NCBI GenBank assembly: GCA_026989495.1
Contig: JALSJE010000125.1
Location: forward strand, 1-45,750
DNA: 45,750 nt
Source of the DNA: Gammaproteobacteria bacterium
Lineage (GTDB): Bacteria; Pseudomonadota; Gammaproteobacteria; S144-34
Direction of reading: 5' to 3'
In this document: in pieces, positions 1 through 45,750 of the stretch
Numbering within the stretch: position 1 is the stretch's first letter
Layout: each line of letters begins with the position of its first letter
The notes under the pieces: generated by a model
Database searches by the model: none
What the model was told of the DNA's origin: nothing
What the model saw: only the letters and a program-made list of their open reading frames with translations
Translations under genes and position numbers: made by a program

Positions 1-1
1 C

Positions 2-142
2 GTCGAACGGCGCTTCTCGCTTCGTCAGGTTATAGATGCCTACCTGTCCGTCTACGAACTCGCCCTCGGCGCCGCAGACCGACCTGGACCACAACGAGCA
101 AATCTCCATTTCGCGCCTCGCAATCAAAACACTGGTCGATAG
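2..142 (+). CDS. Glycosyltransferase, C-terminal end only (partial)
   Basis: The frame is open from the window edge and ends at TAG 140-142, giving 46 residues. The start, VERRFSLRQVIDAYLSVYE, resembles the last helix of GT4-family glycosyltransferases, where an F-x(4)-ayl.lY pattern is common. The catalytic domains lie outside the window, so the assignment rests on this tail and on the neighbouring FkbM methyltransferase, GT2 glycosyltransferase and flippase. It could be another protein with a similar helix. Confidence 0.4.
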   Translation, partial: VERRFSLRQVIDAYLSVYELALGAADRPGPQRANLHFAPRNQNTGR

Positions 143-309
143 GCAGTCCCGCTGATAGCCCAGATCAAGGCTGCGATTGACCTATACTTGCACTCAAATG
201 CCGGACCACACGCGAGATCAGCACCACATAGGATCGCCCTCTTTATATTTGCCTTCGCAGGCTCGATAATTGCATGCCATCGGACAGCGGATCATCATAC
301 GCGGAGAAC

Positions 310-594
310 ATGCAACGCAATTTGCACAACAGAATCCACAAGATCCTGAGTTCGATCCGAAACGAGGGGCTGCTCCATTACTTGCGCAGGATCATCTGGC
401 TGGGCCGCTATCGCCACCTGCTCTTCAGGCTCATCCGGCGGCGGCGCCTGAACCGCGACGCAGTGCAGGTCTACGGAGCCGACCTCAAATTGCCCACCGG
501 GCGCAGAGAAGGAATAGCCGAGGAACTGTTGCTGTATGGCGTTCATGAACCAGCCGCAACAGCTCACTACGGAGCATTCTTCGCCCAGGAATGA
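310..594 (+). pseudogene. FkbM-family methyltransferase, N-terminal fragment (frame broken)
   Basis: This is the first half of a split FkbM-type methyltransferase. It ends in GREGIAEELLLYGVHEPAAT, the segment that in this family comes just before the S-adenosylmethionine-binding motif. Translation then stops at TGA 592-594 after FFAQE, exactly where family members continue into G-M-T-x-L-D-V-G. The start at 310 follows GGAG at 303-306; an upstream ATG at 274 is also in frame. The stop overlaps the next ATG as ATGA. One added base near 590 would join the halves. This may be a recent 1-nt deletion, a sequence error, or a naturally split and translationally coupled pair. Confidence 0.6.
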
Positions 595-1226
595 CGATCC
601 TCGATGTTGGAACCAACATCGGCTACTACCTGGCCGTGGCGAGCGATCGGATTGGCCAAAATGGCCAAATCGTCGGTCTTGAGCCAGATCCAGAGCTTTA
701 CCGCATTGCCTTGCACAATGCTAACTCCATGAAAGCCCAGGTGAAGATCATTCAGGCGGCTGCGAGCGACAAGGAAGGCTATGCAGATTTCTATCCTTCG
801 GAAGTAAGCAACTGGGGTTCCCTAAGAAAGGACCCTTCCCATAAGCAGCTCCCGTCTGTGCGCGTCCCTACAGTGACGATCGACGCTGTGTGCGAGGAGC
901 TCGCCATGCAGCCCCATGCCATCAGGATGGATATCGAAGGGCTGGAAGCTGTGGCCTTGTCGGGCGCCAAGAAGACGCTTCGCAGGCTGCCCGCGCTCTT
1001 TATTGAGCTGCACCTGTCCGTGCTGAGCGACGCAGAAAAGAGACTGATCGCCTCACTCCTGTCCGGCTACGGGCATTTTCTTGCCCTCAGCCGATACTAC
1101 GACTGGGCATATAGCTTGCCTGTAGCGCGTCGTCGCTCGCGATGGGCCTTCGGCGCAGGCGAGCTCGCCGATTTCATGAGACGCCGTGACATCCATCCGG
1201 ACGTGATCCTCTTCGCTACGCGATGA
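591..1226 (+). CDS. FkbM-family SAM-dependent methyltransferase, catalytic part
   Basis: The 211-residue product begins directly at the SAM-binding motif MTILDVGTNIGYY, continues with GLEPDPE (the acidic residue expected to bind the ribose) and carries IRMDIEGLE further on, a hallmark of the FkbM domain. FkbM-type enzymes O-methylate sugars and polyketides; beside glycosyltransferases and a flippase, a surface-glycan sugar is the likely substrate. Its ATG overlaps the stop of the preceding fragment by 4 nt, so it could be translated by reinitiation. Without the N-terminal half it lacks the usual lead-in segment and may be inactive. The downstream glycosyltransferase starts 31 nt later on the same strand. 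Confidence 0.65.
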   Translation: MTILDVGTNIGYYLAVASDRIGQNGQIVGLEPDPELYRIALHNANSMKAQVKIIQAAASDKEGYADFYPSEVSNWGSLRKDPSHKQLPSVRVPTVTIDAVCEELAMQPHAIRMDIEGLEAVALSGAKKTLRRLPALFIELHLSVLSDAEKRLIASLLSGYGHFLALSRYYDWAYSLPVARRRSRWAFGAGELADFMRRRDIHPDVILFATR

Positions 1227-1257
1227 ACCTGTATTACCCGGCTCCGTATCTGGACCA

Positions 1258-2328
1258 GTGCCTCGCATCTCCGTTCTGATCCCGGCCCACAATTGCGCCC
1301 CGTACGTAGAGACGGCGGTCCAGAGTGTCCTGGACCAGTCATATCGAGATATTGAGGTGATTGTCGCCGACGATGGCTCGACCGATGGCACTTGGCGCAT
1401 CCTGGAAAGGGTGGCCCATCGGGACAGTCGTGTCATTTTGATCCGGAACGAGCGAAACCTTGGCCGCGCACGCACACCCAACTTGCTTATAAAGGCCGCC
1501 AGAGGCGAGTATGTGGCACGGCTTGACGCGGACGATGTGGCGCTACCACATCGGCTGGAGCACCAGTTACGATTCATGGAGGAGCACGGTCTCACCCTGA
1601 GCGGAACATGGCTCAGGACGCTCGGCCTGCCGCATAACTATGTCCTCACCTTCCCCGTAACCGATATGGAAATCCGCGCATACCTTCTTTTTCAAAGCCC
1701 GTTTGCACAAAACACAATCATGGCACGTCGCGAGCTGCTGTTGCGCCATCCATACCGGCCGGAAGCAGGGTACGCTGAAGATTATGATCTTTGGGTGCGC
1801 ATCTCGGCCGATGCCCGTATGGGAAACCTCCCCGACCCGCTCGTCCTTTATCGCCAGCATCCGTCCCAAGCTAGCATTGCGCACGCCCGGGAGCAGTGGG
1901 ACGATGCCAAACGTGCACGTCGGCTGGCACTAGATCTCCTGGGTCCTCCAGCCACGGATGGCGAGAAGGCGGTACACGAACGGATACGCTATCCCGCATC
2001 GATATCAAGCCGAAAAGAGCTAAAAGAAATGGAAAGTTGGCTGAGGCGCCTCGCCGTTCATTTTGAACGAGAGCCGGCGGCCGCTCGGGTCGTCGCGCGC
2101 CAGTGGCTGCACGTGTGCCTGAGAGCGGGCACGTTGGGCCCTTGGGCCGCCTGGACCTTTCTGCGCTCGCCCTTGCGCCGTGCAGGCGCTTCTGCCATGG
2201 AAGCCGCCCTCGTGGCTGGCGTATGCTGCCTGCACATCCGCTACAGGTCGCGATTCTACGACTGGCTGCTGGGAGCCGTGCTTTCGTCCGGACTGGTGAA
2301 TCCAGGCAAAGCGGGCATGGCCGCGTGA
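1258..2328 (+). CDS. Family 2 glycosyltransferase
   Basis: The 356-residue protein has a GT-A fold N-terminus: RISVLIPAHN at residues 3-12, then VADDGSTDGT with the nucleotide-binding aspartates, and LDADDVALP, the DxD motif that holds the metal and sugar nucleotide. Such enzymes transfer a sugar from a nucleotide donor to a growing glycan at the inner face of the membrane. Residues from about 240 to the end are not part of the GT2 core; they are arginine-rich with a hydrophobic stretch and may attach the protein to the membrane. The start is GTG; no ATG lies in frame close upstream. Codon use is less GC-rich than in the housekeeping genes here, which suggests acquired DNA. The donor and acceptor sugars cannot be inferred. 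Confidence 0.8.
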   Translation: MPRISVLIPAHNCAPYVETAVQSVLDQSYRDIEVIVADDGSTDGTWRILERVAHRDSRVILIRNERNLGRARTPNLLIKAARGEYVARLDADDVALPHRLEHQLRFMEEHGLTLSGTWLRTLGLPHNYVLTFPVTDMEIRAYLLFQSPFAQNTIMARRELLLRHPYRPEAGYAEDYDLWVRISADARMGNLPDPLVLYRQHPSQASIAHAREQWDDAKRARRLALDLLGPPATDGEKAVHERIRYPASISSRKELKEMESWLRRLAVHFEREPAAARVVARQWLHVCLRAGTLGPWAAWTFLRSPLRRAGASAMEAALVAGVCCLHIRYRSRFYDWLLGAVLSSGLVNPGKAGMAA

Positions 2329-2334
2329 CCATCG

Positions 2335-2495
2335 AAAGGTCTGAAAAATTCGATCTTTCAGACCTTTCCCGCGGCCAGGGACGGCCGCGGGAGAGCTCAT
2401 GCACAGGGAAGTGCATGACGACCCCAGGAAAATCCGAATGGCCGCAAAGCACCTCAGCGCTGATCGATCCGCGCAGCGGATTGATCTGAGTTTCC
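2335..2495 (+). repeat. Dispersed multi-hairpin palindromic repeat, copy 1
   Basis: This copy lies between the convergent GT2 and flippase genes. Stem-loops in order: AAAGGTCTGAAA/TTTCAGACCTTT (2335-2367, 12-bp stem); CCCGCGGCC/GGCCGCGGG (2368-2391, 9 bp); CATGCAC/GTGCATG (2398-2417, 7 bp); ATCGATCCGC/GCGGATTGAT (2463-2485). It ends in GAGTTTCC. The same order recurs at 15528-15691 (reversed) and 45533-45706. This copy is the most diverged in the segment between the third and fourth stems. With its paired stems between two gene ends it may also stop transcription, although no T-run follows. Confidence 0.85.
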
Positions 2496-2570
2496 GATAC
2501 ACGGAAAACAAAGAAGCCACACTAAGCGCGGCGTCTTCCATCCGAAACCATCCACCTGATGTCCGCCAAA

Positions 2571-3812
2571 TCAGGGTTTGTCCATCCCTGATCTGGCCTT
2601 GAGAAAGGCCGCCGCCTGCAACAGGAGGGCAGCGACGCGGCCGGCGTAGAGCGCCAGGATGGCGCCCGGGGCGCCGAGCCATGGTATCAGGATGACGGCC
2701 GCGGCCGTGCCGGCGGCACCGCCGCCGAGCACGACGCGGGGAAGACGCCCCGCGTTGCCCGTCGCGACCAGGGCGACGTTGCCGAGGATGGTGGCGAGGT
2801 GGAGGGCGGGGTAGGCGGCGAGGGCGGCGAGCATCCACGCCGCCTCCGCGTAGCCGGGGCCGAAGAGCGGCAGCATCCACGGGCCGGCCGCGGCGAGGCC
2901 CGCGCCGAGCGCGAGCGCGGCGAGGAGCAGCGCGGCGCCGGCGCGCCGCAGGCGCGCGAGCGGCTCGCGCCGCTCGGCGTAGACGCGCGGCAGCAGGCTC
3001 TCCACCAGCGCCAGGAGGGGGAGCAGCGCGAGGTCCACGATGCGCTGGGCGAGGCCGAAGTGGCCCGCGCTCGCATAGCTGAGCTGGGCGAGCAGCGGCT
3101 TGTTGAGCTCGCCCTGCAGGCGCACGGCCAGCGCCGACAGGGCGAAGGGCCTGCCCTCGCTGGCGAGGGCGAGCCAGCGCCGCCACGGCACGCGCAGCGC
3201 GCGCGGCGAGGCCGCGGCGAGCCAGGCGACGGGGAGCACACCCGCCGCGGCGAAGGCGAGGACCCAGGCCTCCGCGCCCTCGACACCCAAGAGCGCGCAG
3301 GTCCCCACCGCCAGGGCGCGGGCTCCGGGCAGGGAGAACATGACCAGGCCGAAGCGCGCGAGCCGGCGCCGCCCCTGGTAGGCGCGGGCGTAGAGCTCGG
3401 CGCCGGAGGCCGAGACGGTCTCTCCGAAGGCGAGCGCACCGATGGCCCACACGGCCAGCGGTCCCCTCAGCGCCGTGGATGCCAGAATGGCCGAGACGGC
3501 CGCCGCGACGAGCCCGGCGCAGAGCCACAGCCCCACCGCCTCGCCCGTCCGCCGGAGCGCCTCGGCTGCGTCGCAGCGAGCGAGATCCCGCAGCAGCGCG
3601 CCGGGCAGGCCCAGGTTCGCCAGCGGCACGAGGAAGCCCCCGATCGCCACCGCCGCGACGAGCTGCCCGTAGGCCTCGGGGCCGAGCCGGCGCGCCAGCA
3701 GCACCACCAGGAGGGCCTGCGCCCCGGCGCGGGCGCCGAGCCCGGCCAGGGTCGCCACGCTGTCGCGCATGTAGGTCATCGGCTCCCACGCACTCCCGGT
3801 GTCGGCGGCCAT
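2571..3812 (-). CDS. Polysaccharide flippase (Wzx/MATE-like membrane protein)
   Basis: The product of about 413 residues is almost entirely hydrophobic, with some 10-12 predicted membrane spans, and charged loops such as RLQGELNKPLL in the middle. This architecture fits the oligosaccharide flippase family that moves lipid-linked glycans across the inner membrane. There is no catalytic motif to check, so the call rests on hydropathy, a pattern of short repeats (ARRLGPEAYGQLV near the N-terminus is typical of these proteins) and the neighbouring glycosyltransferase genes. I chose ATG 3812 because GGGGAGG stands just before it; a GTG at 3830 and an ATG at 3779 are alternatives. It is convergent with the GT2 gene and is much more GC-rich, like the core genome. 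Confidence 0.65.
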   Translation of the reverse strand: MAADTGSAWEPMTYMRDSVATLAGLGARAGAQALLVVLLARRLGPEAYGQLVAAVAIGGFLVPLANLGLPGALLRDLARCDAAEALRRTGEAVGLWLCAGLVAAAVSAILASTALRGPLAVWAIGALAFGETVSASGAELYARAYQGRRRLARFGLVMFSLPGARALAVGTCALLGVEGAEAWVLAFAAAGVLPVAWLAAASPRALRVPWRRWLALASEGRPFALSALAVRLQGELNKPLLAQLSYASAGHFGLAQRIVDLALLPLLALVESLLPRVYAERREPLARLRRAGAALLLAALALGAGLAAAGPWMLPLFGPGYAEAAWMLAALAAYPALHLATILGNVALVATGNAGRLPRVVLGGGAAGTAAAVILIPWLGAPGAILALYAGRVAALLLQAAAFLKARSGMDKP

Positions 3813-3940
3813 GGGCCTCCCCGGCCGCACTTACGCCAGGCAGGCGCAGCCTGCGGCACCTCTTCAATCGGATGCTAATATTCGGTGCGGGCGTAGGCGC
3901 TCCGGACGCCATGCGCTATCATCCCAAATATTCGAAACCG

Positions 3941-3969
3941 TTCACAAATCCCGCCCATCGGCCGATATA
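3941..3969 (+). promoter_or_regulatory. Candidate sigma-70 promoter for pilB
   Basis: TTCACA (3941-3946) and GATATA (3964-3969) are separated by 17 bp and lie 31 bp upstream of the pilB ATG, which follows AGGAG at 3987-3991. The match is moderate; the intergenic segment is noticeably AT-richer than its surroundings. Confidence 0.45.
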
Positions 3970-4000
3970 GGGTAGGCAGGCGGGACAGGAGCGGCAGGCC

Positions 4001-5719
4001 ATGGCAAGCACCCAGCCCGTGCCGCCGCTGGGGGGGCTCGCCCGGCGGCTGGTGGAGGAAGGGCTCCTCTCGGAGGAGACGGCCCGTCTCGCCCAGCAGG
4101 AGGCCCAGAAGAAGCGCGTCTCCCTGGTGAGCGTGCTGGCCGGGACGGGGGAGGTCCCGCCCCGCGAGATCGCCACGGCGGCCTCGCGCGAGTTCGGGGT
4201 GCCGCTGTTCGACATCGGCGTCATCGACCTCGAGGCCGCTCCGGTCAAGCTGGTCGACGAGGACCTGATCCGCAAGCACAGGGCCCTGCCCATCTACAGG
4301 CGCGGCAACCGCCTGTTCGTGGCGGTCTCCGACCCCACCAACCTCGGCGCCCTCGACGAGATCAAGTTCCACACCAACCTCACCGTCGAGCCCATCCTGG
4401 TCGAGGACGACAAGCTCGAGCAGGCCATCGACCGGGCGCTCGAGGCCCACGACACCACCCTCCAGGACTTCGGCGACGTCGACCTGGAGAACCTGGACGT
4501 CGCCGGCGTCGACGAGGAGGAGCAGGCCAACGCCCAGGTCACCTCGGCGGACGCCGACGACGCCCCGGTGGTGCGCTTCGTCAACAAGATCCTGGTGGAC
4601 GCCATCAAGAAGGGGGCCTCCGACATCCACTTCGAGCCCTACGAGAAGGCCTACCGGGTGCGCTACCGCCAGGACGGGGTTCTGCACGAGGTGGCAAGCC
4701 CCCCCGTCTCGCTCGCGCCCCGCATCACGGCCCGGCTCAAGGTCATGGCCCGGCTCGACATCGCCGAGCGCCGCGTGCCCCAGGACGGCCGCATCAAGCT
4801 CTCGCTGTCGCGGAACCAGGCGATCGATTTCCGCGTCAACACCCTGCCCACCCTGTACGGGGAGAAGGTGGTGCTGCGCATCCTCGACTCCGCGCAGGCG
4901 AAGGTGGGGATCGACTCCCTGGGCATGGAGGAGGAGCAGAAGGCCGCCTTCCTCAACGCCATCCGCAAGCCCTGGGGCATGGTGCTGGTGACAGGCCCCA
5001 CGGGCAGCGGCAAGACCGTCACCCTCTACACCGCGCTCAACATCCTCAACACCCCCGAGCGCAACATTTCCACCGTCGAGGATCCGGTGGAGATCTTCGT
5101 CCCCGGCATCAACCAGGTGCAGATGAACCCCAAGACGGGGCTCACCTTCGCCGAGGCGCTGCGCGCCTTCCTGCGCCAGGATCCGGACATCATCATGGTG
5201 GGCGAGATCCGCGACCTGGAGACCGCCGAGATCGCCATCAAGGCGGCCCAGACCGGGCACATGGTGCTCTCGACCCTGCATACCAACGACGCCCCCCAGA
5301 CCCTCACGCGGCTCGCCAACATGGGCGTGCCGCCCTACAACATCGCCTCGGCGGTGACCCTGATCGTGGCCCAGCGCCTCGCCCGGCGCCTCTGCCCCCA
5401 CTGCCGCAAGCCCGCGGACTACCCGCCCGAGGTGCTGCTCAAGGCCGGCTTCCGCGAGGAGGAGATCGGCAGTCTCAAGATCTACGGCCCCGGCGGCTGC
5501 GATCAGTGCACCGGCGGATACCGCGGGCGCGTGGGCATCTTCCAGGTGATGCCGGTCTCGGAGGAGATGGGCCGCATCATCCTGGAGGGGGGCAACGCCA
5601 TGGATCTGGCCGAGCAGGCCCGCAAGGAGGGCGTCGCGGACCTGCGCGAGTCCGGCCTGCGCAAGGTCCGTGAGGGCATCACCAGCCTCGAGGAGATCGA
5701 CCGCGTCACGCGCGACTGA
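4001..5719 (+). CDS. pilB: Type IV pilus assembly ATPase PilB
   Basis: PilB is the cytoplasmic hexameric ATPase that powers pilus extension. The 572-residue length is normal. An N-terminal MshEN/T2SSE-N domain occupies roughly residues 1-150, followed by the T2SSE ATPase core. The core shows Walker A GPTGSGKT (about 331-338), the aspartate box DIIMVGEIRD (about 395-404), the His box STLHTNDAP, and two zinc-binding pairs, CPHC (about 464) and CDQC (about 500). The last feature separates PilB/GspE from the retraction ATPase PilT. The gene is followed after 11 nt by pilC and then pilD, the usual pilBCD operon. The pilin gene pilA is not in the window. Confidence 0.95.
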   Translation: MASTQPVPPLGGLARRLVEEGLLSEETARLAQQEAQKKRVSLVSVLAGTGEVPPREIATAASREFGVPLFDIGVIDLEAAPVKLVDEDLIRKHRALPIYRRGNRLFVAVSDPTNLGALDEIKFHTNLTVEPILVEDDKLEQAIDRALEAHDTTLQDFGDVDLENLDVAGVDEEEQANAQVTSADADDAPVVRFVNKILVDAIKKGASDIHFEPYEKAYRVRYRQDGVLHEVASPPVSLAPRITARLKVMARLDIAERRVPQDGRIKLSLSRNQAIDFRVNTLPTLYGEKVVLRILDSAQAKVGIDSLGMEEEQKAAFLNAIRKPWGMVLVTGPTGSGKTVTLYTALNILNTPERNISTVEDPVEIFVPGINQVQMNPKTGLTFAEALRAFLRQDPDIIMVGEIRDLETAEIAIKAAQTGHMVLSTLHTNDAPQTLTRLANMGVPPYNIASAVTLIVAQRLARRLCPHCRKPADYPPEVLLKAGFREEEIGSLKIYGPGGCDQCTGGYRGRVGIFQVMPVSEEMGRIILEGGNAMDLAEQARKEGVADLRESGLRKVREGITSLEEIDRVTRD

Positions 5720-5730
5720 GGAGCGCCGCC

Positions 5731-6999
5731 ATGGCCACACGCGCCGCCAACGTCAGGGCCAGAACGAAGAAGGCCCGCAAGGACAGGGAGCAGACCCGGG
5801 CCGCGCTCTTCCTCTGGGAGGGCACGGACCGCAAGGGCAACCGCGTCAAGGGCGAGTCCCGCGGCGCCAACGAGGCCCAGGTGCGCGCCGAGCTGCGCCG
5901 CCAGGGTATCGTCCCGACGCGGGTCCGCAAGAAGATGGAGCTCTTCGCGGGCCTGAGGCGCCAGAGGATCCGCCCCGCCGACATCGCCGTCCTCAGCCGC
6001 CAGCTCGCCACCATGCTGGAGTCTGGCGTGCCGCTGGTGCAGGCCTTCGAGATCATCGGCCAGGGGCACGAGAACCCCAAGATGCAGGAGCTCGTCCTCG
6101 CCATCAAGGCCGACGTGGAGGCGGGCTCCTCCCTGGCCGAGGCGCTGGCCAGGCATCCCCTCCACTTCGACGACCTGTTCGTGAACCTGGTGCGCGCGGG
6201 CGAGCACGCGGGCGTGCTCGACACCCTGCTCGACAAGATCGCCACCTACAAGGAGAAGACCGAGAGCCTCAAGGGCAAGATCAAGAAGGCCCTCTTCTAC
6301 CCGACGGCGGTGCTGGTGGTGGCCGTCCTCGTCACCATCCTGCTGCTGGTCTTCGTCGTGCCCCAGTTCGAGAGCATGTTCAAGGACTTCGGGGCGGACC
6401 TGCCCGCCTTCACGCGCCTCGTCATCGACATGTCGCGCTTCATGCAGGAGTGGTGGTGGGCCGTGCTGGGCGGCGCCATCGCCGTCGTCGTGGCGCTGGC
6501 CCAGCTCCACAAGCGCTCGCCCCGCTTCCGGCGCGGGATGGACCGCGTGGTGCTGCGCCTGCCCATCGTCGGCCCCATCCTGCGCAAGGCCGCCATCGCC
6601 CGCTACGCGCGCACGCTCTCGACCATGTTCGCCGCGGGCGTGCCCCTGGTGGAGGCGCTCCAGTCCGTGGCGGGGGCCACGGGCAACGCCGAGTACGCCG
6701 ACGCCGTCCTCCAGATGCGCGAGGCGGTGGCCACCGGCCAGCAGCTCCAGCTCGCCATGCGCCAGACGGGGCTCTTCCCGCACATGGTGGTGCAGATGGT
6801 GGCCATCGGCGAGGAGTCCGGCGCCCTGGATGACATGCTCTCCAAGGTGGCGGACTTCTACGAGGAGCAGGTGGACAACGCCGTCGACGCCCTGAGCAGC
6901 CTCCTCGAGCCGCTCATCATGATCATCCTCGGCGTGCTGGTGGGCGGCCTCGTCGTGGCCATGTACCTGCCCGTCTTCAAGATGGCCTCCACGATCTGA
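5731..6999 (+). CDS. pilC: Type IV pilus inner-membrane platform protein PilC
   Basis: PilC is the inner-membrane platform that couples the PilB motor to pilin insertion. The 422-residue protein contains two GspF-type domains (about residues 85-205 and 288-410) with membrane segments near 190-215, 240-260 and 390-415. The repeated pattern RQLATMLESGVPLVQAFEII / ARTLSTMFAAGVPLVEAL is typical. A basic N-terminus (RARTKKARKDREQTR) precedes a short domain seen in PilC of pseudomonads. The ribosome-binding site GAGGAG lies 7 nt before the ATG. Nothing appears missing. Confidence 0.94.
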   Translation: MATRAANVRARTKKARKDREQTRAALFLWEGTDRKGNRVKGESRGANEAQVRAELRRQGIVPTRVRKKMELFAGLRRQRIRPADIAVLSRQLATMLESGVPLVQAFEIIGQGHENPKMQELVLAIKADVEAGSSLAEALARHPLHFDDLFVNLVRAGEHAGVLDTLLDKIATYKEKTESLKGKIKKALFYPTAVLVVAVLVTILLLVFVVPQFESMFKDFGADLPAFTRLVIDMSRFMQEWWWAVLGGAIAVVVALAQLHKRSPRFRRGMDRVVLRLPIVGPILRKAAIARYARTLSTMFAAGVPLVEALQSVAGATGNAEYADAVLQMREAVATGQQLQLAMRQTGLFPHMVVQMVAIGEESGALDDMLSKVADFYEEQVDNAVDALSSLLEPLIMIILGVLVGGLVVAMYLPVFKMASTI

Positions 7000-7020
7000 G
7001 GCCCGGGCGGCGCGAGGGGT

Positions 7021-7887
7021 TTGCTCGAGGCGATCGCGACATCACCCGGCCTGCTGGTCTCCGGGACGGTGGTGCTGGGCCTGGTGGTGGGGAGCTTCCT
7101 CACCGTCGTGGCCCATCGGCTCCCCCTCATGATGGAGCGCGAGTGGCGCCGCCACTGCGCGGAGCTCGCCGGCGAGGCGCCGCCCGCGGAGCCGCCGCTG
7201 AACCTGGTCGTGCCGCGCTCGCGCTGCCCGGGGTGCGGGCGGGCCATCCGCGCCGTGGAGAACATCCCGCTCGCGAGCTTCCTGGCGCTGCGTGGCCGCT
7301 GCCCGGGGTGCGGGCGCTTCATCGGCTGGCGCTATCCCGCGATCGAGCTGGCCAGCGCCGCCCTGGCCGGCATCGCGGCCTGGCGCTTCGGCCTCTCGCC
7401 CGCGCTCGGCGCGGCGCTGGTCTACGCGTGGGCGCTGCTCGCGCTCACGGCCATCGACCTGGAGCGCCAGCTCCTCCCGGACCAGATCACCCTCCCGCTC
7501 CTGTGGGCGGGCCTGCTCTGGAATCTGGGCCCCTGGGGTTTCGTTCCGCTCGCGGACGCGGTCGCCGGCGCCGCCGCCGGCTATCTTTTCCTGTGGGGCG
7601 TGTACCACGCCTTCCGCCTCCTCACGGGCAAGGAGGGCATGGGCTACGGCGACTTCAAGCTGCTCGCGGCCATCGGCGCCTGGACCGGCTGGCAGATGCT
7701 CCCCCTTGTGGTGCTCGGCGCCTCGCTCATCGGCGCGCTCGTAGGCGGCGGCCTCATCGCCGCCGGCCGCCGGCGTCGTGAGGTGCCCATCCCCTTCGGG
7801 CCCTTCCTCGCAGGCGCCGGCTGGATCGCCCTCCTCTGGGGGGAGGCGCTCACCGCGGCGTATCTTCGCTGGACAGGCCTCGTCTGA
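7021..7887 (+). CDS. pilD: Prepilin peptidase / N-methyltransferase PilD
   Basis: PilD cuts the leader peptide of prepilins on the cytoplasmic side and methylates the new N-terminus. The 288 residues show the N-terminal methyltransferase-type domain with two CPGC zinc pairs (about residues 68 and 95) and then the A24 aspartic peptidase domain. Both catalytic aspartates are visible, in LTAIDLERQLLPD (about 145) and in the GMGYGDFK motif (about 208-215). Several membrane spans follow. I accept a TTG start because translation from it gives LEAIATSPGLLVSG, close to the usual PilD N-terminus, and a GAGGGG ribosome site precedes it; there is no good ATG. It ends 4 nt before coaE. Confidence 0.93.
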   Translation: MLEAIATSPGLLVSGTVVLGLVVGSFLTVVAHRLPLMMEREWRRHCAELAGEAPPAEPPLNLVVPRSRCPGCGRAIRAVENIPLASFLALRGRCPGCGRFIGWRYPAIELASAALAGIAAWRFGLSPALGAALVYAWALLALTAIDLERQLLPDQITLPLLWAGLLWNLGPWGFVPLADAVAGAAAGYLFLWGVYHAFRLLTGKEGMGYGDFKLLAAIGAWTGWQMLPLVVLGASLIGALVGGGLIAAGRRRREVPIPFGPFLAGAGWIALLWGEALTAAYLRWTGLV

Positions 7888-7891
7888 GCCC

Positions 7892-8515
7892 ATGGCCGAG
7901 CGGAGCCGTCCGCTGGTGGTGGCCCTCACGGGGGGCGCGGGAGCGGGCAAGAGCGCCGCGGCGCACGTGTTCCGCAGCCTGGGCGTCCCCGTGCTCGACA
8001 CGGACGACGTCGCCCACGCGCTGACCCGCCCCGGCCAGCCCGCGCTGGCGGAGATCGTGACGGTCTTCGGACACGAGGTGCTCACGCGCGAGGGTGCGCT
8101 CGACCGCGCGGTCCTGCGCCGCCGCATCCTTGCCGACACGGCGGCCCGGCGCCGCCTGGAGGCCATCCTCCATCCCAGGATCCGGGCCGAGGTGGAACGC
8201 TGGACAGCCGCCTGTGAGGCGCCCTACTGTGTGGTGGTGGTCCCCCTGCTGGTGGAGGTCGGCTGGCAGAAGCTGGCCGATCGCGTGCTGGTGATCGACA
8301 CCCCCGAAGCCTTGCAGCGTACGCGCCTGCGAACCCGTGGGCTGTCCGGCCCGGAGATCGATGCTATGCTCACGGCGCAGGCGGACCGCGCCACGCGGCT
8401 CGCGGCCGCGGACGACGTGATCGTGAACGACCGCGGCCTGGCCGCGCTGGAGGCGGCCGTGCGCGCGGCCCATGCGCGTTATCTGGAACTGGCCCGCACC
8501 GGCGGCACGGAGTAG
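7892..8515 (+). CDS. coaE: Dephospho-CoA kinase
   Basis: CoaE catalyses the last step of coenzyme A synthesis, phosphorylating the 3'-hydroxyl of dephospho-CoA with ATP. The 207 residues begin MAERSRPLVVALTGG and contain the P-loop GGAGAGKS at residues 14-21, TDDVAH (substrate-contacting DxD region), the LHPRIR segment and VPLLVEVGW, all family features. The frame is open upstream, but the ATG at 7892 gives the normal length. The pilD-coaE-zapD-yacG order is a conserved gammaproteobacterial arrangement, so transcription probably continues from pilB. Confidence 0.94.
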   Translation: MAERSRPLVVALTGGAGAGKSAAAHVFRSLGVPVLDTDDVAHALTRPGQPALAEIVTVFGHEVLTREGALDRAVLRRRILADTAARRRLEAILHPRIRAEVERWTAACEAPYCVVVVPLLVEVGWQKLADRVLVIDTPEALQRTRLRTRGLSGPEIDAMLTAQADRATRLAAADDVIVNDRGLAALEAAVRAAHARYLELARTGGTE

Positions 8516-8521
8516 CGCACG

Positions 8522-9349
8522 ATGCAGGGAGGGGCGCAGGCGGCCATGCGGCGAGAGCCGGCCTCGGACATCCGCACCCGGGCCCGGGTGGTGGTCTACG
8601 AGCAGCCGCTCAACGAGCGGGTGCGCACCCTGCTGCGCCTGGAGATGCTCTTCCGCCGCACCCGCCACAGCCTTGCCCGGCCCACCCCCTGGGACAGCCG
8701 CATGGCCCTGGACGGCCTGCTGGAGATCATGGCCATCGCCGGGCGCAGCGATCTGCGCTCCGAGCTCCTCAAGGAGCTCGAGCGGCTGGCCGGCGTGCTG
8801 GGCGAGCTTGCGAGCGACCCGCGCGTGGACCCGCAGCGCCTCGCCCACGTGCTCGGCGAGATGGAGGCCCTCGTGGACGTGCTCCGCCACGGCAACGGGC
8901 GCTTCGGCGAGGCGCTCAAGGAGAACGAGTTCCTGAGCGCCGTGCGCCAGCGCGCCGCCATTCCCGGCGGCACCTGCGGCTTCGACGTGCCGGCGCTGCA
9001 GTTCTGGCTGGAGCAGCCGGCGGAGCTCCGTCGCGGTGACCTGGAGGCCTGGCTCGCCGTGTTCGCGCCGCTGGAGACCGCCGCCGAGCTCATCCTGCGC
9101 CTCATCCGCGAGAGCGCCGTGCCCACACGGCAGGTGGCCGAGGGCGGCTTCTACCAGCGCAGCCTGGAGGGCGGGCGTCTGTGCCAGATGGTGCGCATCG
9201 GCCTGAGCGGCGACCAGCCCCTCTACCCGGAGGTGAGCGGGGGGCGCCACCGGGTCACCGTGCGCTTCCTCGAGCAAGACATCCGGGCCGGGCGGCCGCG
9301 CCAGACGAAGCGCGACGTGCCCTTCGACTTCACCTGCTGCGCCATCTGA
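8522..9349 (+). CDS. zapD: Cell division protein ZapD
   Basis: ZapD binds the C-terminal tail of FtsZ and cross-links FtsZ filaments at the division ring. The 275-residue length is slightly above the usual 245-255. [19 protein letters not shown] near residue 27 is the family signature, followed by helices with [12 protein letters not shown] and a C-terminal beta domain with [18 protein letters not shown]. The extra length is an N-terminal tail; the alternative ATG at 8546 would remove eight residues. It lies between coaE and yacG, as in many gammaproteobacteria. The matching FtsZ tail is encoded at 18578. Confidence 0.92.
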
Positions 9350-9363
9350 GCGAGCGCCCGGCC

Positions 9364-9567
9364 ATGGCCGAGCGGCAGCCGCCCAGGACCGTCCCCTGCC
9401 CCACCTGCGGGAAGCCCGTCCCCTGGATCGAGGCCTCGCGCTGGCGCCCCTTCTGCAGCGAGCGCTGCCGCCTCATCGACCTCGGCGAGTGGCTGGCCGA
9501 GACGCGCCGCATCCCAGGCCAAGAGCCGGCCCCTTCCGGCGGCCGCGACGGGGACGCGGCATCCTGA
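9364..9567 (+). CDS. yacG: DNA gyrase inhibitor YacG, zinc-binding
   Basis: The 67-residue protein has the four cysteines of the YacG zinc ribbon: C12 and C15 in CPTCGKPV, C31 and C35 in [14 protein letters not shown]. In E. coli YacG binds the GyrB C-terminus and inhibits DNA gyrase. The length is typical. The last roughly 17 residues are a disordered, charged tail. It lies 14 nt after zapD and is probably the last gene of the pilB-to-yacG run; the next gene is convergent, and a heptamer repeat follows within 30 nt. Confidence 0.92.
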
Positions 9568-9593
9568 TCGGGCCGGCCCGGCCGCGCGCCGTC

Positions 9594-9680
9594 AAGTGGA
9601 CAGTGAACGGTGAACAGTGGACGGCAAGCGGGCACCACCTATCGTCTACCGCCTGCTTTCTGCCGTCCACTGTCCACCTT
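9594..9680. repeat. GTGRACR heptamer repeat arranged as an inverted pair
   Basis: The left arm (9596-9625) is four heptamers, GTGGACA GTGAACG GTGAACA GTGGACG followed by GC. The right arm (9661-9680), read on the other strand, is AAGG-TGGACA-GTGGACG-GCA, that is, the same arm lacking the two middle heptamers. About 35 bp of loop separate them. The repeat lies between convergent genes and runs into the end of the minus-strand gene that stops at 9639, supplying its last 14 or so codons. Confidence 0.7.
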
Positions 9681-10151
9681 GAAGGGAAAGCGCGCCACGC
9701 GCCCGCCCAGGCCGTCGCCCGGCACGGCCCGGACCTCCGCCACCCAGTCCGTGCGCCCCGTGGCGCAGACCGGAAGCACGGCCTCTCCCTGCCAGTCACC
9801 CTGCCCGTCCGGGGACAGCGCCAGCGGCACCTCGCCCATGGCCATGCCCGGCATCTCGAAGCGCACCGTCACCTCCGCCGGTGCCGCACCGCCGACGGCG
9901 GCCACCCGCACCCGGAACCGGCGCAGTGGCGCGGCGGGGCCCTCGAAGCGCAGGCGCAGGCCGAGACCGCCCGCCCGGGCCTCGCATGGGGCCCTCCAGG
10001 GCCGGCATTCGCCCAGCACCGCGAGCTCCCGGTCCTGGCGGGCGCTGGAGCGCTCCATCTGCCAGAGGCGCAGCCCCACGCCGGCCGCCGCGAGCGCCAC
10101 CGCACCCGCCACCGCGAGCGCCGCCACGGCCTCGGGACGCGGGCCCCGCAT
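9639..10151 (-). CDS. Membrane-anchored protein of unknown function with Met-rich motif
   Basis: I do not recognise a named gene. The 170-residue product has one N-terminal membrane span (about residues 8-29) and a soluble, presumably periplasmic part with two cysteines (C49, C56), the motif FEMPGMAMGEVPLAL, and LPVCATGRTDWVAEV. The MPGM-x-MG followed by a beta-rich domain resembles FixH/YtkA-like proteins, some linked to copper or oxidase assembly; this is only a resemblance. Its ATG overlaps the stop of the Nudix-ThiE gene as TGATG, so the two are translationally linked. The last 14 or so residues (FKVDSGRQKAGGRR) are encoded by the heptamer repeat and are unlikely to be original. Confidence 0.6.
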   Translation of the reverse strand: MRGPRPEAVAALAVAGAVALAAAGVGLRLWQMERSSARQDRELAVLGECRPWRAPCEARAGGLGLRLRFEGPAAPLRRFRVRVAAVGGAAPAEVTVRFEMPGMAMGEVPLALSPDGQGDWQGEAVLPVCATGRTDWVAEVRAVPGDGLGGRVARFPFKVDSGRQKAGGRR

Positions 10152-11110
10152 CAGGCGCCCCCCCACAGGGCGCGGATCGCGGCCACACCCCGCGCGCCTG
10201 CGGCGCGCGCGGCCGCAAGGTCCTCGGGCCCGATCCCGCCCAGCGCGTAGACAGGGAGCGGCAGCCCGGCCACCAGCGCCTCGAAACGCGCCCAGCCGAG
10301 AGGGGCGGCCTGCGGATGCGAGGGTGTCGGCCGCACGGGCGACAGCACCGCATAGTCCGCCCCGATCGCCACCGCGTGCGCGAGCGATGAGGCATCGTGG
10401 CAGGAGGCGCCCACGAGGTGCGGCTCGGGCAGGGGCCGTCCGTCCAGGGCGCGCAGGCGCGCCTCGGTGAGATGCACGCCGTCCGCACCCGCCTCTTCGG
10501 CGAGCGCCGGGTCGGCGTTCATCACCAGCCTTGCCCCGTGGCCGTGACACAGCGCGCGGGCCGCGCGCGCCAGCGCCACGAGCGACCGGCCGTCCAGGGC
10601 CTTGGCCCGCAGCTGCACCAGCCCCACGCCCCGCGCCAGCGCCCGCTCCAGGCCCGAGAGGAAGGCGCCCGGGTCCGAACCGGGCTCCGGCGTGATCAGC
10701 ATCAGGTCCGGCAGGCGCAGGGCCTGCACCACCGGGCGGTCCGCCGGCGGCAGGTCCGTCCCGGCCAGGTCCTCGCGCGCCACCCATCGCAGGGGCTGGC
10801 CCTCCAGCCCCCGGGGCGTGCCGGACCAGCGCCGGACCTCCCACACGTCCAGCAGCACCTCGCGCTCGGGATAGCGGTGGCGCACGCGAATGAGGGGCTC
10901 GGCCGCCTCCACGGCGATGCCCAGCTCCTCGCGCAGCTCACGGGCGAGCCCTGCCGCGCGGCCCTCACCCGGCTCCAGCTTGCCCCCGGGCAGCTCCCAC
11001 AGCCCCGCCAGGTGCCCCCCCGCCGGACGCTGCGTGAGCAGCACGCGCCCGGCGGCGTCGCTGATCACGCCCGCGACCACGTGCACGGCTTCCAGGCGAC
11101 CGCCGCTCAC
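10151..11110 (-). CDS. Nudix hydrolase fused to a thiamine-phosphate-synthase-like domain
   Basis: The 319-residue fusion starts with a MutT-type domain. The Nudix box runs from about residue 43 (GKLEPGE ... RELREELGI) with all the acidic metal ligands, so 8-oxo-dGTP or a related nucleotide is a likely substrate. From about residue 135 a TIM-barrel domain of the ThiE/TenI family follows, with [25 protein letters not shown] and the phosphate-binding [11 protein letters not shown]. This fusion is well known in gammaproteobacteria downstream of argJ; the ThiE-like half is often thought not to be the main thiamine-phosphate synthase. The start is GTG, overlapping the argJ stop as GTGA. Confidence 0.88.
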
Positions 11111-12309
11111 GTGCGGTACTCGGCGTTGATGCGGACGTACTCGCAGGAGAGGTCGCAGGTCCAGACGTGCGCCGTGGCCGTGCCGCGCCCGAGGTCGATG
11201 CGCAGCGTCACCTCCGGCCGGTCCATGGCGCGCGCGGCGGCGGCCTCGTCGTAGCCCGGCGCCAATGCCCCGCCCTCGGCCACCGTGACCTCGCCGATGG
11301 CGATGCGCACGCGTGCAATGTCCAGGTCCGCCAGCCCCGCCCGCCCCACGGCCGCCAGGATGCGGCCCCAGTTGGGGTCGGCCGCGTGCAGGGCCGTCTT
11401 GACCAGGGGCGACTCCGCCACCACACGCGCCACCCGCAGGCATTCGGCCTCGTCGCGTCCCCCCGTCACCTCCACGGTGACCAGCCGCGTGGCGCCCTCG
11501 CCGTCGCGCACGATGGCCTGCGCCAGCGCCACGCAGACTTCGGTCACGGCCACCTCCAGCGCCGCCAGGTCCGCCTCGGTCTCGGCGGCCGGCCCACGGC
11601 CCGTGGCGCTGAGGGTGCAGGCGTCGTTGGTGGAAGTGTCGCCGTCCACCGTGATGCGGTTGAAGCTCGCCGCCACCGCGCGCCGCAACACGGCCTGAAG
11701 GGCCTCGGGCGGCACGGCCGCGTCGGTGGCCACGAAGGCGAGCATGGTGGCCATGTCGGGCCGGATCATGCCGGCGCCCTTGGCCATGCCCGTCACCGTG
11801 GCCATGCCCCCGGAGAGCGCCGCCTGACGCGAGGCGAGCTTGGGGACGGTGTCGGTGGTCATGATGGCCCGCGCCGCCTCGGCCCAGCCGTCCGGATGGA
11901 GCCGCACGAGCAGCGTGGGCAGCGCCGCCTCGATGCGCGCCACCGGCAGCGGCTCGCCGATCACGCCCGTGGAGAAGGGGAGCACGGTCTCGGACGCGGC
12001 GCCCACGGCCGCGGCCAGCGCCCGGCAGCAGCGCTCGGCGTCGGCGATGCCCTGCACGCCGGTGCCGGCGTTGGCGTTGCCGGCGTTGACGAGCAGCCAG
12101 CGCGGGGCGTGCCCGCAGGCTGCGAGATGACGCTCCGCCACGAGCACGGGCGCGGCGCGGAAGGCGTTGCGGGTGAAGACGGCCGCGGTGCGGCTGCCGG
12201 GCGGGAGCGCGATGAGCGCAAGGTCGTTGCGCCCCTCGTAACGGATGCCGGCGGCCGTGGCCGCCAGCCGCACGCCCTCCACCGGCAGGAAGCTGGCTTC
12301 TTTGCCCAT
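11107..12309 (-). CDS. argJ: Bifunctional ornithine acetyltransferase / N-acetylglutamate synthase
   Basis: ArgJ moves the acetyl group from N-acetylornithine to glutamate, recycling it in arginine synthesis; bifunctional forms also use acetyl-CoA. The 400-residue precursor shows [17 protein letters not shown]-like sequence (about residues 178-192); self-cleavage occurs between the alanine and threonine of ATML, making the threonine (about 188) the N-terminal nucleophile. NAGNANAGTG near the N-terminus and DGDTSTND are also characteristic, and the C-terminus ends [11 protein letters not shown]. The ATG at 12309 gives the standard length. It is the first gene of argJ, Nudix-ThiE and the membrane protein, joined by overlaps. 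Confidence 0.96.
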
Positions 12310-12490
12310 GCGTCTACCCTGCTGTGCCTTTCGGAAACCCGGGTCACCGTGACTGCTGCCGCGGTGAAGCTCGTGGCCCGGCCGCTCTGGGCCGGTTCCG
12401 GACGCAACGCCCGCGGGGACATGGCGCGGCGCACGCACCGCGTGCGCACCCGAAAGGCGGCGGACGCACCCGCCCTGGTAGGCCTCCTCC

Positions 12491-12603
12491 CGCCGGCCGG
12501 GACAGCCGACCACCTGTGGGACCGGCTTCCAGCCGGCCGGGACAGCCGAATCCCCTGTGGGGCCGGCTTCCAGCCGGCCCCAGGGCACGGCTGGAAGCCG
12601 CGC
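12491..12603. repeat. Cluster of REP-like GC palindromes in the argJ-secA gap
   Basis: The 377-bp gap between argJ and the secA stop has no gene; its second half holds repeated palindromes. A half copy lies at 12491-12505, a full copy at 12514-12545 (GTGGGACCGGCTTCCAGCC and a GGACAG end), and another at 12553-12583 whose stem GGGGCCGGCT/AGCCGGCCCC (12559-12581) is perfect. An inverted, weaker copy (CACGGCTGGAAGCCG) is at 12587-12601. The GTGGG-stem-TTCC-stem pattern is that of REP elements mobilised by RAYT transposases. The first half of the gap, 12310-12490, shows nothing I recognise except argJ leader sequence. Confidence 0.7.
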
Positions 12604-12686
12604 ATACGGAACCCGGGACAGCGCTTGCACCCCGTGCAGCCATGCCCCCGGGCGGGGCCGGACCCGGGGACCGGCCGACCGGCCCT

Positions 12687-15506
<2,820 letters not shown>

Positions 15507-15527
15507 GGAAATCCCTGGCCGCTCTAT

Positions 15528-15691
15528 GAAACGCTGATCAATCCGCTGCGCGGATCGATCAGCGCGATAGTGCTTTCGCGGTCCATTTCGATTTTTCGCG
15601 TGTCGTCATGCACTTCCCTGTGCATGGGCCGTCCCGCGGCCGTCCGTGGCCGTGGGGAAGGTCTGAAAAATCGCGATTTTTCAGACCTTCC
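15528..15691 (-). repeat. Dispersed multi-hairpin palindromic repeat, copy 2 (secA leader)
   Basis: The repeat is in reverse orientation, ending 21 nt before the secA start codon. In secA transcription order: a perfect 36-bp palindrome at 15656-15691 (each arm GGAAGGTCTGAAAAATCG or its complement); GGCC-rich stem 15633-15656 with one G-T/A-C position; CATGCAC/GTGCATG at 15607-15626; a short CGCGA/TCGCG stem at 15563-15580; and CTGATCAATCCGC/GCGGATCGATCAG at 15534-15562. The segment around the third stem is identical over 25 nt to the other two copies. It fills nearly all of the gap between the M23 gene and secA. Confidence 0.88.
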
Positions 15692-15698
15692 ATGGGGA

Positions 15699-15704
15699 AT
15701 GATA
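15699..15704 (-). promoter_or_regulatory. Candidate -10 element for secA
   Basis: TATCAT on the minus strand (complement of ATGATA) lies just outside the repeat and about 195 nt before the secA ATG. No convincing -35 is visible at 16-18 bp. If used, transcription would start at about the first palindrome, making the whole repeat the secA 5' leader. Confidence 0.3.
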
Positions 15705-15785
15705 GCGCAAGTTCCCGCCCAACCGGCAGCCGCGCGGCGGGGGCGGGAGGCGGTGGCCGGTGCCGGGCGGCCGGTCCCGGACGGG

Positions 15786-16718
15786 CTAGCGCCGGGCGGT
15801 ACGGATATAGCGCAGCGGGTTGACGACGCGTCCGCGGTGGAGAACCTCGAAGTGCACGTGCGGGCCGGTGGAGCGGCCCGTGCTGCCCATGAGGGCCACG
15901 GTCTGGCCCTTCTTGACGCGCTCGCCCACCCGCACCAGGTTGCGCAGGTTGTGGGCGTAACGGGTGACGTAGCCGTCGCCGTGGTCGATCTCCACCATGA
16001 GTCCGTAGCCGTAGCGCTCGCCCGACCAGGTGACGATCCCGCTCGCCACCGCCACCACGGGCGAGCCGAGCTTGCCGGCGAAATCCACGCCGTGGTGGTA
16101 CTCGCGCTTGCCCGTGAAGGGATCGGTGCGGCGCCCGAAGTAGGAGGAGATCCAGCCCCAGCGCACGGGCCGCCCCGCCGGCGCCGATTCGCGCCGCAGG
16201 CGCCGCTCGAGCAGGAGGTCCTCCAGCACGGCGAGCTGGCGGGTACGGTCCTCGATCTGGCGCTCCAGCCTGTCGAGGGCGGCCAGCAGCTCCGGGGCGG
16301 CCTGGCCCTCCTCGGCGGCCGGGCCCGCCCCAGGGCCGCCCTGGGCGGGGGGCTGGCTGAAGTCGAACTCGCCGCGGTCGAGCTCGGCCATCTCGGTCAG
16401 GCGCCGCCCGAGGGCGTCGAGCCGCATGACGTGGGCCTGCATCTGGCCGAGCCGCAGGGCCAGCGCATCCAGCTCGGCGCGCGTGCGCGCCCGCAGGGCC
16501 TGGAGCGCGCGGTCCTGCTCGGCGAGGCGCTGGGCCCAGCGCTCGGCCACGGCGGCCGGCAGGGTGCCCGAGCGGGCCAACCCCAGCCGGTAGCCCGCGT
16601 AGAGCAGGCCGCCGGCGAGCGCCGCCACCACGGCGAGCGCGGCCGCCCACACCCGGGGCTGGGTGAGGTCCAGGCATGCGCGCGGCCCGTGCCGCTTTGT
16701 CAGCAGGATCAGGTTCAT
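15786..16718 (-). CDS. M23-family (LytM) peptidoglycan endopeptidase
   Basis: The 310-residue protein has a short cytoplasmic N-terminus, one membrane span (about residues 23-46), a coiled-coil periplasmic stretch to about 170, and a C-terminal LytM domain. The zinc ligands expected for an active enzyme are present: the H and D in YHHGVDFAG and the HVHFE motif near the end. Such enzymes cut peptidoglycan cross-links or act as anchored regulators of amidases. A similar M23 gene stands between lpxC/ftsZ and secA in several gammaproteobacteria. It is divergent from dciA by 34 bp and upstream of secA on the same strand. Active-site completeness argues against a purely regulatory EnvC-type role. 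Confidence 0.88.
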   Translation of the reverse strand: MNLILLTKRHGPRACLDLTQPRVWAAALAVVAALAGGLLYAGYRLGLARSGTLPAAVAERWAQRLAEQDRALQALRARTRAELDALALRLGQMQAHVMRLDALGRRLTEMAELDRGEFDFSQPPAQGGPGAGPAAEEGQAAPELLAALDRLERQIEDRTRQLAVLEDLLLERRLRRESAPAGRPVRWGWISSYFGRRTDPFTGKREYHHGVDFAGKLGSPVVAVASGIVTWSGERYGYGLMVEIDHGDGYVTRYAHNLRNLVRVGERVKKGQTVALMGSTGRSTGPHVHFEVLHRGRVVNPLRYIRTARR

Positions 16719-16752
16719 CTATGCTGCCTGCGGTCTTCCCGGAGCATCTCCC

Positions 16753-17223
16753 ATGGGCCGCGATCGCGCCGACCTTCCCTTCCGCCGTCCCGGCACCCTC
16801 CTGGGCGCGGGCGCCGGTGGCCTCGCCGCCCTCGTGCGCCGCGCCCGGCGGCTCGAGGCCGTGCAGCGCGAAGCGGCCGCCTTCCTGGGCCTGCCGCTGG
16901 CCGCCCATGCCCGGGTGGCCAACGTCAGCGGCGAGGTCCTCGTCCTGCTCGCCGACGGACCCGCCTGGGCCGCGCGCCTGCGCTTCCAGGCCCGGGCGCT
17001 CGCCGCCCACCTCAACGCCCGCTTCGGGCTGCGCATCGCCCGCACGCGGGTGCGCATCGCGCCCCCACGGCCCACGCCCGCCCCTCGGGGGCGGGCGCCC
17101 ATCCCGCCCGCCGGCCGCGAGGCGCTCGCGCGCGCTGCGCGCACCGTGACCGACCCCGATCTTAGGGCCGCGCTCCAGCGGCTGGCGCGACGGGGTTCAA
17201 AAAACGGCGCGAGCGGCGCCTGA
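16753..17223 (+). CDS. dciA: DUF721 protein, DciA-type helicase-loading factor
   Basis: The 156-residue protein matches the DUF721 layout: a basic N-terminal helix, then FLGLPLAAHARVANVSGEVLVLLADGPAWAARL-type sequence (about residues 37-70), the KH-like fold with the conserved W in PAWAARLR, and a disordered Arg/Pro/Ala-rich C-terminus. DciA proteins help load the replicative helicase DnaB in bacteria lacking DnaC. The location between lpxC and secA is the classical place for this gene in non-enteric gammaproteobacteria. ATG 16753 follows GGAG; longer frames upstream overlap the divergent M23 gene and are unlikely. Confidence 0.82.
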   Translation: MGRDRADLPFRRPGTLLGAGAGGLAALVRRARRLEAVQREAAAFLGLPLAAHARVANVSGEVLVLLADGPAWAARLRFQARALAAHLNARFGLRIARTRVRIAPPRPTPAPRGRAPIPPAGREALARAARTVTDPDLRAALQRLARRGSKNGASGA

Positions 17224-17232
17224 GCGGCGACG

Positions 17233-17252
17233 GGCGCGCGCACCCGCGCGCC
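17233..17252. terminator. GC hairpin between convergent dciA and lpxC
   Basis: GGCGCGCG (17233-17240) and CGCGCGCC (17245-17252) form an 8-bp stem with a 4-nt loop in the 39-bp gap between the two stop codons. There is no T-run on either side, so it is at best a weak or Rho-assisted terminator. Confidence 0.4.
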
Positions 17253-17262
17253 GCGGCCAGGC

Positions 17263-18195
17263 TCAGGCGGCAGGGCCGCCCGCGGTGGCCGCCCGCACGA
17301 GCTGCAGGTAGGAGGCCGGGGCCGCCGCCTCGTCCTCGAAGGTGATCTCCTCCCAGGCATCCCGCCGGGCGAGCAGCTCGCGCAGCAGCCGGTTGTTGAG
17401 GGCATGGCCGGACTTGTGCCCGCTGAAGGCCCCCACCAGGCTGCGCCCGAGGAGATAGAGGTCGCCGATGGCGTCGAGGATCTTGTGCTTGACGAACTCG
17501 TCCTCGTAGCGCAGCCCCTCCTCGTTGAGGATGCGGTAGTCGTCGACCACCACGGCATTGTCCAGGCTGCCACCCAGGGCGAGGTTGTGCGCGCGCAGGC
17601 GTTCGATGTCGCGCATGAAGCCGAAGGTGCGCGCGCGGCTCACCTCCTTGACGAAGGAGGTCATGGAGAAGTCCACCTCGGCGCGCTGGGTGTGGCGCTG
17701 GAAGACCGGATGGTCGAAGTCGATGCTGAAGGCGACCTTGAAGCCGTCGAAGGGCTCGAAGCGCGCCCACTTGTCCCCGTCGCGCACCTCCACGCGCTTG
17801 CGGATGCGGATGAAGCGCTTGGGCGCGTTCTGCTCCTCGATGCCGGCCGACTGGATCAGGAACACGAAGGGGCCGGCGCTCCCGTCCATGATCGGCACCT
17901 CGGGCGCGCTGAGGTCCACGTAGGCGTTGTCGATGCCGAGCCCTGCCATGGCCGAGAGCAGATGCTCGACCGTGGAGATGCGCACCCCGTCACGCACCAG
18001 GGTGGTGGAGAGCTGGGTGTCGCCCACGTTCTCGGGGCTGGCCTGGATCTCGACGGGGGGGTCGAGGTCGATGCGCCGGAAGACGATGCCGGTGTCCGGC
18101 GCCGCCGGCCGCAGCGTGAGATAGACCTTCTCGCCCGTGTGGAGCCCGACCCCGGTGGCCCGGATGACGTTCTTCAGCGTGCGCTGCCTTATCAT
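17263..18195 (-). CDS. lpxC: UDP-3-O-acyl-N-acetylglucosamine deacetylase LpxC
   Basis: LpxC carries out the first committed step of lipid A synthesis, removing the acetyl group from UDP-3-O-acyl-GlcNAc with a zinc ion. The 310-residue length is normal. The start [21 protein letters not shown] is family-typical. Zinc and catalytic residues are visible: the E and H of ISTVEHL, H and D of [10 protein letters not shown], and the H of [22 protein letters not shown] also matches. It stands downstream of ftsZ on the same strand but has its own promoter and a 382-bp gap, so it can be expressed independently of the division cluster. Confidence 0.97.
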
Positions 18196-18256
18196 TTTGG
18201 TTGTGATGCCCCCTCCGTCGCCCGCTCCCGGGGCCTTTGGCGCAAAAACGGTGCCG

Positions 18257-18285
18257 ATACTAGCACCCCTCCCCGACCCTGCCAA
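18257..18285 (-). promoter_or_regulatory. Candidate sigma-70 promoter for lpxC
   Basis: On the minus strand, TTGGCA (18280-18285) and TAGTAT (18257-18262) are separated by exactly 17 bp and give a leader of about 55 nt before the lpxC ATG at 18195. This is one of the best promoter matches in the window. Confidence 0.6.
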
Positions 18286-18460
18286 GGGAAGGCGCATGCC
18301 ATGGCGGCGCCAAGCGGCTGATCCGGCGCGCCTTTGGCGCACCTCGCCGGGCCGCCTCCCCGTCCGGCCGCGGCATCCCGGCCTCGGGCCGGAAATCGGC
18401 CGAGCGGGAAGCCTGGCCCCTCCACCCGCTCTCCAGAGCCGAATCGGGACCTGGCCCCCC

Positions 18461-18524
18461 GTGGGAGGGGCTTCCCCTCGCGTGGACGAAGGCGCCCCGC
18501 GGGCCGGCCGGAAGCCGGCCCCAC
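18461..18524. repeat. Pair of REP-like palindromes between lpxC and ftsZ
   Basis: GTGGGAGGGGCTTCCCCTCGCG (18461-18482; stem AGGGG/CCCCT) and, in opposite orientation, a 24-bp palindrome at 18501-18524 with GGCCGGC/GCCGGCC-type arms ending CCCCAC. Both carry the GTGGG terminal tag also seen in the 12.5-kb cluster. Two inverted REPs close together form a REPIN-like pair. The rest of the 382-bp lpxC-ftsZ gap holds only the lpxC promoter and unrecognised GC-rich sequence. Confidence 0.65.
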
Positions 18525-18577
18525 GGTAGGCGGCCCCGCGGTGCAGGGAACGCGTCTCCCCGCCCCGGGGCGGGGCC

Positions 18578-19759
18578 TCAGTCGGCCTGGCGGCGCAGGA
18601 AGGCGGGGATGTCGAGGTACTCCAGGTCCTTCTCGTCGTAGGCCGGCGGCGGGGGGGCGGCCTCGGCCGCGTAGCCGCCACCCGCGGCCACGGCGCGCTC
18701 GCGGCGCTCGACGGCGGGGCGCTCGAGGGCCGCGTAGTCGATCTCGCCACTCGCCTTGCGCCGCACGGCCGGCGTCTCCACCGGCTTGGGGCGGACCGCC
18801 TCGCCGGCGCCGAGCCCGGTGGCGACCACCGTCACCCGCAGCTCGTCGGCCATCTCCGGGTCGATGACCGTGCCCACCACCACGGTGGCGTCCTCGGAGG
18901 CGAACTCCTTGACCGTGTTGCCCACCTCCTCGAACTCGCCGATGGTGAGGTCCATGCCGGCGGTGACGTTGACCAGGATGCCGCGCGCGCCGGCGATGTT
19001 GACGTCCTCGAGCAGGGGGCTCGCCAGCGCGCCCTCGGCGGCCTCGCGGGCCCGGTCCTCCCCGCGCGCCGTGGCCGAGCCCATCATGGCCATGCCCATC
19101 TCGGCCATCACCGTGCGCACGTCGGCGAAGTCCACGTTGATGAGGCCGGGGCGCGTGATGAGCTCGGCGATGCCCTGCACGGCCCCCAGCAGCACGTCGT
19201 TGGCGGCGGCGAAGGCCTCGAGCAGGCCCACGTTCTTGCCCAGCACCGTGAGCAGCTTCTCGTTGGGGATGGTGATGAGCGAGTCCACGTTCTGGGAGAG
19301 CTCGCGGATGCCGGACTGGGCCACCTGCATGCGCTTGCCGCCTTCGAAGGGGAAGGGCTTGGTGACCACCGCCACCGTGAGGATGCCGAGCTCCTTGGCC
19401 ACCTGCGCCACCACCGGCGCGGCCCCCGTCCCGGTGCCGCCGCCCATGCCGGCGGTGATGAAGAGCATGTCGGCACCGGCGATCACCTCCTGGATGCGGT
19501 CGCGGTCCTCGAGCGCGGCCTGGCGTCCCACGTCGGGGTTGGCCCCGGCGCCGAGCCCCTTGGTGATGTTGGCCCCGATCTGGAGGACGGTCTTGGCACG
19601 GGTGCTCTTGAGGGCCTGGGCGTCGGTGTTGGCGCAGATGAAGTCCACCCCCTCGATCCCGGCCTCGACCATGTGCCTGACGGCGTTGCCGCCGCCGCCC
19701 CCGATCCCGATCACCTTGATCACGGCGTTCTGCGGGTACGTGTCCATCAGCTCGAACAT
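18578..19759 (-). CDS. ftsZ: Cell division GTPase FtsZ
   Basis: FtsZ polymerises into the ring that places and drives division. The 393 residues show [11 protein letters not shown] near residue 17, the tubulin signature [10 protein letters not shown] (about 107-116), the T7 synergy-loop region [11 protein letters not shown], and after a variable linker (about 320-375) the C-terminal peptide [16 protein letters not shown] that FtsA, ZipA and ZapD bind. All key residues are intact. ATG 19759 follows GGAGG by 5 nt. It is the last gene of the division cluster, 82 bp after ftsA; lpxC comes after a long gap. Confidence 0.98.
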
Positions 19760-19841
19760 GCTCCACCTCCTCGCGCCGATGCCTCGGCGAACCACCAGTC
19801 GACGAAACCCGAACCTCTCCTTGCTCCCCCGTCCCGCCGGC

Positions 19842-21074
19842 TCACAGCGTGCGCTGGAACCAGCGGCGCATGCGCTCCCAGATGCCCCGCACCCCGGAGA
19901 CGGGGCGCTCGGCCAGCCGGCTGTCGCGGTGCCGATGGCCGAACAGCAGCAGCCCCACGCCGGTGGCGTAGATGGGGTTGCGCACCACGTCCACCAGCCC
20001 GTTCACGTTCTGCGGCACGCCGAGCCGCACCGGCATGTGGAACAGCTCCTCGGCCAGCTCCACCACGCCTTCCATCCGCGCGCTGCCGCCCGTGAGCACG
20101 ATGCCCGCCGCCACCAGCTCCTCGAAGCCGCTGCGGCGCAGCTCCGCCTGCACCAGCGAGAGCAGCTCCTCGTAGCGGGGCTCGATGACCTCGGCCAGCG
20201 TCTGGCGCCCCAGCCGCCGCGCCGGGCGGTCGCCCACGCTCGGCACCTCGATGGTCTCGTCGGCGCTGGCGAGCTGGGTAAGGGCGCAGCCGTACTTGAT
20301 CTTGATCTCCTCGGCGTGCTGGGTGGGCGTGCGCAGGGCGACGGCGATGTCGTTGGTGACCTGGTCGCCCGCGATGGGAATGACCGCAGTGTGGCGGATG
20401 GCGCCATCGACGAAGACGGCGATGTCCGTGGTGCCGCCGCCGATGTCCACCAGGCACACGCCGAGCTCCTTCTCGTCCTCGGTGAGCACGGCGTAGCTGG
20501 AGGCGAGCTGCTCGAGGATGATGTCGTCCACCTCCAGCCCGCAGCGGCGCACGCACTTGACGATGTTCTGGGCGGCGCTGACCGCGCCCGTGACCAGATG
20601 CACGCGCGCCTCCAGGCGCACGCCCGACATGCCCACCGGCTCGCGGATGCCGTCCTGGCTGTCGATGATGAACTCCTGCGGCAGCACGTGGAGGATCTTC
20701 TGGTCGGCCGGGATCGCCACCGCGCGCGCGGCGTCGATGACGCGCTCGACGTCGCCCGGCGTGACCTCGCGGTCGCGGATGGCGACGATGCCGTGGGAGT
20801 TGAGGCTCTTGATGTGGCTGCCCGCGATGCCGGCGTAGACCGAGTGGATCTGGCAGCCGGCCATGAGCTCGGCCTCCTCCACCGCGCGCTGGATGGACTG
20901 CACCGTGGACTCGATGTTGACCACCACGCCCCGGCGCAGCCCGCGCGAGCGGTGGCTGCCGAGCCCCACCACCTCCACGGTGCCGTCGTCGCGCACCTCC
21001 CCCACGATGGCGACGACCTTGGACGTGCCGATGTCCAGCCCGACGATCATGTTCTGCTCGGTCTTCTTCGCCAT
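19842..21074 (-). CDS. ftsA: Cell division protein FtsA
   Basis: FtsA is the actin-like protein that ties FtsZ filaments to the membrane. The 410 residues have the phosphate-1 loop GLDIGTSKVVAIV near residue 12, the SHI-type 1C subdomain around 85-165, phosphate-2 motif VDIGGGTTDIAVF, the adenosine motif VLTGGSARMEG, and a C-terminal amphipathic helix IWERMRRWFQRTL that inserts in the membrane. The start codon is 4 nt after the ftsQ stop, so expression is coupled. Confidence 0.97.
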   Translation of the reverse strand: MAKKTEQNMIVGLDIGTSKVVAIVGEVRDDGTVEVVGLGSHRSRGLRRGVVVNIESTVQSIQRAVEEAELMAGCQIHSVYAGIAGSHIKSLNSHGIVAIRDREVTPGDVERVIDAARAVAIPADQKILHVLPQEFIIDSQDGIREPVGMSGVRLEARVHLVTGAVSAAQNIVKCVRRCGLEVDDIILEQLASSYAVLTEDEKELGVCLVDIGGGTTDIAVFVDGAIRHTAVIPIAGDQVTNDIAVALRTPTQHAEEIKIKYGCALTQLASADETIEVPSVGDRPARRLGRQTLAEVIEPRYEELLSLVQAELRRSGFEELVAAGIVLTGGSARMEGVVELAEELFHMPVRLGVPQNVNGLVDVVRNPIYATGVGLLLFGHRHRDSRLAERPVSGVRGIWERMRRWFQRTL

Positions 21075-21078
21075 TGCC

Positions 21079-21894
21079 TCAGCCGATCCCCCGCATCCGG
21101 GCATCACCCCCGGCCGACGATGCCCCCGCGCCGCCGTCGCGCCAGCGTACGGCGAAGCCGTTGGTGTAGCGCAGGTCGACGTGCGCGATGCGCGCCGCCT
21201 GCGCGGCGAGCGCCACGGGCCAGGCGCGCACGAGACGCTCGAGACGCGCCTCGGGCTCGCCGCGGCCCAGCAGCACCTCGATGCCGCCGGCGAGCCGCAT
21301 GCGCCAGGCCTCGCGCGCGCTCATCTCCAGCCGCTCGATGCGCAGCCCGAGCGGCGCGAGCCGCGCCTGCCAGCGCCGCCAGGCCGCGGCCACGCGCGCG
21401 GCGCTGCCCGCGGGCCCGCCCAGCACGGGCAGCCCCGGCGGCAGCGAGTCCGCCGGGACCGCGACGCGCTCGCCGCGGCCGTTGACGGCGCCGCCCGCGG
21501 CCCAGGCGGCCACCACGCGGTGCTCGCGCACCCGCACCACGAGGGTGTCCGGCCAGCGCCGCCGCACCGAGACCCGGTCCACCCAGGGCAAGGCCGCCAC
21601 CGCCCTTGCCAGCGCCGTCACGTCCACGGTGAGGAAGCTGCCGCGCGCGTAGGGCGCGGCCGCCGCCTGGAGCGCGGCGGGGTCCAGATGGCGCAGCTCG
21701 CCTTCGATACGCACGTGGCGCACGGGGAGCGTGGCCGGGTCGCGCAGCCAGGCGAGCGCCGCGGCGGCGCCCCCCAGCGCGCCGGCCAGCCCCGCCGCCA
21801 AGGCCGCGCCGCCCGCCAGCCGCCGCCACGGCAGGCGCGGCCCGCGCCGCGCCGCCTTCGGGACCGCCCCGCGTGGGCGACGGCGCGCGCTCAA
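21079..21894 (-). CDS. ftsQ: Cell division protein FtsQ
   Basis: FtsQ is a bitopic divisome protein that connects FtsL/FtsB to early components. The 271-residue product has a basic cytoplasmic tail, one span (about residues 25-47), a POTRA domain starting LPVRHVRIEGELRHLD and the FtsQ beta domain with PWVDRVSVRRRWPDTLVVRVREH. I place the start at the TTG overlapping the ddl stop (TTGA), as no ATG or GTG lies in a suitable place and translation from it gives a normal tail. It sits between ddl and ftsA, the standard position. Confidence 0.88.
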   Translation of the reverse strand: MSARRRPRGAVPKAARRGPRLPWRRLAGGAALAAGLAGALGGAAAALAWLRDPATLPVRHVRIEGELRHLDPAALQAAAAPYARGSFLTVDVTALARAVAALPWVDRVSVRRRWPDTLVVRVREHRVVAAWAAGGAVNGRGERVAVPADSLPPGLPVLGGPAGSAARVAAAWRRWQARLAPLGLRIERLEMSAREAWRMRLAGGIEVLLGRGEPEARLERLVRAWPVALAAQAARIAHVDLRYTNGFAVRWRDGGAGASSAGGDARMRGIG

Positions 21895-23060
21895 CCTGCC
21901 GCCTCCCGCCGTCCGCGCTCGCGCGCGAGGCTGCTCTCGAGGATGCGCCACACCAGCGCCTCCAGGTCCATGCCCACGGCGCGCGCGGCCATGGGCACCA
22001 GGCTGTGATCCGTGAGCCCCGGCACCGTGTTCACCTCCAGCAGCCAGGGCAGGCCGTCGCGGTCCACCATCAGGTCCACCCGCCCCCAGCCCTCGCACCC
22101 CAGGGCGCGGAAGGCGCGCCAGGCGAGCTGCTGCAGCGCGCGCTCGCGCGGGCGGTCGAGCCCGCAGGGGCAGTGGTAGCGGGTGCCCGCGCCCTCCGCG
22201 TACTTGGCCTCGTAGTCGTAGAAGGCGCGCGGGGTCTCGAGGCGGATGAGCGGCAGCACCTCGTTGCCGAGGATGGCCGCCGTGTACTCCTCGCCCTCGA
22301 CCCAGCGCTCGACGATCACCTCGCGGTCGTGCGCGCGCGCCGCCTCGCAGGCGGCCGCGAGCGCGTCCGGGTCCTCCACCCGGGCCATGCCGATGCTGGA
22401 GCCCTCGCGCGCGGGCTTGACCATGAAGGGCGGCTCGAGCTCGCGCAGCACCCGCTCCACGCCCGCCGCATCCGTCACCACGCGGAACTGGGGCGTGGGC
22501 AGGGCCTCGCCCTGCCACACGCGCTTGGCGCGCACCTTGTCCATGGCCAGCGCCGACCCCAGCACGCCGCTGCCGGTGTAGGGGATGCCGGCCGCCTCCA
22601 GCGCGCCCTGGATGACGCCGTCCTCGCCGCCGCGCCCGTGCAGCGCCACGAAGGCGCGGTCCCAGCCGCGCCCGAGCACGGCGTCGAGCCCGTCGATGGC
22701 GGGGTCCACCGGCTCGGACGCCACGCCGCGCGCACGCAGCGCCTCGAGCGCGGCGCGCCCCGTGCGCAGCGAGATCTCGCGCTCGGCCGAGCTCCCGCCG
22801 GCGAGAACGGCCACGCGCCCGAAGCCGCGCGGATCGTCCAGGCGCGGCAGGGCGGGCGCCTCCTCGGCCCGGAAGACGCCGCCCGCCGTGCCGGGGCCAG
22901 GCGCTGCCGACCGGGAATCCGGGCGTGCGCCGTGGACGGACCGCCCCGCCTGCGGGCGGTGCGAAGCGCCCCGCGGCTGCGCGCTCCGCGCGCCCGTGTC
23001 CGCGCCGCCCCCCGCCGACGGATTCGCCACCTGCCCTGCCTGCTGCCGTGCCATCCTCAT
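21891..23060 (-). CDS. ddl: D-alanine--D-alanine ligase with unusual N-terminal extension
   Basis: Ddl joins two D-alanines with ATP to make the end of the peptidoglycan stem peptide. The core starts at about residue 82 with RVAVLAGGSSAEREISL and shows the catalytic pattern ALHGRGGEDGVIQG, MVKPAREGSSIGM, and the metal-binding LLEVNTVPGLTDHSLVP. At 389 residues it is about 80 longer than usual. The extension (residues 1-80) is low-complexity, rich in Gly, Ala, Arg and Pro, and lies over a short GC-rich repeat shared with lpoA. The ATG overlaps the murB stop as ATGA. An internal start nearer the core cannot be excluded, but no strong ribosome site is apparent. Confidence 0.9.
   Translation of the reverse strand: MRMARQQAGQVANPSAGGGADTGARSAQPRGASHRPQAGRSVHGARPDSRSAAPGPGTAGGVFRAEEAPALPRLDDPRGFGRVAVLAGGSSAEREISLRTGRAALEALRARGVASEPVDPAIDGLDAVLGRGWDRAFVALHGRGGEDGVIQGALEAAGIPYTGSGVLGSALAMDKVRAKRVWQGEALPTPQFRVVTDAAGVERVLRELEPPFMVKPAREGSSIGMARVEDPDALAAACEAARAHDREVIVERWVEGEEYTAAILGNEVLPLIRLETPRAFYDYEAKYAEGAGTRYHCPCGLDRPRERALQQLAWRAFRALGCEGWGRVDLMVDRDGLPWLLEVNTVPGLTDHSLVPMAARAVGMDLEALVWRILESSLARERGRREAAG
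22941..23002 (+). repeat. Short GC-rich repeat in ddl 5' coding region (copy A)
   Basis: The first 39 nt share 35 positions with 38188-38226 in lpoA, including 18 in a row (CCGCCCCGCCTGCGGGCG); after a variable stretch the shared CCCGTGTCCG closes both copies. The segment contains ACCGCCC/GGGCGGT as a short stem. It lies antisense to ddl, within the part encoding its extra N-terminus. Confidence 0.5.
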
Positions 23061-23974
23061 GCCTCCCTGCCCTCCTCAGGCTCGCCCACGATCCGCACCT
23101 CGGGCTCCAGCCGCACGCCGTGCACCCGCTCGACCGTCTCCTGCACGTGGCGGATGAGGGCCTCGATGTCGGCGGCGGTGGCGCCGCCGGTGTTGACGAT
23201 GAAGTTGGCGTGCCGCTCCGAGACCATGGCCCCGCCGCGGCGCACGCCCTTGAGGCCGGCGGCCTCGATCAGGCGCCCGGCGTGGTCGCCGGGCGGGTTG
23301 CGGAAGACCGAGCCGCACGAGGGCCGGCCCATGGGCTGGGTGGCCGCGCGGCGGGCGAGCAGCGCGCGGATGCGCTCGAGGCCGCGCCCGTCGCCCGGCG
23401 CGAGCGCAAGCGCGGCGGCCACGAACCACTCCCCCGCAGGCCCGCGCACGCTGCGGTAACCCACCGTGTAGTCCGCCGGGGCGCGTGCGCGCACCCGCCC
23501 GGCGCGGTCGATGGTCCAGACCTGCCGCACCCGGGCCCAGGTCTCGCCGCCGAAGGCACCGGCGTTCATGGCGAGCGCCCCGCCCACCGTGCCCGGGATG
23601 CCCGCCATGAACTCCAGCCCCGCAAGGCCCATGCGCGCGGTGGCGCGCGCGAGCTTGGCGCAGGCCGCGCCCGCCTCGGCGCGCACGGTCCGGGCGTCCA
23701 GGCGCTCGATGCGGTCGAGGCCGCCGTGCAGGAGGATGACCGTGCCGCGCAGCCCGCCGTCGCGCACCAGCAGGTTGCTGCCGAGGCCGACCCAGTGCAG
23801 GGGCTCGTCCGGCGGGAGCGTGCGCAGGAAGGCGGCGAGGTCGTCCAGGTCGGCGGGGCGGTAGACCCGCTCGGCGCGCCCGCCCACACGCCAGCTCGTG
23901 TGGCGCGCCATGGGCACGTCGCGCTCGAGCCGCCCGCGCAGCCCCGCGGCCTCCCGAGGGCTCGGCACCATCAT
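23057..23974 (-). CDS. murB: UDP-N-acetylenolpyruvoylglucosamine reductase MurB
   Basis: MurB is the FAD enzyme that reduces the enolpyruvyl group to give UDP-N-acetylmuramic acid, using NADPH. The 305 residues show [16 protein letters not shown] at the start of the FAD-binding domain, [34 protein letters not shown], and [21 protein letters not shown] with the catalytic serine, then the C-terminal EPEVRIVG. The pattern is of the type I/II short form. Its ATG overlaps the murC stop, and its own stop overlaps ddl. The gene order murC-murB-ddl-ftsQ is typical of Proteobacteria. Confidence 0.96.
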
Positions 23975-25410
23975 CCCGCCCCCTCCTCCGCGAGCCGGCG
24001 CGCGAGCGTCCCGATGTCGCCCGCGCCCATCACCAGCACCACGTCGCCCTCGCGCGCCAGGCCCGGCAGGAGCCGTCCGGCCTCGGCCACGTCCTCGGCG
24101 AAGACCGGATCCACCTCGCCGCGGGCGCGGATGGCGCGCGAGAGGCTGCGCCCGTCCGCCCCGGCGATGGGAACCTCGCCCGCGGGATAGACCTCGGTCA
24201 GCAGCAGGGCATCGGCGCGCGAGAGCACGCGCACGAAGTCCTCGAACAGGTCGCGCGTGCGGCTGTAGCGGTGGGGCTGGAAGACCACCACCACCCGTCG
24301 CCCCGGCCACACGGCGCGCGCCGCTGCCAAAGTGGCCTCGATCTCGCGCGGGTGATGGCCGTAGTCGTCCACCAGGATCACGCGCGCGCCGCCCAGCGGC
24401 ACCTCGCCATGGAGCTGGAAGCGCCGGCCGATGCCCGCGAAGCGCGCGAGGCCGCGCGCGATGGCGGCCTCCTCCACCCCGAGCTCGCGCGCCACCGCGA
24501 CCGCGGCGAGCGCGTTGCGCACGTTGTGCAGCCCGGGCAGGCTCAGCTCCACCGCCAGCGGCGGGGCATCCCCGCCCACCACGGTGAAGCGGGTGCGCAG
24601 GCCCGCCTGCGCGATGTCCACCGCGCGCAGCTCGGCCTCGGGGCCGAGGCCGTAGGTGAGCACCGGGCGCGTGATCTCGGGCAGCACCGCGCGCACGCCC
24701 GCATCGTCCACGCACACGACCGCCAGCCCGTAGAAGGGCAGGTGGTGCAGGAACTCCACGAAGCTCGCCCGCAGCCGCGCGAGCTCCCCGCCGTAGGTGC
24801 CGAGGTGGTCGGCGTCGATGTTGGTGACCACGGCGATCACCGGCTGCAGGTAGAGGAAGGAGGCGTCGGACTCGTCGGCCTCGGCCACCAGGTAGCGGCC
24901 CGCCCCGAGGCGCGCGTTGGCGCCCACGCTGTTGAGGCGCCCGCCGACGACGAAGGTGGGATCGAGGCCGCCCTCGGCGAGCAGGCTCGCAACCAGGCTG
25001 GTGGTGGTGGTCTTGCCGTGGGTGCCGGCCACGGCGATGCCGTAGCGGAAGCGCATGAGCTCGGCGAGCATCTCGGCGCGCGGCACCACCGGGATGCGCC
25101 GCCGCCGTGCCTCGGCCACCTCGGGGTTGTCGGGCGCCACCGCGCTCGAGACCACCACCACGTCGGCGCCGGCCACGTGCCCGGGATCGTGGCCGACGCG
25201 CACGCGCGCGCCCAGCCCCTCGAGCCGGCGCGTGACGGCGTTGGGCCGCAGGTCCGAGCCGGTCACCACATAGCCCAGGTTGATGAGCACCTCGGCGATG
25301 CCGCCCATGCCCGATCCGCCGATGCCGACGAAGTGCACGCGCCGCACACGCCCCATGCCCTCCGCGGCCCAGGGCGCGCGCGCACCGTCGAGGCTCGCGG
25401 CCGGCCTCAT
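23971..25410 (-). CDS. murC: UDP-N-acetylmuramate--L-alanine ligase MurC
   Basis: MurC adds the first amino acid, L-alanine, to UDP-MurNAc using ATP. The 479-residue protein has the N-terminal Rossmann domain with [17 protein letters not shown] (about residues 26-42), the ATP loop [14 protein letters not shown] (about 125-138), [19 protein letters not shown], and the C-terminal ligase domain with [14 protein letters not shown]. An N-terminal tail of about 18 residues precedes the core. ATG 25410 overlaps the murG stop by 4 nt (ATGA). Confidence 0.97.
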
Positions 25411-26474
25411 CCGGCCACCTCCAGACAGACCGCCGCCACCCGCTCGGCGGCGTCCGGCAGGGCCGCCCGCCGTGCCGCCTCGGCGCGCCGCAGCAGGGCC
25501 TCGCGGCCGGCGAGCAGCGCCGCGAGACGGGCTGCGAGCGCCGCCGGCTCCAGGGGCTCGGTCACGATCTCCGCCGCGCCGGCACGCTCGAGCCAGCGGG
25601 CGTTGGCGCGCTGGTGGTCGTCCACCGCGTGGGGGTAGGGCACGAGCAGCGCCCCCACCCCCGCGGCCGCGAGCTCCGCCACCGTGAGCGCGCCCGCGCG
25701 GGCCACCACCAGGTCGGCCCAGGCGTAGGCCGCGGCCATGTCCTCGATGAAGGGCAGCACCTCGGCCGCCACGCCCACGCGCGCATAGGCCGCGCGTACG
25801 GCCTCGGCGTGGGCCGGGCCCGCCTGGTGCCGCACCGCGGGCCGCGCCGCGGCCGGGAGCCGCGCCAGCGCTGCGGGCAGGGCCTCGTTCAGGGCGCGCG
25901 CGCCCTGGCTGCCGCCGAGGACCAGCAGCCGCGTGGGCCCCGTGCGTCCGGCCCAGCGCGCCGCCGGCGCGGGGAGCGCGGCGATCTCGGCCCGCACGGG
26001 GTTGCCCGTCACCGTGACCTTCGGGCCCTCCGGAAAGGCGCCGGGGAAGGCGGCCAGCACGCGGCGGGCGAGCGGGGCGAGCAGCCGGTTGGTGAGCCCC
26101 GGGATGGCGTTCTGCTCGTGGATCACGAGGGGGCGCCGCAGCAGCCACGCGGCCACCCCGCCGGGGCCGGCGGCGTAGCCGCCCATGCCCAGCACCACGT
26201 CCGGGCTGAGGCTCCGCAGCAGCCGCGCGGCGGCCGCCACCGCGCGGGCGATGCGGAAGGGAGCGGCGAGCCAGGCGCCGACCCCGCGCCCGCGCAGGCC
26301 CGCCACCGGGAGCGTGTGCAGGGGCAGGCCCGCGGCGGGCACCAGGCGCGCCTCCAGGCCGCGCTCGGTGCCGAGCCAGGCCACGGCCGCCCCGCGCGCG
26401 CCGAGCGCCTGCGCCACCGCCAGGGCCGGGAAGACGTGGCCGCCCGTTCCGCCTGCCATGATCACCACGCGCAC
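25407..26474 (-). CDS. murG: Lipid II synthase MurG
   Basis: MurG transfers GlcNAc from UDP-GlcNAc to lipid I at the inner face of the membrane to make lipid II. The 355 residues show the first G-loop [16 protein letters not shown] at the N-terminus, [13 protein letters not shown], the conserved [15 protein letters not shown], the third G-loop [12 protein letters not shown], and the UDP-GlcNAc site [15 protein letters not shown]. The start is GTG, which gives VRVVIMAGG, the usual beginning. It is 16 nt after ftsW and overlaps murC. Confidence 0.96.
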
Positions 26475-26490
26475 CCCCGACGCCTCCGGC

Positions 26491-27732
26491 TCACCGCCTC
26501 CGGCCTCCGTGCCGCCGCCCCCCGCGCGAGGCGGTCCCGATGCGCGCCAGGGCGTCGCCGCCCCAGGCGCGCGCCTCGTGGTCCACCCGCAGCACCAGCG
26601 CCAGGGCCACGCAGGTCACCACCAGGCTGGTGCCGCCGTAGCTCATGAGGGGCAGGGTCAGCCCCTTGGTGGGGAGCAGCCCCATGCTCACGCCCAGGTT
26701 CACGAAGGCCTGGAGCCCGATCCAGGTGCCGACGCCGGCCGCCAGATGGCCGGCGAAGCCGAGCCCGCCCTGCCAGGCGCGGCCGGCCACGGCGAAGACC
26801 CGCCACAGGAGCAACGCGTAGAGGCCGATCACGGCCAGCGTCCCCGCGAGCCCCAGCTCCTCGCCGATGACCGCGGGCAGGAAATCCGTGTGGGCCTCCG
26901 GCAGGTAGAAGAGCTTCTGCACGCTCTCGCCCAGGCCCACCCCGAGCCATTCCCCGCGCCCGAAGGCGATGAGCGACTGGGTGAGCTGGAAGCCGCTGTC
27001 GAAGGGGTCGGCCCATGGGTTGAGGAAGGTGGTCAGGCGCGCGAAGCGGTAGGGCGAGGCCACCGCCGCGGCCGCCGCGGCGAGCGCCACCGCCGCCGCC
27101 AGCGCCGCGAAGCGCCCGAGCGGCACGCCCGCCAGGAACAGCATCACCAGCAGGGTGGCGCCGAGCACGGCGGCCGCGCCGAAGTCGGGCTCGGCGAGCA
27201 GCAGCGCGCATGCGATGCCGATCACGGCCACCGGGACGAGAAAGCCGCGCAGGCTCGCGCGCACCGCCTCGGCCCGGCGCGCGAGATGGTCCGCCAGAAA
27301 GACGATGAGCAGCAGGCGCGCGGGCTCCGATGGCTGCAGGCTGAGGGGCCCCAGCCGGATCCAGCGCTGGCTGCCGTTGACCTCGTGGCCCAGGCCCGGC
27401 AGGAGCACCGCCGCCAGCAGGAGCAGCGCCGCCGCCAGCAGGGCCGGGCCCAGGCGCTGCCAGGCCGCGAGCGGCACCCGCCAGGCGAGCCAGCCCGCGC
27501 CGGCGCCCAGGGCGAGCGCCACCGCATGGCGCAGGGCGTAGTGGAGCCCGAAGCCGGTGGCACGCTCGGCGGCGGCCACGGAGGCCGAGGCGACCATGAC
27601 CAGCCCCAGCGCCGCCAGCGCCGCCGCCGCCCCCAGCAGCCACGGGTCGCCCGCGCGGGGCATCCGCGCGGCCGCACGGCGCGATCTGCCCGCATCCTGC
27701 CGGCGCCAGCGCGCGTCCGCCACCGCGCTCAT
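26491..27732 (-). CDS. ftsW: Septal peptidoglycan polymerase FtsW
   Basis: FtsW is the SEDS glycosyltransferase that polymerises lipid II at the division site together with FtsI. The 413 residues contain about ten membrane spans. Family signatures present are GSQRWIRLGPLSLQPSEPARL (about 120-140), AEPDFGAAAVLG, the extracellular GFQLTQSLIAFGRGEWLGVGLGES loop with the catalytic-region aspartate nearby, PEAHTDFLPAVIGEELGL, and the C-terminal PLMSYGGTS. Its ATG overlaps the murD stop. The C-terminus ends in a basic tail (GGRRHGGRRR). Confidence 0.96.
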   Translation of the reverse strand: MSAVADARWRRQDAGRSRRAAARMPRAGDPWLLGAAAALAALGLVMVASASVAAAERATGFGLHYALRHAVALALGAGAGWLAWRVPLAAWQRLGPALLAAALLLLAAVLLPGLGHEVNGSQRWIRLGPLSLQPSEPARLLLIVFLADHLARRAEAVRASLRGFLVPVAVIGIACALLLAEPDFGAAAVLGATLLVMLFLAGVPLGRFAALAAAVALAAAAAAVASPYRFARLTTFLNPWADPFDSGFQLTQSLIAFGRGEWLGVGLGESVQKLFYLPEAHTDFLPAVIGEELGLAGTLAVIGLYALLLWRVFAVAGRAWQGGLGFAGHLAAGVGTWIGLQAFVNLGVSMGLLPTKGLTLPLMSYGGTSLVVTCVALALVLRVDHEARAWGGDALARIGTASRGGRRHGGRRR

Positions 27733-29108
27733 CGCCTCCCTCCGTGCAACGCGTGCACCGCCTCCGCGAAGGCACGGCCACGGTGCTCGAAGCCCGTGAA
27801 CATGTCGAAGCTCGCGCAGGCCGGCGCGAGCAGCACCGCGTCACCCGGCCGGGCCAGCTCGCCCGCGAGCCGCACCGCCTCCTCCATGGTGCGCGCGCGC
27901 CGCAGGGCCGGCACCGCGCCGGCGAGCGCCGCCTCCAGCCTCGAAGCGTCTTCGCCGATGAGGACCACGCCGCGCGCGCGCCCGCGCAGGGCGGCGGCGA
28001 GCGGGGCGAAATCCTGCCCCTTGCCCTGCCCGCCCGCGATCAGCACCACGGGGCGGCCCAGGCTGGTCACCGCCGCCACCGCGGCGCCCACGTTGGTGGC
28101 CTTGGAGTCGTCGATCCAGCGCACCCCGCCCGCCTCCCGCACCAGGCTCATGCGGTGCGGCAGGCCCGGGAAGTCGCGCGCGGCCGCCAGCATCGCCTCC
28201 AGGGGCAGGCCCACGGCCTCGCCCAGGGCGAGGGCGGCGAGCACGTTGGCGACGTTGTGCGTCCCCTGAAGGCGCAGCGCGCCCGCGGGCAGCAGGGGGT
28301 CGCCGCCGCGGGCGAGCCAGGCCTCGCCGCCGCGGCGCAGCACCCCCCAGCCCGACGCGTCCGGGCGGCCGAGGCCGAAGGCCACCCGCCGGCCGGGACC
28401 GGTGGCGAGCGCGCGGGCGCAGGCGTCGTCGCGGTTGATCACCTGCACCCGGGCGCGGCGGTAGATGCGCCCCTTGGCCGCGGCATAGGCGGCGAGGTCC
28501 GGGTAGCGGTCCAGGTGGTCCGGCGAGACGTTGAGCACCACGGCCGCCGCCGGCGCCAGGCTCTCCACGGTCTCGAGCTGGAAGCTGGAGAGCTCCAGCA
28601 CGTAGAGGTCCGGCTCGGCCTCGCCCAGCAGCTCCAGCGCGGGGGTGCCCAGGTTGCCGCCGGCGCGCGCCTCCCAGCCGGCGCGCAGGGCCATGGCCGC
28701 CACCAGGCTCGTGACCGTGCTCTTGCCGTTGGAGCCGGTGATGGCCACCACCGGCGCCGTGGCCGTGCGCGCGAAGAGCTCGATGTCGCCCAGCACCGGC
28801 ACGCCGGCTGCGCGCGCGGCGGCGATCTCCGGGGTGCCGAGCGGCACGCCCGGGCTTACCACGATGCGCTCGGCGTGGGCGAAGGCCTCCTCCGCGAGGC
28901 CGCCGACGAAGACCGCCACCTCCGGCAGCTCGCGCTGCAGGGCCTCGAGCCCCGGCGGCGCCGGATGGGTGTCGGTCACGGCCACGGACTCGCCGCGGCG
29001 CGCGAGAAAGCGGGCCACCGCGAGCCCGGTGCGCCCGAGCCCCACCACCAGCGTGCGCCGGCCCTGCACCGCCGCCCGCTCCTCCGCCTGCTCGCCCTGC
29101 CCGTCCAT
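27729..29108 (-). CDS. murD: UDP-MurNAc-L-alanine--D-glutamate ligase MurD
   Basis: MurD adds D-glutamate to UDP-MurNAc-L-Ala. The 459 residues include TLVVGLGRTGLAVARFL at the N-terminal domain, VSPGVPLGTPE, the ATP loop AITGSNGKSTVTSLVA (about 125-140), GNLGTPALEL, LELSSFQLETVESL, NVSPDHLDRYPDL, and the C-terminal-domain motif DDSKATNVGAA. All are typical of MurD and distinct from MurC, E and F. It begins 8 nt after mraY and overlaps ftsW. Confidence 0.96.
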   Translation of the reverse strand: MDGQGEQAEERAAVQGRRTLVVGLGRTGLAVARFLARRGESVAVTDTHPAPPGLEALQRELPEVAVFVGGLAEEAFAHAERIVVSPGVPLGTPEIAAARAAGVPVLGDIELFARTATAPVVAITGSNGKSTVTSLVAAMALRAGWEARAGGNLGTPALELLGEAEPDLYVLELSSFQLETVESLAPAAAVVLNVSPDHLDRYPDLAAYAAAKGRIYRRARVQVINRDDACARALATGPGRRVAFGLGRPDASGWGVLRRGGEAWLARGGDPLLPAGALRLQGTHNVANVLAALALGEAVGLPLEAMLAAARDFPGLPHRMSLVREAGGVRWIDDSKATNVGAAVAAVTSLGRPVVLIAGGQGKGQDFAPLAAALRGRARGVVLIGEDASRLEAALAGAVPALRRARTMEEAVRLAGELARPGDAVLLAPACASFDMFTGFEHRGRAFAEAVHALHGGRR

Positions 29109-29116
29109 GCGCGCCC

Positions 29117-30199
29117 TCACCGGATCTTGAGCGTCGCAAGGCCCACCAGCACCAGGATCACCGTGACGATCCAGAAGCGCACGATGACCCGCGGCTCCGG
29201 CCAGCCCTTGAGCTCGAAGTGGTGGTGCAGGGGGGCCATGCGGAAGATGCGCCGCCCCGTGAGCTTGTAGCTCGCGACCTGCAGGATGACCGAAACCGTC
29301 TCCATCACGAACACGCCGCCCATGACGAACAGCACCAGCTCCTGGCGCGCGAGCACCGCCACCACGCCGAGCGCGGCCCCGAGCGCGAGCGCCCCCACGT
29401 CGCCCATGAAGACCTGGGCGGGATAGGCGTTGAACCAGAGGAAGCCGAGCCCGGCGCCCACCAGGGCACCGGTGAAGACCACGAGCTCGCCCACGCCCGG
29501 GATGTAGGGGAAGCCCAGGTAGGCGGCGAAGCGCGCATGCCCCGCCACGTAGGCGAAGACGCCCAGCGCCCCGCCCACCATCACCGTGGGCAGGATCGCC
29601 AGCCCGTCGAGCCCGTCGGTGAGGTTGACGGCGTTGCTCGTGCCCACGATGACGAAGTAGGCGAGCGGGACGTAGAGCCAGCCCAGCGCGATGGACACGT
29701 CCTTGAAGAAGGGCACGATGAGCTCCGTCTCGGCCGGCACCTGGGCGGTGAGGTAGAGATAGAGCGCGGTGCCGAGGCCCGCGACGGACTGCAGCAGGTA
29801 CTTCCAGCGCGCCGGAAGCCCCCGCGGGTCGCGCAGCACCAGCTTGCGGTAGTCGTCCACGAAGCCGATGGCGCCGAAGGCGAGCGTGACCGCCAGCACC
29901 ACCCACACGTAGCGGTTGAAGGGGTCCGCCCACAGAACCGTGGCCGCGGCGATGGCCACCAGGATCAGGGTGCCGCCCATGGTGGGCGTGCCCGCCTTGG
30001 CGAGGTGGCTCTCGGGGCCGTCGGCGCGCACGGTCTGGCCGATGCGGTAGCGGTCGAGCCGCCGGATCATGGCAGGCCCCACCACGAAGGAGATCGCCAG
30101 CGCCGTCAGCACCCCGAGGATGGCGCGGAAGGTGAGGTACTGGAAGACGTTGAAGCCGCTGTGGAGGGCGGTGAGCTTCTGGGCGAGCAGGTAGAGCAT
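29117..30199 (-). CDS. mraY: Phospho-MurNAc-pentapeptide transferase MraY
   Basis: MraY attaches the UDP-MurNAc-pentapeptide to undecaprenyl phosphate, forming lipid I in the inner membrane. The 360-residue length equals E. coli MraY. Signatures: KAGTPTMGG (about 68-76), the aspartate pair [24 protein letters not shown] with catalytic aspartates, [18 protein letters not shown], and [13 protein letters not shown] near the C-terminus. About ten membrane spans are present. It lies 5 nt after murF. Confidence 0.97.
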
Positions 30200-30204
30200 C
30201 GCGC

Positions 30205-31584
30205 TCAGCCCTCCCCGTTCGCGGCCGGCGCCGCGGGCGCCGCCAGGAGGCGCTGCACGACCCGCTCCATGCGCATGCGGCGCGAGCCCTTGACCAGCAC
30301 CGTCACCTCCGGACCGAGCCGCGGCGCGAGCGCGGCCACGAGCTCCTCCACGTCCGTGCAGGCGCGGCCGGCCGCGCCGAAGGCGCGCGCGGCGCGCGCG
30401 GCCTCCCCGCCCAGGCCGTAGAGCGCCGCCACGCCGGCGGCCAGCGCCCGGCGGCCGGCGGCCTCGTGCCAGGCGGCCGACTCCGGCCCGAGCTCCGCCA
30501 TGTCGCCGAGGACCAGCACGCGCTCGCCCGGCAGCGCGGCGAGCACCTCGAGGGCGGCCTCGAGCGACTGGGGGTTGGCGTTGTAGGTGTCGTCGAGGAG
30601 CAGCGCGCCGCAGGGCAGTCGCAGCGGGCGCAGCCGCCCCGGCACGGGCTCGGCGGCCTCCAGGCCGGCGAGGATGGCCGCCTCGTCGGCGCCGGCGGCG
30701 CTCGCCGCCGCGGCCGCCGCCAGCGCGTTGAGGATGTTGTGGCGGCCGAGCAGGGGCAGGCGGCACTCGGCGAGCGGGCCCGCCGGGCCGCGCAGGTGCA
30801 GGCGCGTGCCCTCGGGCTCGGTGCGCCACTCGGCGGTCCACTCGGCCTCGGCCGCCAGGCCGAAGCGCACCACGGCACGGGCGCCGGCGGCGAGTTCGCG
30901 CCACAGGCCCGCGTGGGCGTCGTCGGCGTTGTAGACGGCCACGCCGCCGCGGGCGGCCACGGCCTCGAGCAGCTCCCCCTTGCCGCGCGCCACGCCCGCG
31001 ACCGTGCCGAAGCCCTCCAGGTGCGCGGGCCCCGCGTTGAGCACCACGCCCACGTCGGGCTCCGCCATGCCCGCGAGGCGGGCGATATCGCCCGCGGCGC
31101 TCGCCCCGAGCTCGACCACGGCCCAGCGGTGAGCAGGCGTGATGCGGCAGAGCGTGAGCGGCACGCCGATGGCGTTGTTGAGGTTGCCCACGGTGGCGAG
31201 CCCCGGGCCGGTGCGGGCGAGGATGGCGGCGGCGAGCTCCTTGACCGTGGTCTTGCCGCTGCTGCCCGTGACGGCCACCACGGGCCCGGCGCAGCGGCCG
31301 CGCCACCAGCGCCCGAGCCGGCCGAGGGCCTCCAGGGTGTCGTCCACGAGGACGCGCGCGAGCGGCCCGCCCGGGTCCTCGGCCACCAGCACGGCCGCCG
31401 CGCCGCGCCCGGCCGCATGCCCCACGAAGTCATGGCCGTCGAAGCGCGGGCCGCGCAGGGCGACGAAGAGCTCTCCGGGAGCCACCGTGCGCGAGTCCGT
31501 GCTCACCCCCGCGAGCGTCACGTCCGGCCCCAGCAGGCGTCCGCCCACCGCCGCCGCAACCTCGCTCAGACGCACGCCGCTCAT
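30205..31584 (-). CDS. murF: UDP-MurNAc-tripeptide--D-Ala-D-Ala ligase MurF
   Basis: MurF adds the D-Ala-D-Ala made by Ddl to complete the pentapeptide. The 459 residues begin with [15 protein letters not shown] and [16 protein letters not shown] (N-terminal domain), the ATP loop [16 protein letters not shown] (about 104-119), [35 protein letters not shown] and the C-terminal [15 protein letters not shown] that marks MurF. Its ATG overlaps the murE stop (ATGA), indicating coupled translation. Confidence 0.96.
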
Positions 31585-33110
31585 CCGCCGCCTCCCCCAC
31601 GCTCGGCCAGGGTGGCCAGCACGACGGCGCGGTCGCTGAAAGGGCGGTATTCGTCGCCCACGATCTGCACCGTCTCGTGCCCCTTGCCCGCCACCAGCAC
31701 CACGTCGCCCGGGCGCGCGCGCCCGACCGCGTGGCGGATGGCGGCCTCGCGGTCGCGGATCACATAGGCGCGGTCCGGGTCGCGCATCCCGGCGAGGATC
31801 TCCGCCACGATCCGCGCGGCGTCCTCGCCGCGGGGGTTGTCGTCGGTGATCACCACGTGGTCGGCGCCGGCCTCGGCCACACGGCCCATCTCCGGGCGCT
31901 TGCCGCGGTCACGCTCGCCTCCGCAGCCGAACACGCACCACAGCGCGCCCGCGCACAGGGAGCGCAGCGCCGCGAGCGCCTGGGCCAGGGCGTGCGGGGT
32001 GTGGGCGTAGTCCACCACCACCAGGGGCTGGTCCGGCCCGCCGCCGAAGCGCTCCATGCGCCCGGGCACGGGGCCCACCCGCGCCAGCCGCGCGCAGGCC
32101 TCCTCGATGGGCGTCTCCAGCGCCAGCAGCACCGCCAGCGCCGCGAGCAGGTTCCAGGCGTTGAAGCGGCCGAGGAGCGGGGCCGCGAGCTCGCACCCGC
32201 CCCAGCTCGTCTCCACCGCCATGCGGATGCCCTCGGCGTCGGCGCGCAGGTCCCGGGCGAGCACCCAGGCCGCCCCCGCGGGCACCTCGGCCTTCGTCCC
32301 GTAAGCGAGCAGGCGCGCCGGCCCCGGCGGCTCGGCGAGCCAGCGCGCGCCCATGGGGTCGTCCGCGTTCAGCACGGCCCAGCCGAGCTCGCGCCCCTCG
32401 AACAGGCGGCGCTTGGCGCGGGCATAGGCCTCGGCGTCGCCGTGGTAGTCGAGGTGGTCCCGGGTGAGGTTGGTGAGCACGGCCGCCTCGAAGGCCACCC
32501 CGGCCACGCGCCCCTGGTCGAGGGCATGGGAGGAAACCTCCATCACCGCCCAGCGCGCGCCGGCGCGCCGCAGGGACTCGAGGCGCGCATGCACCTCGAC
32601 CGCGTCCGGCGTGGTGTGCCCGTCGCTGTCCAGGGCGCCGGGCAGCCCGTGGCCGAGCGTGCCCATGAGGCCGCAGCGGGCGGCGGGGCGGTCCAGGGCG
32701 CGGGCGACGAGATGGGCGCAGGAAGTCTTGCCGTCGGTGCCGGTGACACCCACCACCCGCAGGTCGCGGGAGGGGTGCAGGTAGAAGCGGTCGGCGATGA
32801 CGCCGGCGCGCTCGCCCAGGCGCTCGACCGGAACCAGCGGGATGCCCGCCACCTCGGCCGCGCCCGTGCCGGGGAAGGGAGGCTCCCAGGCCACGGCCGC
32901 GGCCCCGGCGGCGATGGCCCGGTCCAGGTAGGCGAGGCCGTGGGTGCGCCGGCCGGCCCGGGCCAGGAAGAGATCGCCCGGCCGCACCTTGCGGCTGTCG
33001 GCCGCGAGCCCCGTGACCATCACGTCGGCCGCCGGTCCGGCGTCGGCGAGCCCCGCGAGCAGCTCGCCCAGCCGCCGCCCCGGCAGCCTGGCCCCGTGTG
33101 CCGCCATCAT
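31581..33110 (-). CDS. murE: UDP-MurNAc-dipeptide--meso-diaminopimelate ligase MurE
   Basis: MurE adds the third residue of the stem peptide. The 509 residues show DSRKVRPGDLFLARAGRRTHG, the ATP loop GVTGTDGKTSCAHL (about 116-129), a SSHALDQGRV segment with the substrate-binding serine, LTRDHLDYHGD, and in the C-terminal domain TDDNPRGED. The DNPR signature is that of enzymes using meso-diaminopimelate rather than lysine, as in Gram-negative bacteria. Two consecutive ATGs lie at the ftsI stop; 33110 overlaps it. The protein's stop overlaps murF. Confidence 0.97.
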   Translation of the reverse strand: MMAAHGARLPGRRLGELLAGLADAGPAADVMVTGLAADSRKVRPGDLFLARAGRRTHGLAYLDRAIAAGAAAVAWEPPFPGTGAAEVAGIPLVPVERLGERAGVIADRFYLHPSRDLRVVGVTGTDGKTSCAHLVARALDRPAARCGLMGTLGHGLPGALDSDGHTTPDAVEVHARLESLRRAGARWAVMEVSSHALDQGRVAGVAFEAAVLTNLTRDHLDYHGDAEAYARAKRRLFEGRELGWAVLNADDPMGARWLAEPPGPARLLAYGTKAEVPAGAAWVLARDLRADAEGIRMAVETSWGGCELAAPLLGRFNAWNLLAALAVLLALETPIEEACARLARVGPVPGRMERFGGGPDQPLVVVDYAHTPHALAQALAALRSLCAGALWCVFGCGGERDRGKRPEMGRVAEAGADHVVITDDNPRGEDAARIVAEILAGMRDPDRAYVIRDREAAIRHAVGRARPGDVVLVAGKGHETVQIVGDEYRPFSDRAVVLATLAERGGGGG

Positions 33111-34837
33111 GTGGCCGCCTCCGCGCCCAGGGCCACGTGCATGGGGCCACGCGGCGCATCCGGGGGCACGTCCAGCAGCCGCAGCGCCCCCGCCATCACG
33201 CGCGCGAACACGGGCGCGGCCACCTCACCGCCGTAGTAGGCGCCGGCGCGCGGCTCGTCGATCACCACGACGGCCACCAGGCGCGGGCGGCTCGCCGGGG
33301 CCATGCCGGCGAAGAGGGCCACGTAGCGCGTGTCGCTGTAGCCCCCGGGACCGGCCTTGCGCACGGTGCCGGTCTTGCCCGCCACCCGGTAGCCGGGCAC
33401 GGCGGCGCGCCGCCCCGTGCCGCCCGGGCCCACCACGCCCTCCAGCATGGCGCGCACCTGGCGCGCCACGCGCGCGGGCAGCACCCGCTCGCTCCCGGCG
33501 TTTCCGGCGCGCCGCGGGAAGCTCACCTGCGGCAGCCGCCCGTCGGCGGCCAGCGCCGCGTAGGCGCGCGCGAGCTGCAGGGCCGTGACCGAGAGCCCGT
33601 AGCCGAAGGCTGCCGTGGCCTGCTCGACCACGTGCCAGCGGCGGTGGTCGAGCAGCACGCCGTCGGCCTCGCCCGGGAAGCCGCTGGCCGTGGCGCGGCC
33701 GAAGCCGAGGCGCGCGTAGACCGACCACAGACGCCGCGCCGGGAGCGCCAGCGCGATCTTGGCCGCGCCCACGTTGCTGGAGCGGCGGACGACCTCGGTG
33801 ACGTCCAGCAGGCCGAAGTTGCGGATGTCGCGCACGGTGGCGTCGGCCACGCGCAGCAGCCCCGGGCGGGTGTCCACGGGGGTGTCCGGGCGGAAGCGCC
33901 CGCTTTCCAGCGCCGCTGCCACCGTGAAGGGCTTCATGGTGGAGCCCGGCTCGAAGACGTCGGTGACGGCGCGGTTGCGGCGTGCCGTGCGCGGGCCGCG
34001 GTCACGGCGGTTGGGGTTGTAGGCGGGCTGGTTGGCCATGGCCAGCACCTCGCCCGTGCGCGCGTCCAGCACCACGATCGAGCCGCCGCGGGCGCGGTGG
34101 CGCAGCACCGCGGCCTTGAGCTCGCGGTAGGCGAGGTACTGCAGGCGCCGGTCGAGGGCGAGGCGCAGGTCGCGGCCGGGGCGCGCGGGCCGCAACAGGG
34201 CCACGTCGCGCACCACGCGCCCGAGCCGGTCCTTGAGCACGCGCTTGGCCCCGGGCTCGCCTCGCAGCCAGCGGTCCCAGCCGAGCTCCACGCCCTCCTG
34301 GCCCACGTCGTCGATGTTGGTGAAGCCCACCACGTGCGCGGCCACCTCGCCCATGGGGTAGTAGCGGCGGTACTCGCGCTGCAGGTGCACGCCGGGCAGC
34401 CCCAGCGCCATCACCCGCGCGGCGGTGGCCGGATCCACATGGCGGCGCAGGTACACGAACTCGCGCTCGCGCCGGGCGGCGATGCGGCGCACGAGCCGCT
34501 CGGCCGGCATGCCCAGCGCCTGGGCGAGCCGCGCCAGGGCACGGCGGTCGGCGGGCAGCGCTCCAGGGTCGGCCCACACGGAGTCCACCGGCGTGCTGAT
34601 GGCGAGCGGCTCGCCGTTGCGGTCCATGATCATGCCGCGGTGCGCGGGCACGCTTACCACCCGCAGGTGGCGCGCCTCGCCCTGGCGGCGCAGGAAGTCG
34701 GTGTTGAGCACCTGCAGGAAGACCGCGCGTCCGGCCAGCGCGAGCCCCGCCAGCGCGAAGCAGGCGAGCACCACACGCCGGCGCGCGAGCGCCGGATCGG
34801 CCCGCCCCCCTGCGCTTTCGTGCCGCTGCCACCTCAT
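33107..34837 (-). CDS. ftsI: Septal peptidoglycan transpeptidase FtsI (PBP3)
   Basis: FtsI cross-links septal peptidoglycan. The 576 residues have one N-terminal span (about residues 22-42), a pedestal domain with RGMIMDRNGEPLA, and a penicillin-binding domain with the SxxK active serine in FEPGSTMKPF (about 296), RRSSNVGAAK (SxN, about 351) and GKTGTVRK (KTG, about 488). ATG 34837 overlaps the ftsL stop; the open frame further upstream is ftsL territory. It works as a pair with FtsW. Confidence 0.96.
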   Translation of the reverse strand: MRWQRHESAGGRADPALARRRVVLACFALAGLALAGRAVFLQVLNTDFLRRQGEARHLRVVSVPAHRGMIMDRNGEPLAISTPVDSVWADPGALPADRRALARLAQALGMPAERLVRRIAARREREFVYLRRHVDPATAARVMALGLPGVHLQREYRRYYPMGEVAAHVVGFTNIDDVGQEGVELGWDRWLRGEPGAKRVLKDRLGRVVRDVALLRPARPGRDLRLALDRRLQYLAYRELKAAVLRHRARGGSIVVLDARTGEVLAMANQPAYNPNRRDRGPRTARRNRAVTDVFEPGSTMKPFTVAAALESGRFRPDTPVDTRPGLLRVADATVRDIRNFGLLDVTEVVRRSSNVGAAKIALALPARRLWSVYARLGFGRATASGFPGEADGVLLDHRRWHVVEQATAAFGYGLSVTALQLARAYAALAADGRLPQVSFPRRAGNAGSERVLPARVARQVRAMLEGVVGPGGTGRRAAVPGYRVAGKTGTVRKAGPGGYSDTRYVALFAGMAPASRPRLVAVVVIDEPRAGAYYGGEVAAPVFARVMAGALRLLDVPPDAPRGPMHVALGAEAAT

Positions 34838-35103
34838 GGCCTCACCACCACCACCTCGTCCGGCCGCGGCAGGCGCATCCGCAGCCGCTCGCGCGCGAGG
34901 CGCTCGATACGCGAGTGGGCGGCCCAGGTGCTCTGCTCGAGCTGCAGCCGCCCCCACTCCACCTCGAGCGCGTCGCGCGCCTGCTCCAGGCGCGCGAGCT
35001 CGGCGTAGAGGCGCCGGCTGAGGTGGCTGGTGTAGACCACCCCCAGGGCCGAGGCGATCACCGCCAGCGCCAGCCCGGCCGCCAGGAGGCGCGCCCCGCT
35101 CAT
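34834..35103 (-). CDS. ftsL: Cell division protein FtsL
   Basis: FtsL is a small bitopic protein forming the FtsQLB complex that triggers septal synthesis. The 89 residues show one membrane span (about 6-26) followed by a periplasmic coiled coil, [19 protein letters not shown], and a conserved end [20 protein letters not shown]. Sequence conservation in FtsL is low, so position (rsmH-ftsL-ftsI) and architecture carry the call. It overlaps rsmH upstream and ftsI downstream by 4 nt each. Confidence 0.92.
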
Positions 35104-36020
35104 GCCGCCAGCCTCTCCGCCGCCCGCAGGACCGCGCTGCGCGCGCGCGGGTTGGCCGCCACCTCCGCCGCCCCGGGGCGCACCGGCCCGCCGAGCAGCC
35201 GCAGCCGCGGGGCCCTGGGCGGCGGGAGACCCGGCGCCGGGGGCGCCGGCCGCGCCTCGCCGCGCAGGAAGCGCTTGACGATGCGGTCCTCGAGCGAATG
35301 GAAGCTGATCACCACGAGCCGCCCGCCCGGCGCGAGCGCCTCCACGGCCTGAGCCAGCCCCGCCCGCAGGGCCTCCAGCTCGCGGTTGACGTGGATACGG
35401 ATGGCCTGGAAGGTGCGCGTCGCCGGGTGCTTGCCCGGCTCGCGCCCCGGCACCGCGCGCGCCACCACCTCGGCCAGCTCCGCGGTGCGCCGCAAGGGGC
35501 GGGCACGCACGATGGCGCGGGCGATGCGCCGGGCGTGGCGCTCCTCGCCGTACTCGGCGATGACGCGGGCGATCTCGCGCTCCGGGGCGCGGTTGAGCCA
35601 GTCGGCCGCGCTCTCGCCCGCCGCGGGGTCCATCCGCATGTCCAGGGGGCCGTCGCGCAGGAAGCTGAAGCCGCGCCCGGGATCGTCGAGCTGGGGCGAA
35701 GAGACGCCGAGGTCCATGAGGATGCCGTCCACGCGCCCGGCCCAGCCCTGCGCGGCCACCAGCCCCGCGAGCGCCGCGAAGGAGCCCTGGGCCACGCGCA
35801 CCCGGGGGTCGCCGCCCAGGTGCGCGCGGGCGTGGGCCACGGCCTCCGGATCGCGGTCGAGCACGAGCAGCCTTCCGGCCGGGCCGAGGCACGCGAGCAC
35901 TGCGGCCGCGTGGCCGCCGCGCCCGTAGGTGGCGTCCACGTAGCGCCCTGCCGCCCGCACGTCCAAGGCCTCCAGCACCTCCTCCAGCAGCACCGGCCGG
36001 TGGCCCGGCGCCTCCGCCAT
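35100..36020 (-). CDS. rsmH: 16S rRNA (cytosine-1402-N4)-methyltransferase RsmH
   Basis: RsmH (MraW) methylates N4 of C1402 in the P-site region of 16S rRNA. The 306 residues start [14 protein letters not shown], with [16 protein letters not shown] as the SAM motif, [21 protein letters not shown], and [16 protein letters not shown] and [16 protein letters not shown] toward the C-terminus. All are strong family marks. Its partner for full C1402 modification, RsmI, is encoded about 1.1 kb upstream at 37152. It starts 5 nt after mraZ. Confidence 0.97.
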
Positions 36021-36025
36021 GGGAC

Positions 36026-36484
36026 CTACAGGGACAGCGAGGCGAGCTCCGGCGCCAGCGCCTCGATGGCCTCGCCCTCCGCCTCCTCGAGCCATGCCTC
36101 GCGACGCTCCGACCAGGTCGCCTCGTCCCACAGCTCGAACTTGTTGCCTTGCCCGATCAGCACCACCCGCCGGTCCAGCCCCGCGAACTCCCGCAGCGGC
36201 GGCGGGACCAGGATGCGGCCGTGGCTGTCGAGCTCGCACTCGGTGGCATGGCCGATGAGGAGGCGCTGCAGGCGCCGCGCGGCCGGGTTGAGGCTGGGCA
36301 GGCGCACGAGCTTGCGCTCGATCTCCTCCCATTCCGGCAGGGGGTAGAGCAGCAGGCAGTGGTCCGGGTCCACCGTGACCACCATCTGCCCGTCGCAGCG
36401 CTGGACCAGCCGGTCGCGGTAGCGGCTGGGCATGGCCATCCGCCCCTTGGCGTCCAGCGTCAGATGATTGACCCCCCGGAACAA
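36026..36484 (-). CDS. mraZ: Transcriptional regulator MraZ
   Basis: MraZ is an AbrB-fold regulator that represses its own division-cluster promoter. The 152 residues contain two MraZ repeats: [21 protein letters not shown] at the N-terminus and [21 protein letters not shown] (about 79-100). Both carry the D-x-K/H-GR DNA-contact pattern. The start codon is TTG, chosen because it yields the conserved MFRG start and follows a GAGGGGG ribosome site. A matching operator lies directly upstream. Confidence 0.95.
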
Positions 36485-36509
36485 GCCTGCCCCCTCTGGT
36501 GGCCCGGGC

Positions 36510-36534
36510 TCCCATTACGTCCCACTTTTTCCCA
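36510..36534 (-). promoter_or_regulatory. MraZ operator: three TGGGA boxes at 10-bp spacing
   Basis: On the minus strand TGGGA occurs at 36530-36534, 36520-36524 and 36510-36514, each separated by 5 bp. In E. coli MraZ binds TGGGN repeats separated by 5 bp upstream of mraZ. Here the boxes lie just after the -10 element, so bound MraZ would block transcription. Confidence 0.85.
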
Positions 36535-36543
36535 CTTTGTGAC

Positions 36544-36573
36544 ACTATAGGTACCCGCTCTCGCGGCTGTCAA
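36544..36573 (-). promoter_or_regulatory. Main promoter of the mraZ-ftsZ cluster
   Basis: On the minus strand a consensus TTGACA (36568-36573) and TATAGT (36544-36549) are separated by 18 bp. The predicted start lies at about 36537, next to the first MraZ box, leaving a leader of about 55 nt to the TTG start of mraZ. Confidence 0.8.
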
Positions 36574-36702
36574 GGACGACCGCGCCGAAAGTTGCTTGGC
36601 GGACAGGAGCTTACGCGCTCCGCCGGGTCTCGGAAGCGTGACAAAAAGCGCAGGAATCAGCCGGTTGCGAAAGCAAGCTGAGAAACAAGGTCAATCCATG
36701 AG

Positions 36703-36732
36703 AAAAGGCCCGGAGGCCGGGGCCTCCGGGCC
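36703..36732 (-). terminator. Rho-independent terminator of rnpB
   Basis: On the minus strand, a 12-bp stem GGCCCGGAGGCC/GGCCTCCGGGCC with a 2-nt loop (36707-36732) is followed by TTTT (36703-36706). It comes immediately after the 3' end of RNase P RNA. The region from here to the mraZ promoter (36574-36702) shows no gene. Confidence 0.85.
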
Positions 36733-36737
36733 GGGTT

Positions 36738-37110
36738 CGGCGCGAGCCGGCCTGTAAGCCGGGTTCTGTTCCCCGCCGCGGGGGCGGGGCGGCAGCCATT
36801 CATCTGGGACGTGCGTCGCCGCACGCCTCTAGCGACCTACCCGGGAGCCGTGCGGGCCACACGATCGCTCCCCTATTCGGTCTTGCTCCGGGTGGGGTTT
36901 GCCGTGCCGCGGATGTCGCCACCCGCGCGGTGCGCTCTTACCGCACCGTTTCACCCTTGCCTGTGCCCCGGAGGGGCCATCGGCGGTCTGTTCTCTGTGG
37001 CACTTTCCGTGGGCTCGCGCCCCCCAGGCGTTACCTGGCACCCTGCCCTGCGGAGCCCGGACTTTCCTCCCCGCGCGCGAGGCGCGGAGCGGCTGCCCGG
37101 CCGGCTCGCC
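36738..37110 (-). ncRNA. rnpB: RNase P RNA (bacterial type A)
   Basis: The catalytic RNA of RNase P, which removes 5' leaders from tRNA precursors. On the minus strand the conserved blocks appear in order: GGGGAGGAAAGTCCGGGCTC (37052-37072), the region CAGGTAACGCC, ACAGAGAACAGACCGCCGA, AAGGGTGAAACGGTGCGG and TAAGAGCGCACC, GGAGCAAGACCGAATAGGGG, AGATGAATGGC, and ACAGAACCCGGCTTA near the 3' end. The 5' end (GGGCGAGCCGGCC) pairs with the 3' segment GGCCGGCTCGC, forming P1. Ends are estimated from promoter, pairing and terminator. The length, about 373 nt, matches the usual 370-380. Confidence 0.96.
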
Positions 37111-37116
37111 CGGGCC

Positions 37117-37145
37117 ACTCTAGGCCCGCGCCCCGGCGGGCGCAA
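37117..37145 (-). promoter_or_regulatory. Promoter of rnpB
   Basis: On the minus strand TTGCGC (37140-37145) and TAGAGT (37117-37122) are separated by 17 bp and sit 7 bp before the predicted RNA 5' end. The promoter follows the rsmI stop codon directly. Confidence 0.6.
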
Positions 37146-37151
37146 GGCCGC

Positions 37152-37997
37152 TCAGCGGCCATCCTTTTCGACCGCCCAGCGGTAGAGCCGGTTCCGTGGC
37201 AGGCCCGTGATCTCCGCCGCCGCGCGCGCCGCCTCCCGGGGCGGCAGCCGCTGGAGGAGGACGGCTAGCACCCGCCGCGCCTCGGCCTCGTCCGGGGCGG
37301 GCGGCGCCTCGGCCCCCGACACCACCACCACGGCCTCCCCGCGCCGCTGATCGGCCTCGGCGGCCACGCGCGCGGCGAGCGCCTCCAGCGTGCCGCGCAG
37401 GACCGTCTCGTGCCGCTTGGTGAGCTCGCGCGCCACCACCGCCCGGCGCTCCCGTCCCAGCGTCCCGGCCATGTCCGCCAGGCTCTCGGCCAACCGGTGG
37501 GGGGCCTCGAAAAAGACCAGGGTGCGCCTCTCGCCGCGCAGCGTGCCGAGCCGCGCGCGCCTGCCGGCCGCCTTCGCCGGCAGGAAGCCCTCGAACACGA
37601 AGCGCTCGGCCGGCAGCCCCGCGACCGACAGGGCCGCGGTCACCGCGCTCGGGCCGGGCACGGCCACCACCTCCAGCCCCGCCTCCCCCGCCGCGGCCAC
37701 CAGGCGCCGGCCCGGGTCGCTCACGAGCGGTGTGCCGGCGTCGCTCACCAGGGCCAGGGCCTCGCCCGCGCGCAGGGCCGCGAGCAGCTCGGGCACGCGG
37801 CGGGCCTCGTTGTGGGCGTGCAGCGAGACCAGCGGCGTGGCCAGCCCCAGGCGCCTGAGCAGCGCGCCCGTGACGCGCGTGTCCTCGGCCACCACGCGCC
37901 CCACGCCCGCCAGAACGGCCCGCGCCCGCGGGCTCAGGTCGCCGAGGTTGCCGATGGGCGTGGCGACCACGTAGAGCGTGCCGGGCTCGATTGACAC
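37152..37997 (-). CDS. rsmI: 16S rRNA (cytidine-1402-2'-O)-methyltransferase RsmI
   Basis: RsmI adds a 2'-O-methyl group to C1402 of 16S rRNA, the same nucleotide that RsmH methylates on N4. The 281 residues show LYVVATPIGNLGDLSPRA, AEDTRVTGALL, LVSDAGTPLVSDPG, VPGPSAVTAALSVAGLP and EAPHRLAESL, the tetrapyrrole-methylase-fold signatures of the family. I chose the GTG at 37997 because GGAAGG precedes it by 7 nt and it gives a normal N-terminus; the open frame extends further. It is divergent from lpoA, sharing a short upstream region of about 90 bp. Confidence 0.94.
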   Translation of the reverse strand: MSIEPGTLYVVATPIGNLGDLSPRARAVLAGVGRVVAEDTRVTGALLRRLGLATPLVSLHAHNEARRVPELLAALRAGEALALVSDAGTPLVSDPGRRLVAAAGEAGLEVVAVPGPSAVTAALSVAGLPAERFVFEGFLPAKAAGRRARLGTLRGERRTLVFFEAPHRLAESLADMAGTLGRERRAVVARELTKRHETVLRGTLEALAARVAAEADQRRGEAVVVVSGAEAPPAPDEAEARRVLAVLLQRLPPREAARAAAEITGLPRNRLYRWAVEKDGR

Positions 37998-38088
37998 CTC
38001 CGGGGCGCCTTCCGATACTCGCTCCACCTTGCGCACCCCATCCGCCAGCCTGTCCGTCGGGGCCCGCCGGCCGGGGCCACGGCCGCCT

Positions 38089-41824
<3,736 letters not shown>

Positions 41825-41858
41825 GGCCTGCGCCGCGCGGCGCAGGCGCGGAGCGTAC

Positions 41859-43241
41859 GTGAGCGGTTCCCTCGTCGCCGACCTCGAGCGCGCGGCGGGC
41901 GCGGCGGCCGTGCTGGCCGAGCCCGCCGAACGCTGGACCTACGGCTACGACAACAGCCGCCGCCACGCCATGCCCGCGGCCGTGGTGCTGGCCGAGGAGG
42001 CCGCGCAGGTGGCGGAGGTGGTGCGCGTCTGCCGCGCGCACCGCGCGCCGCTGGTGGCGCGCGGGCGCGGCACGGGCACCGCGGGTGCCGCCGTGCCCGC
42101 CGCCGGCGGCGTGGTGCTGAGCCTCGAGCGCATGGACGCCATCCTCGAGCTCGACCCGGACGACCGCCTCATGGTGGTCCAGCCGGGCGTGACCAACGCC
42201 GCCGTGCAGCGGGCCGCCGCCGCGCACGGCTTCTTCTGGCCCCCGGACCCCACCAGCGCCGAGGTGTGCACCGTGGGCGGCAACCTCGCCTGCAACGCCG
42301 CCGGTCCCCGCGCGGTCAAGTACGGCACCCCGCGCGACTGCACCCTGGGCCTGGAGGCGGTGGCCGGCACCGGCGTGCGCTTCCGCACCGGCGTGCGCAC
42401 CACCAAGGGCGTGGTGGGCTACGACCTCACGCGGCTCATCATCGGCTCCGAGGGCACGCTCGCCGTCATCACCGAGGCCACGCTGCGGCTCACGCCCCTG
42501 CCCGAGGCGCGCCGCACCCTGCGCGCGGTCTACGCCGACGTCGCCGCCGCCGCGCGCGCGGTGACCCGTCTCATGGCCCTGCCCGCCGGGCCCTGCGCCC
42601 TGGAGTTCATGGACCGCCGCGCCCTGGAACTGGTGCGCGGCCACCAGGCCGTGGCCTTGCCCGAAGGCGCCGGGGCCCTGCTCATGATCGAGGCCGACGG
42701 GCCGGCGGGCTGCATCGGCGAGATCGTGGCGGCCACGCGCCGCGCCGCCACCGTCGAGGGCCTGCTCGAGCTGGACGAGGCCGCGGACGAGCAGGCGCGC
42801 GCCGAGCTGTGGCGGGCGCGCAAGGCGCTGTCGCCCGCGCTGCGCAACGCAGCCCCCGGCAAGATCAACGAGGACGTGGTGGTACCGGTCTCACGGCTGG
42901 CCGATCTGGTGCGGGGCCTGGAGCGGCTGGCCGAGACGCACCGCACCCTCATCGTCAACTTCGGCCATGCCGGCAACGGCAACCTGCACGTGAACCTGCT
43001 CTACGACCCGGCCGATGCGGACACGCTTGCACGCGCCGAGCGCTGCCTGGACGCGGTCTTCGGCCTCGTGCTCGAGCTCGGTGGCACCCTCTCGGGCGAG
43101 CACGGCGTAGGGCTGGTCAAGCGCGAGCTGGCCGCACGCGAGCTCGACCCCGCCGCCCTTGCCCTCATGCACGCCCTCAAGGCCCAGTTCGACCCCGACG
43201 GCATCCTCAATCCCGGAAAGACCCTCCCCGAGCCGGCCTGA
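41859..43241 (+). CDS. FAD-linked oxidase, GlcD / D-lactate dehydrogenase family
   Basis: The 460-residue flavoprotein has an FAD-binding (PCMH-type) domain with LVARGRGTGTAGAAVPAAGG (about residues 62-81), VCTVGGNLACNAAGPRAVKYGT and RTTKGVVGYDLTRLIIGSEG, and a C-terminal FAD-oxidase domain with NFGHAGNGNLHVNLLY and LSGEHGVGLVKRE. The two histidine motifs are those of glycolate oxidase subunit D and D-2-hydroxyacid dehydrogenases. The electron acceptor and exact 2-hydroxyacid are unknown; no glcE/glcF partner is adjacent. The start is GTG, 5 nt after GGAG. It lies 34 bp after dolP. Confidence 0.88.
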   Translation: MSGSLVADLERAAGAAAVLAEPAERWTYGYDNSRRHAMPAAVVLAEEAAQVAEVVRVCRAHRAPLVARGRGTGTAGAAVPAAGGVVLSLERMDAILELDPDDRLMVVQPGVTNAAVQRAAAAHGFFWPPDPTSAEVCTVGGNLACNAAGPRAVKYGTPRDCTLGLEAVAGTGVRFRTGVRTTKGVVGYDLTRLIIGSEGTLAVITEATLRLTPLPEARRTLRAVYADVAAAARAVTRLMALPAGPCALEFMDRRALELVRGHQAVALPEGAGALLMIEADGPAGCIGEIVAATRRAATVEGLLELDEAADEQARAELWRARKALSPALRNAAPGKINEDVVVPVSRLADLVRGLERLAETHRTLIVNFGHAGNGNLHVNLLYDPADADTLARAERCLDAVFGLVLELGGTLSGEHGVGLVKRELAARELDPAALALMHALKAQFDPDGILNPGKTLPEPA

Positions 43242-43256
43242 GGCGCCTCGACGCGC

Positions 43257-43286
43257 TTGACTTCCATCAAGGTTGATTTCCGTCAG
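43257..43286 (+). promoter_or_regulatory. Two tandem FNR/DNR-type palindromes
   Basis: TTGACTTCCATCAA (43257-43270) differs at one position from the FNR consensus TTGAT-N4-ATCAA, and TTGATTTCCGTCAG (43273-43286) at two. They are 16 bp apart and lie 163 bp before the porin ATG. The second is centred 41.5 bp before the start predicted from the TATGTT at 43309, the normal position for FNR activation. Confidence 0.6.
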
Positions 43287-43308
43287 CGCCGTCGGCGGCA
43301 GCCACCAC

Positions 43309-43314
43309 TATGTT
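43309..43314 (+). promoter_or_regulatory. Candidate -10 element for the porin gene
   Basis: TATGTT with no -35 match upstream, as expected for an activator-dependent promoter. The start at about 43321 would give a leader of about 130 nt. Confidence 0.4.
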
Positions 43315-43449
43315 CGCTTCCGATGCAGGGAGAGCGTGCGCAGCCGTCGGGGCCCCATAACGCAAAGACATGCGAAGCCGGACGAACCCTGCCCCACCCA
43401 GGGGACGGGAAAGGCCGCAGCAGATCCGATCCACACTCGGGGGGAAGCC

Positions 43450-44673
43450 ATGAAGACCACAAGCCACCGCATCGAGCACCAGACCTCACTGCTCAGCGCA
43501 CTGCTGGCGACCGGACTCTTCACTGCCGGCGTCTCCAGCGCACTGGCGGATAGCCTCGAGGAGGCCCTGAGGGGAGGCGAGGCGAGCCTCGACATCCGTC
43601 TCCGCTACGAATGGGTCAGGCAGGATGGTGCGGCGGACAACGCACGGGCCTCGACGGTACGGACCCGTATCGGTTACCGCACAGGCACCTATCGCGGCCT
43701 GCAAGCCTTCGTCGAGATGGAGAACACTTCGGCAGTCGGCTCCGAGGGCTACCGAGTCCCCGGCGCCTCGCCCTATGGCCCCCGCACCCCAGGTCGCCCG
43801 ATCGTGGCCGACCCGCTGTTCACCGAGCTGAACCAGGCCTGGCTGGAGCTCACAGGACCTTACACCACACGCATCCGCTACGGCCGCCAGCGCGTGACTC
43901 TCGACAACCATCGGTTCATCGGCAACGTCGGCTGGAGGCAGAACGAGCAGACCTACGACGCCCTCACCCTGCGCAACACCGCCGTCGACGGCCTGAGCAT
44001 CCTCTACGGCTACTTCACCAATGCAAACACGGTTATCGGAACCGACCGGCGCATGGGCTCCCACGTGCTCAACGTCTCATACGGCAAGCTCCCCCTTGGC
44101 CGTCTCACCGCCTACGCCTATCTGCTCGATTTCGAGGCGGGGGCGGGCACGGACAGCCGTACGGTCGGGGCCCGTCTCGCAGGCGAGCTTCCCGCCGGCG
44201 ACCTCAGGCTGGGCTATCTGATCGAGTACGCGCAGCAGGACTCCTATGCCGACAGCTCCGGCCTCGACCATGCCTACCACCGGCTGGAGCTCGGTCTGGG
44301 CCTGCGCGGCCTGACCTTCAGGATCGGCGAGGAGCGGCTCGGCGGCGACGGCGGCACCGCATTCCAGACACCGCTCGCGACTCTGCACGCCATGAACGGT
44401 TGGGCCGACCGCTTCCTGACCACGCCTGCAGACGGGCTCGTGGACCGCTTCCTGTCCGTGGGCGGCAAAGTGGCGGGAATCGCCCTGCGGGCCGTCTACC
44501 ACGACTTCTCCGCCGACCGCGGAGACCGCAGCTACGGCGACGAGATCGACCTCCTTGCCCTCTACCGTTTCGGGCGTCATATCACGCTGGGAGTCAAGTA
44601 TGCCGGCTATGACGCCGACAGCTTCTCGGTCGATACCGACAAGGCATGGGTCTGGATACAGGCCAGGCGCTGA
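43450..44673 (+). CDS. Outer-membrane beta-barrel porin (alginate-export-like)
   Basis: The 407-residue protein starts with a signal peptide (cleavage predicted after ALA at residue 33) and continues as alternating amphipathic strands: LDIRLRYEWV, STVRTRIGYRTG, LQAFVEMENT, RIRYGRQRVTLDNHRFIGNVGWRQNEQTYDAL, and many further. RYGRQRVTLDNHRFIGNVGWRQN is typical of the alginate-export / OprD-like barrel family. The last strand ends AWVWIQARR; a terminal aromatic is not present, but a W lies nearby. The substrate is unknown. GGGGAAG precedes the ATG. Upstream FNR-type sites suggest expression under low oxygen. Confidence 0.75.
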   Translation: MKTTSHRIEHQTSLLSALLATGLFTAGVSSALADSLEEALRGGEASLDIRLRYEWVRQDGAADNARASTVRTRIGYRTGTYRGLQAFVEMENTSAVGSEGYRVPGASPYGPRTPGRPIVADPLFTELNQAWLELTGPYTTRIRYGRQRVTLDNHRFIGNVGWRQNEQTYDALTLRNTAVDGLSILYGYFTNANTVIGTDRRMGSHVLNVSYGKLPLGRLTAYAYLLDFEAGAGTDSRTVGARLAGELPAGDLRLGYLIEYAQQDSYADSSGLDHAYHRLELGLGLRGLTFRIGEERLGGDGGTAFQTPLATLHAMNGWADRFLTTPADGLVDRFLSVGGKVAGIALRAVYHDFSADRGDRSYGDEIDLLALYRFGRHITLGVKYAGYDADSFSVDTDKAWVWIQARR

Positions 44674-44825
44674 GCCGCACCTCGTGGACGGCGGGCGGCC
44701 ACCAAGCCGAGGGCAAGTCCAGCCGGCGTCCCTCAGCCCTCCGCGCCAGACGTCGTCGGATGGTCTGGAGTCGCCACGCTTTCGTGGACACCTGATGCTT
44801 TGGGATGGAGAAGGAGGTGTCTACG

Positions 44826-45143
44826 ATGGCGAAGACGAGAAAACCGTATCCGCCGGAGTTCCGGCGGCAGATGGTGGAGCCGGTAGCGGGCCGGCCGGAG
44901 CCCGGATTCGCTTGCCCGGGAGTTCGAGCCGGCGGCCGAGAGCACCCGCAACCGGGTCCGGCAGGCCGATCGTGACGAGGGGCGTCGTGGCGACGGCCTG
45001 ACGAGCCCGGAGCGCGATGAGCTGCGGCGGCTGCGGAGGGAGAACCGCCGGCTCAAGATCGGGCGCGAGATCCTGGCAAAAGCCGCGGCTGAGGTATCGC
45101 CCGGGAGACCGACTCGGTGCCGCCGAAGTCTTCGAGGCCGTAG
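44826..45143 (+). pseudogene. IS3-family transposase orfA, frameshifted
   Basis: The start MAKTRKPYPPEFRRQMVE is the N-terminus of an IS3 helix-turn-helix orfA, after a strong AAGGAGGT site. After 18 codons the sequence continues in another frame (SPDSLAREFEP, then DELRRLRRENRRLK...REILAKAAA) and near 45090 shifts back to end VPPKSSRP at TAG 45141-45143. Two offsetting frameshifts thus disrupt the gene. The left end of the insertion sequence cannot be fixed within 44674-44825. Confidence 0.8.
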
Positions 45144-45146
45144 AGG

Positions 45147-45532
45147 GTGAACCGGGCCCGTTACCTTGTGCCCACGATGTGCCGGCTGCGCGCATTCTCC
45201 CCGAGCGGGTTCCATGCGTGGCTGAAGCGCCCGATATCGGCCCGGGCGCGGCGGGATGCGGAGCTGGCGGAGAAGATCGAGGCCATCCATGCCCGCTCCC
45301 GCAGGACCCATGGGGCGCCCCGGATTCGCGCCGAGCTGCATGCCGAGGGCGAGCGTGTCGGGCGCAAGCGGGTGGCGCGGCTGATGAAGGCCAGGGGTCT
45401 GAAGGGTGTCAGCCGCCGCCGGGGCTGTCGCACCACCTGCCGCGGCGAGGCGGCCCGGGCGGTGCCGGCCCCGGTGGAGCGGGACTTTTGCGGCCGAGGC
45501 CCCGAACCGGCTGTGGGTGGCGGACATCACCG
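45147..45532 (+). pseudogene. IS3-family transposase orfB, 5' part, broken
   Basis: Starting at GTG 45147, the sequence encodes the front of an IS3 orfB: ARYLVPTMCRLRAFSPSGFHAWL, AIHARSRRTHGAPRIRAEL, GRKRVARLMKARGLKGVSRR. A single extra T near 45486 shifts the frame; the correct frame then reads FAAEAPNRLWVADIT, the start of the DDE integrase core. At 45533 the palindromic repeat begins. The rest of the catalytic core is not found after the repeat, so the element is defective. Confidence 0.82.
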
Positions 45533-45706
45533 GGAAACTCTGATGGAAGCTCTGAAAAATCCGGTTTTTCAGGGCTCCCCGCGGCCATGGACGGCCGCGG
45601 GACGGCCCATGCACAGGGAAGTGCATGACGACACGCGAAAAATCGAAAGGGACCGCGAAGCACTATCGCGCTGATCGATCCGCGCAGCGGATTGGTCAGA
45701 GTTTCC
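45533..45706 (+). repeat. Dispersed multi-hairpin palindromic repeat, copy 3, with terminal inverted repeats
   Basis: This copy is bounded by GGAAACTCTGA (45533-45543) and TCAGAGTTTCC (45696-45706), a perfect 11-bp inverted pair. Inside are the same stem-loops as in the other copies: GAAGCTCTGAAAAA/TTTTTCAGGGCTCC (45545-45578), CCGCGGCC/GGCCGCGG (45579-45601), CATGCAC/GTGCATG (45608-45627), CGCGA/TCGCG, and the GATCGATCCGC stem (45672-45695). It lies inside transposase coding sequence. No direct target duplication is obvious. Confidence 0.87.
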
Positions 45707-45749
45707 AATTGAATGGCAGCGGATCGCGCGTGAGCGCGACCAGCACGAT
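45696..45749 (-). CDS. Possible C-terminal end of an unidentified gene
   Basis: On the minus strand the frame entering from the window edge reads IVLVALTRDPLPFNWKL and stops at TGA in the end of the repeat. It looks protein-like, and would mean the repeat provides the stop codon of a neighbouring gene, but 17 residues are too few to be sure. Confidence 0.2.
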   Translation of the reverse strand: MVLVALTRDPLPFNWKL

Positions 45750-45750
45750 A

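Follow-up and report, generated by a model that had tools for sequence, protein, structure and literature searches.

The stretch of DNA analysed here (the window, 45,750 nucleotides) carries three dispersed copies of a palindromic element which, once aligned, all show the same order of stems: stem 1, formed by GGAAGGTCTGAAAAAT/ATTTTTCAGACCTTCC, stem 2, formed by CCGCGGCC/GGCCGCGG, and stem 3, formed by CATGCAC/GTGCATG, followed by a linker, by stem 4 (GATCGATCCGC/GCGGATTGATC) and by the end GAGTTTCC (see Table 1). The presence of the three copies, their fixed series of stems and the identity of the 25 nt around stem 3 (CATGCACAGGGAAGTGCATGACGAC) had been described in a previous reading of the letters alone (the sequence-only reading) and are borne out by the alignment; the boundaries proposed there are corrected to those of Table 1, in particular for copy 3, whose start had been placed at 45533, the first base of an extra end repeat lying outside the copy. 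Copy 1 separates a glycosyltransferase gene, ending at 2328, from a polysaccharide-export-like gene of opposite orientation (both identified by Pfam), and is flanked by CATC and GATA, which do not form an intact target duplication; indeed, an intact 4-bp duplication is found at none of the three copies of the window. No family of Rfam 15 matches the element at its gathering score, the best sub-threshold matches at copy 2 having an E-value of about 3; the sole Rfam match in the window is the bacterial class A RNase P RNA (RF00010, 301 bits), at 36739-37108 on the minus strand.

Table 1. Copies of the element, their parts and associated sites; positions refer to the window, with the exception of the last row, which refers to other loci of the same genome.
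Feature	Position	Strand	Remarks
Element copy 1	2334..2495	+	162 bp; convergent gap
Element copy 2	15528..15691	-	164 bp; leader directly upstream of secA (start codon 15506)
Stem 3 of copy 2, CATGCACAGGGAAGTGCATG	15607..15626	-	Segment with the strongest conservation in the family
Stem 1 of copy 2	15656..15691	-	Includes the left end GGAAGGTCTGA; covarying among family members
Unoccupied site, single AGAT	16703..16728	-	Sister S144_34 has a copy between two AGAT there
12-nt stutter GGAAACTCTGAT	45533..45544	+	Additional element end adjoining copy 3
Element copy 3	45545..45706	+	162 bp
IS1111-like junctions	L024 start, L105 near 195, L107 (-) near 410, L125 near 102, L227 near 102		Contigs C42, C60, C69, C94 and C99, respectively

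The genome to which the window belongs is a gammaproteobacterial MAG of 2.54 Mb in 143 contigs, and the search of the whole genome and of its relatives, which the sequence-only reading had proposed, revealed an abundant family. A 20-nt core is found at 118 sites of this genome at up to 3 mismatches, 74 of which are exact, against no match for the reversed control pattern, so that the repeat family cannot be attributed to chance. A profile search over 1.73 Mb (1.69 Mb of which readable, 18 small contigs being masked) yielded about 101 near-full copies together with 24 partial and 8 short ones (32 fragments), making up about 0.7% of the genome; since this 1.73 Mb holds 74 exact cores, nearly all the copies of the genome are covered. 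Two sister MAGs of the same genus, Gammaproteobacteria bacterium S144_34 and S012_21, carry core sites as well, 38 in one and 35 in the other, while 140 other genomes of the class returned four single two-mismatch matches and no real family. Among the matches listed in a scan of named genomes, those in S144_34 and S012_21 are accompanied by isolated core-like matches and by one full copy with a stuttered left end (L093:1994-2174), lying on a contig whose MAG bears the label Alphaproteobacteria; this contig is probably misbinned rather than true to its host, horizontal transfer being the alternative. The distribution, as read from these genomes, suggests that the family is confined to one gammaproteobacterial genus, nothing convincing having been found elsewhere among the genomes scanned.

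The sequence-only reading rightly recognised that the copies form a dispersed family whose stem-loops follow one another in a fixed order, and missed its mobility, to which the ends of the element, the target duplications and the empty sites bear witness. The copies run from GGAANNYCTGA to TCAGNNTTTCC, the terminal inverted repeat being short and imperfect. With the ends fixed at GGAA...TTCC, exact 4-bp direct repeats flank 35 of 68 copies, compared to a mean of 0.94 and a maximum of 5 in 1000 trials with shuffled pairings, and in 13 more copies the 4-bp repeat has a single mismatch; flanking repeats of 2, 3 and 5-8 bp remain at background (for 2 bp, 7/68 observed and 4.1 expected). The duplicated 4-mers are varied and follow no strong consensus, TGAA occurring three times, GCGC and GAGA twice each and the rest once. 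Comparison of orthologous loci reveals the corresponding empty sites: L150 reads AACC-TTGC-element-TTGC-AAATCC where L079 reads AACCTTGCAAATCC, equally clean cases are provided by ACCA (L082/L111) and CTAA (L060/L145), and in L047 a copy lies between two AGAT at the site which in the window shows a single AGAT (Table 1). Copy 2 is likewise missing upstream of secA in the two sister species, where this gene shows 90% identity; for copy 1, the flanking gene has no clear orthologue in the two sisters. These empty orthologous sites, that of copy 2 among them, indicate that insertion continued after the separation of the species.

The element is thus short, present in high copy number and devoid of a transposase gene or of a conserved reading frame, and it displays terminal inverted repeats, a target duplication of fixed length and presence/absence polymorphism at orthologous sites, that is, the properties by which a miniature transposable element (MITE) is recognised; we therefore regard it, with high confidence, as a non-autonomous transposable element, a bacterial MITE of about 163 bp which multiplied within one gammaproteobacterial genus. 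A coding function was considered and discarded: in 62 of 78 own-genome copies an ORF starting at the second ATG remains open as far as the end of the element, but it keeps no constant phase with stem 4, the three possible frames accounting for 48/32/14 cases. A role as intrinsic terminator was also rejected, inspection by eye revealing no U-run downstream of any of the stems on the sense strand.

Some copies are flanked by extra end pieces of 12 or 20 nt (8+4 or 16+4 bases), as exemplified by ATCAGAGTTTCC after a right end, and in 4 of 9 stuttered cases the 4-bp duplication is found again beyond the stutter. The simplest reading of these structures would be that the end of one copy received a second copy, one of the two bodies being lost afterwards by recombination between them. 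Solo palindromes and internally deleted derivatives are also present, and the hairpins may persist or move alone; in the sister MAG S144_34 (L057:1-75), for example, the loop of a larger palindrome contains a lone stem-1 palindrome with AATT on either side, and further solo stems occur in L114, L145, L185 and L247. An IS1111-like sequence adjoins stem 1 at five places of the own genome (Table 1), the junction falling each time on the same base (...GGCGTCCATACCA/TCTGAAAAAT..., the slash marking the junction), as though this stem served as its target. Its ORF begins MREVSVIGLDLAKQLFQLHGVDAHGRVVLRR and is 58% identical over 31 residues to an own-genome PF01548 (IS110) protein; one side of the insertion is seen, the other junction not being found and the body of the IS being unassembled. 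Known targets of IS1111 members include attC sites and REP palindromes (PMC11187229).

As to the position of the insertions, none of the 101 own-genome copies lies inside a called gene (genes having been called by a simple codon-usage procedure that marked 85% of the sequence as coding), and in the sisters 1 of 36 copies overlaps one; 23 own-genome copies are too near a sequence end for their gap to be classified. Where the two flanking genes point the same way, the plus strand of the element runs along with them in a ratio of 37:14 in the own genome and of 18:3 in the sisters (55:17 combined, p=8e-6), and the bias of the sisters amounts to a nearly independent replication, because the insertions compared are mostly lineage-specific. 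The bias may arise because antisense insertions are more harmful, or because insertion itself is biased. In convergent and divergent gaps the element lies on the strand of the majority of the genes of the contig in 15 cases vs 11, numbers too small to judge an effect of the replication strand.

Conservation of the fold was assessed on 118 copies of the genus by means of RNAalifold, which recovered the four stems, and of Python shuffles in which shared ancestry remains. In stem 1, 135 cells are changed on both sides, compared to 49 in the shuffles (maximum 60), and in stem 4 the corresponding values are 28 and 9.7 (maximum 16); variation is scarce in stems 2 and 3, which are therefore neutral with respect to covariation. 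The compensation in stem 1 noted by the sequence-only reading is real, if partly of the wobble type, the pairing GCTCTG/CAGGGC of copy 3 containing one T-G pair; across the family this stem occurs as 15 distinct perfect 8-bp arm pairs, in addition to mosaic arms. The consensus of the own genome differs from that of the sisters at 10 of 44 linker positions, at none of stem 2 and at one loop base of stem 3, and within the own genome the copies differ pairwise by 22% on average in the linker, compared to 2.4% in stem 3.

A different picture emerges from the changes private to one copy (n=84), taken as a proxy for mutation after insertion. They are spread evenly over the segments of the element, with 4.5 per 1000 sites in stem 3 and 3.9 in the linker (Fisher p=0.83), and 43 of the 62 which fall in stems break the pair, a few being already changed on both sides; the covariation of the stems is found among variants common to many copies. 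Since private changes are equally frequent in stem and linker and mostly break the pair, conservation belongs to the copies that spread and not to each resident. The comparison of copies suggests that the fold is kept in the source copies, or restored by palindrome correction, rather than defended copy by copy, and, the private changes being few (84), weak constraint may still act at a minority of loci. The proposal that selection acts on the folded form accordingly holds at most for source copies; at the level of single copies, the uncompensated stem changes that the sequence-only reading had named as evidence against it do occur.

It seems unlikely, on these grounds, that the element is kept mainly as RNA, its sense hairpins controlling the processing or stability of the mRNA from 5' and 3' UTRs and its fold being selected locus by locus. 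Such a role would agree with the covariation of stems 1 and 4, the strong conservation of stem 3 among copies, the sense-strand bias, the location of copy 2 in the secA leader, the prevalence on the plus strand of G-T over A-C mismatches (113 vs 53, largely at one shared position) and the processing of MITE transcripts by RNase III or RNase E that is on record (PMC10969869); it is hardly reconciled with the distribution and the effect on pairing of the private changes, or with insertions that mostly differ between the species compared, and it would in any case stand beside the established mobility of the element rather than compete with it. A tentative alternative, somewhat more plausible though still doubtful, is that the compensated changes are a mutational by-product, the arms of a long palindrome correcting each other by template switching during replication with no need of selection on the fold. 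The many perfect arm pairs of stem 1 alongside mosaic arms, and the few private changes that are already two-sided, are what such a process would leave behind; most private changes, however, are uncorrected, which would make correction slow or restricted to source copies, and selection at the source level explains the same pattern.

The element, interpreted as a MITE, was also compared with known families, and appears to be a new and undescribed GC-rich one, distinct from ERIC, Correia, RUP and REP. The statement that no named family has this layout is upheld by the lack of matches in Rfam, in plasmid and phage collections and in a text search for the core; a literature search on the core sequence, the MAG names and combinations of IS5 with MITE found nothing useful. 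The length of 162-164 bp is comparable to that of ERIC, as had been claimed. ERIC elements, of about 127 bp, generate a TA duplication, as do Correia elements and RUP, a target duplication that the present element does not share. ERIC resembles it in size, copy number (30 to 711 per genome; PMC10969869), intergenic location, palindromic structure and insertion near gene ends, and differs from it in the layout of the stems and in the lack of sequence similarity in the searches made, besides the 4-bp duplications of the element. The Correia elements of Neisseria are MITEs of comparable size and copy number (over 120; PMC10969869), with hairpin ends and located in UTRs, but with different ends and in a different class of host. 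The transcripts of both Correia and ERIC have a reported role in mRNA processing or stability. QMITE2 of Coxiella burnetii, another gammaproteobacterial MITE, is found mostly in 3' UTRs and its transcript is predicted to form a stable stem-loop (PMC10969869); its layout is unrelated, and its direct repeats are of 7-9 bp (PMC10969869) rather than 4 bp.

REP sequences associated with RAYT are, like the element, short intergenic palindromes in high copy, and one Y1_Tnp gene is present in the own genome; nevertheless, it is highly improbable that the element is a REP/BIME-type palindrome moved by this Y1 transposase. The palindromes around the RAYT locus belong to a different family (GCCGGCAGGATGCCGGCCCCAC), both sister genomes carry the element with no Y1 match, and the element duplicates its target, which REP sequences are not known to do. 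The locus itself (L159; own contig C114, 393-647) consists of a Y1/RAYT-type gene amid these second, unrelated palindromes, GCCGGCAGGATGCCGGCCCCAC and GGCGCGGCTTCCAGCCGCG.

A further term of comparison is IS5 of E. coli, whose end GGAAGGTGCGAATAAG matches the GGAAGGTCTGAAAAAT of the element at 12 of 16 positions, a resemblance limited to short ends. Members of the IS5 group make 4-bp duplications, in agreement with the present element, whereas the preference of IS5 for YTAR is not reflected in its varied 4-mers; moreover, the element contains no transposase, and the own-genome sequence searched yielded no IS5-type gene having these ends. The ends of the element, located in the outer arm of hairpin 1 and in that of hairpin 4, would be recognised by a DDE transposase acting in trans, most probably an IS5-like one (the family being a guess), which would cut the target with a 4-bp stagger and insert the element. 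Only the source copies that spread would retain hairpins 2 and 3: either these hairpins are required for mobilisation, or their presence makes copies transcribed in the sense direction less harmful to the host. In hairpins 1 and 4, compensated changes would arise in the source lineages, by selection for pairing or by arm-to-arm palindrome correction, and after insertion a copy appears to drift free of constraint. It is improbable that hairpins 2 and 3 are obligatory to a mobilisation which reads the hairpin DNA or its RNA in the absence of a known autonomous partner, the orientation bias then reflecting coupling to transcription.

An end-pair scan of the readable own-genome sequence (1.69 of 2.54 Mb, with repeats poorly assembled) recognised no autonomous transposon with the ends of the element, and such a partner may be extinct, unread or unassembled. 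Candidate partners were discarded on account of their ends: the sole own-genome protein of PF01609/PF05598 is IS1182-like and has different ends, and an IS5-like element of S144_34 (L155, contig C192) has ends AGAAGCTATCTCAAAAAT, only loosely similar to those of the MITE; PF13359 and PF13586 have no match in the own genome. The IS1182-like element (L154, own contig C47) encodes a 443-aa DDE protein and appears to interrupt another transposase-like sequence.

Compensated stem changes within a repeat family should be read with caution, as they do not by themselves prove that each copy is a functional RNA. The family offers unusually clear data, with about 100 copies, readable 4-bp duplications, empty sites in the sisters and an orientation bias in both own and sister genomes, and it sets conservation in the source copies against drift after insertion.
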